Shown here: positions 1 through 64,000 of the stretch, piece by piece
Layout of the letters: every line of letters starts with the position of its first letter
Position numbering within the stretch: the first letter of the stretch is position 1
Translations under genes and position numbers: made by a program
Assembly: GCA_021646465.1 (NCBI GenBank)
Contig: SOET01000021.1
Coordinates: 1 to 64,000 of the forward strand
Reading direction: 5' to 3'
Length of the DNA: 64,000 nucleotides
Source of the DNA: Candidatus Kuenenia hertensis
GTDB lineage: Bacteria; Planctomycetota; Brocadiia; Brocadiales; Brocadiaceae
The notes under the pieces: model-generated
The model's database searches: none
What the model was told of the DNA's origin: nothing
What the model saw: only the letters and a program-made list of their open reading frames with translations

Positions 1-48
1 TGTGAGGGAGGAAGAGATGGCAAGCACCCGCAGGGCAAAATTACAGAG

Positions 49-282
49 TATAGAGCCTACGCATAAACTAAAACCCCCTGATAAATAAAGGAGCAGCTTG
101 GCAACAAAGGGTGTAAGAATTTGTAAAAAGCGCCAGTGAATTACCAGGGCAAATGACAACAAAAGGCTATTTTACAGGAAAAAGGCAAAAAAGAGAGAGA
201 GGAAAAGAGGGATTAAATTACAAAATAAGAGCGCCCATCTTGTATAATAAGATGATTCTTTACTTTATGCGTAGGCTCTATA
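49..282. repeat. MITE-like element with 19-bp perfect terminal inverted repeats
   Basis: A perfect 19-bp inverted repeat begins with TATAGAGCCTACGCATAAA at 49-67, and its reverse complement lies at 264-282. It encloses about 196 bp with no convincing ORF. Both outer ends are TA, which fits a TA target-site duplication. The size, perfect termini and lack of coding capacity fit a miniature inverted-repeat transposable element mobilised in trans. The transposase family cannot be named from this window. No gene was recognised in 1-450 apart from this element. Confidence 0.6.
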
Positions 283-450
283 GATAAAGAATAAAGCGTG
301 AATTATAAACAACGAAATTTCATTGTCAATATTCAAAAAAAGGCAAAACATGAACGTTAAATCTTAGAGTACACTTTGCAGATATGCGTATTTTCAGTTG
401 ACAACTCTTCCTTACAAAACTATTATCTCTGCATGTTTTTATTTTCCGAC

Positions 451-1389
451 ATGAAACAATATAAAAAAATACTTCTCCTGTTTTTGCTGATAGTATTCGC
501 AAGCAGTATTATTGCGCCCATGGTAAAAATACTTTTGGATTCATTTTTACCTTCAAATTCCTTTATGGTAAACTTGCTCGATTACGAAGATGGGCGCTAT
601 AATTTCGCTAGAGTAATGCGGCGTATTCTCATGGTGGTTGCCATTCTTTTCATATTTTTATTGAGAAAATCACTCAAGTTTCCTTCTTTTGGCGCTATTG
701 GTTTAAAACCCAGCAAAGGTTGCTGGCAGCAATTACAGATGGGATTTCTTATCAGCACCGGTATGTTTATTTTTTACTTTGCATTTTTATATATTTACGG
801 AACTATCACGTTCCAAATAGACATAAAATCCTTCGGAAATTTAATTGGAAAACTTTTGAGCTTAATACTTGTCGCCGTTATTGTCGGTTGTGTGGAGGAA
901 TTGATTTTCAGGGGTTTCATCTTTCAAAGCGTTTTAAAGGATACAAAAGTACTGTTTGCCGTTTGTTTCTCCAGTATTTTTTATTCGTTGCTCCATTTTT
1001 TCAAATCCGATTTTCTCGCGACCCCAGGGTTTCAACCTTTTATTGGTTTTCTTGTGGTCTATCAATCTTTTGCTAATATTATTGTAAACATTGCAGAGAT
1101 ACTTCCCCTGATTATTGGACTCTTTATCGTTGGAACGGTTCTTTCCTATGCCTATCTGAAAACAAATTCATTATATCTCTCAATAGGATTGCATGCCGGA
1201 TGGGTATTTTTAATAAAGGCGAACAGACTTTTTTTTGATTTCGTCGGATCAAAATCAGGTTGGTTGTTTGGAGACCGTAAGCTTATTAACGGCATCATTG
1301 GTTGGAGTTTTTTGATCGTTACATTTATAATTATACACTTTGTTACAAAAGCACCGCACAATGGAAAAAACATTGCAAGAACTTGCTGA
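451..1389 (+). CDS. CPBP family intramembrane metalloprotease
   Basis: This is a multi-pass membrane protein with many hydrophobic segments. It carries the CPBP (CAAX protease / bacteriocin-processing, Abi) signature EELIFRG, the glutamate pair plus arginine of motif 1. A later LLHFF segment and the SIGLHAGW motif supply the histidines. Family members are membrane-embedded metalloproteases of varied or unknown substrate. An upstream TTG at 376 would add 25 residues that look non-genuine. The ATG at 451 gives a normal basic-then-hydrophobic N-terminus, but no clear ribosome binding site precedes either start. The 3' end overlaps the start of lpxD by 29 bp, so the two are probably co-transcribed. 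The substrate is unknown. Confidence 0.8.
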   Translation: MKQYKKILLLFLLIVFASSIIAPMVKILLDSFLPSNSFMVNLLDYEDGRYNFARVMRRILMVVAILFIFLLRKSLKFPSFGAIGLKPSKGCWQQLQMGFLISTGMFIFYFAFLYIYGTITFQIDIKSFGNLIGKLLSLILVAVIVGCVEELIFRGFIFQSVLKDTKVLFAVCFSSIFYSLLHFFKSDFLATPGFQPFIGFLVVYQSFANIIVNIAEILPLIIGLFIVGTVLSYAYLKTNSLYLSIGLHAGWVFLIKANRLFFDFVGSKSGWLFGDRKLINGIIGWSFLIVTFIIIHFVTKAPHNGKNIARTC

Positions 1390-2401
1390 TTACGTGGGAG
1401 GAACGGTTGTCGGCAATCCCAATACCATCATAAACGGTATCATGGGCATTGATGAAGCCACTAAAGGCCACATCACATTTGTCTCCAATGAAAAATACAT
1501 TAAAAAAATTAATCATACCAGGGCTTCAGCGGTTATCGTTTCACCAAAGCTCAAAGAGGTGAAAAAGAACCTTCTTGTCTGCAATAACCCTTATCTTGCG
1601 TTTGCAAAGATAGTAGAATTGATGTTGTATAAAAAGCCTGAATATGCTAAAGGCATTGATCCTTCCGCAAGGGTTGCTGACACTGCAAAAATCGGACAGG
1701 ATGTTTCAATTCAGGCATATGCCGCTATAGGTGAAAACACCCGCATTGGTGACCGTGTGGTTATTTTTCCCGGTGTTTTTATAGGAGAAAACTGTACCAT
1801 CGGAGATGATACCGTTCTCCATGCAAATGTAGTTATTTACCCTGATTCTGTCATTGGCAGTCGTGTTACTGTTCACAGCAACACGGTAATCGGAAGCAGC
1901 GGTTTTGGTTACGCCCCCGACGGTCAGAGCTATTATAAAATACCACAGGTAGGGATAGCCGTAATAGAAGACGATGTCGATATTGGCGCAAATACTACTA
2001 TCAACAGGGCGGCTCTGGGAAACACCATTATCCGGCGGGGAACAAAAATTGACAGCCAGGTTGTCATCTCTCATAATGTAGAAGTCGGCGAAGATTCATT
2101 AATCGTTTCACAGGTAGGTATTGCAGGCTCAGCAAAAATTGGAAACCACGTAACCCTTGCCGGAGGTGCCGGCATTATCGGCCATATTACCGTTGGTGAC
2201 AACGTAACCGTTGGCGGCCGTTCCGGAGTGGCGCAGGATCTCCCCGCCAATGGAACGTATTTAGGAACGCCCGCGCTTCCCATTCAAAGAATGCGCCGGT
2301 GTTACGTAATTATAGAAAAACTGCCTGAAATGAAAGAACATATGAAATCACTTGAAAAAAGATTACAACAACTGGAAGAAAAATGGAAAAACTCGGATTA
2401 A
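1361..2401 (+). CDS. lpxD: UDP-3-O-(3-hydroxyacyl)glucosamine N-acyltransferase LpxD
   Basis: LpxD transfers an R-3-hydroxyacyl chain from acyl carrier protein to the free amino group of UDP-3-O-acyl-glucosamine, an early lipid A step in the cytoplasm. The first ~100 residues form the LpxD uridine-binding domain. They are followed by a long left-handed beta-helix of hexapeptide repeats (IGxxxxI-type). The catalytic histidine is in ISHNVEVGED and the C-terminus is a charged helix. The start at 1361 gives the canonical N-terminus MEKTLQELADYV and 346 residues, a normal family length. The gene overlaps the CPBP gene upstream and lpxI downstream (19 bp), a compact lipid A operon. It supports an LPS-type outer membrane. 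Confidence 0.95.
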   Translation: MEKTLQELADYVGGTVVGNPNTIINGIMGIDEATKGHITFVSNEKYIKKINHTRASAVIVSPKLKEVKKNLLVCNNPYLAFAKIVELMLYKKPEYAKGIDPSARVADTAKIGQDVSIQAYAAIGENTRIGDRVVIFPGVFIGENCTIGDDTVLHANVVIYPDSVIGSRVTVHSNTVIGSSGFGYAPDGQSYYKIPQVGIAVIEDDVDIGANTTINRAALGNTIIRRGTKIDSQVVISHNVEVGEDSLIVSQVGIAGSAKIGNHVTLAGGAGIIGHITVGDNVTVGGRSGVAQDLPANGTYLGTPALPIQRMRRCYVIIEKLPEMKEHMKSLEKRLQQLEEKWKNSD

Positions 2402-3201
2402 TTGCCGGGAACGGAAGATTCCCCATACTGTTTGCAAAAGGTGCACAAAACAATAACGTGCCGGTGATAGCCGTTGCTATTGAAGGAGAAACATCTCCTG
2501 AAGTCGAACAATACGTGGAAAAACTATACTGGATTGGCGTTGCTCAGATTGGCAAACTTATTAAAATTTTCAAACAGGAAAACATTTCCAAAGCAGTCAT
2601 GGCAGGCGGACTGACAAAAAGCAATATGTTTTCCTCTATGAGGAATCTCAAATTCCTCCCTGATTTAAGAACCATTAACCTCTGGTACAAAAACGTAAAA
2701 AGGAGAGACGATCAATCTCTCCTTGGAGCGGTTGCCGATGAGCTGTTGAAGGATGGTATAGAATTACAAAGTTCCACACTTTACGTGCCTCAACTGCTTA
2801 CCAAAAAAGGCATACTTACCCGCAAAAAACCAACCGACAGGGAAATGGACGACATCAACTATGCATTTCCTTTAGCAAAAGAAATTGCCGTGCACGGCAT
2901 CGGACAATGCCTTGTTATAAAAGAAAAAGTAGTACTTGCAGTAGAAGCCTTTGAGGGAACCGATGAAGCGATCCGCAGGGGCGGAAAACTGGGGAGAAAA
3001 GACGTTGTTGTCATTAAAGTATGCAAACAAAACTTTGATCCGCGATTCGATATTCCCACCGTAGGTCTTGAAACCGTTAAAACGTTGAAAGAATCTTCCG
3101 CTTCTGTCCTTGCTCTTGAAGCGGAAAGGACTATTATTCTTGACGTTGAGGAAACTCTTACTGAAGCGGATAAGGCAGGCATTTCCGTTATAGGAATATA
3201 A
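2383..3201 (+). CDS. lpxI: UDP-2,3-diacylglucosamine pyrophosphatase LpxI
   Basis: LpxI (formerly DUF1009) hydrolyses UDP-2,3-diacylglucosamine to lipid X and UMP, replacing LpxH in many non-gammaproteobacteria. The 272-residue protein has the family N-terminus with LGLIAGNGRFPILFAKGA, the VMAGGL segment and the conserved C-terminal region VLALEAERTIILD. The start lies inside the end of lpxD, so translational coupling is likely. Having lpxD and lpxI together makes a coherent lipid A block. The assignment is by family resemblance read from the sequence. Confidence 0.93.
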   Translation: MEKLGLIAGNGRFPILFAKGAQNNNVPVIAVAIEGETSPEVEQYVEKLYWIGVAQIGKLIKIFKQENISKAVMAGGLTKSNMFSSMRNLKFLPDLRTINLWYKNVKRRDDQSLLGAVADELLKDGIELQSSTLYVPQLLTKKGILTRKKPTDREMDDINYAFPLAKEIAVHGIGQCLVIKEKVVLAVEAFEGTDEAIRRGGKLGRKDVVVIKVCKQNFDPRFDIPTVGLETVKTLKESSASVLALEAERTIILDVEETLTEADKAGISVIGI

Positions 3202-3223
3202 ACGTTTTACCGCCTTTAAAACC

Positions 3224-3862
3224 ATGATCAAAGCAATTACCGAAAGATGTTCACAGTGCCGTTTAATAGTACAAGACTGTATTTGTCCCGAACTTACCCC
3301 CGTTTGGACTGAACATAAAATAACCCTGTTAACAAGCAGAAGAGAATCGCGAATTCCCTCCAATACGGGAAGGTTGATTCAATTGATGCTGGAAAATACC
3401 TCTACAATTTTTATCGGTGAAAAGGGATGGGAAAAAGAAGTAATGATGGAAATCACAAGAAATGATTATACTCCTGTAATACTCTTTCCGATGTTTTCTC
3501 CTATTGATAGCGAAGACATTATTGCAAACAGAGGAAAACCCTTGAATATTTTTGTCCTGGACACAAGCTGGAGAAACGCACGAAGGTGGCTTCACAAACC
3601 ACTCCTTCTGAATTTAAGGAAAATTGGATTAAAGAAGATTCCACCCTCTGAATATCGCCTGAGAAAACAATCCGACAAAAACAATTTGTGCACATTTCAG
3701 GCAGCAATCTCAGTATTGAATGAACTTGAAATAAAAGATTTTACTTCAGCATCATTTCAAATGTATGAAAAGTTCAGACTATGGGTACAATCTTTAGCAA
3801 AGGAAAGAGGATTAATCCCGAGAAACCCGTTTATACATACAGACATAAATAATTGCGCATGA
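3224..3862 (+). CDS. DTW-domain protein, probable tRNA-uridine aminocarboxypropyltransferase
   Basis: DTW-domain proteins (TapT/TuaA in E. coli) transfer the 3-amino-3-carboxypropyl group of S-adenosylmethionine to a tRNA uridine, making acp3U. The N-terminus carries the cysteine cluster CSQCRLIVQDCICPE expected for the zinc-binding part. The family motif appears as LDTSWRNARR, and the C-terminal CTFQAAISVLNELE matches the conserved family helix. At 212 residues the length is normal. It lies 22 bp after lpxI on the same strand and may be read through from that operon. The modified position cannot be told from sequence. Confidence 0.85.
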   Translation: MIKAITERCSQCRLIVQDCICPELTPVWTEHKITLLTSRRESRIPSNTGRLIQLMLENTSTIFIGEKGWEKEVMMEITRNDYTPVILFPMFSPIDSEDIIANRGKPLNIFVLDTSWRNARRWLHKPLLLNLRKIGLKKIPPSEYRLRKQSDKNNLCTFQAAISVLNELEIKDFTSASFQMYEKFRLWVQSLAKERGLIPRNPFIHTDINNCA

Positions 3863-3867
3863 ACAGT

Positions 3868-3936
3868 GGCGGCAGGAGTTACCTCCTGCCGCCCTGATAC
3901 GGAGTAGATTGCTGTCAGGAGTTTCCTCCTGACAGC
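3868..3936. repeat. Two tandem 11-bp hairpins with a shared GGAG-TTNC-CTCC core
   Basis: Arms 3868-3878/3883-3893 (GGCGGCAGGAG) and 3911-3921/3926-3936 (GCTGTCAGGAG) each close a four-base loop. They lie between the convergent ends of the DTW gene and the subtilase gene. Neither is followed by a proper U-run, so they are not textbook terminators. They may act as a bidirectional transcription or mRNA-decay barrier. The related inner core with different outer stems looks like two members of one repeat family. Confidence 0.6.
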
Positions 3937-4022
3937 ACAAAAAACAATACCCCCCCCCTTTGGGCAGGTAATATACTCAGGATGCTCACAAAATGTGAAC
4001 TTGTACAACCGATTATGCGCTG

Positions 4023-7000
4023 CTAAAACACTATTTCTACGGTATTAGAGCAACTGCCGCCGCCGCTTTCACATATCTGATACGTATACGCGCCCCCTCC
4101 TTTAGAACCAATGTTATCAGTATATGCTCCCGTATTGTCTACCGTATCAATAAGCGCACCATCACGATAGATTTCAACCTGAGCGGAATTCGCCCCGCTC
4201 CATGTAAGATCAGCATATTGCACGCCCTTCACTTTATAGCCTGTTGCAGATAAATCAATTCCCTGTGTATCCGATTCAACCTGAATAAACATTTGGTCAA
4301 TAGAAATAGAGTCTAAATTGTTATTTCCCTGATTCCTGTCTGAATCGATAACTCTGATAGATACTTCACCGCTTAATGTTGTCGGTAATTGCCAGACTTC
4401 CACGTTGTTGATATCGGTGCTGTTTACTTCTGCAATATTGATAAAATTCTGTCCGTCAGTGGAATACTGAAATATAAAATTGTCTTCACTCGAATTGCTT
4501 TTGTACACATTGGCATAGAATGTGACAGAAAATCCTGCGCTGATAGTAAAATGCCATGTATGTTCAAGGTAACTGTAACGGTTGCTTGGTTTTCCGCCGG
4601 ATTCGATCTCTGTAATAACTTGAGGAAAATCGTCATCTTCCCATGTGTCAGTATAAACCCCGGAAATCTGGCCGGAAACTGCTGTTTCACTTGTGGCATA
4701 ATACTCAACGGTTGACGGAGGCGATGCATTAGTTGTTGCTGAAGCAATATTTGAATACACGGAATTTCCCGCATCGTTATATGCACGTACCTGAAAGTAG
4801 TAGGTAGTGCTCGCACTTAACCCGCTATCAGTGTAATTATTAACGTCTGTTCCTGTTGTAGCAATTTCTGTCCAGTTTGATTGATCTAACGATCGTTCAA
4901 TCCTGAACCCGGTTTCATTTGAGGAATTATCAGTCCAATTCAGGTCTATTTGCTTATCATTCAATGCGGTTGTTACAAGATTTGAAGGTGCTGTTGGGGT
5001 TGGATCCGCAGCCAGCGTGGTCACACTAAAGGTATCAGATACACCCCCTATCGTCAGTGTTGTATCAGTTGTGGTAGAAAAATTTGCCGATGACGTCTGA
5101 CGTACCGTAACCGTATCTCCTTCATTCACCGTGCCTGCCGTAGTTACATATGCGCCTCCATTGACTGAATATTCGCCGTTATTGCCCGCTATGGATATCG
5201 CCGCAGCAGTGTTGATACCCGTAACAGTTATTGCATTGGAGATTATTAAGGTACTTAATGAAACATCAGTTTGATCGATAAAGAGGAACTGATCTGGTAT
5301 AATATCTTCAATACTATCAAACTGCAGAACATCAATAACATTATAGAGTGATTGCGGCCCGTTCATTCCGCACAGGGCATAGACATTGTTATCTACAACC
5401 GCTCCCCTTACCCCCTGACGAGCAATGCTCAGCGGACAATCATGAATACTCCACTGATCTGTTTCAGGATCGTATATCTCCACACTGTCAAAAAACGGAG
5501 GACTCTCCACCGAATCATTTCCTCCGAAGGCAACCAGCTTCCCGCTTATTGCAACGCAACCAAAATCGTACCGTGCAAAATTCATCGGTGCAAGGGGTGT
5601 CCACGTATCCGTTGATGGATCATATACCTCTGTTGAATTTAAGAATCCTGCGTCTCCATGTCCTCCGCATACATATATCTTTCCATTAATAACCGCTGCA
5701 CCAAAAAAAGTCCTGTTGGTGCTCATCGGCGATAACTGCGTCCAGGTATCGACTACCGGATCGTAACGATACAACTCTTTCTCATCGACAAAATCACCAG
5801 AAACACCTGTAGACGCCCCTCCCATTACGTACAGCATTCCGTTCAGCGCAACGGCTGACGCACCTGATAACCCTTTCGGAAGCGGCGCTTTTGTCGTATC
5901 CCATGTATTCGAGGCAATATCGTACACCTCCAGTACATCAAGCCGTGTCGGAGGTGTTGTAGGTACATATCCTCCTGCGACATATATCTTCCCGTCAATG
6001 GTGGCAGCACAGGCATTTGACGCCGACGTGGGTTTCCCCACATCATTGCCGTTTGCATCCGTAGTTGTTGAAAACGTATCGGTAAGCGTATCATAAATTT
6101 GCACAAAATCGGCATCTTCATTTACTACCTGACCGGTAGATAAGAGCGTAAGTGTGAAACCTCCAATCGCGTAAATCTTCCCATTGTGTACGGCAACTGC
6201 GGGACGATACACTGCGGTTGGCATTGCTCCGCGGGAATCCATACACGATACCGTGAAGATGGGATTCGTGGGATTGCTTACGGAACTGTTTGTGGTAACC
6301 TCTATTTTTCCAGTAGCAGCTCCATCGGGTACCGTGCAGGTAATTTCGGTATCACTCCATGTGGATATTGCGGTCGGAATACCATTAAACGTAACGCTTC
6401 CCTCCGTAACGCCAAAGTGACTTCCGTTAATCGTTACCGTTGCACCGATACTCCCGAAGACGGGTACTATTTTGGTAACAACAGGGGGGAGGGAACCGGG
6501 ATAGTCAGGGTTCAGTGCATTATTTGCATTGATCCTGCCCCCTGTAATGGTCTTTCCCGATGGTATTGTAACCGGACGGTCAACGGTTGAAAATATAATA
6601 TCCCTTACATCCGCATACGTAGCCGATGGATAATACCCAAAGAGTAACGATGCAAGCCCAGTGGTATACGCAACTGACATCGAAACCCCTCCGGCTGATG
6701 TATAACTGTTATTCAACATAGTAGTCCGTATATTTTCCGTTGGGGCAAACACATCAACGGTGGACGCCCCGAAACTGCTGTAACTAACCATTGAGTCATT
6801 GAAGTCCGTGCCTGCCACGCTGATAACATTATCATTTGGAAAGCTTGCCGGGTAGTAAGCAGATACGTCCGTATCTCTCGACAAATTTCCGGCTCCACCG
6901 ATAAAGAGGATATCATTGGCTTTGAGTTCATCGATGGCGTCGGAAAGCGCCTGTGAATAGGGCCCGCCTCCCCAACTGTTATTGAGCACCCGTATATTCA

Positions 7001-7910
7001 CATTATGATTTTTTTTCATATCAATGACATAATTTAAACATTCAAGGGCGGTAGCCAATTGTCCTTCCCCTCTTCGTATAAATTTCAGAGCCATGAGTTC
7101 CACATTAAAATTTACCCCGACGATTCCTACCCCATTCCCCTCAACGGCACCGATTACCCCTGCCACTGCCGTTCCGTGTCCACCCTGTATGTCGTTTGCA
7201 TCCTCCATGGGGTTGCCTTCTCCTCTGCCGTCATCTGTGGTGTTTATGCCATGGATATCGTCAATATATCCGTTGTTGTCATCGTCTGTGTTGTTCCCCG
7301 CGATCTCACCGGGATTTATCCACATATTGTCTGCGAGATCCTCGTGGGTATATTCGATCCCTGAATCCACCACCCCTACGACGATTTTCGGATTGGGGGA
7401 AGGGTCTCCGTTAAAGGTGTCCCATGCCTCAACAGCGTCAATATCCGCATCTGAAGTTCCCCCCGTTTGGCCGGTATTGTGTAATGCCCATAATGACAAG
7501 AAATCCGTATCGGTGGGAATATAATCCTCGTAATAGATAAAATTCGGTTCAGCGTACTTCACATTCGGGTTTTTTTCATACACCCGTGCGAAATCATTGA
7601 CGTTGCTTCCTTCAGGCAGTTGTATGTGGCTGATGCCGAATTCCTTAAATGAGGTGATCTCTTTTCCGCCGAGGGCTTCATTCACGGCGTCAATCGCCTG
7701 TTGCGAAACGTGTTCATTGAATGTAACGATTAATTCACCCTTTACATATTCAAAGGGGCCACGGTAAGGGTCATCGGGGGTGCTTTCGCCATAAGAACCT
7801 TTTACGGTACTGGTCAAATGCAATACCGTTATGGTGAAAAGAAGGAAAAGCATCAGCAAAAATCTCTTCCATTTTGTTCTTTGAAAAAGTGGTACAATAT
7901 TGTTTTTCAT
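4023..7910 (-). CDS. Secreted S8 subtilisin-like protease with IPT, kelch and fibronectin-like modules
   Basis: The 1295-residue protein is probably exported. It starts with a basic N-terminus and hydrophobic stretch (about 16-38), then a subtilase prodomain (about 50-130). The S8 catalytic domain (about 135-470) has Asp182 (VVDSG), His245 (GGHGT), oxyanion Asn342 and Ser410 in GGVSMS, a variant of the usual GTSMA. An IPT/TIG fold follows (about 475-555), then kelch repeats with YAIGG/YVCGG-type motifs (about 560-865). After these come a beta-rich segment, a fibronectin III domain (about 965-1060), a jelly-roll-like segment and a final beta domain. No PEP-CTERM, LPXTG or type IX tail is apparent. 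RBS AGAGGAGAAG precedes the ATG. A c-di-GMP riboswitch and terminator lie in its leader, so expression probably responds to that second messenger. Substrate unknown; an adhesion or matrix role is inference. Confidence 0.9.
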   Translation of the reverse strand: MKNNIVPLFQRTKWKRFLLMLFLLFTITVLHLTSTVKGSYGESTPDDPYRGPFEYVKGELIVTFNEHVSQQAIDAVNEALGGKEITSFKEFGISHIQLPEGSNVNDFARVYEKNPNVKYAEPNFIYYEDYIPTDTDFLSLWALHNTGQTGGTSDADIDAVEAWDTFNGDPSPNPKIVVGVVDSGIEYTHEDLADNMWINPGEIAGNNTDDDNNGYIDDIHGINTTDDGRGEGNPMEDANDIQGGHGTAVAGVIGAVEGNGVGIVGVNFNVELMALKFIRRGEGQLATALECLNYVIDMKKNHNVNIRVLNNSWGGGPYSQALSDAIDELKANDILFIGGAGNLSRDTDVSAYYPASFPNDNVISVAGTDFNDSMVSYSSFGASTVDVFAPTENIRTTMLNNSYTSAGGVSMSVAYTTGLASLLFGYYPSATYADVRDIIFSTVDRPVTIPSGKTITGGRINANNALNPDYPGSLPPVVTKIVPVFGSIGATVTINGSHFGVTEGSVTFNGIPTAISTWSDTEITCTVPDGAATGKIEVTTNSSVSNPTNPIFTVSCMDSRGAMPTAVYRPAVAVHNGKIYAIGGFTLTLLSTGQVVNEDADFVQIYDTLTDTFSTTTDANGNDVGKPTSASNACAATIDGKIYVAGGYVPTTPPTRLDVLEVYDIASNTWDTTKAPLPKGLSGASAVALNGMLYVMGGASTGVSGDFVDEKELYRYDPVVDTWTQLSPMSTNRTFFGAAVINGKIYVCGGHGDAGFLNSTEVYDPSTDTWTPLAPMNFARYDFGCVAISGKLVAFGGNDSVESPPFFDSVEIYDPETDQWSIHDCPLSIARQGVRGAVVDNNVYALCGMNGPQSLYNVIDVLQFDSIEDIIPDQFLFIDQTDVSLSTLIISNAITVTGINTAAAISIAGNNGEYSVNGGAYVTTAGTVNEGDTVTVRQTSSANFSTTTDTTLTIGGVSDTFSVTTLAADPTPTAPSNLVTTALNDKQIDLNWTDNSSNETGFRIERSLDQSNWTEIATTGTDVNNYTDSGLSASTTYYFQVRAYNDAGNSVYSNIASATTNASPPSTVEYYATSETAVSGQISGVYTDTWEDDDFPQVITEIESGGKPSNRYSYLEHTWHFTISAGFSVTFYANVYKSNSSEDNFIFQYSTDGQNFINIAEVNSTDINNVEVWQLPTTLSGEVSIRVIDSDRNQGNNNLDSISIDQMFIQVESDTQGIDLSATGYKVKGVQYADLTWSGANSAQVEIYRDGALIDTVDNTGAYTDNIGSKGGGAYTYQICESGGGSCSNTVEIVF

Positions 7911-8107
7911 TTCTTCTCCTCTCTCTAAAAGCGCTACAGGATATTATGAATAATGCATATTTATAATCACACACCTAATTTACATTTTCCATACCCACAA
8001 GAGATGCCACTCATTGGGGTATATGATAAAGTTTATTAGGTTCATATAGTATTGTGTTGGCCGGTGGTTCTGAAATTAACAATTTCTATCTCAGCAAAAA
8101 CAAAAAA

Positions 8108-8138
8108 ACCCAGGACAAGTACGAAACTTGTCCTGGGT
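8108..8138 (-). terminator. Intrinsic terminator in the subtilase leader (riboswitch expression platform)
   Basis: A 12-13 bp stem has arms 8109-8120 (CCCAGGACAAGT) and 8126-8137 with a 5-nt loop. Read on the minus strand it is followed by seven U residues. It lies between the c-di-GMP aptamer and the subtilase start, about 200 nt upstream of the ATG. The + strand reading also ends in a T-run after TCTTCGG, so it may act both ways. The segment just 5' of the stem on the minus strand can pair with the aptamer P2 arm, which would compete with stem formation. Confidence 0.85.
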
Positions 8139-8265
8139 CTTCGGTTTTTTTTAAAGCCTTTTTAAATTTCTATAGCATAATTAATAAAGCATCATTATTT
8201 TTTAGATTTGAATGATACTTTATCAATTCAAAGAAAGCGCCGTAATCAGTCTTTACACCTTATTA

Positions 8266-8343
8266 AGGCGGCAACCTGGCATTCTTCCTTTAAAACGAAG
8301 ACCCATGGCTTTGCGTCCCAACCTCACGATTGGTTTGCCGTTT
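8266..8343 (-). promoter_or_regulatory. Cyclic-di-GMP class I riboswitch (GEMM-I) aptamer
   Basis: Read on the minus strand the segment has the GEMM-I consensus. It opens with GGCAAACC, a stem closed by the GNRA tetraloop GUGA, then GGGACGCAAAGCC. The second stem (GGGUCUUC/GAAGA) follows, and the 3' end is GCCAGGUUGCCG. By eye-alignment to the Vibrio cholerae Vc2 aptamer, the base equivalent to G20 is G, which favours c-di-GMP over cGAMP. It sits in the leader of the secreted subtilase gene, upstream of an intrinsic terminator. P2 arm bases 8292-8305 are complementary to 8134-8148 next to the terminator. This predicts that ligand binding frees the terminator and turns the gene off. A promoter is uncertain: TTGACT (8378-8373) and TATAAA (8350-8345) are present but poorly spaced. 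Confidence 0.9.
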
Positions 8344-8471
8344 TTTTATACACCTACCATATTAAATGTATAAGTCAAGAAAATAATTGTTTGTTGTATT
8401 GTTAATACTCCTGTTTTTGGCGAAAAAAATCATTGTTCCTCAGAAGCTTTGTGTGTGAAATCAGAAAGATT

Positions 8472-9197
8472 CTATCTTCCTCTTTTCTCTGCGTGATCAT
8501 ACAAGCCGTAAAGAACCGCATCATTATAATCCCTTGTTATCCTGTTACCTTCCTGATCATCGTAAATGATTTTTTTAATACGATAGGCGGTATCCGATGT
8601 GTTTAATCCAAAAACGACCAGCCCTTGTGTTTCTTCTTTTGGTCCCAGTTCTGTGCGTTGGAAGGGATCAGTGGTCTTGTGAGTAAAATTGTCAATGGAA
8701 AGAGTAAATCCATTATTGGTAATCGCCTTAAAATGTACAGGGTCTACCTTTATTGTTTTTTCCGTCAGGTTTATCAACCAGACTCTCACAATTGCAGCGT
8801 GTTTGCCGGTATTTTTATAGAAAGTATCGGAATCAAACCCAACTTCTCCATCATAGTCTACAGAGGTTGAAATATCTTTCATCACAATTCCCACAGTATC
8901 CCCGGTCTTATAAGTCTTTGCCTTTTCCAGTTGAGCAGTCTGCCCTACTGCTGGCTTAATTGCAAATGTATGTGCCACCTGGTAAAAAAGAACGACAGAT
9001 GCGATAAAAAATACTACCTTTATCTTCACAAAAAATCTCCTCTTTATAACGTAATTTTTCATAAATTCTTTTTGTTGTTTTTCCCCTTCGCGAGCAAGCC
9101 ATACAAACATACCAACGATAAATAATACCTCTTTGCGAGTTTTTTTATCTTTGGTTTTAGATTTTCTCGATCTTCTTTTATCGTAGTTTTTTAACAT
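8472..9197 (-). CDS. Membrane-anchored DUF4352-like protein of unknown function
   Basis: No specific function is recognised. The protein has a very basic N-terminus (KRRSRKSKTKDKK), a first hydrophobic patch and then a second basic-hydrophobic segment ending in YQVAHTFA, which may be a signal anchor. The C-terminal ~150 residues resemble the extracytoplasmic immunoglobulin-like DUF4352 fold. They contain a run of beta strands with AAIVRVWLINLTEKTIKVD followed by a 'residue exposed to solvent' stretch ending NGFTLSID. I chose ATG 9197 because AGAAGG lies 9 nt upstream. The longer start at 9248 and an internal ATG at 9062 are less supported. It is upstream of the riboswitch and on the same strand as the subtilase, but is probably a separate transcript. 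Confidence 0.6.
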   Translation of the reverse strand: MLKNYDKRRSRKSKTKDKKTRKEVLFIVGMFVWLAREGEKQQKEFMKNYVIKRRFFVKIKVVFFIASVVLFYQVAHTFAIKPAVGQTAQLEKAKTYKTGDTVGIVMKDISTSVDYDGEVGFDSDTFYKNTGKHAAIVRVWLINLTEKTIKVDPVHFKAITNNGFTLSIDNFTHKTTDPFQRTELGPKEETQGLVVFGLNTSDTAYRIKKIIYDDQEGNRITRDYNDAVLYGLYDHAEKRGR

Positions 9198-9494
9198 AAC
9201 ACTAACCTTCTGAGAAATCAAGCTCTGATAAAGAAAGAGAAAAACCACAACCAGACTTTTAGGTAATTAAGCTCACAGTTCATGTCTATAATATGAATAC
9301 AAATAATTTGTACACAGCAAGTTCGCAAGGAGGGGAGGAAGGGGAGGTAATTAATGCCTTTTTTGCCTCTCTCTTCGTAAGAACATAAAAAGCAGTAAAA
9401 CAAGGTGTAAAACAGGAAATGCTTCATAAAACAAAATAATACAAAATTTGAGGTTTGCTGCACAAAAACAGAACATCTATTCCACCGAACTTTT
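9198..9494. other. Intergenic region without recognised content
   Basis: About 300 bp lie between the SDR gene and the DUF4352-like gene. It includes a purine-rich G/A run near 9327-9346. A 104-residue open frame covers it, but the frame has low-complexity composition and no ribosome binding site, so I do not regard it as a gene. Confidence 0.5.
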
Positions 9495-10268
9495 TTATCC
9501 CCGTGTAACATCATCAGCCGGCTGATAACCAACCGTTTTTTTCGTGTACCCGATATCCCAGCGCATCCCTGTATTGGCAGACATGCCGTTAACCACTACA
9601 AAATTGTCGGATACTTCTGCCTCGATACAGCGTTCCATAAGATGGCAAAAATCGCGGTTTGAAAGCCACATAAGGCGAAACCATTCTTCGCATCCTTTAA
9701 AAATATCCTCAGGACGATTTTCGCCATGCAAATTCCACCCAATGCGCACGGCAATCACCTCCATCCCGTATATTTCCGCATAACATTTTCCCAACCGCTC
9801 AATCAGGAATTTTGCCGAACCATACGGCGTGCTGTCATGTTTTCGACCATGGGATGTATGGTGCGTGCCGGGAAGGGGAGGCAAGTCTGTGGTGATTACC
9901 TTCGGTTCATTTTTATCTTTATACCCTCCCATGACATGATTTGAACTTGCAAATACTATTCGTTTGACTTTTTTTATACCGGAGGCATGAAATACATTGA
10001 TGGCTGCGTCTATATTCGGTTGCATTAATTCATCCCAGCTTTTATTCGGGTCAGGATCGGCTGCAAAGTGTACGACGGTATCCACCCCCTGAAATAATTT
10101 TACCCACTCTTCATTCCAAATACTCAGGTCAGCCTGTATAATCTCTCTTTCGTTTCTGGAATCGATATCAATTAATCGTATTGGATAGCGATCCTGTAAA
10201 TGTTTTCTGAGCTTTGCGCCCAGATTTCCGCTTGCTCCGGTAATGAGTATTGTTTTGTTTTTATTCAT
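9495..10268 (-). CDS. NAD-dependent epimerase/dehydratase family protein (extended SDR)
   Basis: This 257-residue protein is an extended-type short-chain dehydrogenase/reductase. The N-terminus has the Rossmann motif TGASGNLG, an acidic residue for NAD binding follows in LIDID, then VVHFAAD. The catalytic tyrosine and lysine are in STPYGSAK. The overall shape resembles uronate dehydrogenase-like or UDP-sugar epimerase-like members, but the substrate cannot be fixed. The gene follows a transporter remnant by 9 bp on the same strand, so it may once have been the second gene of a sugar uptake and oxidation unit. Confidence 0.8.
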   Translation of the reverse strand: MNKNKTILITGASGNLGAKLRKHLQDRYPIRLIDIDSRNEREIIQADLSIWNEEWVKLFQGVDTVVHFAADPDPNKSWDELMQPNIDAAINVFHASGIKKVKRIVFASSNHVMGGYKDKNEPKVITTDLPPLPGTHHTSHGRKHDSTPYGSAKFLIERLGKCYAEIYGMEVIAVRIGWNLHGENRPEDIFKGCEEWFRLMWLSNRDFCHLMERCIEAEVSDNFVVVNGMSANTGMRWDIGYTKKTVGYQPADDVTRG

Positions 10269-10277
10269 TTCATATAT

Positions 10278-10613
10278 TCAGGTATTGGCATGAACAGGTA
10301 CAATCTCATTCTCTGTTTCAATAATCGGGCAATTTGCCTTCGATGATATAACAAACACAATGGCAGGAAATACCATACAGAGATAAAATGCATGTTTGTA
10401 TGACAGAAAATATTTGAGGGACCACGCCATAAGTAATGATCCAAGCCCACTGGAAATCACCATGCCAGACGTCATTTTTCCCGATATTGCGCCAAGGTGT
10501 TTTAACCCAAAATATGGTAATTTCAACTTTTCTCTGTTAAATATGGCCGTGGGAGTTATTGAAAGATGCGGAAGGTATGAAATGATGCAGAGAAGATTGT
10601 ACATAAGGAGCAT
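10278..10613 (-). pseudogene. Remnant of an MFS transporter (C-terminal part only)
   Basis: The open frame encodes about 111 residues that look like the last third of a major facilitator transporter. YFGLKHLGAISGKM matches the typical inter-helix motif. Two or three membrane segments follow, with FYLCMVFPAIVF and a short polar tail. A full MFS protein is about 400 residues, so most is missing. Its apparent ATG lies inside the terminal repeat of the adjacent MITE-like element. Gene loss by insertion or deletion at that point is therefore likely. The next gene on the same strand is the SDR, 9 bp downstream. It is probably non-functional. Confidence 0.55.
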
Positions 10614-10768
10614 TCCCGATTTTTAGTAAAAAAAGCTATTAACATATATTATACCAGATATAAAAAGATCCTCAACGCACTCGGAACCCAACCCTTCGAC
10701 TCCGCTCAGGATAAACTCCGTCAAAGCATAATAAATGATGAATTACAAAAAAACGGGAATGCTCCTTA
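10604..10768. repeat. MITE-like element with 26-bp imperfect terminal inverted repeats
   Basis: The left end 10604-10629 starts TAAGGAGCATTCCCG. The right end 10743-10768 is its reverse complement over 26 bp with two mismatches. The outer bases are TA on both sides. The ~113-bp interior has no ORF and contains a copy of the dispersed CTTCGACTCCGCTCA repeat. The element ends 4 bp from the atpK stop codon and overlaps the start of the MFS remnant. It may also provide a 3' hairpin for the V-ATPase transcript. Confidence 0.6.
10698..10731. repeat. Dispersed CTTCGACTCCGCTCA...AACTCCGTC repeat, copy 1
   Basis: The segment CTTCGACTCCGCTCAGGA followed by TAAACTCCGTC is an imperfect palindrome. It recurs, interrupted by an insertion, near 63048-63118. 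It sits inside the MITE-like element here. Confidence 0.5.
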
Positions 10769-10772
10769 AGAT

Positions 10773-11237
10773 TTAAGAAAGTGTCTTACCGATAAAAACC
10801 AGAACAAATAAAGCAACTGTCTCAATAACACCAATGGCCATAAGGTAATTACCGAATCCCTGACCTGTTTCTGCCAACGCATCGGAAGCTCCGGCGCCTG
10901 CGCGTCCCTGCATCCATGCAGAGAGTCCCATCGCAAATCCACCCATAAATCCAGCACCCAGCAACACAGGAAATGCAGCACCTGCTACTGCTGCCTTCAC
11001 GATGTTTCCCATTAAAATCATACCGTAAATAGTTTGAGACAATGGCGCTCCGACAAACGCAATCAGCATAAACGGAGCAGACTTGTTTTGCGCATAACAC
11101 TTTTTCCACCCTCCGATAGCTGCTGCTCCTGCCGCTCCCGTACCAAGGCAGGAACCCATTGCCGCCATTGCCAGCGCCGCTACAGCACCCAATTTACCAA
11201 TAGAAACTATTGTTTTCGGATCTACTGCCATACGCAC
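10773..11237 (-). CDS. atpK: V-type ATP synthase subunit K (membrane rotor proteolipid)
   Basis: Subunit K forms the ion-carrying rotor ring. At 154 residues it is the duplicated, four-helix form. The second hairpin holds the essential carboxylate Glu139 in AIGVIETVALF. Ser67-Gln68 (APLSQTIYG), Gln110 and Thr140 are also present. Compared from memory with Enterococcus hirae NtpK, this polar set resembles a Na+-binding site (Thr64, Gln65, Gln110, Glu139). Na+ specificity is therefore suggested but not shown. It is the last gene of the ATPase operon, followed immediately by a MITE-like element. Confidence 0.92.
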   Translation of the reverse strand: MRMAVDPKTIVSIGKLGAVAALAMAAMGSCLGTGAAGAAAIGGWKKCYAQNKSAPFMLIAFVGAPLSQTIYGMILMGNIVKAAVAGAAFPVLLGAGFMGGFAMGLSAWMQGRAGAGASDALAETGQGFGNYLMAIGVIETVALFVLVFIGKTLS

Positions 11238-11263
11238 TCCTTTCTTGTCTGTTTATAATAGCT

Positions 11264-13015
11264 TTATTTTTTTGACTGTTTTGAAAACGGTTTATAGGGA
11301 ATGCCTTTCCATTGCACTCCCACGTGACCGGAAAATTCCAACGTATTCAATCGTACACCGTGTACCAGAATACCCAACGCCATAAGAGCAACATTAAGAC
11401 CATGCCCCAGAAAAAGGATCAATGCCGCGATTAATCCGGCAAAAATATTGTTAATTCCCTTTTCCAACGCCATTTCGTTAAAACTCATTGCTACGGCAAG
11501 TGATGCGCTGCCAACGGCAAAAAGACGAATATATGAAACAACATCAACAAAATTACTGATTACATTCAGGGGAAACATCATAAGATCAGCCCAGTCTTTT
11601 TTTATTTGTTTGGGAGAAGTCGTAAACATAACCACACAGCCCAATGCCACAAACAACAAATAATACCCCCACGCGGGAAATGCTGCATCCAGGATCATGG
11701 TACGTGCTGTAATATACATCACCCATGTCATGCATATCCATCCCATCTGAGCGATAGCCCTTAGGCTGTTCATAAGTTGTATCGCATTCCACGCGTGAGC
11801 AACTGTCAGATGAATTGATCCGATCAGAAAACAGAGGTGCATGATATTCTTTTCGTTATTAAGCCACTCCACACGCAGCGTTTTGAATGGCGCGGGAATA
11901 TTGCCTATGCCAAAATAATTTCCCGTTAAGATTCCCCACACAATCGTACATACACTGAGGATGCCAAGTAAGAAAAAAGGCGCTGCCGGCGCTTTTGAAA
12001 ATACCTTTTTCGATACAATTGTTATCAACAAAAAAAAGGCCCCGTATCCCGCATCCCCTATCAATATCGCGGAAAACACGCTAAAAAAGATCAGGAATAC
12101 ACCGCTAATATCTTTTTCTGTATAACCGGGAAGGATATTAATCATGTCGAGTATCGACTTGATAGGTTGTACCCACTTTGGGTTGCGTATAACGGTCGGC
12201 GCCTCATCTTCCCCGGAAGGATCGGTAATCATTGATCCACAGCCTAGCAACGAAGGAGCTTCCAGAATTTTATTCACCTTGTCCGCAGGACAAAACCCCT
12301 GGAGATATACAATATTTTCAGCGCTCCCCATGCCTGCTTTTACTTCCATAAACCTGATTCTTTCTTTTGCACTCAAAAGCGCTTCCTTTATTACACTCTT
12401 TTCACCGCTTAATAGGCCGAATTCCTGAGAAATTGATTTCATCTCTTTTTCAGCATTGAAAATATCAGTTTCTATTTCCGCAAGAGATTGTCCCGGAATT
12501 TGAAATTCTTCATAATCACACTGATAATTCCTGTTTCCTATTATTGCAAAGTAATTAAAATTCTTGTCTTTATTTATAATAAATAACGTACTACCCTCCG
12601 GCGACGTGACGGGTTGATTCGAAGGGGAACGGTAAAGCCTGACGCTTACCCTACTTTTTGCCAGGGACAAAACTTGCGCGGGATCAAAATTTCCATAGGG
12701 TTGTGCCCTTTGTTTTTCATAGTTCAGCTTTACACATAACTCTTCCAGTTCCTTTCTGCGCTGAGAAAGCTTCTCCATTTTTGCCAATATAACATCTGCC
12801 GTATCGCCGGAAGCCTTCCCCTCCGGATTCGGCGGCAACGCATCATATGCATTCTGCAGCCTGTCGTAATATTCTTTTTCCTTTTCCAGTTCTTTACACA
12901 CAGGCTGCTTACTATGAGCGACATGCAGCACTCCCATCTCATGTAATGCATGAAGGGCATTTTCCTGGTCATCTTTCAGGCATAAAAGCGTAATTTTCTT
13001 CATTGGTAGTATCAT
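11264..13015 (-). CDS. atpI: V-type ATP synthase subunit I (membrane stator)
   Basis: Subunit I (homologue of eukaryotic Vph1/subunit a) provides the ion half-channels and stator. The 583-residue protein has a soluble coiled-coil N-terminal half (about 1-320) and a membrane C-terminal half with about seven or eight hydrophobic segments. The essential arginine of the ion channel probably lies in SYIRLFAVGSASLAVA. The ATG overlaps the atpD stop codon (ATGA), so the two are translationally coupled. It is followed by atpK after 26 bp. Confidence 0.93.
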   Translation of the reverse strand: MILPMKKITLLCLKDDQENALHALHEMGVLHVAHSKQPVCKELEKEKEYYDRLQNAYDALPPNPEGKASGDTADVILAKMEKLSQRRKELEELCVKLNYEKQRAQPYGNFDPAQVLSLAKSRVSVRLYRSPSNQPVTSPEGSTLFIINKDKNFNYFAIIGNRNYQCDYEEFQIPGQSLAEIETDIFNAEKEMKSISQEFGLLSGEKSVIKEALLSAKERIRFMEVKAGMGSAENIVYLQGFCPADKVNKILEAPSLLGCGSMITDPSGEDEAPTVIRNPKWVQPIKSILDMINILPGYTEKDISGVFLIFFSVFSAILIGDAGYGAFFLLITIVSKKVFSKAPAAPFFLLGILSVCTIVWGILTGNYFGIGNIPAPFKTLRVEWLNNEKNIMHLCFLIGSIHLTVAHAWNAIQLMNSLRAIAQMGWICMTWVMYITARTMILDAAFPAWGYYLLFVALGCVVMFTTSPKQIKKDWADLMMFPLNVISNFVDVVSYIRLFAVGSASLAVAMSFNEMALEKGINNIFAGLIAALILFLGHGLNVALMALGILVHGVRLNTLEFSGHVGVQWKGIPYKPFSKQSKK

Positions 13016-13617
13016 GTGCCTGTCTCTATCTCCAGTAATTTCCTCTTGGCTATTTTTGCCCTCACCACAGCCGCTGTTTGTTCATCTGCAAGATAAATCC
13101 TGATTTTTCTGATATTTTCAACACATTCGGGGATTTTCACCTTTTCAAAAAGATTAACGCGCTGGGAAGTAACACGAAGTTCGTCTGACAAGAGTTCTCT
13201 TTGCCGCTCATAAATTGTAATCTCTATACGAAGTTTCAACAAACGTTCCAGCACCTCAATACCGTCATCAACCCATGGAGGAGTCGCATAATAATCTACA
13301 GGACTACGCTCATATTCCACATTGTCAAATACGGGAATGTTCACTCCGGCGATGTTGCCAATACTCCGTTTCACTTCTTTTACACTGATATAAGAACCGA
13401 TATCAATATCTTCGGAAAACAAACGTATCCACGCATTAAGACCTTCCCAAATGTGATTCTCTTCTTTCTTTTTTTCCGCTATAAGAGAGTCTATCTTCCT
13501 TACTTCTATCTGAAGCTGCATTTTTTTCAATTCCAGGGTTGGAAGATAACGTTTATAGCGGCGCAGCACGTCACGCTGTGCCTTTAATTCGTTTTTTGTG
13601 AATTTTACCTTTGGCAT
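13012..13617 (-). CDS. atpD: V-type ATP synthase subunit D (central stalk)
   Basis: Subunit D is the central rotor shaft that turns inside the A3B3 hexamer. The 201-residue protein is almost wholly helical and charged, with the conserved N-terminus TKNELKAQRDVLRRYKRYLP and a second long coiled coil near the C-terminus. Length and order (after B, before I) match V-type operons of Chlamydiae, spirochaetes and Bacteroidetes. The 89-bp gap to atpB holds a short dispersed hairpin. Confidence 0.9.
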   Translation of the reverse strand: MPKVKFTKNELKAQRDVLRRYKRYLPTLELKKMQLQIEVRKIDSLIAEKKKEENHIWEGLNAWIRLFSEDIDIGSYISVKEVKRSIGNIAGVNIPVFDNVEYERSPVDYYATPPWVDDGIEVLERLLKLRIEITIYERQRELLSDELRVTSQRVNLFEKVKIPECVENIRKIRIYLADEQTAAVVRAKIAKRKLLEIETGT

Positions 13618-13633
13618 ATAATTGAAAAAAGAT

Positions 13634-13652
13634 GTCGGGTAAGAAACCCGAC
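13634..13652. repeat. Dispersed GTCGGGT hairpin, copy 1
   Basis: GTCGGGT (13634-13640) and ACCCGAC (13646-13652) enclose the loop AAGAA. The same unit with one compensating G-T wobble occurs at 53653-53671. In both copies CTTA follows the right arm. Here it sits between atpB and atpD and could affect relative expression. Confidence 0.55.
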
Positions 13653-13706
13653 CTTATAGCTTAAAATTCCTATTTTATGAGCATCTTGAGCACAAATCGA
13701 AGTTTA

Positions 13707-15020
13707 TTATGAAGCGCTATTGGATGCAATAGTCGGCCAGAATTTTTCAGTCAATTTTGTCGTAATTCCAGTTTCAGCAGGCTGAAAGCAATCGGCAAGT
13801 ATTTGCCACCCTAGGTTAAGAGCTTGTTCCAGAGGAATATTTACATTCAAATCCATCATTTCGCGTTCAAAACGTTCCCCGTATTTTAATAATTTGTTAT
13901 CCCATGCGCTCATTCGAAATCCCATGGACTGTTTCTCAATGCTTTCCTTATACATGGCATAGAGCTGTATCATCGAATCCATAATAGCACGATGATCTTC
14001 ACGTGTTTTGTCATTCACCTGTTGCTTGAGACGGCTCAACGATCCAAATGGTTCTATCCTTCCATTCCTCAGATAAAATTGCCCTTCGGTAATGTAACCG
14101 GTATTGTCCGGTATCGGATGCGTAACGTCATCGCCAGGCATGGTCGTCACGGCAAGGATGGTAATTGAGCCGGCGCCTTCGAAATCAACTGCCTTTTCGT
14201 AACGAGACGCAAGCTGACTGTAGAGATCTCCCGGATAACCGCGGTTTGAAGGTATCTGTTCCATGGTATTTGCGATTTCCTTGATAGAATCAGCAAAATT
14301 TGTCATGTCCGTCAGCAGAACCAGCACACGTTTTCCCTGTAAAGCAAACTGTTCCGCAACCGCAAGGCACAAATCAGGTACAAGGATGCATTCAACCGTA
14401 GGATCTGCCGCCGTATGTATAAAAAGTATCGATCGTGTAATAGCGCCATTTTTTTCCAGAACATCTCTGAAGAAAAGATAGTCATCATGTTTCAACCCCA
14501 TTCCGCCGAGAATAATAATGTCCACTTCCGCCTGCAGTGCAATCCTTGCAAGCAAAGGATTGTAAGGCTCTCCGGCAATGGAAAATATCGGGAGTTTCTG
14601 CGATTCGACCAGGGTGTTAAATACGTCAATCATAGGGATTCCCGTTTGTATCATATTCCTTGGAATCACACGTTTTACAGGGTTTACTGAAGGTCCTCCG
14701 ATATCAATCATATTTTCAGTAATTGCCGGCCCTTTATCTCGCGGTTCGCCGCTGCCGGTAAAGATGCGCCCGATCAGTGATTTTGAAAACGGCGTTTTCA
14801 TAGAATGCCCCAAAAAACGAATCTCGGCATGAGTGGATATTCCCTTCGTTCCCGCCAAGACCTGCAGCGATACTCTATCCCCCTCAAGCCTGATGACCTG
14901 GGCAAGAGAACTTCCTTCCGGGGATGTTATTTTTGCCAGCTCTCCATAGGCGACCTCATCGGCAATAACGGTAATAACGTTTCCTACGATTTGCTCGATT
15001 TTATTGTAAATTCTTCGCAC
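13707..15020 (-). CDS. atpB: V-type ATP synthase subunit B
   Basis: Subunit B is the non-catalytic nucleotide-site subunit of the A3B3 head. The 437-residue sequence has the beta-barrel N-terminus, the [11 protein letters not shown] segment where a Walker A would be in catalytic subunits, [18 protein letters not shown], and the family signature [16 protein letters not shown]. The GTG start at 15020 overlaps atpA by 20 bp and is preceded by GGGAGGT about 9 nt upstream, which supports it. It lies in the operon E-DUF2764-A-B-D-I-K. Confidence 0.95.
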
Positions 15021-16776
15021 GCGCCGCTACCTCCCCGATCATTTTGTCTAATTGCGCCTCTAACTCTTTAAATTCGAATGAATCCATGTCAGCATAATTC
15101 CAATCTTTTGTTTTCTGTGTCAGCGACTGAAAGAAAATCCTCGCCGCGTCTTTAGTATCAAACACCATTTTCGTCCCAAGTATTTTTACCATTTTATCAA
15201 AAGTATAACTCTGTCTTTCCGCTGAAACAGTTCCATCGACCGCATGAAAGGCGTTTTGCTGCATATAGACAGTATCGAGATATTCACTTTTCAGATACAT
15301 GATAAAATCATCAATCGACGTACCCTCTTCGCCAACCACCTTCATCATCTGTGCAACGTCATTCCCGTCCCTGAGGGTTTTTTGCGCCAGTTGCAAATCT
15401 TCCGGTTTTACAATACTGCAATACTTGCTCCAGCTATCGAGCGGATGAATGGCGGGATATCTTCTTGCGTCAGAGCGTTCTCTGGACAAGCCATGAAATG
15501 CGCCAACCACTTTGAGCGTCGACTGGGTAACCGGCTCGTCAAAGTTTCCCCCAGCGGGGCTCACCGTACCTCCAATGGTAACAGAACCAACAGATCCGTC
15601 GTGCAGTTTCACGGTTGCAGCGCGTTCATAAAATGCTGCTATAACCGATTCGAGATAAGCAGGATACGCCTCATCACCGGGTATTTCTTCAAGACGTCCC
15701 GATACCTCCCGCAACGCCTGCGCCCAACGGGAAGTGGAATCCGCCAGCAGCAATACATGCAATCCCATTTGCCGGTAATATTCAGCCAAAGTTACCGCAG
15801 TATATACTGACGCCTCGCGTGCAGCCACTGGCATGGAACTGGTATTGCAAATTATCACCGTTCGTTCCATAAGACTTTTTCCTGTTCGCGGGTCGATAAG
15901 TTTGGGAAATTCCCTGAGCGTTTCCACTACTTCCCCTGCCCTTTCACCACAAGCAGCAATAACAACAACATCCACATCCGCGTTCCTGCTAATAAGCTGC
16001 TGCAATACCGTCTTACCGGCGCCAAAGGGTCCCGGAACACAAAATGTTCCTCCCTTGGCAACCGGGAAAAAAGTATCAAGAATCCTGATCTTTGTCAGAA
16101 GGGTTTCCGCAGGCATAAGCCGCTCACTGTAACATTTCAAAGGCACTTTAACAGGCCATTTCTGAACCATAGAAACCTTAACAATGGAACCTTTCTTATC
16201 CTTGAGTTCCGCGATAACTTCGTCTACTGTATATGAACCGGGCGTTGCAACCCTTTCGACGCTATATCTTCCCTTCAACGAAAAGGGAACCATAATACGA
16301 TGGGTAAAAATCCCTTCCGGTACAGTACCAATAGTATCGCCTGCCTTTACCGTATCGCCTTTTTTTGCAACAGGGGTAAATTTCCATTTTTCGTCTCTCG
16401 GAAGGGCGTCAAGATACACTCCGCGTTTTAAAAAGAAACCGCATTGTTTGGCAAGTTCAGGAAGAGGGTTTTGAAGCCCGTCAAATACCTGTGTTAGCAA
16501 ACCAGGGCCTAACTCTACCGCCAGCAGTTCTCCGGTAAAATCAACGTGTCCTCCCACTTTCAGCCATTTTGGTTCTTCCAGAATCTGTAAGTCAGCATAG
16601 CGTCCCCTTATCCGTATTACCTCCGCTTTTAAACGGGACTCCCCCAAAACTACATAAGCCACTTCATTTTGTCTCACCGTTCCGTAAAATTCAACGGTTA
16701 ACATATTGCCGTTTATTCCAACAATTCTGCCGCAATGGCAATTTGCAGTTTCGATACTTCCGCATTTACATCCCAT
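15001..16776 (-). CDS. atpA: V-type ATP synthase catalytic subunit A
   Basis: Subunit A hydrolyses or makes ATP in the V1 head. The sequence carries the Walker A loop GPFGAGKT, the V-type non-homologous insertion upstream of it, and the [26 protein letters not shown]-type signature (here split across about residues 320-345). With the ATG at 16776 the protein is 591 residues, starting [16 protein letters not shown] lies about 8 nt upstream and supports this start over the longer frame at 16824. The cysteine/histidine-rich N-terminus (CKCGS...CHCG) is unusual and could bind metal. It overlaps the DUF2764 gene by 11 bp and atpB by 20 bp. Confidence 0.95.
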
Positions 16777-17308
16777 AGCATATTTCCTCAGACTTTCTCC
16801 CGAAGAGTTTTTCCAGCACATCACGCCCCTTTGCGTCGCTAAATAATTTCCACCGCATTATCAATTTCAGTTTCAGCACGAAAGAAAAAATTGAAGACAT
16901 ACCGAAAAAATCGTCTCTTGCCAATTCGTCCAAAAGTCTCCACCGGTATGTATCCAATACAAGTTCTTTCTCAAGGGGGTTCTGTTTGCTAAGCGCCTCC
17001 GCAGTTACTTTCGTTTCGTTTATACCAATTTCTGCATCACCCCGTAAGAATTGATGCGAATCGATGTGTAACCGTGCAGTCCTTGCCGCAGCAATGGCAT
17101 TCTTTAACTGATTTTCAGTCCGAAGCCATTTCTTAACAAACGGATGCCGGGCGGATTCAGGTTGATCGTTTATAACATATTCCAGATCCTGCCTGTCCTG
17201 TGAAGAAAGCATATTTTTGCATGAATCAAAAAATTCTCCGGGAGTAAACGAAATGTCACTCTCTAAAGTAAGCGGAATAAGACTTGCCACCAGATAATAG
17301 TAGGCCAT
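16766..17308 (-). CDS. DUF2764 family V-type ATPase-associated protein
   Basis: This 180-residue soluble helical protein matches the DUF2764 family, found almost only in bacterial V-type ATPase operons between subunits E and A. The N-terminus MAYYYLVASLIPL and the central DLEYVINDQPES region are characteristic. No separate subunit C gene is visible here. DUF2764 may fill the role of subunit C (linking stalk to membrane), but that is a proposal. Its ATG abuts the atpE stop with no spacer. Confidence 0.85.
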   Translation of the reverse strand: MAYYYLVASLIPLTLESDISFTPGEFFDSCKNMLSSQDRQDLEYVINDQPESARHPFVKKWLRTENQLKNAIAAARTARLHIDSHQFLRGDAEIGINETKVTAEALSKQNPLEKELVLDTYRWRLLDELARDDFFGMSSIFSFVLKLKLIMRWKLFSDAKGRDVLEKLFGRKSEEICYGM

Positions 17309-17941
17309 TCAGTCCTCCTTGACGAGGGTATTTGCGACGCGGTGAATAATCTCCGCAAGATACGGTTTTAAAAAGTAACAAATGGAATCAGCAATCGCTT
17401 CCTGGGTAAAATCGTGAAATACATTATCAGATTTTATCGCTACTTTAAATCCCTTGACTATTTTATCATCCACATGAATCTCTATCCCCTTTTGAAACTG
17501 TTCCCGGTACTTTTCCATAAACAGTTTTACTACCGTTTTTTGATCTTCCGGGCTAAGCAGCATATTGATCCTGCCTTCCGCAAAGCCCTTGTCCGCATAT
17601 GCAGTGGCTATCTTTATCATCATTTGTATAAGAGTATCAGGGGAAAGTGCCTCGCCAACGGAATGAAAGGCTATTTCCTTTAAGAGGTTATTAATGCCGT
17701 TGCCGACGGTAATGAGGACATCTCTTCCCGCATGCTCCATCGTTTTAATACTTTGCTCAGCAAATACCCTGGCGTCACGTTCGGCCTTTTCCAGTATTTC
17801 CTTCGCTTCTGCTTCCGACTCTTTAACTATCAACGACGCCTGTTCTCTTGCCTTTTCAATGATTTTCGCTGCCTCGGCTTCTGCCTTTTCAACACCTTCT
17901 TTCTGGATACGGTTCAATAAGTTTTCAAGATTTTCAGCCAT
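17309..17941 (-). CDS. atpE: V-type ATP synthase subunit E (peripheral stalk)
   Basis: Subunit E forms the peripheral stator stalk. The first ~85 residues are a charged coiled coil rich in alanine and glutamate (IQKEGVEKAEAEAAKIIEKA). A globular C-terminal domain follows that binds the head. The length of 210 residues is typical. It is the first gene of the operon, and a good sigma70-type promoter lies about 65-90 bp upstream. The ribosome binding site is weak. Confidence 0.9.
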   Translation of the reverse strand: MAENLENLLNRIQKEGVEKAEAEAAKIIEKAREQASLIVKESEAEAKEILEKAERDARVFAEQSIKTMEHAGRDVLITVGNGINNLLKEIAFHSVGEALSPDTLIQMMIKIATAYADKGFAEGRINMLLSPEDQKTVVKLFMEKYREQFQKGIEIHVDDKIVKGFKVAIKSDNVFHDFTQEAIADSICYFLKPYLAEIIHRVANTLVKED

Positions 17942-18004
17942 GATTATTCATATACTCTTATAAATTAGTGTTAACACACAATTATTACATAACATATATT
18001 ATTT

Positions 18005-18032
18005 ATCATATTTATTAACCAGTTTCAGTCAA
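18005..18032 (-). promoter_or_regulatory. Sigma70-type promoter of the V-type ATPase operon
   Basis: On the minus strand TTGACT (18032-18027) is separated by 16 bp from TATGAT (18010-18005). Transcription would begin near 17998, giving a leader of about 57 nt before atpE. Confidence 0.6.
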
Positions 18033-18117
18033 ATAAATAATTTCATGCATACTCAAGATAAGAAATAACAGGTATTGATAAATATGCCTAATGAAATCTC
18101 TCCCTTTGTTACGCAAC

Positions 18118-18597
18118 TTAATAATAAGAACAATAATCGTATATACCATGAGTATCACACCATATACCATACTCTCCAAAATCAGTGTCTACTTTATAAT
18201 TTTTATACTCAAAGGTTTTTATCTCCAGAACAGTTCCTTTCAATATCTCACGGTACTTACCTTGTCGTAAACGGCCTGTAACACTCACGCGTTCATTATT
18301 CTTTTTTGCCTCTTCAGCCATATTTACACATTTAATAATGACATCCGGATTATTACCATCCTCGAAACAATGTATACGTTTTCCATTTTCTTCTGTGATC
18401 AATTGCCAGGTTACAAATCTATCACCACGGTATTCATTTCTTACTACGTATCCTGAAAATTCAATTTTTTTATTTCTTTATAAAGTTGGTGTATCAATAA
18501 CATCAACTAATCTTACTTTGATTGGCGGAGCACAGGAATAGCCAATACAGGATGCTAAAACCAAAACAAAAAAGGGAATAAGTAATTTAGTATTCAT
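18118..18597 (-). pseudogene. Small lipoprotein gene interrupted by an in-frame TAA
   Basis: The frame opens at ATG 18597 behind TTAGGA. It encodes a lipoprotein signal ending in LASC (Cys17), then runs into TAA at 18480-18478 after 39 residues. The same frame continues without another stop for about 119 residues to 18118. That continuation has beta-strand-like, OB-fold-like sequence (IEFSGYVVRNEYRGDRFVTW, then RVSVTGRLRQGKYREI). The two halves read as one ~159-residue protein broken by a point mutation. Readthrough or a sequencing error are alternatives. The intact function is unknown; the second half resembles small nucleic-acid- or ligand-binding OB domains only in outline. Confidence 0.6.
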
Positions 18598-18712
18598 GAT
18601 ATATTTTCCTAAATAGTTGTATATGGTGTGAAAAGAAATTATTTTTTTACAATGAACAGAATCTATATTTGCATACCGTTCCGGAAAATTCATCTTTGTC
18701 CTTATTTCTTAC

Positions 18713-20548
18713 TTAGCAAAAATATGAATTTAAAACATACTGCAGGACCATCCTGTGCGTATTAAAAAATGAGGCATTAATCGCTATTGAATGTTTCATT
18801 ATATCAATCCATTTCTCTCTATCATTATAAAACATCGGGACAATGACCGTCTCCAGTTTTTCATACATTCCCTCTATTTCGGTTTTTCCACCGTCACTGA
18901 TATCTGAAGTTTCTTTCCCTATAGACCAGCCGGTTAACCCTTCAATATGCCCCTCAACCCACCAGCCATCCAATACACTGAAACTGGGGACGCCATTATG
19001 TGCAGCCTTCATACCGGAAGTACCGGAGGCCTCATTTGGTCTCAGGGGGGTATTTAACCAGAGGTCTACCCCTGAAGTAAGCATCTTTCCCATATCTATA
19101 TCATAATTTTCCAAATATATTATTTTTACCTGCCCCTTCAATTGTCTTATGCTTGCAAAAATCCTCTTAATCAATTCTTTCCCAGGCAAATCCTGCGGGT
19201 GTGCTTTGCCCGCAAAAACAAATTGTATGTCACCAACCTCCTGCGAAATAGTTTTCAGCCTAATTACATCAGAAAAGATCATATCCGCTCTCTTATACAC
19301 AGCGGCACGCCTGGCAAATCCAATGGTAAATACATCGTAATGAAAACCTTCATTTGCTTCTTTATTGATATAATCAATAAGTATCTTCTTTGCCTTCATG
19401 TGTGCCTGCCATATTTCGGTTTTTGGAATACTTAAAGCGTATCTCAGGCTGAAGGGGTCGTTTCTCCACCCTGCTATATATTTACTATACAATTCCTTAA
19501 AACTGTCGCATGTCCAGGTATTCGAATGAACTCCATTCGTTATAGAATCGATGGAATATCCCGGGAACATTGATTTAGACACTTCGCCGTGCTTTTTTGC
19601 AACACCATTGATATATTTACTTAAGTTCAAGGCAAGTAATGTCAAATTTAATCTCTCTTCTCCACCAAGCATCTTCATAATATCAAAAGGCAGATAGTCC
19701 CCTAAAACACTCTTTACCAAATCATAGGAAAACTGATCGTGTCCTGCCGGCACCGGAGTGTGTGTGGTAAACACACAGAGGTTCCTTACCTCATCGAACT
19801 TCCATATTGTTTCATCCTCTGCTCTCCGCATTCTTAATAATTCCAATGTTAATAAACTTGCATGACCTTCATTCATATGATATTTCTTTATTTGTGAATA
19901 GCCTAAATCATGCAGCATGCGCAAACCACCTATTCCCAAAATGATTTCCTGAGCAAATCGGTACTTTTGATCTCCTCCATACAGACAATCATTCAGTCCC
20001 CTGTCATATTCACTATTTTCTTCAAGGTTCGTATCTAAAAATATGACCGGCACACTGTGGCCGGTCATACCAATGACCTCATATTGCAAAGCACGAATAA
20101 ATACTGTCCTGTTTTCTATCCGTACACTTGCCCTGTTCGTTAAAGGAGTAATGAAATCTTCGGGATTCCATTGCACAGGCGTCTCTTGCTGATTCCCGTG
20201 AATATCTAGTTTTTGATAGAAATACCCTTTCTCGTATAATAAGGTAACCACTACCATAGGCACTTTCAGATCAGCGCAAGACCTTATGGTATCCCCTGCC
20301 AGTACACCCAATCCCCCGCTATAGGTGGGAATACGAGACTCAATGCCAACTTCCATGGAAAAGTATGCAATCCTTCTTTCCTGCTTTTCGCCTAAAGGAA
20401 CGGAGACGTCTCTTTGATTCAAATATTGTTCCGGAAATTTCTTGAACTCGTCTCTACATAAATCCGAGCAAAAACAAAATTTCTGGCCTCCATATTCATA
20501 TGCGATCTCTTTTTTTGCTGACATGCCACAAACCGGGTCTTTCATCAT
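18713..20548 (-). CDS. glgP: Alpha-glucan (glycogen/maltodextrin) phosphorylase with N-terminal YHS domain
   Basis: The enzyme releases glucose-1-phosphate from alpha-1,4-glucans using pyridoxal phosphate. The phosphorylase part (from about residue 57) is the short type, with HMNEGHASLLTLELLR, TTHTPVPAGHDQF and the PLP-lysine motif SGTSGMKA near residue 515. The first ~47 residues form a YHS metal-binding domain (DPVCGM, then FCFCSDLCRDEF). Such domains are usual in copper ATPases, and the fusion is uncommon. An AAGGTGAAGG site precedes the start. It is the last gene of the metal-handling block, so metal availability may influence glycogen breakdown, but that is inference. Confidence 0.93.
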   Translation of the reverse strand: MMKDPVCGMSAKKEIAYEYGGQKFCFCSDLCRDEFKKFPEQYLNQRDVSVPLGEKQERRIAYFSMEVGIESRIPTYSGGLGVLAGDTIRSCADLKVPMVVVTLLYEKGYFYQKLDIHGNQQETPVQWNPEDFITPLTNRASVRIENRTVFIRALQYEVIGMTGHSVPVIFLDTNLEENSEYDRGLNDCLYGGDQKYRFAQEIILGIGGLRMLHDLGYSQIKKYHMNEGHASLLTLELLRMRRAEDETIWKFDEVRNLCVFTTHTPVPAGHDQFSYDLVKSVLGDYLPFDIMKMLGGEERLNLTLLALNLSKYINGVAKKHGEVSKSMFPGYSIDSITNGVHSNTWTCDSFKELYSKYIAGWRNDPFSLRYALSIPKTEIWQAHMKAKKILIDYINKEANEGFHYDVFTIGFARRAAVYKRADMIFSDVIRLKTISQEVGDIQFVFAGKAHPQDLPGKELIKRIFASIRQLKGQVKIIYLENYDIDMGKMLTSGVDLWLNTPLRPNEASGTSGMKAAHNGVPSFSVLDGWWVEGHIEGLTGWSIGKETSDISDGGKTEIEGMYEKLETVIVPMFYNDREKWIDIMKHSIAINASFFNTHRMVLQYVLNSYFC

Positions 20549-20665
20549 CCTTCACCTTTTACGGATTAATCTCATTTATTCAAAAAATTAAAAGGACTAT
20601 CCAAGAACACCTTATTTATAGTTTGAATGCTTTGTTGAATTTTAGTGCAGATGCGGGGAAAGAAA

Positions 20666-20697
20666 CAGTAGAGGTATGTTTTAACATACCTCTACTG
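20666..20697 (-). terminator. Strong hairpin downstream of the zinc-ribbon gene
   Basis: CAGTAGAGGTATGTT (20666-20680) and its exact reverse complement (20683-20697) form a 15-bp stem with a two-base loop. On the minus strand TTTCTTTC follows. It lies about 97 bp after the stop of the zinc-ribbon gene and before glgP, so it probably separates the two transcripts. Confidence 0.65.
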
Positions 20698-20793
20698 CAA
20701 ATTTTTCATCTTCTCGTGTATTTTGGGTAAAGCTGTTTTTTTAATTTTTCTTAAAAACAGCCTCTTATGATACCCAATGTTTCTGTTCTCACT

Positions 20794-21348
20794 TTATTTT
20801 TCTGTCTTCTTTTGTTCCTTTTCACAAAGAGGGCAGGACAAAAAATCAATATCACATTTATCGCAATGGTGAAGAGTCCAATCCTGTGTCTTTTTCTTAC
20901 AATCAGGACACTTCATCTCCCATTTCGCAAATGCCTTTCCTTTGGGAGGTCTGGATCTTACTATTTTACATTTGGGACATTTTGATTCTTTTGGTTGTTC
21001 TTTTAATTTTGCTGCCTCTGCCTTGCACATTACACATACCAATACATCTTTGTCACACATATCACAACGATGCACATCTAACTCGGATACTTCTTTTTTA
21101 CAATCCGGACAAACCATACCCATAGGTGCAACCGTTTTCCCTTTCATTGGCCCTAAATGCCCTTTCTTACAAGACGGGCACGTCGGCAGTTCGATGGTTT
21201 CCGGTACCTCCCGTTCCTGGGCAAGTGGTTTTACACTATGCTTAAATGTTTTTTCTTCTTCTGAGTATGCGTAATTGTTAACACATAAAACCATGCTAAA
21301 GATTACCGCACTTAAAAAAAACGACGATGAAAATTTTTTGTTTACCAT
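20794..21348 (-). CDS. Exported tandem zinc-ribbon protein
   Basis: The function is not recognised. With ATG 21348 (AAGGAG nine bases upstream) the protein has 184 residues. It has a signal peptide (basic KK, then FFLSAVIFSMVLCVNNYAYS) and two tandem copies of a ~55-residue unit. Each copy carries four CxxC pairs in the order CPSC/CPKC, CPDCKK, CDMC/CDKC and CVMC/CPLC. This makes 16 cysteines in a probably periplasmic protein. It lies directly downstream of the RND metal pump on the same strand, so metal binding or buffering in the periplasm is a reasonable inference. Confidence 0.65.
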   Translation of the reverse strand: MVNKKFSSSFFLSAVIFSMVLCVNNYAYSEEEKTFKHSVKPLAQEREVPETIELPTCPSCKKGHLGPMKGKTVAPMGMVCPDCKKEVSELDVHRCDMCDKDVLVCVMCKAEAAKLKEQPKESKCPKCKIVRSRPPKGKAFAKWEMKCPDCKKKTQDWTLHHCDKCDIDFLSCPLCEKEQKKTEK

Positions 21349-21565
21349 AACTATTAACTCCTTATTATTAGGCAATTAATACAACATCAAAAATTAAACC
21401 TCGCCTCTTAAACCTGTTTTCCTCCTTTCCGAATAAAGTGTGAAAAATAGTACAACTCATTATATATTATCCATAATTATTCATTATATATTAATAATTT
21501 ATTATTAATAAACAAATGGTAAGAACAGCAATAGTTAATATCAAGCGTAAAGTTTGTTGGATAAA

Positions 21566-24500
21566 CTACACAATAATCCCCTTTTCCGCGATTTCAGGAT
21601 TTTTTTCCAATTCCTTCTTAAATTTACGTTCTTTAAGCCATGCATTCAGGCATGGCACGATAAAAAACACGATCATGGCCATTGTCATGCCTCCAACAGC
21701 AGGGATTGCCATGGGTTTTGCAACTTCAGCGCCGGCGCCGGTAGACCATATAATAGGCATCAAGCCGATAAATGTCGTTGCAGAAGTCATGGCGCACGGA
21801 CGCACCCTTCTTGTGCCCGCCAAGACAATAGTATCTCTTATCTCCTGAATATTTTTTATTTTTTTCTCCTTAAAGAGATCATTGATATAGGTAGTAATAA
21901 TTACGCCATCATCCTGGACAATACCGAATAAAGAAATAAAACCAACCCATACCGCCACGCTAAAATTATACCCGAAAAAATATTGCAATAAGATACCGCC
22001 TGCAATGGCAGTCGGTATGCTGGTAAACAAGATAATCAGTGTTTGTGAAAATGATCTGAACGCCATATAAAGTAAAATAAAGCCCACAAACTGTGACAAT
22101 GGAACAAGAAGTTGCAGCCTCTTTCTTGCCCGTATCTGATTTTCAAACTGACCGCTCCATTGAATAAAGTACCCCTGAGGCAACATGACTTTTTCTGATA
22201 CCACCTTTGAAGCGTCCTCAACAAAGCTCATAGTGTCTCTGCCACGAACATTCATAAGGACATACGCCCTTAAAAGAGCGTTTTCGCTGCTAATCATGGC
22301 TGGCCCCATTACGTACCGAACATCGGCAACCTGTGTGAGGGGAATAAGCTTCCCCGTCGAACTGGAAACATATATGCGTTTAAGACCTTCAAAATTATCC
22401 CGAAGTTCCCGAACGTATCTTACCCGAACGGGGTAGCGTTCCCTGCCTTCCACCGTTGTTGTAATGTTTTCCCCCCCAATAGCCGTTTCGATAATATCCT
22501 GCACATCCTTAATATTTACACCATAACGGGCAATTTCTTCTCGCTTTATCTTGAATTCAAGGTAGGGTTTTCCCGTAATCCTCTCCGCGTAAAGATCCAC
22601 TGCCCCCGGAACATCCCGCAACGCCTTTTCAACATCCAAGGCCAATTGCTGCAACACATTCATATCCGTCCCGAAGATTTTGACTCCCACTGATGTACGG
22701 ATACCGGTTGCCAGCATGTCAACGCGGTTCACAATGGGCTGCGTCCATATATTAGCTACACCGGGTATTCTCGTGGCCTCGTCCATTTCCTGAATAAGTT
22801 CCTGTTTTGTAATCCTCCGTTCATCAGGCAGAATCCAATGAAATACCGGATGAAAAAAAGAGGGTACATAGTGCAAAAATTTATACTCGATCTTTTTCTT
22901 CCGCCATTCCTCTTCCGGTTTTAAGGTAACAACGGTCTCAAACATCTCGACAGGCGCCGGGTCTGTGGGGGTCTCAGCCCTTCCCAGTTTTCCCACGACC
23001 ATATCCACTTCCGGGAAAGATTTGATGATAACATCCTGTTTTTGCATCACCTTGAACGCATCGGTAAGCGCTACACTCGGCAACATTACCGGCATAAAGA
23101 GGATAGAACCCTCGTCCAGGGGAGGCATAAATTCCCTTCCCAGTCTTTTCGCTGCAAAAGCCGATAAAACAATAACAATGATTGGAATCGCAAGAAACAT
23201 CATTTTATGTTCTAATACCCATCTTAGTATCGGCTCATACCCCCTCAGAAGTATCCTTGATGAATAATTCTCTTCCATTGGCCTCAGCCTACCTTTTAAC
23301 ATAAAAAAGCAAAGTGTTGGCGCCAGCGTAAGCGCTAACACAACAGACGCACCTATTGCAAATGTCTTTGTCCATGCAAGGGGTTTAAAAAGTTTTCCCT
23401 CCTGCCCCGTAAGGCCAAACACGGGCATAAACATAAAAATAGTGGTAAGCCCCGCAAAGAGAATTGGTTTTCCTACTTCTTTCGAGGCATCGAGTATTAT
23501 TTGCAACCTGCTCTTTTTGCCTTCATATTCTATGAGGTTCCTGTAGACATTTTCGGTGATAATAATCGCCATATCACTTACCTCTCCAATGGCGATAGCA
23601 ATACCGGTAATTGTCATAATATTGGAATCGATACCCATAGAATACATGCACAGGAAGGAAATGAGAATGGATATGGGAAAGCCAAGACAACAGATAATAA
23701 TGCTTCGGACGTGCAATAAAAAGATTGCGACAACAATGGAGGTAATGATTATTTCTTCTATGAGTGCCTCTTTCAGGGTGTCAATGACACGATAGATCAG
23801 ACCCTCTCTATCGTAGAAAGGTACTATTTTTACCCCGGGCGGCAAACCAGGTTCTATTTCCTTGATCTTCTCCTTTATGCGCCGTATGACCTTTAATGGA
23901 TTTTCCCCCTGGCGCATGATAACTACTCCACCCGTAACCTCAGCACCCTCCTTGTCCAGCGCCCCGCGTCTGAAATCGCCTCCTACCTGAACAACGCCGA
24001 TATTTTTTACGAATATGGGCACGCCATTGTGGCTGCCAACGGTGATATTTTCGATATCAGAAACGTTCTTTATAAAACCGAGGCCACGGATGATAAATTC
24101 CATATTGTTATTTTCCACCACCTTGGCGCCTACGTCGATATTGCTTTTTCGAACGGCTTCAAATACATTTCCCACCGTCATGTTGTATGCCATTAATTTA
24201 TTGGGGTCTACATCAACCTGATATTGTTTGACAAACCCTCCCACGCCCGCCACTTCTGAAACGCCTTCGACCGCATTAAGCTGGTACCGAACATACCAAT
24301 CCTGGATAGACCTCAATTGCCCCAAATCATATCCTTCTCCCTCAACGGTATACCAGAAAATCTGGCCAAGTCCGGTTGCATCAGGTCCAAGTCTTGGGAT
24401 TACATCCTTCGGAAGCAATGCCTGGATGAAGTTTAATCTTTCGAGCACCCTGGAACGCGCCCAGTAAAAATCGATGTTCTCTTTGAAAATAATATAGATC

Positions 24501-24775
24501 ATGGAAAATCCAAACGCAGATTGAGAACGTATGACCTTTACGCCGGGAACTCCTAAAAGATTAACGGTCAGGGGGTATGTGACCTGATCTTCCACATCCT
24601 GCGGACTGCGGCCAGGCCAATCGGTGAAGACAATACACTGGTTCTCTCCGATATCCGGAATGACGTCCATATTGACATGCCTCACTCCAAAAAGGCCTCC
24701 GAATATCACCAGCAGGTAAAAGCAGATGACGAGAAAGCGGTTGTTAAGACATAGTTCGATAAGCTTGTTAATCAT
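21566..24775 (-). CDS. cusA: CusA/CzcA family heavy-metal efflux RND pump, Cu(I)/Ag(I)-type
   Basis: This is the inner-membrane proton-driven pump of a tripartite metal efflux system. At 1069 residues it has the usual 12 membrane segments and two large periplasmic loops. The three methionines that carry Cu(I)/Ag(I) in CusA are all visible, in SILFMPVMLPS, DPAPVEMFETVV and IVNRVDMLATGI. A copper/silver rather than zinc/cobalt role is therefore likely. The N-terminus (MINKLIELCLNNR) is typical of HME-RND pumps. It follows the adaptor gene by 27 bp on the same strand. TolC and regulators lie further upstream. Confidence 0.93.
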   Translation of the reverse strand: MINKLIELCLNNRFLVICFYLLVIFGGLFGVRHVNMDVIPDIGENQCIVFTDWPGRSPQDVEDQVTYPLTVNLLGVPGVKVIRSQSAFGFSMIYIIFKENIDFYWARSRVLERLNFIQALLPKDVIPRLGPDATGLGQIFWYTVEGEGYDLGQLRSIQDWYVRYQLNAVEGVSEVAGVGGFVKQYQVDVDPNKLMAYNMTVGNVFEAVRKSNIDVGAKVVENNNMEFIIRGLGFIKNVSDIENITVGSHNGVPIFVKNIGVVQVGGDFRRGALDKEGAEVTGGVVIMRQGENPLKVIRRIKEKIKEIEPGLPPGVKIVPFYDREGLIYRVIDTLKEALIEEIIITSIVVAIFLLHVRSIIICCLGFPISILISFLCMYSMGIDSNIMTITGIAIAIGEVSDMAIIITENVYRNLIEYEGKKSRLQIILDASKEVGKPILFAGLTTIFMFMPVFGLTGQEGKLFKPLAWTKTFAIGASVVLALTLAPTLCFFMLKGRLRPMEENYSSRILLRGYEPILRWVLEHKMMFLAIPIIVIVLSAFAAKRLGREFMPPLDEGSILFMPVMLPSVALTDAFKVMQKQDVIIKSFPEVDMVVGKLGRAETPTDPAPVEMFETVVTLKPEEEWRKKKIEYKFLHYVPSFFHPVFHWILPDERRITKQELIQEMDEATRIPGVANIWTQPIVNRVDMLATGIRTSVGVKIFGTDMNVLQQLALDVEKALRDVPGAVDLYAERITGKPYLEFKIKREEIARYGVNIKDVQDIIETAIGGENITTTVEGRERYPVRVRYVRELRDNFEGLKRIYVSSSTGKLIPLTQVADVRYVMGPAMISSENALLRAYVLMNVRGRDTMSFVEDASKVVSEKVMLPQGYFIQWSGQFENQIRARKRLQLLVPLSQFVGFILLYMAFRSFSQTLIILFTSIPTAIAGGILLQYFFGYNFSVAVWVGFISLFGIVQDDGVIITTYINDLFKEKKIKNIQEIRDTIVLAGTRRVRPCAMTSATTFIGLMPIIWSTGAGAEVAKPMAIPAVGGMTMAMIVFFIVPCLNAWLKERKFKKELEKNPEIAEKGIIV

Positions 24776-24802
24776 AGAAATAAGAAACCACAGACGTTAT
24801 GT

Positions 24803-26800
24803 TTATTCATTATCCTTAAACTCCATCGCCCCGCCATACAAGGCGCTTGCGCCACCTGTAAGCTGGCTTTGAGAGTCGATAAGGAAATTGGCGGAGGTTA
24901 CAACCCTGTCCCCTTCTTCCAATCCGTCCAATACGGGATAATATGCGTCCGTCTTGGGACCAAGTATAACCTCTTTTCCGATATACTGGCCGTTGCCTTT
25001 ATCTATATAAACAATCTTTCGTATACCGGTATCTAATACCGCTGTGGCAGGAATGGCAAGCACCTGTGTGGTTTTTTCCAGGCGCTTGCCGCACTTCGGA
25101 CAATCATCAGGTTTATCAGAAGTAACTTCCGGATGCATTGGACATGTAAATACTTCACGTTTTTTTAACTCGCCATTTTTACCCGGAACACCCGATATTT
25201 TCTGTTTCTCCCACCTACCCAATTGTCTTTTACAGTCAGGACATTCGCCCGGCTTATCCGAGGTCATGCATGCCATAGGACACATATAGATATATTTTTG
25301 CTCTTTCTCACCGGACGGCAAAACAATCGTCTCTCTCTTCCGCACCATTGAACCACACATAGGGCATTCCTGAGGAGATGTCGCGGGATCCCATTCTTTT
25401 CCGCAAATACAGACTAATTTCTCATCTGACTCCCCGGCAACTATTTCTCTTTTCACAAGCTTCATACCGCATATGGGGCAATCTGCTGGTTTATCGGAAA
25501 CATAACAATTCATTGGGCATGCAAACTCATACCCTCTTTCGGCATGTTTATCAGGGGTCTCCGAAGGTAAAAAACTACCCTCTCCCTCCCGAATAATTTC
25601 TTTACTATCAACTCCTTTTTCTGTTTTGGAAATGTTTATGAACTCTTTATTGTCTATCGGACAAATCCCCGGTCTGCTTGATTTTATTTCGGGATGATCA
25701 GGACAACTATAGTCAAGCCCGCTTGAATACCTCTTATCATCCTGCTCCACCTCTTCAATTGGAATGCGTATTTTTGCATTCACATACATGGATGGCTTCA
25801 GTTTAAGATCCGCATTCGGAATATCACACCGAATCTTTACCGACCGCGTTGCTTCATCTAAATAAGGTTCTATAAAAGATATTTTCCCGATAAAAACCTC
25901 ACCCGGATATGTTGGTGTTGTGATCTCCACTTCCTGTCCGATTTTTATCCATGACATTTCATATTCATAAATATGCGCCTTCATCCAGACATTTGACAAG
26001 TCCACTACCGTATAAACAGCATCACCCTCCTTAACATACTGCCCCTCTAGCACCATTTTATCAACGACTATTCCACTCATCGGAGAATAAATAATCATAT
26101 GCTGCTGTATTTTTTTTGATTCCCTAAGTTCCTGGATTTGATTTTTCGTAATACCCCACCATAACAGCCGTTTTTCAGCAGCATCAATAAGTGATTGTGC
26201 ACCATCCACCACTTCCTGAAAGGGGCTCTGTTGCACCTTCTCATATGTCTCCAGCGCAAGCAAATACTCTTTTTGAGTAGATACCAGTTCAGGACTATAC
26301 ATCCAAACCATTGATTCTCCTTTTATTACTTCGGTACCGGTAAAATCAATAAACAGTTTATCGATCCTGCCGGGAACCCACGCTGAAACAACCGCTTTAC
26401 GCCGTTCATCGTACTCAATTAACCCAACCGTATAAACATCTTTTGTCAGCGACCGGAAACCAATAACGTCGGTTTTGACCTGTGCCAGTTTGCGGGCGCG
26501 TTCACTTAATTCTACGGAGGCTAATGTACCTTCTTCCTCTGCACCTATGCCTTTTTCGTATACAGGAATTAAATCCATGGCGCAAATGGGGCATTTTCCC
26601 GGTTTATCCATCCTGACAGAGGGATGCATACCGCAGGTCCAGTAGAGTATTTTTTTTTCTTTTGTTTCTTCGGCATTTGCGGACGAAATAAAATGTATCC
26701 TTTCATAATTGGATAGTTGCAGGCCAAAAAGAATAGTAAGGATAATAGGTACTATTATCAGAAAATGTCTCTTGTAAGGAAATTTTTGTTTAAAAAACAT
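24803..26800 (-). CDS. cusB: RND efflux periplasmic adaptor (CusB-like) with six heavy-metal-binding modules
   Basis: The adaptor bridges the RND pump and TolC channel. From ATG 26800 (AAAGGTG upstream; a TTG at 26818 is less likely) it has a signal anchor. A first metal module (CGMHP...CPICAMDL) precedes the lipoyl/hairpin/barrel core, and the C-terminal membrane-proximal domain (AIPATAVLDTG) closes the protein. Between barrel and C-terminal domain are five more Cys/His modules of the CPMHP...CPxCG type. These include YSCPDHP, FACPMNC, CICGKEWDP, YMCPMAC and FTCPMHP. At 665 residues it is far longer than CusB (about 400). The extra modules could load or sense metal. Specificity follows from the neighbouring pump. 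Confidence 0.9.
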   Translation of the reverse strand: MFFKQKFPYKRHFLIIVPIILTILFGLQLSNYERIHFISSANAEETKEKKILYWTCGMHPSVRMDKPGKCPICAMDLIPVYEKGIGAEEEGTLASVELSERARKLAQVKTDVIGFRSLTKDVYTVGLIEYDERRKAVVSAWVPGRIDKLFIDFTGTEVIKGESMVWMYSPELVSTQKEYLLALETYEKVQQSPFQEVVDGAQSLIDAAEKRLLWWGITKNQIQELRESKKIQQHMIIYSPMSGIVVDKMVLEGQYVKEGDAVYTVVDLSNVWMKAHIYEYEMSWIKIGQEVEITTPTYPGEVFIGKISFIEPYLDEATRSVKIRCDIPNADLKLKPSMYVNAKIRIPIEEVEQDDKRYSSGLDYSCPDHPEIKSSRPGICPIDNKEFINISKTEKGVDSKEIIREGEGSFLPSETPDKHAERGYEFACPMNCYVSDKPADCPICGMKLVKREIVAGESDEKLVCICGKEWDPATSPQECPMCGSMVRKRETIVLPSGEKEQKYIYMCPMACMTSDKPGECPDCKRQLGRWEKQKISGVPGKNGELKKREVFTCPMHPEVTSDKPDDCPKCGKRLEKTTQVLAIPATAVLDTGIRKIVYIDKGNGQYIGKEVILGPKTDAYYPVLDGLEEGDRVVTSANFLIDSQSQLTGGASALYGGAMEFKDNE

Positions 26801-26912
26801 AATGGGCACACCTTTCAAATCATAATGAATGATGTATTTTTCAGGTATTTTTCAGGACACCATATTTAATTCAGTATTCTCATATTTACTCAGAATCAAT
26901 GTTTACACTGAT

Positions 26913-29543
26913 TTATATATTTCGCCCTCTGAAAATTCGCCTGAAATATTTTTCAATTTCAACTGCTATAAAGACCACAGACGACATGGCAAGGGCAAAT
27001 AGTAACTCACCGAAGGTAAGTGCATTCGTTTTGAATATTGGTTGCAGGAAAGGCACATATATAGTTGCCATTTGGAGGGCAAAGGTCAAAAGGACGGCCA
27101 TGATCAATGGTTTATTCGAGAATAAACCCAAACTGAAAACCGATTCCCTTTCGGAACGTATCGCAAGAACATTCCCCATCTGTGAGAGACAGAGAACCGT
27201 AAATGCCATTGTCCGCCAATGAGTAATGCCGGTTTTTATCGCCCATGCCTGAGTAAAAAGAGTAACCCCCCCCATCAATAGACCTACCCAGATAATACGA
27301 GTGCCAAGACCATGGGCAAATATGCTTTCGTTGGGTTGCCGGGGTGGTCTTTTCATAATATCCTTGTGTGCTTTTTCCACAGAAAGTGCAAGACCGGGAA
27401 GGCCGTCGGTCAAAAGATTTACCCAAAGAATATGGATGGGCAGAAGCGGGATGGGAAGGCCAAGAAACGGCGCGAGGAATATAGACCATATCTCGCCGGC
27501 ATTACTTGTCATAGTGTACGTTATAAAACTCCTTATATTATCAAAAATCCTCCTTCCTTCCTTGACTGCCTTTACAATAGTGGCAAAATTGTCATCAAGA
27601 AGTATCATGTGGGAAGCCTCTTTTGAGACGTCGGTGCCGGTAATACCCATTGCAATTCCTATATCAGCCCTTTTCAGGGCAGGTGCATCATTGACGCCGT
27701 CTCCCGTCATGGCAACAAACTGCCCCTTGTCCTGAATAGCCTTAATGATCTTAAGTTTCTGTTCAGGGGCAACCCTGGCATATACCCTTATTTTTTCCGC
27801 CTTCCTTCCAAATTCTTCCATCGGAAGACTTTCAAGATATGTACCTGTTATAACTTCCCCGCTGTCCTCTATTATACCCAGCCTTCTTGCTATAGCTCTT
27901 GCGGTTACAGGATGATCCCCCGTTATCATGACAGGTTTTATACCAGCAGATTTGCATAATGACACGGCCTCCATTGCCTCCTCTCTCGGAGGATCCATGA
28001 TGCCAACCAGACCAAGAAACGTAAGCCCGCTCTCCACCTCTTCAGAAATCATCTTTTCCGGAACCGAATTCCACTTCCTCATCCCAACGGCAAGTACCCT
28101 CAAACCATCGGCAGCCATTCTTTCGCTTTCCCTGATTATTTCTTCCCTGTTTATATCCTTAGTCCCTTCTGACGTCATAATATTCACAGAACTGGCCAGG
28201 ATGATCTCTACGCCGCCTTTCGTAAAGGAATGCCCACCCCCATTCCGGTCCGTATGAACAGTGGTCATACACTTCCTGTCCGAATCAAAAGGTATCTCAG
28301 ATATCCTTTTATTATCCTTTTCCAAATCATCCTTTTTGGAACCAACCTTCTCTGAAGCCTGGTAAAGGGCCACCTCTGTGGGATCGCCAATAACCTTGCC
28401 ATCGGCATCAGTGGTTACATCGTTGCTTAAAGCCATCGCCTTAAACAAAGTTGTATGTGGAGCAGTGCTCGGAGCAGCAAACTCTGAACTCCTGACCATA
28501 CTGCCGTCAACATATAATTCTTCAACTGACATCTTATTCAGGGTAAGGGTACCCGTTTTGTCGGTGCAGATGTATGTTACAGAACCGAGGGTTTCCACTG
28601 CCGGCAGTTTCCTGATAAGTACATTCTGCCTTACCATCTTCCTGGCGCCAAGAGCCAGAGATATGGTTACAACAGCCGGAAGCGCCTCCGGTATTGCAGC
28701 GACAGCCAGAGAAATAGAAGTAAGAAGCATCAGGATTGGCGATACTCCCCTCATAATTCCAATCACAAAGACAATTGCGCATAAAGCAATGACAGCAATA
28801 GCAAGCCTTTGTCCAAATCTGGCGAGCCTCTTTTGCAATGGTGTTTTTACCTCTTTCTCCGTCTGAAGCATCGTGGCTATCTTGCCAAGCTCTGTTTCCA
28901 TCCCTGTGGCAACAACAACCCCTTTCCCGCGTCCATAGCTGACGATAGTCCCCTTGTAAGCCATGTTCCGTCTGTCTCCAATGGGTATCATTTCCTTGTG
29001 AAGAGGACTTGTTGTCTTTTCTACAGGGACGGACTCTCCGGTAAGAGCTGCCTCTTCTACTTTCAACTGGACCGATTCTAAAAGCCTCAGATCGGCAGGA
29101 ACTACCATCCCCGCTTCAAGAACCACAATATCTCCGGGAACAATTTCGCGTGCCGGAATTAAAGATTGGTCCCCGTTTCGCAGAACGGAAGCCGAAGGTG
29201 CAGCCATCATCTTCAATGCCTCCATCGCCTTTTCTGCCCTGTATTCCTGGACAAATCCAATCACCGCATTCAGCACCACAATCACAACAATGGCGATGGT
29301 ATCTGTGACATCCCCAATAATGCCGGAAATAACGGCAGCCACCATAAGCACGATAATCATAAAGTCCTTAAACTGGTCAAGAAACATTATAAAGGGGGTT
29401 CTTTTTTTACTCTCTTTTAGTTCGTTTGGACCGTATTTATCAAGTCGAATTTTTGACTCTTCGAAAGAAAGTCCCTGAAGGGAAGAGCGGACATCTTCCA
29501 GGACTTCTTTTACTTCCTTTTGATACCATAATTTCTTAACCAT
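26913..29543 (-). CDS. P-type cation-transporting ATPase, Ca2+ (PMR1/SERCA)-like
   Basis: This 876-residue P-IIA type ATPase pumps cations across the membrane using an aspartyl-phosphate intermediate. The phosphorylation motif DKTGTLT, actuator TGES, the hinge MTGDGVNDAPAL and the nucleotide region KGGVE are present. Membrane segment 4 has AAIPEALPAVV, and segment 6 has NLLTDGLPGLALSVE, the signature of Ca2+/Mn2+ pumps rather than Cu pumps, which carry CPC. The N-terminal region resembles PMR1-type bacterial Ca2+ ATPases. It lies upstream of the adaptor, separated by 112 bp. Ion specificity is inferred. Confidence 0.92.
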   Translation of the reverse strand: MVKKLWYQKEVKEVLEDVRSSLQGLSFEESKIRLDKYGPNELKESKKRTPFIMFLDQFKDFMIIVLMVAAVISGIIGDVTDTIAIVVIVVLNAVIGFVQEYRAEKAMEALKMMAAPSASVLRNGDQSLIPAREIVPGDIVVLEAGMVVPADLRLLESVQLKVEEAALTGESVPVEKTTSPLHKEMIPIGDRRNMAYKGTIVSYGRGKGVVVATGMETELGKIATMLQTEKEVKTPLQKRLARFGQRLAIAVIALCAIVFVIGIMRGVSPILMLLTSISLAVAAIPEALPAVVTISLALGARKMVRQNVLIRKLPAVETLGSVTYICTDKTGTLTLNKMSVEELYVDGSMVRSSEFAAPSTAPHTTLFKAMALSNDVTTDADGKVIGDPTEVALYQASEKVGSKKDDLEKDNKRISEIPFDSDRKCMTTVHTDRNGGGHSFTKGGVEIILASSVNIMTSEGTKDINREEIIRESERMAADGLRVLAVGMRKWNSVPEKMISEEVESGLTFLGLVGIMDPPREEAMEAVSLCKSAGIKPVMITGDHPVTARAIARRLGIIEDSGEVITGTYLESLPMEEFGRKAEKIRVYARVAPEQKLKIIKAIQDKGQFVAMTGDGVNDAPALKRADIGIAMGITGTDVSKEASHMILLDDNFATIVKAVKEGRRIFDNIRSFITYTMTSNAGEIWSIFLAPFLGLPIPLLPIHILWVNLLTDGLPGLALSVEKAHKDIMKRPPRQPNESIFAHGLGTRIIWVGLLMGGVTLFTQAWAIKTGITHWRTMAFTVLCLSQMGNVLAIRSERESVFSLGLFSNKPLIMAVLLTFALQMATIYVPFLQPIFKTNALTFGELLFALAMSSVVFIAVEIEKYFRRIFRGRNI

Positions 29544-29613
29544 TTTTATTTATATTCACGCAGGAATTCAAAATTAATACTAATGTAAATTCTCGAAAAT
29601 CAGATGTTATTAG

Positions 29614-29973
29614 CTACTCTTTGTTTTCTAATAATTCTTTCATCTTATTTTTTAATTCTTTAAGATCAGAGGACTTTATTATGTACGCATCGGCCTGCCA
29701 GGACAAAAAACTTACCTTATAACAAGTAAACGCCGTGTTAATAATGACGGGTATTTTCCCGTGTTTGCTTAAAATTTTCCCCATGGATTCGAGTCCATCC
29801 ATTTTTGGCATAATAATGTCCATTACTATTAGGTCCGGCATATAATTATTTACCATTTTTACGCCTTCTACGCCGTCCTTTGCAGTAATAACATTATACC
29901 CCTCGTTTTCCAATTCCTGCTTATACAGTAATCGTTGATTTTTATCATCTTCCACTACAAGGATAGTCTTCAT
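29614..29973 (-). CDS. Single-domain response regulator
   Basis: The 119-residue protein is a stand-alone CheY-like receiver with no output domain. It has the acidic pair at VVEDD, the phospho-acceptor aspartate in LIVMDIIMPKMDG, the threonine in INTAF and the lysine in IIKSSD. It would take phosphate from a histidine kinase not in this window. It sits between the Ca2+-type ATPase and the metal-binding fragment on the same strand; a link to metal response is possible but not shown. Confidence 0.9.
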   Translation of the reverse strand: MKTILVVEDDKNQRLLYKQELENEGYNVITAKDGVEGVKMVNNYMPDLIVMDIIMPKMDGLESMGKILSKHGKIPVIINTAFTCYKVSFLSWQADAYIIKSSDLKELKNKMKELLENKE

Positions 29974-30231
29974 CTGTTATCTCTTAACGAAAGATTATTT
30001 GATTAAAACAACCCCCTGAATCCCCCTTTTCTAAGGGAACTTTTGCAGCAGGCAGCCTTTGGCGGGTTCAGGTTTATAACATGAACCCATAAGTTTATTC
30101 AGTTGATAACGCTGATTACAGACAGTGACAAAATCCCTGCTTGTCAATAGAAACAATATAAAACGTAGGGTTCATGTTGCAAACATGAACCCGCAACGGA
30201 GGACCGCAGAGAACTCAACATGTATTTAATT
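29974..30231. other. Intergenic region with a palindromic GGGTTCATGTT repeat
   Basis: GGGTTCATGTT (30168-30178) and AACATGAACCC (30182-30192) form an 11-bp hairpin with a GCA loop. A diverged copy of the same unit (GGGTTCAGG...AACATGAACCC) lies near 30057-30083. No gene is seen. Confidence 0.5.
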
Positions 30232-30516
30232 CTAATCATGTTCATGTTCATGTTCATCTTCCAACTCTTTCATTTTTACTAAATCCATCCCACACACAGG
30301 ACATTTTCCAGACTTATCACTTTTACTGCCTTCATGTTTCATAGGGCAAATATAACTATCCTTTAAGACATGTTCTGCCTCCATATTGTTCATGATTTTC
30401 ATGGACAGCTTCTGCACTGTGGTGATCATGACTTCATATGTTTCCCATGTTCCCTGAGTGATTGTACATAAGCATAAACATGCCTGGTAACTTCCGTTCC
30501 AAGTATATCGATCCAA
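30232..30516 (-). pseudogene. Small heavy-metal-binding-domain protein, probably frameshifted
   Basis: The C-terminal 45 residues hold one module of the adaptor type (YICPMKHEGSKSDKSGKCPVC, with CGMDLV) and a His/Glu tail EHEHEHD. The ~50 residues before it look unlike a normal protein start and begin at a TTG without a ribosome binding site. In another frame the upstream DNA encodes a Met/His-rich stretch (MYNHSGNMGNI, stop, then SHDHHSAEAVHENHEQYGG), typical of the N-termini of such proteins. This suggests an intact gene damaged by at least one stop and one frameshift. A shorter product starting at an internal ATG remains possible. Confidence 0.5.
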
Positions 30517-30567
30517 CCAACCATAGGTGTTCCGGTTATTTTATATCAATACACCCTTCATATTTTT

Positions 30568-31815
30568 CTACACAACAGATGAATGAACCAGGTCGCGATA
30601 CAACTTAATCTCTTCCTGTACTAAACGAGGCACAAGAAAATGCTCCCGAACGTACTCGTGTCCCCGTTTTCCCATTTCATGGCTTTTCTTTATATTAGTC
30701 AAGAAATACAATACTTTATCAACAAATTCTTCATTGTTTTGCGCAAGTAACCCATTTACACCGTCGTTAATCTGCAAAGGTATGCCACCCACATTTCCTG
30801 CTACTACAGCAGCTTCCTTCCAGAGCGCCTCCGATACTACTAATCCAAACCCTTCACGTATTGACTTCTGAATCACAACATCTGCTACCCGTTGGAAGCA
30901 ATTTACTTCAAAGGCATGAACACCCGATAAATTCGTGTAAAGAAATATATCCGAATCACCTTTTACCCGATCTTTCACCTGATTATAAATATGCCATCCT
31001 TCAGGATCATCGTCCGCCATACTTCCTATATAGGCAAGCTGAGCGTCATCAACCTTCTCTTTAACCTGCCGATAAACCTCCAAGACACCAAGAGGGTCCT
31101 TCCATGGATCGAACCGAGAAACCTGCAACAACAGCGGACGGCGCAAATTAATACCGAATTCCGCCACAATCGTCTTGCAGACAGCAACGTCCAAATCAAT
31201 ATTTTTAGACGTAAACGGATCAATAGCAGGAGCAATAGTATATAGACAAGGAGTCTTTATATCCCGTGGAACAAATTCCTTCATAGTAAACACCATTGCA
31301 TCATACTCTTCAATAAATGGCTTTATAAAATTCCAAATATCCATATTGGGGCGAGAGGTATCAATGTGGCAACGCCAAATCCATTTCGCATTTCCTCTGC
31401 CATGAAAATGCCGTAAGGCTGCTGGCTGTGGATCATGAATCACGATGAGATCGTAATCATTTTCCAGCATTTTGGCGCAGAGCCTGTTGCGTTTCAAATA
31501 TATTTTTTCCGCTAATGGGGTAAGATCGTAATATTTACCCTGCAAAGCATTATGAAAATTTTTAGTTACTTCAAAGAAAGGTTCTTCTTTACAAAGCAGA
31601 CCCCACTCTGCCTGAAGGCCTAAGTCGTTGAGGAGGGGAATAGTAGAATTGAGCAACTCAGCAACACCGCCTCCATGCGCTGTTGCATTTACGTGCAGCA
31701 CCCGAAGTCCCTGAATCGGCTTTGCCGCCTCTTTCAAATTTGCAACTTTTTCCTGTCCTATAATCGGCGCATAATCATCTATTCTTTTTTTCTTTAAGAT
31801 TACTTTTTCAAGCAT
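30568..31815 (-). CDS. treT: GT4 glycosyltransferase, trehalose synthase (TreT)-like
   Basis: This 415-residue GT-B enzyme resembles the trehalose glycosyltransferring synthase family, which joins NDP-glucose and glucose to make trehalose. Typical are the N-terminal HVNATAHGGGVAELL (donor loop), the WIWRCHIDTSRP segment, LLQVSRFDPWKDPLGVLEVY and the C-terminal EGFGLVVSEALWKEAAVVAGNVGGI with the EX7E-type pair. It lies between TolC and the metal-binding fragment on the same strand. It may share sugar supply with the phosphorylase in the same block. Other GT4 acceptors cannot be excluded. Confidence 0.8.
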   Translation of the reverse strand: MLEKVILKKKRIDDYAPIIGQEKVANLKEAAKPIQGLRVLHVNATAHGGGVAELLNSTIPLLNDLGLQAEWGLLCKEEPFFEVTKNFHNALQGKYYDLTPLAEKIYLKRNRLCAKMLENDYDLIVIHDPQPAALRHFHGRGNAKWIWRCHIDTSRPNMDIWNFIKPFIEEYDAMVFTMKEFVPRDIKTPCLYTIAPAIDPFTSKNIDLDVAVCKTIVAEFGINLRRPLLLQVSRFDPWKDPLGVLEVYRQVKEKVDDAQLAYIGSMADDDPEGWHIYNQVKDRVKGDSDIFLYTNLSGVHAFEVNCFQRVADVVIQKSIREGFGLVVSEALWKEAAVVAGNVGGIPLQINDGVNGLLAQNNEEFVDKVLYFLTNIKKSHEMGKRGHEYVREHFLVPRLVQEEIKLYRDLVHSSVV

Positions 31816-32146
31816 GGAACATTTTCTTTTGATACATAAATTAATTTATTATACTCAATAGACTCACAATTTGTGATTTATAGACAATGTCGTACAAGTT
31901 CAACACGGACAAACAAAGTTTGTCCGTGCCACCCTATTATTAATTTAAAATTCACATCTTAATTGGCACCGTGAGTATAATTTTGACAAGCATTCTTTCA
32001 ATGTCACTTTTTAAAAAATTGTATAATGTTTTACATAATGTAAAAGTAATTTGTAAATAATAAAAACACAAAATGAAAATTTCCTACTCCAGAAGATTAA
32101 AACACATTTTACGGTGCGTCAAATATAATTTTTTGCATTAACTTCT
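31816..32146. other. Intergenic region with an 11-bp hairpin
   Basis: CACGGACAAAC (31904-31914) and GTTTGTCCGTG (31918-31928) form a stem with an AAA loop, without a U-run on either strand. The rest is AT-rich and no ORF is convincing. The hairpin lies downstream of the TolC gene and may end or protect that transcript. Confidence 0.5.
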
Positions 32147-33511
32147 TTATTGTACCAGTTGAATCCCCACGGCTCTTTCAAGATTTGCCAGATTTGTTTC
32201 ATAATCAACTACCGATTTGTAATAATGAAGTTGTGAATTTAAAAGCATCCGTTGACTATCAATCAAACTGAGAAAATCGATAGTATCGGTTTCATAACCG
32301 ATTTCTGCCGCTTTAAGGGATTGTTCCGCCTGCGGAACAATCCCTGTTTTGAAGAGATTTACCGTACTCTCCGATGATTGCAATTTGACAAAATAATCTT
32401 TCACTTCAAACAGTGTCTTATTGTTAATATACCGGTAATCCGACTTGGCAGCATGAAGATCATCTTTCGCTTCTTTAACCCTGGAACGGTTTTTTGGCCA
32501 TAACCATGGTATATTGATCGAAATGGCGGACGCCCATGTATCCGATTTTCCGTCTTCCTGCATATATTCAACCATAGGTTCAAAGTCCGTATAGTAATAA
32601 TCCTTTTTTGAAAGCTTTAGTTGTGCCTCATTCCTTTTGATTGCATGGTCATATTTTTTCAATTCAGGCCTGTTTCTTGCCGCAAGATCTTCCAATTCTT
32701 CCAACGTCATATCCAAATGATGCATTTCAATAAGAGGGGGTTCTCCCAAAGGATGCTGTGGATGCCTGTCAAGCAAAACATTAATCCGGGCAATAACAGA
32801 CTCTTTTTCCTTGTTCAGAACAATAAGCTCATTCGTAAGGGTTGATAACTCAACCTGGGCGGAAAGCACATCTCTTTGCGAAGTATTACCCACAGCATAT
32901 TTTGTTTCCGCAATTTTCGTGAATTTACGAAGCAATTCCCTGTTCTCTTCTGTAATTGCAATAGCACGGTTTACGTAAAATAAATCATAAAAGGCTGTTT
33001 TTACTTCAGCGGTAATTTCCTGTATTTTTGCCTGCAAGTCTTCCTCCACCATTTTAGATTCCTGTGTTGCAACTTTCTCTCTCATATCCAGTTTTCCGGG
33101 AAAAGGTATTTTCTGGGATATGGTATACCGCTGTTGTAACATTCCGGTTTGACCATTAATATTGAGCGGGTGGTTAGACATATCAAAAGAACCTGCACGG
33201 AACATTGGATCATCCAATGATTTTGCCTGAGAAATCCTTGCCTTAGATGCTTTTAATCGTTGGTGCACAGCAATAATCTCAGGATTATGCTCCAGCGCCT
33301 CGTTAATTAGCCACTTTAAATTCAACGACTGAGATGGCATCGCTGCAGGTTTGTCCACGTCTGATTCTTCTTTTGTCTTTTCCGGAAACGTATCGTTGCT
33401 CTCGGTTTGTGAAATCAAGACTAATTGCGGGAAAAGAAGTAAAAAGAATATGAATACATTGCGAACGAAAGTAAGATTCTTCATTTTATTCACGACAAAA
33501 TAGTTCATCAT
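32147..33511 (-). CDS. TolC family outer-membrane efflux protein
   Basis: This is the outer-membrane channel of a tripartite efflux system, probably that of the CusA/CusB-like genes. The 454-residue protein has a signal sequence (FIFFLLLFPQLVLISQ) and the two repeated OEP domains with long amphipathic helices (EALEHNPEIIAVHQRLKASK; YAVGNTSQRDVLSAQVELS; QSLKAAEIGYETDTIDFLSL). The ATG overlaps the stop of the M56 gene (ATGA), so both are translated from one message. An internal ATG at 33484 would also leave a good signal peptide. Confidence 0.9.
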   Translation of the reverse strand: MMNYFVVNKMKNLTFVRNVFIFFLLLFPQLVLISQTESNDTFPEKTKEESDVDKPAAMPSQSLNLKWLINEALEHNPEIIAVHQRLKASKARISQAKSLDDPMFRAGSFDMSNHPLNINGQTGMLQQRYTISQKIPFPGKLDMREKVATQESKMVEEDLQAKIQEITAEVKTAFYDLFYVNRAIAITEENRELLRKFTKIAETKYAVGNTSQRDVLSAQVELSTLTNELIVLNKEKESVIARINVLLDRHPQHPLGEPPLIEMHHLDMTLEELEDLAARNRPELKKYDHAIKRNEAQLKLSKKDYYYTDFEPMVEYMQEDGKSDTWASAISINIPWLWPKNRSRVKEAKDDLHAAKSDYRYINNKTLFEVKDYFVKLQSSESTVNLFKTGIVPQAEQSLKAAEIGYETDTIDFLSLIDSQRMLLNSQLHYYKSVVDYETNLANLERAVGIQLVQ

Positions 33512-34503
33512 TCACACTCAACCATATGGCAATTACTTTCTTTACACTCATCCTTGTTTTTTAACAAATAGGTATGAGAAAAAATGGATGAAAAAATTAT
33601 TGCTGCAAAAAAAAATGATACAACACTTAAATAACAGGGAATCGCAAATAATTTACCTTTACAAGAAGATGATGATTTTGGTTCTATTAAACGCCTTATG
33701 CGATCTTCCAATATTTCCGGTTCGCTTGAAAATGATGATATTGCTATCTGCATCATATTCTGTGTGTTGTATCCGGACAATTTAAGGAGGGCGCTTGCCA
33801 ATTCGAGAGGTTCATTCATAACCTGTAATGCAGCATCGTCAGCGGCCTTCTCGGAACATATTTTATATAAACGTACAAGATAATTGTTAATCGGCAGAAA
33901 GAAATTTAGTGCACTGAAGATTTGCATTATCGCTAACCTCAAAGGAGTTCTATCTCTCTGATGATGAAATTCGTGAAGAACCATTACCTGCAATTCTTTT
34001 GGGGTCAAATAAGAAAACATATCGGAGGACAAACATATTTTTGGACGAAATATGCCAAATGTAAAGGCATTAAGTATTTTGTTCTTCGATATAAATACTG
34101 GATAATTTTTATTGGGAAGTTTTTTTAGTGCGGCTTCTCCGTTCGGATAATCTTTTATATTTTTCAACCTAAGAGAATGAAACAGGTTACGGTTAATAAC
34201 AAATAATAAATATACCTTATAAAGAGCTTTGCCAAACCCGACAAAAAAGACAACTACACAGGTAAAAGAAAATAACATACAAAACGTATAAAAACTGAAA
34301 AGACAAATCAGGCAAATACTTCCACAGCAAGTAACAGAACTGTACGTATTCAAAATCTCTCTTCTATAACTATTAACGCTCAGCAAAATGCCACAAATAA
34401 CCGCAAAGGTAACAGTGCAATTTATCAATAAGAAAAGAGCAAAACAGTTATCAGCATTTCTTTGTTGGTATAGAAGAACATTCTCTCTGCTTTTATTTTT
34501 CAT
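33508..34503 (-). CDS. M56 (BlaR1/MecR1-like) membrane metalloprotease, probable metal-responsive sensor
   Basis: BlaR1-type proteases cleave a BlaI-type repressor after an external signal. The protein has N-terminal membrane segments and a cytoplasmic gluzincin domain with HEFHH (zinc ligands) and a downstream SEKAADD glutamate. One last membrane segment is followed by a short tail. There is no penicillin-binding sensor domain. Instead the tail reads DECKESNCHMVECE, with three cysteines, a histidine and a methionine on the predicted outer side. I chose ATG 34503 (overlap 11 bp with blaI); the frame opens at 34542. Partnership with the adjacent BlaI gene is standard. Metal sensing by the tail is inference from composition and from the efflux neighbours. 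Confidence 0.82.
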   Translation of the reverse strand: MKNKSRENVLLYQQRNADNCFALFLLINCTVTFAVICGILLSVNSYRREILNTYSSVTCCGSICLICLFSFYTFCMLFSFTCVVVFFVGFGKALYKVYLLFVINRNLFHSLRLKNIKDYPNGEAALKKLPNKNYPVFISKNKILNAFTFGIFRPKICLSSDMFSYLTPKELQVMVLHEFHHQRDRTPLRLAIMQIFSALNFFLPINNYLVRLYKICSEKAADDAALQVMNEPLELASALLKLSGYNTQNMMQIAISSFSSEPEILEDRIRRLIEPKSSSSCKGKLFAIPCYLSVVSFFFAAIIFSSIFSHTYLLKNKDECKESNCHMVECE

Positions 34504-34939
34504 TGGTTCGTTCTGTATTAAGTGATTGTTTTTTTGATTCAATTAGTTGGGAGAAATATTCAATTTTATCAGGATTTAATTGTGACATATATTCAACAAA
34601 ATTCACCATTGCAGATCTCAGGGATAGCCCTGAAATCCCTTCAACCACTGCTTTAGACACTATCTCATAAAATTGTTCCTTATTGTAAGAAGGTTTGTAC
34701 AAAAAGGCTTTCTTCTCCTTTCGTTTGCGCAAAAGCCCCTTTTTTGTCATCCTGTTTGTAACAGTAATTACCGCCGAATAGGATACAATCCTCTCCTTCG
34801 GAAAGGATTCTAAAATTTCCTTTACGCTGGATTCTCCCTTCTCCCACAACACATTCATAATATCTTCTTCCAGTTTTCCTAATACCTGATTTAATCCTTT
34901 TCTGAAAGGGTTAAAATTAAATTTCAACGATTTTCCCAT
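34493..34939 (-). CDS. BlaI/MecI/CopY family transcriptional repressor
   Basis: The 148-residue protein has a winged-helix N-terminal DNA-binding domain (LGKLEEDIMNVLWEKGESSVKEI, then TVTNRMTKKGLLRKRKEKKAFLY) and a dimerisation C-terminus. Cleavage sites in this family lie between the two parts. It is the first gene of blaI-M56-tolC, and the M56 protease is its expected partner. No clear TACANNTGTA-type operator was found in the ~90 bp upstream, though TATAAT on the minus strand is present at 35006-35001. It probably controls the efflux genes downstream. Confidence 0.9.
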   Translation of the reverse strand: MGKSLKFNFNPFRKGLNQVLGKLEEDIMNVLWEKGESSVKEILESFPKERIVSYSAVITVTNRMTKKGLLRKRKEKKAFLYKPSYNKEQFYEIVSKAVVEGISGLSLRSAMVNFVEYMSQLNPDKIEYFSQLIESKKQSLNTERTNEK

Positions 34940-35150
34940 ATCCCGTAATAAATTTTTTTGAATGAATGATTACCTCTACACACCTTTAATAAATTTTCAG
35001 ATTATACCCATAATGAAATTATTATATTCTACATAGCGTAAAAGATGCAAGGTATTTTCCTTTTTTTCTTATGTTGTTATTTATTTTTTTCAAAATGTTC
35101 CATTCACCACAAACCCTACTGCATTTCCCTATAAAAATAACATACTTTAC

Positions 35151-35179
35151 TTGACTAACATGCTCTCGATATCTATCAT
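35151..35179 (+). promoter_or_regulatory. Sigma70-type promoter of the epimerase gene
   Basis: TTGACT (35151-35156), 17-bp spacer, TATCAT (35174-35179). It supports a translation start at 35241 rather than an upstream TTG that coincides with the -35 box. Confidence 0.55.
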
Positions 35180-35240
35180 TATAAATTTGCATAATATGCT
35201 GCTTACTCTTTTATACACTATCAGGAAAGTAGGGGTTTTG

Positions 35241-36179
35241 ATGAAAATACTTGTTACAGGTGGTGCAGGCTTTATCGCTTCTCATTTAGTAGATCACTTA
35301 ATTACGAAAGGGCATGACGTAATAATCGTCGATAATCTCTCAACGGGCAGGGTAGAAAACATTAATCCTAAATCAAGTTTTTACAATGTTGATATTTGTG
35401 ATGCTGGTGAATTGGAAGCCGTCTTTAACAAGGAAAGACCCGATGTAGTGAATCATCATGCTGCGCATGCCGATGTGCGGAAATCAGTGGAAATGCCCGC
35501 TTACGATGCAAACATAAACATACTTGGATCGCTGAATTTGTGTCAATTATCGATGAAATATCAAGTAAAGAAATTTATTTATGCTTCTACCGGTGGAGCT
35601 GTCTATGGTGAACCGAAACACCTGCCCGTTACTGAAGAATCACCAATTGAACCCCTGTCCCATTACGGAGTAAGCAAGCATACGGTAGAACATTATTTAT
35701 TTGTTTTTGGCAAATTATACAATATGAACTTTACCATATTAAGATATCCAAACGTTTATGGCCCAAGGCAATCACCATATGGAGAAGCGGGGGTTGTGGC
35801 TATTTTTAGCGAACACATTCTGAATAACAGACGTCCAACTATTTTTGGGGATGGTAGTAAAACAAGGGATTACGTGTTTGTAGAAGATATTATTTCGGCA
35901 AATCTGAAAGTTCTGGAAAACCAGGGAAATGGAGAAACTTTTAATTTGGGTTGGGGGCTGGAAATTTCCGATTTAAATGTTTTTCACGCCGTTCGAAATG
36001 CATTAAATTCGAAAACAGAACCTATCTTCGGAAATAAACGCTATGGAGAAATAGAACATATCTCTCTGGACAGTTCCAAGGCAACGAAGGTACTTGATTG
36101 GAAGCCCAAAATTAACTTCGAGGCGGGAATTGAACTCTCCACCAAATATTATAAGCAGCTAAAAAATGTTACTACTTGA
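35241..36179 (+). CDS. NAD-dependent UDP-sugar epimerase/dehydratase (GalE-like)
   Basis: The 312-residue extended SDR has the NAD motif VTGGAGFIAS at its N-terminus, DNLSTGR typical of UDP-glucose 4-epimerase-like enzymes, and the catalytic pair in SHYGVSKH. PNVYGPRQ and FGDGSKTRDYVFVEDI are conserved substrate-side motifs. The ATG at 35241 follows AGGGG by six bases. The likely role is supply of UDP-galactose- or uronic-acid-type sugars for envelope or exopolysaccharide. It appears monocistronic. Confidence 0.9.
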   Translation: MKILVTGGAGFIASHLVDHLITKGHDVIIVDNLSTGRVENINPKSSFYNVDICDAGELEAVFNKERPDVVNHHAAHADVRKSVEMPAYDANINILGSLNLCQLSMKYQVKKFIYASTGGAVYGEPKHLPVTEESPIEPLSHYGVSKHTVEHYLFVFGKLYNMNFTILRYPNVYGPRQSPYGEAGVVAIFSEHILNNRRPTIFGDGSKTRDYVFVEDIISANLKVLENQGNGETFNLGWGLEISDLNVFHAVRNALNSKTEPIFGNKRYGEIEHISLDSSKATKVLDWKPKINFEAGIELSTKYYKQLKNVTT

Positions 36180-36358
36180 TGCAGTATGTTGATATTTCCC
36201 AATATATTGCGACGTGCGCACAAGATTTAAAGAAACGGAGGAAAACAGTTCATCGTTTCTTTAATACTGCCACTAAAAATTACATTGTCAAGCTGAAATA
36301 ATTTTTGAAAAAGAGTTCTTTTTTTAACAAAAAACAAACAGTTTTTTCTATTGGAATA
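36180..36358. other. Intergenic inverted repeat between epimerase and rpsI
   Basis: TTAAAGAAACG (36227-36237) is repeated inverted at 36254-36264 around a 16-nt loop. It lies between the convergent epimerase and rpsI genes and may mark the transcript ends. No U-run follows it directly. Confidence 0.4.
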
Positions 36359-36754
36359 TTATCGTTTCGTCCACTGGAAACTCTTCCTTGCACCTTTCCT
36401 GCCATATTTTTTACGTTCTTTCATCCTGCTATCGCGCGTCAAAAGACCATTTTCACGCAAGCTATCCGTAAAGGTAGAATCCAATTTGATCATTGCACGT
36501 GCTATGCCCATGCACACCGCCCCTGCCTGGCCATTTATTCCCCCACCTTTTACGTTTACCAGCACATCATATCCACCCAATGTTTTCGTAACATTAAGCG
36601 GATTCTGAACTAAACCTTTCAGACGAGCGACAGGAAAGTATTCATCGATATCACGTTTGTTCACAATTACCCTGCCTGTACCTTTTTTTATTCTCACACT
36701 TGCAACGGAAGTTTTGCGCCTTCCCGTTCCCCAAATATACTGTTCAGTAACCAT
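36359..36754 (-). CDS. rpsI: 30S ribosomal protein S9
   Basis: S9 binds the head of the 30S subunit, and its C-terminal tail reaches the P-site tRNA. The 131-residue sequence has the N-terminal [39 protein letters not shown] and the basic tail [20 protein letters not shown] ending in KR. It follows rplM by 9 bp, the usual L13-S9 pair. Confidence 0.97.
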
Positions 36755-36763
36755 TTTTCTCCT

Positions 36764-37198
36764 TTAATTCCTGATTGTTAACTCTTTCGGTTGTTGAGCC
36801 TGATGCGGATGATTTGCATCTTTATATATTTTTACTTTCTTTAGCATTGATTTTCCTAATCTTGTTTTTGGAAGCATAAGCCTTATAGATCGATTCAGTA
36901 TTTTTTCAGGTGATGTTTTAAGCGTATTTCCGACCATTCGCTTCCTTAACCCTCCCTGATATCCCGTTACATAATAATGAATCTTTTCCTGCATTTTCTT
37001 TCCGGTGAGTTTCACCTTACTTGCATTTGTAATAATAACAAAGTCTCCTACATCAACATGTGGTGTATATTCAGGTTTATGTTTACCCTGCAACACACGA
37101 GATACCGTTGTCAAGATTCTGCCGAGAACCTTGTCCTCAGCATCGACAATGTACCAATCTCGCTTCAGTCCTTCATTTTTTGCCATATACGTTTTCAT
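36764..37198 (-). CDS. rplM: 50S ribosomal protein L13
   Basis: L13 is an early-assembling 50S protein. The sequence has WYIVDAEDKVLGRILTTVSRVLQGK, DFVIITNASKVKLTGKK, the YYVTGYQGGLR segment and MLPKTRLGKSMLKKVKIY. Its length of 144 residues is normal. It precedes rpsI in a two-gene operon. An intrinsic-terminator-like hairpin lies in its short leader and could control both genes. Confidence 0.97.
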   Translation of the reverse strand: MKTYMAKNEGLKRDWYIVDAEDKVLGRILTTVSRVLQGKHKPEYTPHVDVGDFVIITNASKVKLTGKKMQEKIHYYVTGYQGGLRKRMVGNTLKTSPEKILNRSIRLMLPKTRLGKSMLKKVKIYKDANHPHQAQQPKELTIRN

Positions 37199-37228
37199 TT
37201 CTCTGTATCCTTGAATATTTCAAAAATA

Positions 37229-37254
37229 AAAAAACGCCTTAAGAATATAAGGCG
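37229..37254 (-). terminator. Terminator-like hairpin in the rplM-rpsI leader
   Basis: On the minus strand CGCCTTA and TAAGGCG close a six-base loop (arms 37248-37254 and 37235-37241), followed by seven U residues and more U-rich sequence. It lies only about 30 bp upstream of the rplM start. The nearest upstream minus-strand gene ends ~680 bp away, beyond a + strand gene, so a leader attenuator is more likely than a 3' terminator. Confidence 0.6.
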
Positions 37255-37432
37255 CTTCTTTACAAAATTAAATATAAATTATTATCAAATTATACTTTAA
37301 ATGTCAATTGTAATTTAATTGCAACCTTTGTTTTTAATTTTTAATTGACCTACACATAGATAGCATTTAACATAAATAACAACGCGTTTTGATTATAATA
37401 ACAATTGCCAATTTTTCAATAGGATTTTTATA

Positions 37433-37906
37433 ATGCCAAATGATATTTTGATTGATTTACATACTCTGGATTTAAACAACCCAATAGTAGATATAGAGGG
37501 AATACGCACTGTAATACCACATCGATATGAAATGGAACAACTTAGTGGTATTTTACAATTTGATCCCGAAAACCATCTAATCGTGGGTTACAAAACTATT
37601 TCAATGAATGAATTTTGGGTAAGAGGACATATACCAAACCGTCCACTAATGCCGGGGGTGATGATGCTTGAAGCAGCCGCTCAATTGTGCACCTATTATT
37701 ACAAAAAAACAACGCAAGATGATCGTTTTCTCGGCTTTGGAGGGGTAAATAATGTAAAATTTCGCGGAAAAGTCGTGCCTGGAGATAACCTTATACTCAT
37801 TGCAAAGAATAAAGAATTACGACCCCGAAGGGCAATTTTTGACACGCAGGGAGTTGTTGATGGGAAACTGGTGTTTGAAGGAGTCGTAATCGGAATGGTC
37901 GTATAG
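37433..37906 (+). CDS. FabA/FabZ-like hot-dog 3-hydroxyacyl-ACP dehydratase
   Basis: The protein is a single hot-dog domain of 157 residues. It has the catalytic histidine in GHIPNRPLMPGVMMLE and the glutamate of the same helix (LEAAAQ). IPHRY near residue 31 matches the IPHRYP motif of FabZ. It probably dehydrates 3-hydroxyacyl-ACP in fatty acid synthesis. It is one of two FabZ-like genes within 9 kb; the other is in the candidate ladderane operon. AGGA precedes the ATG. This copy stands alone on the + strand, and a specialised role is possible. Confidence 0.88.
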   Translation: MPNDILIDLHTLDLNNPIVDIEGIRTVIPHRYEMEQLSGILQFDPENHLIVGYKTISMNEFWVRGHIPNRPLMPGVMMLEAAAQLCTYYYKKTTQDDRFLGFGGVNNVKFRGKVVPGDNLILIAKNKELRPRRAIFDTQGVVDGKLVFEGVVIGMVV

Positions 37907-37933
37907 TTCAAAAAATGTTGTTATAAAATTTTC

Positions 37934-38644
37934 TCATTTATATTCCAGTTCACTTAATAATTCCAAAATATCCGATATATTTCTTACCGCATAGTCTGGT
38001 TTGAATTGTACACTCTGCTTTTGCTGAAATAATTTATAATGCCTGCCATGCTCGTACATAACCGTGATCATACCTAATGCTTTTCCAGCAAGAATTTCAT
38101 CTTCTATTTTATCCCCCACACACATAACTTCTTCGGATTTCAGATTATAATATTGCAGAATCTCCAGAAAGTGATCTTTCTTATTCTTTACACCATTTCT
38201 TTCCGCAATTAATATCTTATCAAAATAATTATTTCCCAAACCAAGTACATCAATTTTGTTCTTCTGAACCAGCCTTTCTCCAAAAGTAACAAGGAATAAT
38301 TTATATCCTTGTTTTTTAAGTTGAACAAGTGTCTCTATCACACTTGGAAATAAAGCAATCCCGGATAGGTCAATGCATATAAATTCTTCTAACAGCCTTT
38401 TGCCATAGGAAGGATGTAAATCAAACATTGCAACAATATAATCATAAACATTGCATTTCGTCCCGTATTTCTCCTCTAATTTATTCTGTAGCTGGAACGC
38501 CTCTTCTTCACTACAACTTATTAATTTAGCAATTGTTTTCGCAACTTTACGCCTTCCCCGAACAACCAACGTACCGCTACAATCAAACAGAGTATCGTCG
38601 AGATCAAAAATAATTGCCTTAATTCTTACCATATCATTTGCCAT
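37934..38644 (-). CDS. HAD family hydrolase
   Basis: A haloacid-dehalogenase fold phosphatase. The nucleophile motif FDLDDTLFD is near the N-terminus, the second motif is FLVTFGER, and the metal-binding VGDKIEDEILAGKALGM lies near the C-terminus. The cap is of the helical (C1) type. I chose ATG 38644; a nearby ATG at 38632 is equally plausible, and the frame open to 38728 would overlap lpdA. No strong ribosome binding site is seen. Substrate unknown; it lies downstream of lpdA on the same strand. Confidence 0.85.
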   Translation of the reverse strand: MANDMVRIKAIIFDLDDTLFDCSGTLVVRGRRKVAKTIAKLISCSEEEAFQLQNKLEEKYGTKCNVYDYIVAMFDLHPSYGKRLLEEFICIDLSGIALFPSVIETLVQLKKQGYKLFLVTFGERLVQKNKIDVLGLGNNYFDKILIAERNGVKNKKDHFLEILQYYNLKSEEVMCVGDKIEDEILAGKALGMITVMYEHGRHYKLFQQKQSVQFKPDYAVRNISDILELLSELEYK

Positions 38645-38714
38645 ATTTATGTATATACATAGTACTACATAAACAGCATAACTTTTACGATTCTCACCTG
38701 CCATGCAGGAATGT

Positions 38715-40139
38715 TTAAGAGAAACCATGAATGGGTTTATCAGTTAATGAATGGGCGGCCTCAAAAATAGTCTCAGATAGCGTGGGATGCGGGAATATGG
38801 AATTTGATATTTCCTGAACTGTACCCTCTAAAATAGTATTTAGCGAAACACCCCACATCCACTCCCCAACATGCGGACCTATTGCATGTACACCAAGAAT
38901 TTCGCCATATTTTTCCTCTATAACAATTTTCACAAAACAGTCTGTTGCCTCTCCTTCAATTATTGCCATACTATTAGCAGTAAAGGGAAATTTTCCAACT
39001 TTCACCTTATATCCCATATCTTCCGCTTCTTTTTGTGTAAGGCCAATACTCGCTACTTGTGGAAAACTGTAAACTACTCTTGGAATGTTTTTGCGATTTG
39101 TGACACAACTACTCTTCTTGCCTGCGAGATGTAATGCCGACAAATGACCTTCATGCATTGCTTTGTGCGCGAGAAGCGGAGGCCCGGTAATATCGCCGAT
39201 TGCATAAATTCCGCTTTGGCTTGTTTCCATCACTTCATTCGTCTTTAAATATCTTCCATCAAAATTTAACGTTAGTTTTTCTATACCGAGATTGTCAAGC
39301 ACCGGCTTCCTTCCAACCGCCAGCAATAATAAATCAGCATGTAACAATTCATTGCTGCCGGAAACACCTTTAACGTTTTTAATCCCGAGTTTAATACCAT
39401 TTTCTATTTCTACTTTTTCCAAAGAAGTGTGGGTCAAAATATCTACCCCTCTGCGCATAAGAAGATTTTTCACGGCGCCACTAATCTCTTTATCCTCGGA
39501 AGGTAAGATATCCCCAAGAAGCTCTAAAACCGTAACCTTGGCCCCCAATGCGTTAAAGAGGCAGGCAAATTCAATTCCAACCGCACCACCACCAGCAATA
39601 ATCATTGATTTTGGGACTTCTTCCCGCAACAGAATATCATCGCTGGTCAGTATATATTTCTTATCGTAAGGAATGTTTTTGTGAATGAGAGGAACAGAAC
39701 CGGTGGCAAGTATAATATTTCTTGCCTTTAACCGGTTTATTTCTGTATTATCCTTGACGAGTGAAACTTCTTGTGGAGATACAATGTGCCCTTCGGCACC
39801 GAAAACTTCAACGCCGTTTTTTTTTAAAAGGAATTGAACACCTTGAAATAATCGTTTAACAACGTATTCTTTGCGACGATGGATTTGTGGATAATCAACA
39901 TTCAAACCATTGGCAGTAATTCCAAATTCACTTGCATTGACAAACTTCCTGTAAAGTTCCGCAGAATATAATAATGTCTTTGTCGGAATACAACCCTGAT
40001 GCAAGCATGTACCGCCAACCTTCTCTTTTTCTATTAAAGCAGTTTTTAAGCCGCATTGAGCGGCTTTTATTGCAGCAACATAACCCCCCGGCCCACCTCC
40101 AATGATGACAAGATCAAAGGTAGAGTTGCTAGCAGGCAA
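38715..40139 (-). CDS. lpdA: Dihydrolipoyl dehydrogenase
   Basis: This FAD enzyme (E3) re-oxidises dihydrolipoamide for 2-oxoacid dehydrogenases or the glycine cleavage system. It has the FAD-binding IIGGGPGGYVAAIKAAQ, the redox disulfide GGTCLHQGCIPTK, the NAD motif IIAGGGAVGIEFA and the C-terminal active-site His-Glu in HPTLSETIFEAAH. Its 474 residues are typical. The start is TTG 40139, preceded by GGAGGAGGAA inside the end of a 43-residue ORF whose stop codon abuts this start. Translational coupling is likely. No other E1/E2 gene is in the window. Confidence 0.94.
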   Translation of the reverse strand: MPASNSTFDLVIIGGGPGGYVAAIKAAQCGLKTALIEKEKVGGTCLHQGCIPTKTLLYSAELYRKFVNASEFGITANGLNVDYPQIHRRKEYVVKRLFQGVQFLLKKNGVEVFGAEGHIVSPQEVSLVKDNTEINRLKARNIILATGSVPLIHKNIPYDKKYILTSDDILLREEVPKSMIIAGGGAVGIEFACLFNALGAKVTVLELLGDILPSEDKEISGAVKNLLMRRGVDILTHTSLEKVEIENGIKLGIKNVKGVSGSNELLHADLLLLAVGRKPVLDNLGIEKLTLNFDGRYLKTNEVMETSQSGIYAIGDITGPPLLAHKAMHEGHLSALHLAGKKSSCVTNRKNIPRVVYSFPQVASIGLTQKEAEDMGYKVKVGKFPFTANSMAIIEGEATDCFVKIVIEEKYGEILGVHAIGPHVGEWMWGVSLNTILEGTVQEISNSIFPHPTLSETIFEAAHSLTDKPIHGFS

Positions 40140-40271
40140 TTATTCCTCCTCCTTTTTCCATGCAAATAAAATAACAAAGATAAGGGCTATAGTTACCACC
40201 AGAATAAATTTCGGACTTACATCCGGTATAACCGATTTTTCCATGGATAAAGACAACAATTTGCCAATCAT
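40140..40271 (-). CDS. Small single-pass membrane protein coupled to lpdA
   Basis: A 43-residue ORF starts at ATG 40271 behind a strong site (AAGGAG, eight bases upstream). It has a polar N-terminus, one hydrophobic helix (FILVVTIALIFVILFAW) and a charged tail KKEEE. Its stop TAA directly abuts the TTG start of lpdA, and its last codons form the lpdA ribosome binding site. Function unknown. The coupling suggests that it is a real gene rather than chance. Confidence 0.7.
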   Translation of the reverse strand: MIGKLLSLSMEKSVIPDVSPKFILVVTIALIFVILFAWKKEEE

Positions 40272-40351
40272 ATCTTATCTCCTTTCTTGCACTCTCATTT
40301 TTTAATATCTAAAAATAACTTATGAAAAACCAAAAACATTTCCTAAATGTG

Positions 40352-40387
40352 AAGGCACACCAAATTCTGTTTTATTTGATGTGCCTT
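40352..40387 (-). terminator. Possible terminator hairpin after the radical SAM gene
   Basis: AAGGCACA (40352-40359) pairs with TGTGCCTT (40380-40387) and the stem extends by a further four pairs inside. It lies 34 bp past the stop of the last gene of the candidate ladderane operon on the minus strand. A U-rich stretch follows only after ~15 bases, so termination there is uncertain. Confidence 0.4.
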
Positions 40388-40420
40388 TGTTACAATCTAA
40401 CGTCAAACAAAAACCTGTTG

Positions 40421-41878
40421 TTATGTTGCAGCACTTTCTACCAGTGGTTTCGAAACAGTCACAGAACTTGATTTATAACAATCCTTATAATAATCACCTG
40501 AATCATATAATAATCTCAGATTTTCCAATACTTGATCGAATACCTGTTGCCAATCGGAACCAACCCGAAAAGCAAACATCGAATTTCTTGGATTTTTGGT
40601 AGTTTTGATAGAATTTCTAAAACGTTTTCTTAAATTATCACCGGCATAAATATGGTCATAAACATATTGCATACCTTCGATGAAGTCCTCCAGTGTCATG
40701 TCTACCAGACGGTGAACGACATGGGCAGTATCATAATATTCCCAATCATCAGGATAGTTCTTTCTGAATATCCTCTTTTCCGAATCCAACCTTTGATATA
40801 ACTGCGTCTTTGGGAAAGGACAGTTTATTCCGAAAGTCAGAATGTCAATATTATTTTCCAATATAAAATCTGTCATCCTCTTAAATGAATCTTTGCCGTC
40901 TCCATCAGCCCCGAAAACTACCGATCCCCATACTACCAACCCAGCATCATGTATTTTTTGAATACAATCATAATAGCTATCCGTGCCCAGTTTTAAATTT
41001 ACCTTTTTATTCATCTTTTCCAAAACGGTTTCATTGGTAGATTCGATACCCATAAGCATACCAAAACAACCGCTTTTCGCCATATACTCTAATGTTTCTT
41101 TATCCTGTGAAATATTTAACGCCGTAAATCCCAGCCAGTCTTTTTGAAGGTTGCGATCAACCATGCCTTTAAAAAGATCTCTGGCTCTTTCATTCGACCG
41201 CTTTCCATGTCCATAAAAATTATCCTCTGCCAGCATGAGACCCTTATAATCGGTCGCTGCCAATTCTTCCAATACGTCTTCATATGGTCTTTCTCTGAAT
41301 TTTCTTCCCTGAAATGTAGGAACACTGCAAAAATCACAATAGTTCGGGCACCCCTTCGTAGTAACGATGGAAGAAAACTTATAATCATATTTTTTCCTCA
41401 TAAATTCTCTGTCAGGGAAAACCCTTTTCATCAAATTTAGCGGTGGCAACCCTCCCTCATAAATCTTTTTTAATTTTCCTGCTTCAAAGTCTTTTATCAC
41501 CTGAGGCCATACCTCTTCTGCTTCACCAATAAAAACAGCATCTACGTATTTTGAAGCTTCCTCAGGCATTACAGAAGCGTGTATTCCTCCCATAATTACA
41601 GGCATCCCCTTCTTTTTACACGCAGTGGCAATTTTGTATGCTCTGGGAGATTGGTAGGTTACTGCCGTAATACACACAAGATCAACTGGTTCAAAAGTAA
41701 GTTCACCGCTATCATCAATTGCCAAATCGATATTTTCATCAATAACATCAAATTCCCAATCACCCGGAGTGAGAGCCTTAATATAAGCAAGATTCAATGG
41801 CATCTGAACAATTACCGTAACACTCTCTTCTCCATGCCTCCCCGGCTTATGCGGATTAATGAGCATCATTTTTTTCAT
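40421..41878 (-). CDS. B12-binding-domain radical SAM protein (candidate ladderane enzyme)
   Basis: The N-terminal ~150 residues form a B12-binding-like Rossmann domain (VCITAVTYQSPRAYKIATAC; VIMGGIHASVMPEEA). The radical SAM core follows, with the [4Fe-4S] motif at Cys177, Cys181 and Cys184 in TKGCPNYCDFC. Relatives act in hopanoid, bacteriochlorophyll and other lipid pathways, making unusual C-C or C-H changes. As the last gene of the ACP-FabZ-KS-KS-desaturase operon it is a natural candidate for ring-forming or rearranging chemistry of ladderane fatty acids. That assignment is a proposal from published genome analyses plus context. GGAGGT lies six bases before the ATG. Confidence 0.85.
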   Translation of the reverse strand: MKKMMLINPHKPGRHGEESVTVIVQMPLNLAYIKALTPGDWEFDVIDENIDLAIDDSGELTFEPVDLVCITAVTYQSPRAYKIATACKKKGMPVIMGGIHASVMPEEASKYVDAVFIGEAEEVWPQVIKDFEAGKLKKIYEGGLPPLNLMKRVFPDREFMRKKYDYKFSSIVTTKGCPNYCDFCSVPTFQGRKFRERPYEDVLEELAATDYKGLMLAEDNFYGHGKRSNERARDLFKGMVDRNLQKDWLGFTALNISQDKETLEYMAKSGCFGMLMGIESTNETVLEKMNKKVNLKLGTDSYYDCIQKIHDAGLVVWGSVVFGADGDGKDSFKRMTDFILENNIDILTFGINCPFPKTQLYQRLDSEKRIFRKNYPDDWEYYDTAHVVHRLVDMTLEDFIEGMQYVYDHIYAGDNLRKRFRNSIKTTKNPRNSMFAFRVGSDWQQVFDQVLENLRLLYDSGDYYKDCYKSSSVTVSKPLVESAAT

Positions 41879-41882
41879 ATTT

Positions 41883-43343
41883 TTACCTCCAATTCTCCAA
41901 AATTAAATTAGCAACACCCCATCCTGAAGAAACAACAGCACATATTCCAGGGCCAGGTCTTGTCCAATGACCTGTTAAATAAAGACCACCTATTGGCGTT
42001 GTTGGTGAAAGCCTTTGATCCCATATTTGATCAACACTCACTGCCCAGCCATAAGCAGCTCCATTTGTGTTTAATGTATAACGCTCCAGGGTTTTTGGAG
42101 TAGCTGCTTCAATTACTTCTGTATATTTCTTAATGTCCGGTAAATAATTTTCCAACTTCTCCAAAGTACTTTCAATCATATTATCTTTAAGCAGTTTCCA
42201 ATCAATCACGTTTTTATAAAATTCATCTTTCTTATACACTACTAAAGATATTATTTGCTTGTTTTGCGGTGCAAGAGTCGGGCATATTTTGGTTGGAACA
42301 GATATATACATCCATTCACTCTCAATAGTATCGAAACCCGAACCAGATAAATAAAAACCTCTCTTTAAATTATTTAAATCTATACCTCCACCAACCCCTA
42401 AATACAAAAGAAAAAAAGAACAACTCTCTTTCATTCCTTCAATCTTTTTAAGATACACCGCTTCTACATCATTATTATCCTCCAGCAAATCGTAAAATGT
42501 CTGCCTTGCATCAACATTCGACACCACCACTCGTGAAGATATCTCCTTGCCATCATTTAACTTAACACCAGCAACCGATATCCTGTTCTTTAAAATTTTT
42601 TTGACTTTGGATGATAACATAACGTGACCGCCAAAATCAATAAATTTCCTAAAAATTGCATTTGCAAACTCTTGCGTTCCTCCTTTTGGGAAAAAGGCGC
42701 CATCTTTAAGATAATTAATCATCATTTGGGACATAGCAAGCGCAGATGCTTTCGATGGCGCCAAACCTATATAACCCCATTGCCCCGAAAGAACCATCTT
42801 CAACTCGTTATCTTCAAAAAAGTGATTAAGCATCATCCCATATGTCATGTCTTTATACTTCTCTATAATCTGACTTTTTTCATTATTAAATGTAGCACGA
42901 TAAAGCTTTGTAAAATCCTGAAAAAAAAACTTAATGTTGTCCTTTTCATTCGGATACCTCGCTTGCAAACGTAAAAGGTATTCATCCAGATCGGCAGGAA
43001 TTTCAATATTGAATGAAGGAAAAATCAAATTATCCATGGGATCTAAATGATAAAAATCCATTTCTATCCCAAGCGTTTTGAAACAACGTCCAACAACACT
43101 CCATTTACCACAACCACCGATGTGATGAACGGCAGCATCAAAATGAAATCCTTTTCTTTTAAATGAAGTACAATATCCGCCAGGGATAAAATGCTGTTCA
43201 ATGAGAAGTACCTTTTTCCCATTTTTAGCCAGAAATGAGGCGCAAATAAGACCTGCAATGCCCGCACCAATTACAATTACATCATAATAAGGATGCAATT
43301 TATCAATTTTTGTGGATTGTACAAAAGAATTGACCGATGGCAT
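41883..43343 (-). CDS. Phytoene desaturase/carotenoid isomerase-like FAD oxidoreductase
   Basis: The 486-residue protein belongs to the CrtI/CrtISO/retinol saturase family. Its N-terminal FAD motif VIVIGAGIAGLICASFLAKN is followed by PGGYCTSFKRKGFHFDAAVH and KGGTQEFANAI. The C-terminal FAD-contact motif is GLYLTGHWTRPGPGI. Family members desaturate or isomerise polyenes. Here it stands between a ketosynthase-like gene (6-bp gap) and a radical SAM gene (4-bp gap). Action on a polyunsaturated acyl-ACP or ladderane precursor is plausible. No carotenoid genes are adjacent. Confidence 0.88.
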   Translation of the reverse strand: MPSVNSFVQSTKIDKLHPYYDVIVIGAGIAGLICASFLAKNGKKVLLIEQHFIPGGYCTSFKRKGFHFDAAVHHIGGCGKWSVVGRCFKTLGIEMDFYHLDPMDNLIFPSFNIEIPADLDEYLLRLQARYPNEKDNIKFFFQDFTKLYRATFNNEKSQIIEKYKDMTYGMMLNHFFEDNELKMVLSGQWGYIGLAPSKASALAMSQMMINYLKDGAFFPKGGTQEFANAIFRKFIDFGGHVMLSSKVKKILKNRISVAGVKLNDGKEISSRVVVSNVDARQTFYDLLEDNNDVEAVYLKKIEGMKESCSFFLLYLGVGGGIDLNNLKRGFYLSGSGFDTIESEWMYISVPTKICPTLAPQNKQIISLVVYKKDEFYKNVIDWKLLKDNMIESTLEKLENYLPDIKKYTEVIEAATPKTLERYTLNTNGAAYGWAVSVDQIWDQRLSPTTPIGGLYLTGHWTRPGPGICAVVSSGWGVANLILENWR

Positions 43344-43349
43344 GAAACG

Positions 43350-44588
43350 CTATTTAAATTTTGATACAATTAATGAAGAATTATTTCCCAGACGTGAAAA
43401 TGAATTTATAAGGACATTTTTAACAGGAACAGTTGCCGCCTTTTCAATAACCAGACCAAGGTCACATTCCGGATCCGGCTCCTTATAATTTATTATTGGA
43501 GGAATGGTATGTGTTTTAATTGACATTATGGCTGCCAATGTCTGCAACGCTCCCGATGCGTCAAGACATTCGCCTGTCATTGATTTAATAGCTGTTACTG
43601 GAATAAGTTTCGCTCTCATGCCAAAGACTTCTTTTAAAGCCTTTGCCTCTATGGCATCACCATAAACTCCGGAATATGCATTCGCAGAAATATAAGAAAT
43701 ATCATGAAGTGTCAATTTTGCATCTTCCAGGGCACTTCGAATTGCCCTTATGTTGCCGTCAGTTTGATATTCTTTGCTGATAGCCATCTTTGGATCAAAA
43801 GAGGTTCCGTAACCCTTAATTTCTGCGTAAATATTGGCATTTCTCTTCAATGCATCCTCTAATGTTTCAAGAACAAGCAAGGCAGAGGCCTCCCCAAGGA
43901 CCATACCATTACGCCTTTTGTCAAAAGGCGCACTAATTTCCAAGGTACCGCTTTTGCTTCCCGCCAATATTTTTGAATTATGCGCTCCCCAAAAAATATC
44001 ATGGCCTAATCCATAAACTCCTCCTGCAATTACAGCCTTTACCCTTTTCATTTTCAGAAAATCTGATGCATAGATAATGGCGTCAATACTACTTGTTACA
44101 CCGTTTGAAATCGTTGTATTCAAACCCGTTGCCTTGCAGAAAATCGATGCGCGGCTAGCAGGAGCGTTTATCACTGTATTTGGAAAATCCATAGGATTTA
44201 CATAGCTCGGACCTTCTCGTAATGATTGGAAATCAAAAGAACTTATACTGTCTATACTGCCATAGGTAGAACCAACAACAATGCCTAACTCATCTTCATT
44301 ATAAGTATCACTCTCGATATTTGCATCTTTAATTGCAAGACATGAAGCCGAAGATACAAGGAGAGATGTTCGGTCAATATGGCGTATACCCTTTTTCCCC
44401 AAATAAATTTTAGGGTCGAAATCTGTAATTTCTCCAGCCTGTTTACTGTTAAAACTACTAACATCAAAAAGTGTTATCGGTTTAATACCTGATACACCGT
44501 TTATCAAATTTTGCCAAAAGACATCTTTCGTTTCTCCGAGAGATGAAATAACAGATATTCCTGTAACGACAATCCTCGTTTCATCCAT
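43350..44588 (-). CDS. Ketosynthase-like protein lacking the catalytic triad (KS-beta/chain-length-factor-like)
   Basis: The 412-residue protein has the thiolase fold of beta-ketoacyl-ACP synthase II and matches its neighbour along the whole length. All three catalytic residues are changed. Cys becomes Val164 (TISNGVTSS against IPTACAAGN), the first His becomes Asn (YISANAYSG against YISAHGTGT), and the second His becomes Glu (SMTGECLDA against SMIGHTMGA). The IKSM lysine region is kept. In type II polyketide synthases such a partner (KS-beta, CLF) pairs with an active KS-alpha and sets chain length. A heterodimer with the upstream gene is the simplest inference. AGAGGT precedes the ATG. Confidence 0.88.
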   Translation of the reverse strand: MDETRIVVTGISVISSLGETKDVFWQNLINGVSGIKPITLFDVSSFNSKQAGEITDFDPKIYLGKKGIRHIDRTSLLVSSASCLAIKDANIESDTYNEDELGIVVGSTYGSIDSISSFDFQSLREGPSYVNPMDFPNTVINAPASRASIFCKATGLNTTISNGVTSSIDAIIYASDFLKMKRVKAVIAGGVYGLGHDIFWGAHNSKILAGSKSGTLEISAPFDKRRNGMVLGEASALLVLETLEDALKRNANIYAEIKGYGTSFDPKMAISKEYQTDGNIRAIRSALEDAKLTLHDISYISANAYSGVYGDAIEAKALKEVFGMRAKLIPVTAIKSMTGECLDASGALQTLAAIMSIKTHTIPPIINYKEPDPECDLGLVIEKAATVPVKNVLINSFSRLGNNSSLIVSKFK

Positions 44589-44683
44589 TTATAAACCTCT
44601 TATCTTATACGTTTCAACCGTGTGGGAAATCGTTATAAATATAATTAATTCAATCTTGCAAAAAAACATTCATTAAAATTTTT

Positions 44684-45904
44684 TTATCCGGTGAATTTTT
44701 TTATGACCAGACAGCTGTTATTACCCCCAAAGGCATGTGCATTATTCAATGCAATGTTTACGACTTGTTTTCTCATAACATTGGGCACATAATCCAAATC
44801 ACACTCAGGATCAGGTGTAACATAGTTTATTGTAGGAGGAATGATGTCATTTTGTACCGTTAAGGCGCAAGCGATTGATTCTATAACGCTGGCAGCCCCC
44901 ATTGTATGCCCTATCATCGATTTTATTGAACTAATCGCCAGATGCCTGGGTTTGTCTCCAAAGACTTTCTTTATTGAAATAGTTTCCGCTTTGTCGTTAG
45001 CGGGTGTCCCGGTACCATGTGCACTTATGTACTGAACATCTTCAGGGCCGAGGTTGGCGCTCTTTAATGCTTTCACCATCGCAGAAACTACCCCTTCGCC
45101 ATCGGGATGTGGTATAGTGATATGGTAAGCATCGCAACTTAAACCATACCCAATAATTTCAGCATATATATTTGCATTTCTTTTTTCGGCACATTCCAGC
45201 GATTCTAAAACAAGTATTCCCGCACCTTCACCAACCATCATACCTTTTCTATTTTTATCAAACGGTTGGCATATTTCAGGAGCTATAGCACCCAAACGGG
45301 CAAAACCGGTAAAAGCCACTTTCGAAAAAGGGTCAGAACCTCCGGCAACCATCACATCTGTCCTTCCAAATCTAATTAAATCATAAGCATAACCAACTGC
45401 ATAATTTCCAGCTGCACACGCAGTTGGTATTATTGTATTGGGGCCTTTTAATCCAAACTCAATCGCTATGTTAGCAGGAATATTATTGCACGGGTGCATC
45501 AAAAACAAATCGGGGGCTACTTTGTCCTCACCATCTCTATGCCTGATATGATTGACTTTCTCTAAAATTTGTATTTCACCGGCAGTAGTTCCTACAGATA
45601 CCCCCATTCTTTCCAAATCGACTTCAGACAAATCAATTTCCGCATCATCTAATGCAAGTTTCGTAGCTGCTATGGCAAACTGAGAACCTTTACCAATCTC
45701 TTTTAAAACACCATTTCTAATGTAATCTGAATAATTGAAATTTTTGACCTCACATCCTCTGTGCACCCTGAATCCGGAAGTATCTATACATGATACTTCA
45801 TCTACACCCGATTTGCCAGATGTAAGAGCTTCCCAAAAAACATCTTTCCCCGAACCAATGGGGGTTATCATTCCAACACCAGTTATAACAACACGTTTAT
45901 TCAT
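44684..45904 (-). CDS. Beta-ketoacyl-ACP synthase II (FabF-like), intact
   Basis: The protein condenses acyl-ACP with malonyl-ACP. The active-site cysteine is Cys163 in IPTACAAGN, and the two histidines lie in [10 protein letters not shown] and SMIGHTMGA. Its 406 residues are normal. It follows the FabZ-like gene by 11 bp and precedes the triad-less paralogue by 95 bp. That arrangement is like KS-alpha/KS-beta in type II polyketide and aryl-polyene clusters. In the ladderane context it would elongate the chain. Confidence 0.92.
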
Positions 45905-45915
45905 AATATTTTTAA

Positions 45916-46368
45916 TTAAGCTAACGAACTTTTCTCCGCAATCCCAAAAGTCAAAGCCGCTTTAGCGGCGATCTTTTCCTGAACTTTCACTACAGATTGA
46001 ACAATAGCACCTCTTGATACAATTTTTTCAACGAAAACTTCTATGGTAAGTTGATCACCAGGGATGACAGGTTTTGTAAATCTGGCATTACTAACCGACG
46101 CCAGTAAAAAAACCGTATCTCCATCGCTGTTTTTGGAAGGAAGGCTTTTCTTAAAAAGAATTATGGAAGCCTGCGCCATTGCCTCAAGAATCAAAACGCC
46201 TGGCATTATGGCAAAATCAGGGAAATGTCCAACAAAGACAGGTTCATTACCGGAAATATTTTTTACACAAACTATTCTCTTGCCTTCTTCGAACTCAATC
46301 GCTCTATCAATAAATATAAAGGGATATTTTTGAGGAAGAAGAGATCGTATTTCCTCAAAAAGTATCAT
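45916..46368 (-). CDS. FabZ-like 3-hydroxyacyl-ACP dehydratase in the candidate ladderane operon
   Basis: This is a hot-dog fold dehydratase with the catalytic histidine in [14 protein letters not shown] and the glutamate in LEAMAQ. The N-terminus [20 protein letters not shown] is typical of FabZ. I chose ATG 46368; a longer frame to 46425 would run into the ACP gene. It lies directly between the acyl carrier protein and the ketosynthase genes. The product would be a trans-2-enoyl-ACP. No enoyl reductase is encoded in this operon, which fits synthesis of a polyunsaturated chain. Confidence 0.9.
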
Positions 46369-46414
46369 GTTGAATATCTCTTTTCTCTCATTGCGCAATA
46401 ATTTCAAATGACAA

Positions 46415-46678
46415 TTACTTCTCACTCTCCGCCAAAACCGATTTTGTTAAATCAATTGTGGCACTTAAAGAAGTGATATCTACTAGCTTTTCTTCGGGAA
46501 TCTGCACTTTAAATTTCTTTTCTATAAGAGCTAAAATCTCTAGTGCTAAAAGAGAATCAATTTCAAGGTCTTGAAAGAAATTCGCATCTCTTTTATCCCA
46601 GATTTCTTTTTCGTCCAGCTCAGTAACCTCTGCAACTATAGAGGTTACACCTTTTTCAATCTCTTCGTCGTTCAACAT
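46415..46678 (-). CDS. Acyl carrier protein
   Basis: This 87-residue acyl carrier protein has the phosphopantetheine serine in EIDSLLALEI (Ser42) and a helical acidic fold. The ATG at 46678 has AAGGAGGAC just upstream, which decides it over the frame start at 46735. It is the first gene of the operon and probably carries the nascent chain for FabZ and the ketosynthases. It is likely dedicated to this pathway rather than the housekeeping ACP, because no other housekeeping fatty acid gene lies beside it. Confidence 0.93.
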   Translation of the reverse strand: MLNDEEIEKGVTSIVAEVTELDEKEIWDKRDANFFQDLEIDSLLALEILALIEKKFKVQIPEEKLVDITSLSATIDLTKSVLAESEK

Positions 46679-46752
46679 AGTCCTCCTTTTAATATTTTTC
46701 CTATAAAATCCTAAATCCACCTTATCTTCGTACAAAAATCTATAGGAGAATC

Positions 46753-46781
46753 ATGGTAGCAGACACAAATTATATTGTCAA
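46753..46781 (-). promoter_or_regulatory. Sigma70-type promoter of the ACP-to-radical-SAM operon
   Basis: On the minus strand TTGACA (46781-46776), 17-bp spacer, TACCAT (46758-46753). It gives a leader of about 70 nt before the ACP gene. Confidence 0.65.
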
Positions 46782-46810
46782 TAATATTCTTTATTTCTGC
46801 CAATATTACA

Positions 46811-46839
46811 TTGAATTTATCTTTTGATGAATGTACTAT
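46811..46839 (+). promoter_or_regulatory. Sigma70-type promoter of icd
   Basis: TTGAAT (46811-46816), 17-bp spacer, TACTAT (46834-46839), facing icd. It forms a divergent pair with the operon promoter 30 bp away. Confidence 0.55.
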
Positions 46840-46892
46840 AGCCTTCTTTTTAAATTGAAAACAAATTTAACCGATGAACAGGAGGATTGATC

Positions 46893-48140
46893 TTGGTACG
46901 AAGAAAACAGAAGTTGTCAAAAAACGGTAATGCTATAAAGAAAGAGAAATCGCATTTGCTTGTGCCCAATGACCCTATTATTCCTTTTATTTGCGGCGAT
47001 GGCACTGGCCCTGATATATGGAACGCTTCTGTGCGAGTGTTTGATGCAGCGGTCAGAATTTCATATAAAAACAAAAAAAGGGTTTACTGGATGGAAGTAC
47101 TGGCAGGCGAAAAGGCATATAATGAATGTGGTGAATGGTTGCCTAAAGATACCATAAATGCCATTAAAAAATATAAGGTTGCAATCAAGGGGCCACTGAC
47201 AACTCCTGTTGGAGGTGGGATTCGGAGTCTTAATGTCACGCTTCGCCAGGAACTTGATTTATATGCATGTGTCCGCCCTGTCCGCTATTTTGAAGGTGTT
47301 CCCAGTCCGGTAAAATCACCGGAAAAATTAAACGTAATCATTTTTCGTGAAAATACAGAAGATGTTTATGCGGGTATCGAATACAAAAAAGGTTCTCCTG
47401 AAGCGAAAAAACTCACCGCATTTTTAGAAAAAGAACTCAAGAAAAAAATCAGAAAAGACTCTGGCATTGGCATTAAGCCGATCAGCGTAACAGGTACCAA
47501 GAGGTTGGTAAGGCGTGCGATTCAGTATGCCATCGATCAAAAAAAATGCAGTGTAACCCTCATGCACAAAGGCAATATCATGAAGTATACAGAAGGCGCC
47601 TTTCGTGAATGGGGTTACGACGTTGCCAGAGAAGAATTCTCAAAGTTTGTAATAACGGAAGAGGAAGTATACACAAAATATAAAGGAAAGGCGCCAAAAA
47701 ACAAGGTCGTGATAAAGGATAGAATTGCAGATGCAATGTTTCAGCAAGTACTCCTTAGGCCGGAAGAATATAGTGTTATTGCCACTCCAAATTTAAACGG
47801 CGATTATATCTCAGATGCTTGCGCCGCACAGGTTGGCGGATTAGGCATGGCGCCGGGATCCAATATCGGCGATAATGCGGCAATATTCGAAGCAACACAT
47901 GGTACCGCTCCAAAATATGCCGGAAAAGATGTTGTTAATCCCAGCTCGGTAATTTTATCAGGAGTTATGATGTTTGAACACATTGGATGGGATAAAACTG
48001 CGAAGGTAATCATAATGGCATTAGAAAAAACTATTCGGCAAAAAACGGTAACCTATGATTTGGAACGGCAAATGGAAGGTGCCAAATTACTAAAATGTTC
48101 AGAGTTTGCAGACAGAATAATCGCAAATATGTCACAATAA
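46893..48140 (+). CDS. icd: NADP-type isocitrate dehydrogenase
   Basis: The enzyme oxidatively decarboxylates isocitrate to 2-oxoglutarate, the carbon skeleton for GS/GOGAT ammonium assimilation further along this window. It has [40 protein letters not shown]-equivalent DAMFQQ and [13 protein letters not shown]. About 415 residues, normal for the E. coli-type homodimeric enzyme. The TTG at 46893 has AGGAGG seven bases upstream. The frame-opening TTG at 46887 lies too close to that site. It is followed by mdh after ~100 bp. Confidence 0.95.
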
Positions 48141-48242
48141 GAACATGACGCATAATAAATTTTTCAAAAATGATTTTTTTTAACATTCCTAAATTTTATA
48201 ATTACATTATTCATTCATCGCAAAAACCAATGGAGTTTTGTT

Positions 48243-49184
48243 ATGACCAGAAAGAAGATAACCATTATCGGCGCCGGGAATGTTGGCGCCACAATAGCAC
48301 AACGCCTTGCGGAAAAGAACCTTGGAGATATCGTACTTTTAGACATAATACAAGATATGCCGCAAGGAAAGGCATTAGATATCGCCGAAACAGGCCCGCT
48401 TTACTATTTTGATTTTAAAATAACAGGAACGAACGGATATGAGGAAACAAAAGATTCCGACATTGTAATTATTACCTCAGGGGTTGCAAGAAAGCCAGGA
48501 ATGAGCAGAGATGATTTACTCAATATAAATGTTGGAATAGTAAAGGGTGTAGTTGAAAACATTGCAAGAACCTCACCGAACGCCATTCTTATTTTAGTAT
48601 CCAATCCATTAGACGCTATGACATATGTAGCATACAAAATCAGTAATTTCTCAAAAAATCGTGTTGTCGGAATGGCTGGTATTTTAGATGCCGCACGTTT
48701 TAGTACCTTTATCGCTGCTGAACTGAATGTTTCCGTGGAAAATATTCATGCCTTTGTTCTTGGAGGACATGGAGATACTATGGTGCCATCCACCCGATAT
48801 ACTACTGTTGCCGGTATTTCCATAGAAGAATTAATTTCACAGGAACGATTAAAAGAAATTGTTATGCGAACAAGAAACGGCGGCGCAGAAATTGTTAATT
48901 TACTTAAAACCGGCAGTGCGTTTTATGCACCTTCTGCAGCTGTTGCAGAAATGGTTGAGGCTATCTTAAAAGACAAAAGAAAGATATTGCCGTGCGCCGC
49001 TTTATGTGAAGGAGAATATGGAATAGAGAATCTTTTTGTCGGCGTTCCTGTAATACTTGGAGCCAAGGGAGTTGAAGGAATTTTTGAAATCAGGCTTAAC
49101 GAAGAAGAGTCTAATGCTTTACAAAAATCTGCTAATGAAGTAGAAAAATTATGCAATAAAGTAGACGCATTATTAGGGCTTTAA
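48243..49184 (+). CDS. mdh: Malate dehydrogenase
   Basis: The lactate-dehydrogenase-like malate dehydrogenase interconverts malate and oxaloacetate with NAD. It has the [10 protein letters not shown] nucleotide loop, LDI aspartate, [15 protein letters not shown] (mobile-loop arginines), VSNPLD, and the catalytic histidine in [11 protein letters not shown]. Its 313 residues are typical of this bacterial type. It lies after icd on the same strand, a small TCA-cycle cluster. Confidence 0.95.
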
Positions 49185-49205
49185 ATCATTGTCTGGAGGT
49201 TGAAA

Positions 49206-50744
49206 ATGGTCACATTATTCAACTCAAAATATTCAAACAGTATGATCCGGAATATATCTTTGAGCAATTTTTTCCTACCAGCATGTTTCAACATTATCTC
49301 CTATAATTCATTTTTTAAAATTTCAAAGAATATATTCTCCCTAAAGAAACCCATATTAATTATTCTGCTGGCGATTGTTATTTTAGCAATACCCTCAATA
49401 TCCATAGCATCAGATAACGAAGAATCGGTATTCGGGTATCATCCTGCCTCCATCTTTGAAGATGGGTATCGAAACAATGGTTATGAAGACGCTGAGTTTA
49501 TAGGAGTAAATTGGACCCGTCAAGCGACACCCGCATACTGGTCAATAATCCAACCAGATATCACAACACAAGAATACGACTTTGAATTCCATGATGAACA
49601 ATGGGGTTCCGTACCTGTAAGCATTTCCATAATGGGAGATTTAGCACCTGGACAAGACCGCATGGTAGAAAATTCATGGCTGCCAATCGACGAAGATTTA
49701 TACGCTGCATTTGTAAAAGCAACTGTTGAACGTTATGACGGGGACGGCATAGATGATATGCCAGGTCTCGAAAATCCTATAAAATATTGGCAAGTATGCA
49801 ACGAATTTGGAGACACAGAATGGTCTGACTTTGCAGATTTGCAACGAATTACTTATTTGGCTATCAAAGACGCATGTTCCGAATGTTACGTATTGTTTGC
49901 AGGCATTCAAAGCCTTTCCTATGCTTACATGCCTCGTTTCGAAGAAAAATACGGAACAACCATTAAAGAATTAAACGGCAGGTACCTTGATATAATCGAT
50001 TTCCACTGGTATGAAGAAGGTAATGGAGGATACAAACTTAAGGATAATACATCCGGTAATGACATTCTCAATTTTATTCGCAATTACTTTGTCGAAAGCG
50101 GTTTTCCCGAAAATATTCCCATCTGGTCAACGGAGATGGGTACTTATTCCGGGGAGCCAATGGGGTTACCGTATCAAACAGAACATGAACAGGCAACAGA
50201 CAACTTTAAACGTTACATTTATGGCCTTTCCAGAGGAATATCTAAAATCTTCCAATCTTATGGTTTGATGGAGGGCTGGCATGATGAAGATACAATATTT
50301 GATCATACGGGATTGATCTACGAAGGGAAAAATTCTGATGATCTCGGTTTAGGGGTCAAAAAACTTGGATACTATTCTTATAAAAAAATGACCGAAATGC
50401 TTGCTAATGCTAATTTCTCAACATTAGAAATGATACATGACGGCACTCTATCTGACTTGGTCTATATCTTCAAAGTAGAAAAAGAAAATGAACCTCTTTA
50501 CATTGCCTGGTGGGACTATTTTGATGATCCTAACTATTCGCCTCGCGCAAGAAAACGGGTAAATTTAAACGGCCTTAACGGGAGATCAGTAACTATTACC
50601 AAAGTTGTTCCTGATTTTGTGTACGGGAAAGACGTTGATGATTATAGTTCCGCATTCACTGTTAATACACGCCGCATACGGAGAGGAAATGCCAGAATTT
50701 TATTGGATGAAACTCCTGTCTTTATTACTATTTCAAGCAACTAA
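49206..50744 (+). CDS. Secreted clan-A glycoside-hydrolase-like protein
   Basis: The 512-residue protein has a long N-terminus with one hydrophobic segment (PILIILLAIVILAIPSISIA) followed by a predicted (beta/alpha)8 glycosidase domain. The acid/base glutamate is likely in YWQVCNEFGD and the nucleophile in IWSTEMGTYSG, the spacing expected of retaining clan GH-A enzymes. A C-terminal beta-sandwich-like part follows. The family (GH39-like or unassigned) and substrate are not resolved. Start at ATG 49206 behind GGAGG. It is 21 bp after mdh but functionally separate. Confidence 0.7.
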   Translation: MVTLFNSKYSNSMIRNISLSNFFLPACFNIISYNSFFKISKNIFSLKKPILIILLAIVILAIPSISIASDNEESVFGYHPASIFEDGYRNNGYEDAEFIGVNWTRQATPAYWSIIQPDITTQEYDFEFHDEQWGSVPVSISIMGDLAPGQDRMVENSWLPIDEDLYAAFVKATVERYDGDGIDDMPGLENPIKYWQVCNEFGDTEWSDFADLQRITYLAIKDACSECYVLFAGIQSLSYAYMPRFEEKYGTTIKELNGRYLDIIDFHWYEEGNGGYKLKDNTSGNDILNFIRNYFVESGFPENIPIWSTEMGTYSGEPMGLPYQTEHEQATDNFKRYIYGLSRGISKIFQSYGLMEGWHDEDTIFDHTGLIYEGKNSDDLGLGVKKLGYYSYKKMTEMLANANFSTLEMIHDGTLSDLVYIFKVEKENEPLYIAWWDYFDDPNYSPRARKRVNLNGLNGRSVTITKVVPDFVYGKDVDDYSSAFTVNTRRIRRGNARILLDETPVFITISSN

Positions 50745-50839
50745 TATCTTAAATAACTCCGTTTTTCTATAAGATAGCAAAGTTGACTGAAATGCAGAAT
50801 AATCTTTGGTTTTATCTTACTCTTTATAAAAAAATAATT

Positions 50840-51679
50840 TTAGCGGTAAAGTAATATAGGACAATTTGTATGTCTCATTACCCTTACCGTCGTGCTTCCT
50901 AAAATCATTTCCTGAAGTTTGGAATGTCCATACGCCCCCATGACTAATAAATCGCAGTTGTCTTTGCATGCATCCTGTATCCCCTTTGCATGATCCTTTC
51001 CTTCTATTGCAACAATATTTGCAGAAAGACCAAGACCATCGAGAAACGTTTTTGCTTTGGATAAGATATTCAAGGCTTTTTCCCTGGTATCATCAACACA
51101 AATTAATGTTACATTTAATTCCATTAATTGTGCCATTTCGGCCCCGATTTTCAAAGCCTTATCTGCAAACGAGCTCCCGTCATATGCGATTATCATGTTA
51201 CAAAATGGTTTAAATCCCGACGGTGTTATAAGCACTGGCTTGTGTGTCTTTCGCACTACGAATTCTACGTTTGAACCAAGAAAGACATCTCGCCATTCGG
51301 CGTGAGCTCCCATTTTCCCCATAACAATCAGATCATAATTTGCTGATGATTTGACAATTTCATGATTTACAATACCCTCTTGTATTTCACGGGTAAAGGG
51401 TATTCCCGCTTGTATACACTTTCCTTCTACCTGGTTCAAAGCAGCATCTGCTTTCGAATTAAGCATTTCTCTGACTGTTTGATTAAACGTCCCATAGGGA
51501 ACCATGCCACCAATGCTTGTACCAATGTCGTGAATCAAAGGACCTGCCAGAATTTTAATATCTTTTACAAATAATCCATGAACGTTTGCATTAGTTGTCT
51601 TCGCGATACTTATAGCATAATCAGCCGCAGCAAGGCTATTATCGGAACCATCTGTAGGAACTATAATTTGTTTTAACAT
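50840..51679 (-). CDS. Tandem universal stress protein (UspA family)
   Basis: Two Usp domains of ~140 residues follow each other. The first begins IIVPTDGSDNSLAAADYA and the second NMIIAYDGSSFADKALKIG. The second ends with the ATP-binding pattern VMGAYGHSKLQEMILGSTTVRVMRH, and the first has GKMGAHAEWRDVFLGSNVEFVVRK. Such proteins bind ATP and help in stress survival. GAAGG precedes the ATG. A good promoter lies upstream. Confidence 0.92.
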   Translation of the reverse strand: MLKQIIVPTDGSDNSLAAADYAISIAKTTNANVHGLFVKDIKILAGPLIHDIGTSIGGMVPYGTFNQTVREMLNSKADAALNQVEGKCIQAGIPFTREIQEGIVNHEIVKSSANYDLIVMGKMGAHAEWRDVFLGSNVEFVVRKTHKPVLITPSGFKPFCNMIIAYDGSSFADKALKIGAEMAQLMELNVTLICVDDTREKALNILSKAKTFLDGLGLSANIVAIEGKDHAKGIQDACKDNCDLLVMGAYGHSKLQEMILGSTTVRVMRHTNCPILLYR

Positions 51680-51753
51680 AGGAGACCTTCAAATTATTAA
51701 ATTATTTGCAATCGATTAAGTTATTTTTGAATATATTGTACAAAAGCAATTTG

Positions 51754-51782
51754 ATTATTACGTTGTGCAAAATTTTTGTCAA
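51754..51782 (-). promoter_or_regulatory. Sigma70-type promoter of the universal stress protein gene
   Basis: On the minus strand TTGACA (51782-51777), 17-bp spacer, AATAAT (51759-51754), giving a leader of about 70 nt. Confidence 0.6.
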
Positions 51783-52017
51783 GTTAAATATGAATTATAA
51801 AGTACATCTTCTTCGGCAATCACAATTTTTTTCTGTTGTATCTGTAACTTTTCAGTTGATAAAAAATTATAATATATGTGTCCCTCATCAATCTCTGAAT
51901 TTGCTTTAATTTAATGAGATTTCAGCACTTCTCATACCTTTATAAACTCTATCATCCACCTGGACAGATATGTCAATGTGTTGCGTTTTATTTCTTATTT
52001 TTTTAACCACTTTGAGC

Positions 52018-52045
52018 TTGACATTGCGTTCGATCGATATATAAT
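52018..52045 (+). promoter_or_regulatory. Perfect-consensus sigma70 promoter ahead of a 55-residue ORF
   Basis: TTGACA (52018-52023), 16-bp spacer, TATAAT (52040-52045). Both hexamers match the consensus exactly. The start site would be near 52052, giving about 65 nt of leader before the ORF at 52117. Confidence 0.7.
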
Positions 52046-52116
52046 TTTTTATCGATTTTTTATTTATTTGTAATTGTTACATTTGAAGTAATTTGTAAGC
52101 AGGAGAAAGTAATAAA

Positions 52117-52284
52117 ATGATTTTAGGGGCCAATCATTCTACTGATAAACAAGCAAAAAAAATTGAACGTTTATCATTCATCAAAGAAAGATATAAGAAG
52201 TTAGTACTTGAACCAAGAAAAGAAATTGAATTTGAAATTGAGAGAGCACTTGATGATGAGGATGTCGACATGGAACCTTCTTAA
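52117..52284 (+). CDS. Small charged protein of unknown function (55 aa)
   Basis: The ORF runs from ATG 52117 to TAA 52284 behind AGGAGA about 11 bases upstream. The product is hydrophilic and helical, with alternating Lys/Glu segments (KKIERLSFIKERYKKLVL; then EIEFEIERALDDEDVDM). It has an acidic C-terminus, no cysteine and no membrane segment. The perfect promoter upstream supports expression. No family is recognised. It could be a small regulator, an antitoxin-like protein or a structural peptide. Confidence 0.6.
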   Translation: MILGANHSTDKQAKKIERLSFIKERYKKLVLEPRKEIEFEIERALDDEDVDMEPS

Positions 52285-52372
52285 CATAACTTCATTGTCT
52301 CAATATCACTTACATCATTCCTGGAGTAGATCCAGTATAATTTTCCATTTCATGCGGGTAATATTTTCTTTA

Positions 52373-53482
52373 TTATCTATAATTTAACACACCCTCCATC
52401 ATGACATCATCTGAAAATCTATAGTGCCTTACTTCATTTATTTTCAAAGCATCGCAAACGTTATCAACTCCCTTACCCAATACAGGAGAGGCCCCCCCCT
52501 TTCCTCCAATTATGACAGGGGCAATGAATGCGATAATTTTATCCGCAAGACGTTCTTCCAGTATTGCGGTAATTATTTTACTGCCACCTTCTACCAGAAT
52601 ATTGGTCAACTTCCTTGATCCCAGTGCTAAAAAGAGTTCTCTCAAATCAACATGATCGTAATCACCATTTGTTTCTATAACCGTACATCCTGCCTGCCTT
52701 AATATCTCAACATTCTTCTTTGCCGCATTTTTGCTCACTCCGACAATTATTTCACTTTGCTGAACCGTCCTGATAAGCGCAGATGTTAAGGGAAGCGAGG
52801 CCTTGCTATCAACAATTATTCTTTTTGGATTTCTCCCCCCATCAAATCGGCATGTCAACAGCGGGTCATCTTTCAGAACAGTATTAATTCCTACCATAAC
52901 GCCATCAACCTGACTACGTATTTTATGGACATACCGGCGGGATTCTTCTGACGTAATCCATTTTGAATCACCGGTAACGGTTGCAATTTTACCGTCGATT
53001 GACATCGCCCACTTTATTATTACATAAGGCATGCCCTTCTGAATTAATTTAAAGAACGGAGCGTTAAGCTTTCTGGCCTGGTCTTCCATGACACCCATAC
53101 GTACTTCTATTCCCGCGGCTATTAATTGCTTTATCCCTTTGCCCGAAGTAATCGGATTAGGATCCAGAAACGTGGTCACGACCCTTGTAATTCCCGCTTC
53201 GATTATCGCTGCCACACAAGGCGGAGTTTTACCATGGTGAGCACAAGGTTCCACGGTTACATAGAGCGTAGAGTCTTTACAGTTTCTTCCACCTTCGTCT
53301 ATCGCGTGTGTTTCCGCATGAGCCCCTCCATAGTTCTTATGATAACCTTTTCCCACAATTTTATCGTTTTTAACAATAACAGCGCCAACCATCGGATTTG
53401 GCTCAACCATCCCTCTGCCTTTCTCCGCAAGTTCCAAGGCAAGAGCCATATATTTTTCGTCAATATCTTTTATAGGCAGCAT
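52373..53482 (-). CDS. ribD: Bifunctional riboflavin biosynthesis deaminase/reductase RibD
   Basis: RibD performs the second and third steps of riboflavin synthesis. The N-terminal deaminase (about 1-150) has the zinc motifs GGAHAETHAI and VEPCAHHGKTPPC. The C-terminal reductase (about 150-369) has KWAMSIDGKIATVTGDSKWI, VMVGINTVLKDDPLLTCR and LVEGGSKIITAIL. Length is normal. No other rib gene is next to it. Confidence 0.95.
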   Translation of the reverse strand: MLPIKDIDEKYMALALELAEKGRGMVEPNPMVGAVIVKNDKIVGKGYHKNYGGAHAETHAIDEGGRNCKDSTLYVTVEPCAHHGKTPPCVAAIIEAGITRVVTTFLDPNPITSGKGIKQLIAAGIEVRMGVMEDQARKLNAPFFKLIQKGMPYVIIKWAMSIDGKIATVTGDSKWITSEESRRYVHKIRSQVDGVMVGINTVLKDDPLLTCRFDGGRNPKRIIVDSKASLPLTSALIRTVQQSEIIVGVSKNAAKKNVEILRQAGCTVIETNGDYDHVDLRELFLALGSRKLTNILVEGGSKIITAILEERLADKIIAFIAPVIIGGKGGASPVLGKGVDNVCDALKINEVRHYRFSDDVMMEGVLNYR

Positions 53483-53823
53483 AAAAATATATATTTTTCT
53501 TTAATCTTAATTCCCTGTATTTAGAAAAAATTTAAACCAGTATAGAAAATATTTATAACTATCACCATGATTTTTTGCCAATTTGTTTATCATATTTAAT
53601 CATATACTCTGTAGACGGGTTTCTTGCCAGGCTTTCCGTTTATTATTGTAGTGTCGGGTAAGAAATCCGACCTTAACGTTTGTATTGAAAAAACATCTTT
53701 TAGACGATATAGTATGTAAAAATCTGGAATAAATATTTTAATAGAAAGCATATCTTATTGAAAACAAACCATTTAGAATCACAATCCTTTGGACAATGAA
53801 AAATCCACAATCGAGGTATAACG
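53483..53823. other. Intergenic region with dispersed GTCGGGT hairpin, copy 2
   Basis: The hairpin GTCGGGT (53653-53659)/ATCCGAC (53665-53671) is a near-identical copy of that at 13634-13652, with one C-to-T change kept paired by G-U. The rest is AT-rich with no ORF supported. Confidence 0.5.
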
Positions 53824-54375
53824 ATGCGGATTTTTTTAACAGGCGTAAGTTGTGTCGGAAAGACGACAATCGGCAGGGCTCTGGCGGAACTTCTGTGTGT
53901 GCAGTTTTTTGATCTGGATCATGAAATTGAGACATTCTTTGGTACCAGTATCGAGCGGATACTGGCAAGGTTTCTTACTACCCACTCTTTTCGAAGTGAG
54001 GCCGCGAAGGCGCTGATTCATCTGCTGAATCGTCCGGACAGCCGGGACAGCGTAATAGCCCTCCCACCAAGTGGACTGATGGGAGGATATCTGCAAGCCG
54101 TAAAGAAGTCTGATGGCGTTATCATTGTACTAAACGACAAGCCGGAGAATATCGTAGAGAGGCTCAGGTTCTACGACATAGACTCGAAACCGATCGAGAA
54201 AGACCTGACCACTGATGAGAAACGCCTGTATCAGAAAGAGATTAAAAAGGATATCACTTTTTTACGCAAGAGTTACGAACGGGCGCATTTGCAGATTGAT
54301 ATATCGGGACTTAACATTATGCAGGCGGCAGCCAAAATAAAAGAGTCCTTGGAAATATCCGACAATAAGGCATAA
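53824..54375 (+). CDS. Shikimate-kinase-like P-loop protein
   Basis: The 183-residue protein has a shikimate/gluconate-kinase-like fold. It has Walker A GVSCVGKTT near residue 8, FFDLDHEIE as the substrate-side acidic motif, and a central ALPPSGLMGG in place of the usual GGG motif. A lid-like region with arginine/lysine follows (ERLRFYDIDSKPIEKDL). The key glycine-rich and arginine positions differ from canonical AroK, so another small-molecule kinase is possible. GAGGT precedes the ATG. It is convergent with gltD. Confidence 0.7.
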   Translation: MRIFLTGVSCVGKTTIGRALAELLCVQFFDLDHEIETFFGTSIERILARFLTTHSFRSEAAKALIHLLNRPDSRDSVIALPPSGLMGGYLQAVKKSDGVIIVLNDKPENIVERLRFYDIDSKPIEKDLTTDEKRLYQKEIKKDITFLRKSYERAHLQIDISGLNIMQAAAKIKESLEISDNKA

Positions 54376-54386
54376 AGTATAAAGAA

Positions 54387-55814
54387 TTAAGATGACAGAT
54401 ACTTATGTACCCCTTCGGCAGCCTGTCTTCCTCTGAAAATTGCATCAACAACCAATGTTGCTCCAAGTTCAGCATCACCGGCCACAAAAACACCCGGCAC
54501 ATTCGTCATCATTGTAGTATCGGTTTTTATGTTGCCCCTTTTGTCAAATTCAAGTTTTAGATCCATAAGAAGAGGGCCATGCTCGCAATGCTGAAATCCT
54601 ATCGACAAAAATACAAGCTCAGCAGGAATAATTTTTTCTGTATTTTCTTTTTCCGTGTAAGTGCCGCGTGAACCATCCCTTGGTTTCGTCCATTCAAGTT
54701 CTGCCACTTTCACTCCGGTAAGGTATCCTTTCTCACCGACAAATGCCTTTGTCATATATTTCCATATCCTGTTACATCCTTCTTCCTGCGAAGAACTTGT
54801 TTTAAGGGTTTTTGGTCTTTGCGGCCATGGGTTACAGAGCGGTCTCTCCTTTGGGGGAATATCCTGATAATAGATGTGCGTTACACTTGCGGCGCCCTGC
54901 CTGATACTTGTTCCAATGCAATCCGATCCGGTATCACCACCGCCAATTACAACAACATGTTTTCCTTTTGCCGTAATTGCCTCCTGCTCAGGAATGGCGC
55001 CTCCTGCAACTCTTCTGTTTTGCTGTGTTAAAAACGGCATAGCAAAATGAACACCTTGCAATCCGCGTCCGGGAATTTCAAGGTTTCTGGGAATCAAAGC
55101 GCCAATACAAATAACCACAGCATCGTATGTACGTAATAAATATCGTCCGGAAATATCTACCCCAACATTAACGCTTGTTTCAAAAACAACTCCTTCCGCT
55201 TTGAGTTGCTGCAATCTTCTGTCGAGTACCCAGCGTTCCATTTTAAAATCAGGAATCCCATACCGAAGCATACCTCCGATACGATCCTCCCTTTCGAATA
55301 CAACAACATCATGCCCCTTTCGTGCCAGTTGTTGAGCAGTTGCAAGCCCTGCCGGTCCTGATCCGATGACAGCCACACGTTTTCCTGTTCTTACGGGAGA
55401 AAGTTGTGGTTGAATCCAGCCCTCTTCCCACCCCTTTTCTACAATCTGTTTCTCTATCTGACGAATAGAAACAGCCTCATTGTTTATTGATAAGGTACAT
55501 GACGTTTCACACGGTGCAGGACATAACCGTCCGGTGAAATCAGGAAAATTATTCGTTGAGTGCAGAATCATCAAGGCGCGTTTCCATTGGCCGCGATAGA
55601 TCAGATGATTCCAATCGGGAATTCTGTTTTTTACGGGACATCCGAATGCATGGCATGTTGGTATTCCGCAATCCATACATCGACTTGCCTGGCCTTCCAA
55701 TTCCACAGGTAAAAGTTTTTTCTCAAATTCCTTATAATCAAGGATACGATCATTAACCGGACGTTTTTCACTATTTTTTCTTTTTATTTCTAAAAATCCC
55801 GTTGGTTTACCCAC
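54387..55814 (-). CDS. gltD: Glutamate synthase small subunit
   Basis: GltD passes electrons from NAD(P)H through FAD and iron-sulfur clusters to GltB. It has the N-terminal GKPTGFLEIKR, cysteine cluster CMDCGIPTCHAFGCPVKNRIP, two dinucleotide folds (IGSGPAGLATAQQLARKG; VVIGGGDTGSDC) and the C-terminal GVFVAGDAELGATLVVDAI. The GTG at 55814 has GAGGAGGTG just upstream and overlaps the gltB stop by 8 bases. The longer frame to 55856 is not needed. Confidence 0.95.
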   Translation of the reverse strand: MGKPTGFLEIKRKNSEKRPVNDRILDYKEFEKKLLPVELEGQASRCMDCGIPTCHAFGCPVKNRIPDWNHLIYRGQWKRALMILHSTNNFPDFTGRLCPAPCETSCTLSINNEAVSIRQIEKQIVEKGWEEGWIQPQLSPVRTGKRVAVIGSGPAGLATAQQLARKGHDVVVFEREDRIGGMLRYGIPDFKMERWVLDRRLQQLKAEGVVFETSVNVGVDISGRYLLRTYDAVVICIGALIPRNLEIPGRGLQGVHFAMPFLTQQNRRVAGGAIPEQEAITAKGKHVVVIGGGDTGSDCIGTSIRQGAASVTHIYYQDIPPKERPLCNPWPQRPKTLKTSSSQEEGCNRIWKYMTKAFVGEKGYLTGVKVAELEWTKPRDGSRGTYTEKENTEKIIPAELVFLSIGFQHCEHGPLLMDLKLEFDKRGNIKTDTTMMTNVPGVFVAGDAELGATLVVDAIFRGRQAAEGVHKYLSS

Positions 55815-58800
55815 GATACACCTCCTCTGTTGCTGTAACCGTCTCATCGTCAACATGCTCTTCCTGTCGTATTCGCTCCAATGATTTTTTATATTCCATG
55901 GGCATTACCTTAACAAATAAAGGAAGTCGGCTTTCCCAGTTATTAAGGATATCTTTTGCCCTTTCGCTTTGTGTATACTCATGGTGTTTCTCCAGCAAAA
56001 TTCTGAGAATTTCACTGTCTTCCTTTGCCCAAACGCTTTCCAAATCAACCATATCCAGGTTGCATTTCATTCCGAACCACTCATGCTCATCGTAAACATA
56101 TGCTACTCCGCCACTCATGCCGGCGCCAAAGTTTACCCCTGTTTGACCTATAACAACCACTGTACCACCGGTCATATATTCACAACCGTGGTCGCCAACA
56201 CCCTCTACTACCGCTGTCGCACCGCTATTTCTGACCGCAAAACGCTCGCCTGCCATACCATGAAGATAGAGTTCTCCGCTCGTAGCGCCATAAAGGATCA
56301 CATTACCGGCAATAATATTTTCATGAGGCTTGAATGCCGCATTCCCGGGAGGATTCACTATTATTTTTCCGCCACACATTCCTTTGCCGACATAATCATT
56401 CGCATCGCCTTCAACGTGAATAGTTACGCCGGGTACAAGAAACGCTCCAAGGCTCTGCCCTGCCGACCCCTTAAAATTCAACCTGATTGTGTCCTCTGGA
56501 AGACCGGATGCCCCATACTTTTTTGTGATTTCACTGCTCAGCATTGTCCCGACCGATCGGTTTATATTACGTATAGGCAGGTTAATTACCACCGGTTCTC
56601 TTCGTATCAAAGTGTTTTCCGCCAATTTAATTAACTGATTATCAAGAGAGAGAGATAACTCATGATTCTGATTGCGGATGCAGCGCAATGAAGTACTATT
56701 TCCCGGTGCAGGATGCGTTAACAGCGCAGTGAAATCAAGATGTTTTGCTTTCCAATAGCTTGCTGCGTTTTTTACTTCAATTTTATCAACCCGTCCGATC
56801 ATTTCATCAATTGTTCTGAAACCAAGGGCCGCCATATATTCACGTACCTCCTGTGCAATAAACCGGAAGAAACACTCAACATATTCAGCCTGCCCTGAAA
56901 ATTTTGTGCGTAAAAAGGGATCCTGAGTAGCTACACCTACCGGACAGGTATTTAAATGACATTTCCTCATCATAACGCATCCTAACGTTACCAGGACTGT
57001 AGTCCCAAACCCAAATTCTTCTGCGCCAAGCAAAGCGGCGATTACAACATCCCTTCCCGTTTTAAGCTGCCCGTCCGTCTGGACAACAATACGATCACGA
57101 AGTCCGTTCGCCACCAGTGTTTGTTGCGTTTCTGCCAACCCAAGCTCCCATGGCACTCCGGCATGCATAATACTCGACCATGGTGCGGCTCCTGTGCCTC
57201 CATCATAGCCACTGATTAAAACAAGATCGGCTTTTGCTTTCGCCACACCCGCAGCAACAGTCCCTACACCAACGGCTGATACCAGTTTTACAGATACCTT
57301 TGCTTTAGGATTTGCAGAATGGAGGTCATAAATTATTTGTTTTAAATCTTCAATCGAATAAATATCGTGATGAGGCGGAGGGGAAATCAATGAAACGCCA
57401 GGAGTAGTGTGTCGTACCTTTGCAATTTCAGAACTTACTTTATGGCCGGGCAATTGCCCGCCTTCTCCCGGCTTTGCCCCCTGGGCAATTTTTATCTGAA
57501 GTTCTTCCGCATTTAGCAAATACTCACTTGTTACCCCGAAACGGCCGGAAGCGACCTGTTTGATTTTTGATATTTTCCTGTCACTATTGGGAAGTATTTT
57601 ATACCGCACGGGATCTTCGCCTCCCTCGCCGGAATTACTTCGGCCACCAATACGATTCATTGCAATCGCAATAGACTCATGGGTCTCTTTACTTATAGAG
57701 CCAAAAGACATTGCGGCAGTTACAAACCGTCTGGTGATTTTCTCAATCGGTTCTACTTCATCGATGGGAATAGGAACGCAGTTTTTAAAGCCAAATAATC
57801 CCCGTAATGTTGCAAGTTCTTTCGTTTGGTCATCAATCAGGCGTGTATATTCTTTAAAAATTTCATAGTCGCCGGTTCTTGTAGCATGTTGTAATTTATA
57901 AATAGTTTCAGGATTCCACAGATGTTTTTCCCCGCCGTATTTTACGGAAAAACGGCCTCCGATTTCCAGAAATTCATTAGGTGAACCGGTAAGGGGGAAA
58001 GCATTACGATGCCGCGTATACACTTCTTGTGCCATTTCCTCCAGTCCAATACCACTGAGACGAGATGCGGTATTGCAAAAATATGTATTAATTACGGATT
58101 CGTCAATTCCTATGGCTTCAAATATCTGAGAACCAAAGAAACTCCGGATCGTTGAAATTCCCATGCGGCTGAATGTTTTTAAAAGGCCTTTCTTGATTGC
58201 AGATATGTAATTATCCATCGCTTCCTCAGGACGTCTGTTTACTTCTAAAAGACCTTGTTCTGCCAATTCCATCACAGAGCTAAAGGCGACATGAGGACAA
58301 ATTGCCGTAACGCCAAAGGCAATTAAAAGTGAAAAGTGCATTACTTCCCTTGCTTCACCCGTTTCTATAATTAACCCGCACTCGTTTCTCAACCCTTTGT
58401 TGATCAGATGGTGATGAAGCCCGGAAACGGCAAGAAGTGCGGGGATCGGGCAATGGTCTTTATCCATAGCCGTATCCGTCAGGATCAGTATATTGGCGCC
58501 CTCAGCAATACATTTTTCCGCTTTTTCGAAAAGCCCGACCATTGCAGCTTGTAATGCGGCGCCTCCCCCTTTTGGGGGAAAAAGAATGTCAATTTCCCTT
58601 ACTGTCAAATCAGGATGATTGGCGTTACGTATTCGCCACATATCCGTCGGTGTTAAAATAGGATGCGGCAATTTAATTTGCATGCAGTGCTTCGGTGATT
58701 CTCCGAGGAGTCCTTGCTTTTTGCCCATAAAATTCATAAGAGACATTACCAATTCCTCCCGTAAAGGATCAATGGGAGGGTTTGTCACCTGTGCAAACAA

Positions 58801-60393
58801 CTGTTTGAAATAATGGAACAATAGCTGGGGTTTATCCGAAAGTACCGCCAGAGAGGTGTCATTCCCCATTGCGCCAATAGGCTCTTGTCCGCGGCTTGCC
58901 ATGGGAGAAATTAATACATTGATATCCTCATCTGTGTATCCGAAAGCGTGTTGCTGAATATGTAACGTATTAGGGTCAATTTCCGGCAATTCGGAAGGGT
59001 CTAAAAGTCCCCGAAGTTCTATCAGATTTTCTTTCAACCACCGCCTGTACGGCGATTGCCTGGATACCTTTGCCTTGATTTCATTATCGGGAACAATTCT
59101 GGCTTGTTGTAAATCCACCAACAACATTTTTCCCGGCTGCAATCTGCCCCGATAACGAATGTCCTCTCCGGCAATATCAAGCACGCCGGTTTCGGACGCC
59201 ATAATAATCATACCATCCTTCGTTATGGTATAACGAGCCGGCCTCAATCCGTTTCTGTCAAGCATAGCGCCGATATACCTTCCGTCGGTAATGACAATTG
59301 CAGCGGGACCGTCCCATGGTTCCATAAACGATGCATGAAACTCATAAAACGAGCGTTTATCATCGCTCATATAATATTTTTTCCCGCATGCCTCAGGCAC
59401 CATCATCATTGCGGCATGGGCGAGGGATCTTCCTGCATTGACCAGCAATTCAAATACATTGTCAAATATAGACGAATCGCTGCCGTATTCATTTTGTATT
59501 ACGGGCTTTATCTTTTCAATATCATCTCCGAAAAGATCCGATTTGAGATTCTTTTCCCGTGCCTTCATCTGGTTTATGTTTCCCCTCAGGGTATTTATCT
59601 CTCCGTTGTGCGCAAGACAGCGGAAAGGTTGCGCAAGATTCCACGTAGGCAAAGTATTCGTACTGTAACGTTGATGAATAATGGCATACGGAGAGCAAAA
59701 ACGGGGGTCGACGAGATCAGGGAAAAACGAAGGCAATTGGCTTCCTGTTAATAATCCTTTGTAAACGATGGTTTTATGGCTGAAACTGCAGATATAAAAC
59801 TGACTATAGTCGCCGCTTGTCCATGAAGCAATTTCCTTTTCTATGCACCGCCTGATGATATAGAGCTTTCTTTCAAAATCATCACCTTCAAGTGTATCGT
59901 TTTTTACAAAAATCTGATATATTTCCGGTTGAGTTGAACGGCTGAGTTCTCCCAAACACTTACTATTTACAGGAACTTTTCTCCATCCCAAAGGAATGCA
60001 ATTTTCCGCTTTCATTATTTCTTCCACCGCTCTTTTGCACTTTTCCCTCATGCTTTCTGCCTGAGGGAGATAGAGCATTCCAACGCCGTATTTTCCTGAC
60101 TGAGGTAATAAAATACCCTGCTCAGGATACACCTGACGAAAAAAATCATCGGGTATCTGTAATAAAAGCCCGCTTCCGTCGCCTGTACATTTATCGCTTC
60201 CGACAGCGCCACGATGTTCCAGATTAATGAGCGCCTGAATAGCATTTTTAACAATCGTATGACTCGGTATTCCGTCAATCTGTGCTACAAAACCAACACC
60301 ACAGCCATCCCGTTCATTTTTCGGATCGTACAATCCATGAGCTCCCGGGAATCCGGCCATATTAATATTTTTAAAATTATTAATTTCAGGCAT
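55807..60393 (-). CDS. gltB: Glutamate synthase large subunit
   Basis: GltB makes two glutamates from glutamine and 2-oxoglutarate. The 1528-residue protein has the class II amidotransferase domain beginning at Cys31 (RDGCGVGFVAQ; a short propeptide precedes it). The central FMN-binding synthase domain has GGRSNSGEGGEDP, and the C-terminal beta-helix (GEG) domain has GMCGGKIIVNPP and GATSGELYLHG. AAAGGAA precedes the ATG. It is co-transcribed with gltD and diverges from the glutamine synthetase gene. Confidence 0.96.
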   Translation of the reverse strand: MPEINNFKNINMAGFPGAHGLYDPKNERDGCGVGFVAQIDGIPSHTIVKNAIQALINLEHRGAVGSDKCTGDGSGLLLQIPDDFFRQVYPEQGILLPQSGKYGVGMLYLPQAESMREKCKRAVEEIMKAENCIPLGWRKVPVNSKCLGELSRSTQPEIYQIFVKNDTLEGDDFERKLYIIRRCIEKEIASWTSGDYSQFYICSFSHKTIVYKGLLTGSQLPSFFPDLVDPRFCSPYAIIHQRYSTNTLPTWNLAQPFRCLAHNGEINTLRGNINQMKAREKNLKSDLFGDDIEKIKPVIQNEYGSDSSIFDNVFELLVNAGRSLAHAAMMMVPEACGKKYYMSDDKRSFYEFHASFMEPWDGPAAIVITDGRYIGAMLDRNGLRPARYTITKDGMIIMASETGVLDIAGEDIRYRGRLQPGKMLLVDLQQARIVPDNEIKAKVSRQSPYRRWLKENLIELRGLLDPSELPEIDPNTLHIQQHAFGYTDEDINVLISPMASRGQEPIGAMGNDTSLAVLSDKPQLLFHYFKQLFAQVTNPPIDPLREELVMSLMNFMGKKQGLLGESPKHCMQIKLPHPILTPTDMWRIRNANHPDLTVREIDILFPPKGGGAALQAAMVGLFEKAEKCIAEGANILILTDTAMDKDHCPIPALLAVSGLHHHLINKGLRNECGLIIETGEAREVMHFSLLIAFGVTAICPHVAFSSVMELAEQGLLEVNRRPEEAMDNYISAIKKGLLKTFSRMGISTIRSFFGSQIFEAIGIDESVINTYFCNTASRLSGIGLEEMAQEVYTRHRNAFPLTGSPNEFLEIGGRFSVKYGGEKHLWNPETIYKLQHATRTGDYEIFKEYTRLIDDQTKELATLRGLFGFKNCVPIPIDEVEPIEKITRRFVTAAMSFGSISKETHESIAIAMNRIGGRSNSGEGGEDPVRYKILPNSDRKISKIKQVASGRFGVTSEYLLNAEELQIKIAQGAKPGEGGQLPGHKVSSEIAKVRHTTPGVSLISPPPHHDIYSIEDLKQIIYDLHSANPKAKVSVKLVSAVGVGTVAAGVAKAKADLVLISGYDGGTGAAPWSSIMHAGVPWELGLAETQQTLVANGLRDRIVVQTDGQLKTGRDVVIAALLGAEEFGFGTTVLVTLGCVMMRKCHLNTCPVGVATQDPFLRTKFSGQAEYVECFFRFIAQEVREYMAALGFRTIDEMIGRVDKIEVKNAASYWKAKHLDFTALLTHPAPGNSTSLRCIRNQNHELSLSLDNQLIKLAENTLIRREPVVINLPIRNINRSVGTMLSSEITKKYGASGLPEDTIRLNFKGSAGQSLGAFLVPGVTIHVEGDANDYVGKGMCGGKIIVNPPGNAAFKPHENIIAGNVILYGATSGELYLHGMAGERFAVRNSGATAVVEGVGDHGCEYMTGGTVVVIGQTGVNFGAGMSGGVAYVYDEHEWFGMKCNLDMVDLESVWAKEDSEILRILLEKHHEYTQSERAKDILNNWESRLPLFVKVMPMEYKKSLERIRQEEHVDDETVTATEEVYRG

Positions 60394-60899
60394 ATCAGAT
60401 AGTTCCTTTTAAAAACAGGTTTTTCTTTCTAAAAAGACATTTTCAACCACACGTTTATAGAAAATGTGTTCGTCGGAGAAACCATTTCCCGAGATCAAAG
60501 TAAAAATGTATAGATTTGTCGATAAACATTAAAACGCAATATTTATACCAATAAATCTCTTATATTGATTAATGCTTGTAACCATCAATAATTTAAAATG
60601 TTATGTTTATCTATTTATTTGATAAATATAACTTTTTATTATAAAATTTCACAAAACCGAAAAATTTTCATTTTTATTCTATAACTTTAAAAAACATGCG
60701 AAATATTTTCGCAATAAAATTACCTATGTTACATATTGAGAGATTTTATTGTTGTTCTTTCTACTGTATATTGTGTCTGATTTTTATTATTATTACGGAA
60801 ATAAACTCAGGTATGATATTTGCGATTTTAAAATAAACATATGGAGTTCTTCGTAAAAATATTATAAAAATGCGCAATACGCCTTTAGGAGGATACAGA
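60394..60899. promoter_or_regulatory. AT-rich divergent control region between gltB and glnN
   Basis: About 500 bp separates the divergent gltB and glnN genes. It is very AT-rich and includes the palindrome GCGAAA-TAT-TTTCGC (near 60698-60712), a possible regulator site. No sigma54-type (TGGCAC-N5-TTGCA) element was recognised and no ORF is supported. Confidence 0.4.
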
Positions 60900-62996
60900 A
60901 TGGATGTTACCCAAATTTTTGGCACTAATGTTTTTAATGATGAAGTGATGAGAAAAAGGTTACCAAAGGATACCTATAAATTGCTAAAGGAAACGATTGA
61001 TAAAGAAACTCCTTTGCCTCCGGAAGTTGCAGATGTTGTTGCAAGCGCCATGAAAGACTGGGCGATTGAAAGAGGGGCGACTCATTATACCCATTGGTTT
61101 CAACCGTTAACGGGAAGAACAGCGGAAAAACACGACTCTTTTATCTCCCCAACCGCACAAGGCGGAGTGATTATGGAGTTTTCCGGGAAACAGCTCATTA
61201 AAGGGGAGCCGGACGCTTCGAGTTTGCCGAGCGGTGGACTTCGGGCAACGTTTGAAGCACGGGGATATACCGCATGGGATTGTACATCCCCCGCATTCCT
61301 GAAAGAAGACGGGGTCGGAGGAGTCACCCTCTGCATTCCTACGGCTTTTTGTTCCTACACCGGGATAGCGCTGGACAAAAAGACGCCTCTTCTCCGTTCA
61401 ATGGCGGCCGTTTCAAGACAAGCGCTCCGCGTTTTGCGTGCGTTGGGAAATACAACCGCGCACAAGGTCACTTCTACGGTGGGAGCCGAGCAGGAATATT
61501 TTCTGGTAGACAAAAAATTCTTTGCTCAAAGACTCGATTTAATTGTCGCAGGGAGAACGCTTTTTGGCGCTCCTGCTCCGAAAGGACAGGAAATGGAAGA
61601 CCATTACTTCGGGCAAATAAAAGACCGCATTGCGGAATTTATGAAGGACCTCGATAAAGAATTATGGAAACTTGGGATTGCTTCGAAGACGAAACATAAC
61701 GAAGTTGCTCCTTCACAATTTGAAATGGCGCCGCTTTTCACTTCAACAAATATCGCTGCAGACCAGAATCAACTCGTTATGGAAACTTTGCAGAAAGTTG
61801 CTCTTCGGCATAATCTCGTATGCCTCTTGCATGAAAAACCCTATGCGGGGGTAAACGGTTCCGGAAAACACACGAACTGGTCATTGTGCACCGATGATGG
61901 CATGAATTTGCTTGATCCGGGAACCACCCCCCATGAAAACGCTCAGTTTTTGCTTTTCATATGTACGCTGATAAAGGCTGTTGACCGTCATGCATACCTT
62001 TTGAGAAGATCTGCGGCGAATTCCGGCAATGATCATCGCCTTGGCGCAAACGAAGCACCGCCTGCAATTATTTCTATTTTTATGGGACAGGAATTGACAG
62101 ACATATTGGAAGCAATTGCAAAAGGAGAAAAAGCAACCTCAAGAGGTTCCTCATCTATAGAAATAGGAGTCGATACCTTGCCGCCGCTCCCAAAAGATAA
62201 TTCCGACCGAAACCGGACGTCTCCCTTTGCTTTTACCGGTAATAAATTTGAGTTTCGTATGGTAGCGTCTTCCGCTTCAATTTCCGGGCCATGCGTTGTT
62301 TTAAATACCATAGTTGCTGAAGCACTTGATGAAATTGCCACACGGCTTGAGAAGGCAAAAGATGTTAACAAAGAAACCACGCTGATTATCAGGGATACTA
62401 TGAAGGAACATGGGAGGATTATCTTTAACGGTAACAACTATTCGGAAGAATGGGTAAAAGAAGCGGGAAAAAGAGGGTTGCCGAATATCAGATCAACGGT
62501 TGAAGCACTGAAAACGTTTACGGATAAAAAAGCCCTTGATTTATTTAAAAAATACAAGGTGCTTTCAAAAGAAGAGCTGCATTCCCGTTACGAAATTTAC
62601 CTTGAACAGTATACGAAACAGATCAATATTGAGGCAAAAGCGGCGCTTGATATGGTAAATAGCTTATATATCCCCTCAGTATTACATTTTGTCAAAGAAC
62701 TGGCAGAAACCATCGAAAAACTGGAGGCGGTGAAAGGGCCTACTGTTGTCCAGAGAGATTTGCTCGCAAGGATTTCTACGCTTCTGGAGGCGGCGTATCG
62801 AAACGTTGAAAAACTCGATACCGAGCTGGCAAAGGCGCATGAGATCGATGATAGCTATAGACGGGCTGCCGCGTGTCGTGATAACGTATTTGCCACAATG
62901 AATGATTTGAGGAAAAATATCGATGCACTGGAAAAAATTGTCCCCCGTAAATTGTGGCCGGTTCCGACGTATGCCGATCTTCTTTTTAATTTATAA
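60900..62996 (+). CDS. glnN: Type III glutamine synthetase
   Basis: GlnN condenses ammonium and glutamate to glutamine; with gltBD this is the GS/GOGAT route. The 698-residue length is that of type III enzymes. Motifs include [32 protein letters not shown], the nucleotide/metal site [14 protein letters not shown], the catalytic [11 protein letters not shown] and [12 protein letters not shown]. The ATG at 60900 follows TAGGAGG by eight bases, better than the ATG at 60870. No adenylylation site of the type I enzyme is expected. Confidence 0.96.
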
Positions 62997-63047
62997 GGGA
63001 TTCAAAATATAAAATGGTTATCACTTCTAAGGAGAAATATCTCTTCG

Positions 63048-63118
63048 ACTTCGCTCATAGATGGCAATGAGAGTCATCAGAGCACATTCGCATGCTCAGT
63101 ATAAACTCCGTCGAAGCA
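63048..63118. repeat. Dispersed CTTCGACT(T/C)CGCTCA repeat, split copy
   Basis: CTTCGACTTCGCTCA and, about 40 bp on, CAGTATAAACTCCGTCGAAGCA correspond to the two halves of the repeat inside the 10.6-kb element, with an insertion between them. The ends form an inverted pair (CTTCGAC...GTCGAAG). Confidence 0.45.
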
Positions 63119-63195
63119 CTAAAAGCTTAATATTGTATAAAACATTCAAAAAACAGATGATTTTGAGAATATACTATTGAAGGAGAATCATATCA

Positions 63196-64000
63196 ATGAG
63201 TACGTTGGTAAACCGTAAAAAACCTTACCGATTCCATGCAGCAAGTATTTTATTAATAATGGGACTGGTTTTATCTTTTTCTTTCCCTGCATATTCTCAA
63301 GAAAGTTTATGGAAGGAACTCAATGATAAAACTATCACACTTTTACAAACAAAGAGATATGCCGATGCAATAAAGTCGGGAGAAGAGGCCTTAAAGGTTG
63401 CGAAGGAAACATTTCCTTCCGGCCATATCTCTATAGCGGCTTCCATGAACCTGTTGGGAATACTTTATCGAACCTACGGAAGGTACGCCGAAGCCGAACC
63501 CCTCTTTAATCAGGCGCTCAATATTTATAAAGAAGCACATGGTTCAGATCATACTGACGTTGCTTATGTCCAGCAGGAATTAGCGGAAATGTATCTCCTG
63601 CAGAATAAATATGCTGAAGCAGAGCCAATGTATAACCAATCTCTTCGTATTTACGAGAATGTGCATGACCCCGATCATCCAAGTGTTGTTAATGTCCTGA
63701 ACAGATTGGGAGAACTGTATCAGGACCAGAAAAAATATGCTGAAGCAATACCTGTCTTTAAAAGAGCATTGGCTATTGAACAAAGAAACCTCGGCACAGA
63801 CCATCCGGACGTCGCATCGTCAATGAATAATCTGGCGACATTGTATTACTATCATGGAGAAAGCACAAAGGCTGAGTCACTTTATAAAAAGGCGCTTGAA
63901 ATATATGAAAAAGAATATGGCGTAGACCATCCCTTAATTGCAACCACATTGGAGAAAATGGCGGAATTTTACGCGGGAACCGGAAAGGAAAGCGAAGCGA
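63196..64000 (+). CDS. Exported TPR (kinesin-light-chain type) protein, truncated by window end
   Basis: The gene starts at ATG 63196 behind AGGAGAATC and is open at the window end. The N-terminus is a signal peptide (basic KK, then a hydrophobic run ending FPAYSQ). At least five tetratricopeptide units of ~42 residues follow, with the pattern AEAEPLFNQALNIYKEAHG and DHPDVASSMNNLATLYY, as in kinesin-light-chain TPRs. These are protein-interaction scaffolds, here probably periplasmic. The partner is unknown and the full length cannot be given. Confidence 0.85.
   Translation, partial: MSTLVNRKKPYRFHAASILLIMGLVLSFSFPAYSQESLWKELNDKTITLLQTKRYADAIKSGEEALKVAKETFPSGHISIAASMNLLGILYRTYGRYAEAEPLFNQALNIYKEAHGSDHTDVAYVQQELAEMYLLQNKYAEAEPMYNQSLRIYENVHDPDHPSVVNVLNRLGELYQDQKKYAEAIPVFKRALAIEQRNLGTDHPDVASSMNNLATLYYYHGESTKAESLYKKALEIYEKEYGVDHPLIATTLEKMAEFYAGTGKESEA

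Follow-up and report, generated by a model that had tools for sequence, protein, structure and literature searches.

Both the class I c-di-GMP (GEMM-I) aptamer and the OFF logic built upon it are already known. A proven OFF riboswitch of this class is found in the flagellar operon of Clostridioides difficile; in this element, Cd1, the antiterminator uses the 3' strand of the aptamer (G147-C87, C148-G86), and a P1 helix was not detected by NMR (PMC9262584). The pilM riboswitch of Geobacter metallireducens (GEMM-Ib) has the same aptamer fold, and its terminator is made with the aptamer's own 3' strand (PMC9262584), an arrangement that returns in ON-type copies of the genome considered here (L013, L015, and others). 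Bc1 of Bacillus thuringiensis joins a class I aptamer to a long expression platform with intrinsic terminators (PMC11218506). In the open-access literature, no earlier description was found of an antiterminator that takes the 5' strand of P3, nor was any paper found there on c-di-GMP riboswitches in anammox bacteria. These bacteria live as granules or biofilms, and wastewater plants depend on them; to our knowledge, little is known about the control of their cell surface.

The window, which is the whole analyzed stretch of 64,000 nucleotides, comes from Candidatus Kuenenia hertensis. Since HZS_alpha (hydrazine synthase alpha) is present in the genome, the anammox host suspected in an earlier sequence-only reading is supported; the genome also contains 25 GGDEF matches. 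On the minus strand of the window, the leader of a subtilase/kelch gene carries an element (Table 1) that is probably a class I c-di-GMP riboswitch and, as judged by folding predictions, would act as a transcriptional OFF switch.

Table 1. Features of the leader and its gene, in window positions.
Feature	Position	Strand	Details and basis
Putative promoter	8351..8378	-	-35 TTGACT 8378-8373, spacer 16 nt, weak -10 TAGGTG 8356-8351; by eye
c-di-GMP class I (GEMM-I) aptamer	8266..8348	-	RF01051 67.8 bits, RF03167 59.0 bits
P3 5' strand UGGGUCUUCG = antiterminator 5' strand	8296..8305	-	conserved core 8305-8298; register common to 26/26 first-set loci
Predicted spacer hairpin, 18 bp, A+U-rich	8179..8228	-	minimum-energy fold prediction
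Switching strand CGAAGACCCA = antiterminator 3' strand	8134..8143	-	overlaps terminator 5' arm at 8138-8134; sequence and folding
Intrinsic terminator	8102..8138	-	13-bp stem 8138-8108, T tract 8108-8102; -27.0 kcal/mol
Shine-Dalgarno AGGAG, subtilase/kelch gene	7916..7920	-	sequence
Regulated subtilase/kelch gene, 1295 aa	4023..7910	-	Pfam

The aptamer and its ligand class

The GEMM-I aptamer proposed for the leader was confirmed by the RF01051 search that the sequence-only reading had suggested, the direct match at 8349-8267 scoring 67.8 bits versus a cut-off of 35. The match reported by cmscan is to RF03167 (c-di-GMP-I-GGC) at 8348-8266, with 59.0 bits (E 2.2e-11), exactly at the cut-off of 59; both families belong to the same Rfam clan, and the clan competition of cmscan conceals an overlapping match that is ranked lower. 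P2 comprises 8338-8313 and is closed by a GUGA loop, while P3 spans 8310-8273, and the arm that had been called P2 in connection with the switch is P3 instead. By hand alignment to the Vc2 numbering, we take G8339, A8312, and C8271 to be the equivalents of the ligand contacts G20, A47, and C92, all of which are present in the window aptamer. The "GGC" in the name c-di-GMP-I-GGC presumably denotes ligand-contact bases; after P2, at position 47, the window has GACGCAAA against GACGCGAA in the RF03167 consensus, and the consensus G of this variant is absent. We rejected the idea that RF03167 points to another class of ligand in view of the higher RF01051 score, the G at position 20, and GACGCAAA in place of GACGCGAA, and c-di-GMP is kept as the expected ligand on the strength of the RF01051 score and the latter difference. 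P1 is weak or absent, its positions being mostly unpaired in the Rfam alignment. Since Cd1 likewise is without a detectable P1 (PMC9262584), the missing helix is not decisive.

Terminator, antiterminator, and the proposed switch

Between the aptamer and the gene, where an OFF riboswitch would need it, sits the intrinsic terminator, the stem of which runs from A8138-T8108 to T8126-A8120 around the loop 8125-8121; the terminator reported earlier is thus verified. Also borne out by the sequence is the complementarity between 8292-8305 and 8134-8148, with T8305-G8296 facing A8134-C8143 (10 bp), C8144 bulged, and T8295-T8292 facing A8145-A8148. The complementary strand had been said to overlap the 5' side of the terminator, which holds for A8138-A8134 only; the remainder of the switching strand lies just upstream of the 13-bp stem, where pairing with the U tract would be weak at most. 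The spacer between aptamer and terminator measures about 125 nt, and its predicted hairpin would bring the two closer to each other. Past the T tract, the leader continues for about 190 nt before the AGGAG of the gene. TTGAC boxes are similarly placed, by eye, before several related aptamers (e.g., L002, L011, L012, and L118). A short motif, GGTGTAAA, is found 3' of the aptamer at 8259-8252 of the window and also in L011, L012, L018, and L202; in some of these copies it closes a small hairpin.

Folding of growing transcripts was computed as the equilibrium at each transcript length, without ligand, which speaks to the mutual exclusion of folds and not to kinetics. P3 predominates until the polymerase is beyond 8140. 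For 3' ends between 8136 and 8110, the antiterminator (8304-8296 with 8135-8143) has a probability of 0.85-0.98, with 0.98 for transcripts ending at 8134-8112, and P3 is gone; at 8126, the antiterminator state is calculated at -62.8 versus -51.4 kcal/mol for the aptamer state. When the 3' end reaches 8108, the terminator stands at 0.97, and P3 is back at 0.64. Folding therefore predicts an antiterminator made of one aptamer and one terminator strand and mutually exclusive with the terminator, as expected for an OFF riboswitch, and the ligand-free alternation postulated from the sequence is reproduced in these predictions. In a control in which 8150-8126 was shuffled 300 times, P3 pairing of at least 0.9 was obtained in 7 of the 300 cases, none of which was as high as the native 0.998.

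In the proposed switch, the polymerase would make the aptamer first, with P2 and P3 predicted to fold. Upon binding of c-di-GMP, P3 would be locked and 8143-8134 left to its partner farther downstream, so that the terminator would form and halt transcription before the gene. Without c-di-GMP, 8143-8134 is predicted to invade P3 by pairing with 8305-8296, which would open the aptamer, deprive the terminator stem of its 5 basal bp, and part the remaining stem from the U tract, so that the polymerase would continue into the subtilase/kelch gene. As a ligand-locked P3 would lead to termination, production of the secreted protease should fall at high c-di-GMP, which usually goes with the sessile state. 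Part of the weight against the OFF switch would come from the weak P1, the poor -10 box, and the species-specific locus.

Related loci and other layouts

The OFF architecture is not peculiar to the window gene. Eighteen RF01051 matches occur in the same genome, 12 of which combine P3 UGGGUCUU with a terminator that stands apart downstream and has a 5' arm complementary to this strand. Order-wide, P3 UGGGUCUU is set against terminator AAGACCCA in 34 loci, and 32 of these have 6 or more contiguous pairs, G-U included, the exceptions being L202 and L210 with 5 contiguous pairs only. A first set, retained from 38 loci of the raw script class A after those with other P3 strands had been dropped, shows one register in 26/26 loci and switch-like folding in 23/26; among eight loci added later, 3 are clear switches in folding and the others are weak or do not flip. 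The class counts are lower bounds, since the scan finds loci by their aptamer motifs and so misses degenerate aptamers; owing to the common descent of the loci, the counts are not independent either. As evidence that the pairing exceeds chance, the recurrence of the design in 34 loci outweighs the shuffle control.

The conserved core of the antiterminator comprises 8 bp and is almost invariant, so that no compensatory covariation is visible in it; past this core, neither covariation or pairing (P 0.62) nor contiguous length (P 0.24) in the first-set loci is above shuffles. Of the 14 antiterminator pairs proposed initially, related loci conserve the first 8, whereas the pairs beyond do no better than shuffles, and the 10 + 4 pairs are thus to be read as 8 conserved pairs with local extras. 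Coupling was further approached through discordant cells, in which the terminator 3' arm has a U or a mismatch where P3 offers a Watson-Crick partner, the base kept by the 5' arm being scored. By hand count, 12 cells have the P3-fitting base and 3 the terminator-fitting one (sign test, P 0.035). Nine of the P3-fitting cells are at pair 6 (two in L003 and one each in L010, L012, L029, L118, L206, L209, and the window locus, L009) and the others at pair 1 (L043, L109, and L131); the terminator-fitting cells are in L026, L202, and L210. Support from these cells is moderate, because the nine pair-6 cases still allow a terminator G-U pair and the loci are related. In other planctomycete classes, the P3-strand platform was not seen by eye in a small sample (L164-L183); within the planctomycetes sampled for comparison, it may be lineage-specific.

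Several copies have unusual surroundings. Tandem units, each an aptamer with its own terminator, stand two in a row on contigs C38 (L003/L005), C5 (L006/L007/L017), and C17 (L004/L008) of the same genome (G000); on C5, a third, degenerate aptamer (L017) stands before a large secreted protein, part of which is a chondroitinase-B-like stretch. L010 (G000:C37:38867-38947; L162) is a complete OFF-type riboswitch with terminator, and the next 2.8 kb or so contain no gene on its strand. Its read-through transcripts would cross an FGE-sulfatase-domain gene (L162 2778-4292, minus strand) in antisense orientation, and L010 is possibly an antisense-acting riboswitch.

The opposite layout is present in the same genome. 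In L013, L015, L016, and L018, the terminator takes its 5' arm from the 3' strand of the aptamer itself (GCCTTACTGCC or similar), for which reason ligand binding should prevent termination; script classification assigned 49 loci of the family to this ON type. L014 (G000:C24:9748-9838; L163) looks related to these copies, albeit with a less clear assignment than the four named. The genes that follow it encode a PAS histidine kinase, a response regulator, and a GGDEF-EAL protein, and a c-di-GMP feedback loop is possible at this locus. Loci of a third class, from genus g6 (e.g., L019, L021, and L064), have P3 CCACTGGCC and are without a terminator, and, by eye, a CAGCAC upstream of their Shine-Dalgarno region GGAGGTGCTG can pair with it, pointing to translational control. 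Use of c-di-GMP-I riboswitches is unusually heavy in genus g11 of the same family (G020 and others), where all genomes have 19-56 RF01051 matches, with up to 56 in one 4.1-Mb genome, versus 1-3 in most other genomes of the phylum-wide sample that have any.

On balance, we lean slightly toward the view that the order runs a large two-signed c-di-GMP regulon via one aptamer class, comprising OFF switches, in which the terminator 3' arm would imitate the P3 5' strand, ON switches with the aptamer 3' strand in the terminator, and terminator-less copies of translational appearance. The modules would multiply by duplication, and new surface-protein genes would acquire them, a course that the window locus seems to have taken in one species. 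Such a lineage-wide regulon would be more interesting than the single switch of the window.

The target locus, competing explanations, and known systems

The regulated protein of 1295 amino acids has a hydrophobic N-terminal segment, a fervidolysin-like propeptide, and S8 subtilase (PF00082, E 5e-36), TIG, kelch, and Fn3 domains according to Pfam, in agreement with the secreted subtilase/kelch target named before. Alignment by eye of the protease domain with deseasin MCP-01 (3vv3) finds the catalytic Asp, His, and Ser in place. A paralog in the same genome (G000:C58:94766 onward; L061) is 92% identical over 867 residues (1-867) and ends in Laminin_G_3 repeats, unlike the window protein; it has no homologous leader and no riboswitch. 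The pair thus has the N-terminal two thirds in common under different control. Named relatives in the genome_contigs collection are partial matches only, mostly to kelch or Fn3. In two genomes of the same genus (G001 and G002), no protein match was obtained at E 1e-100, and both gene and riboswitch are absent beside the syntenic block, the genes of which we take, with the help of Pfam, to be LpxD/LpxI/DTW; an ortholog comparison is therefore precluded. Over 106 nt, the platforms of the window and of L011 share 75% identity. Taken together, the absence from the sister genomes, the riboswitch-free paralog, and the likeness to L011 suggest that the riboswitch-gene pair is recent and seems to have been assembled from a duplicated module.

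It is unlikely that aptamer and terminator are real but uncoupled, with the terminator serving to attenuate transcription or to end a short leader transcript, and a P3 match that comes from an ancestral module and has no function at present. Descent could carry the match, given the likeness to L011, the core is without covariation, and L202 and L210 retain terminators despite their 5 pairs to P3; however, bases fitting P3 and not the terminator 3' arm are retained 12 versus 3, and the window antiterminator is among the strongest of the layout set (ddG -12.3 kcal/mol). A recently captured riboswitch that is decaying or weakly active before this gene would agree with the vacant syntenic site in two same-genus genomes, the poor -10 box, the missing P1, a paralog that works without riboswitch, and at least one degenerate copy in the genome (L017). 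Yet the aptamer core residues, the antiterminator, and the terminator are all intact, and Cd1 is functional without a detectable P1 (PMC9262584), which leaves this history quite improbable.

That the aptamer senses another cyclic dinucleotide, be it cGAMP or the ligand of the c-di-GMP-I-GGC group, if different, is suggested by RF03167 as clan winner exactly at its cut-off, but the higher RF01051 score and the divergence from the RF03167 consensus after P2 make it very improbable. Moreover, G20 has a role in ligand choice, G20A being the change studied for cGAMP binding (PMC6274999), and the window has G at this position. Least probable is the ON polarity that other copies of this genome seem to have (e.g., L013, L015, L016, and L018): there, the aptamer 3' strand supplies the 5' arm of the terminator, whereas the terminator of the window lies 125 nt downstream and has no base in common with the aptamer, and the sole strong competitor found by folding pairs with the 5' strand of P3.

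The OFF switch predicted for a secreted protease, together with the ON-type switches of the same genome, would directly link c-di-GMP to the cell surface, and the parallel copies would constitute a natural experiment in which one aptamer is wired to opposite outputs. Among the described systems, pilM is an ON switch for cGAMP, whereas the window element is laid out as OFF with G at position 20 (PMC9262584). Bc1 differs by two terminators and by combined control of transcription and translation, and a P3-strand antiterminator is not described in the accessible part of its report (PMC11218506). With Cd1, the window element would share the class I aptamer, the transcriptional OFF logic, the separate downstream terminator, the antiterminator formed with an aptamer strand, and the lack of a stable P1. 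The antiterminator of Cd1, however, takes the 3' strand of the aptamer, whereas that of the window would take the 5' strand of P3, before a different target and in a different phylum.
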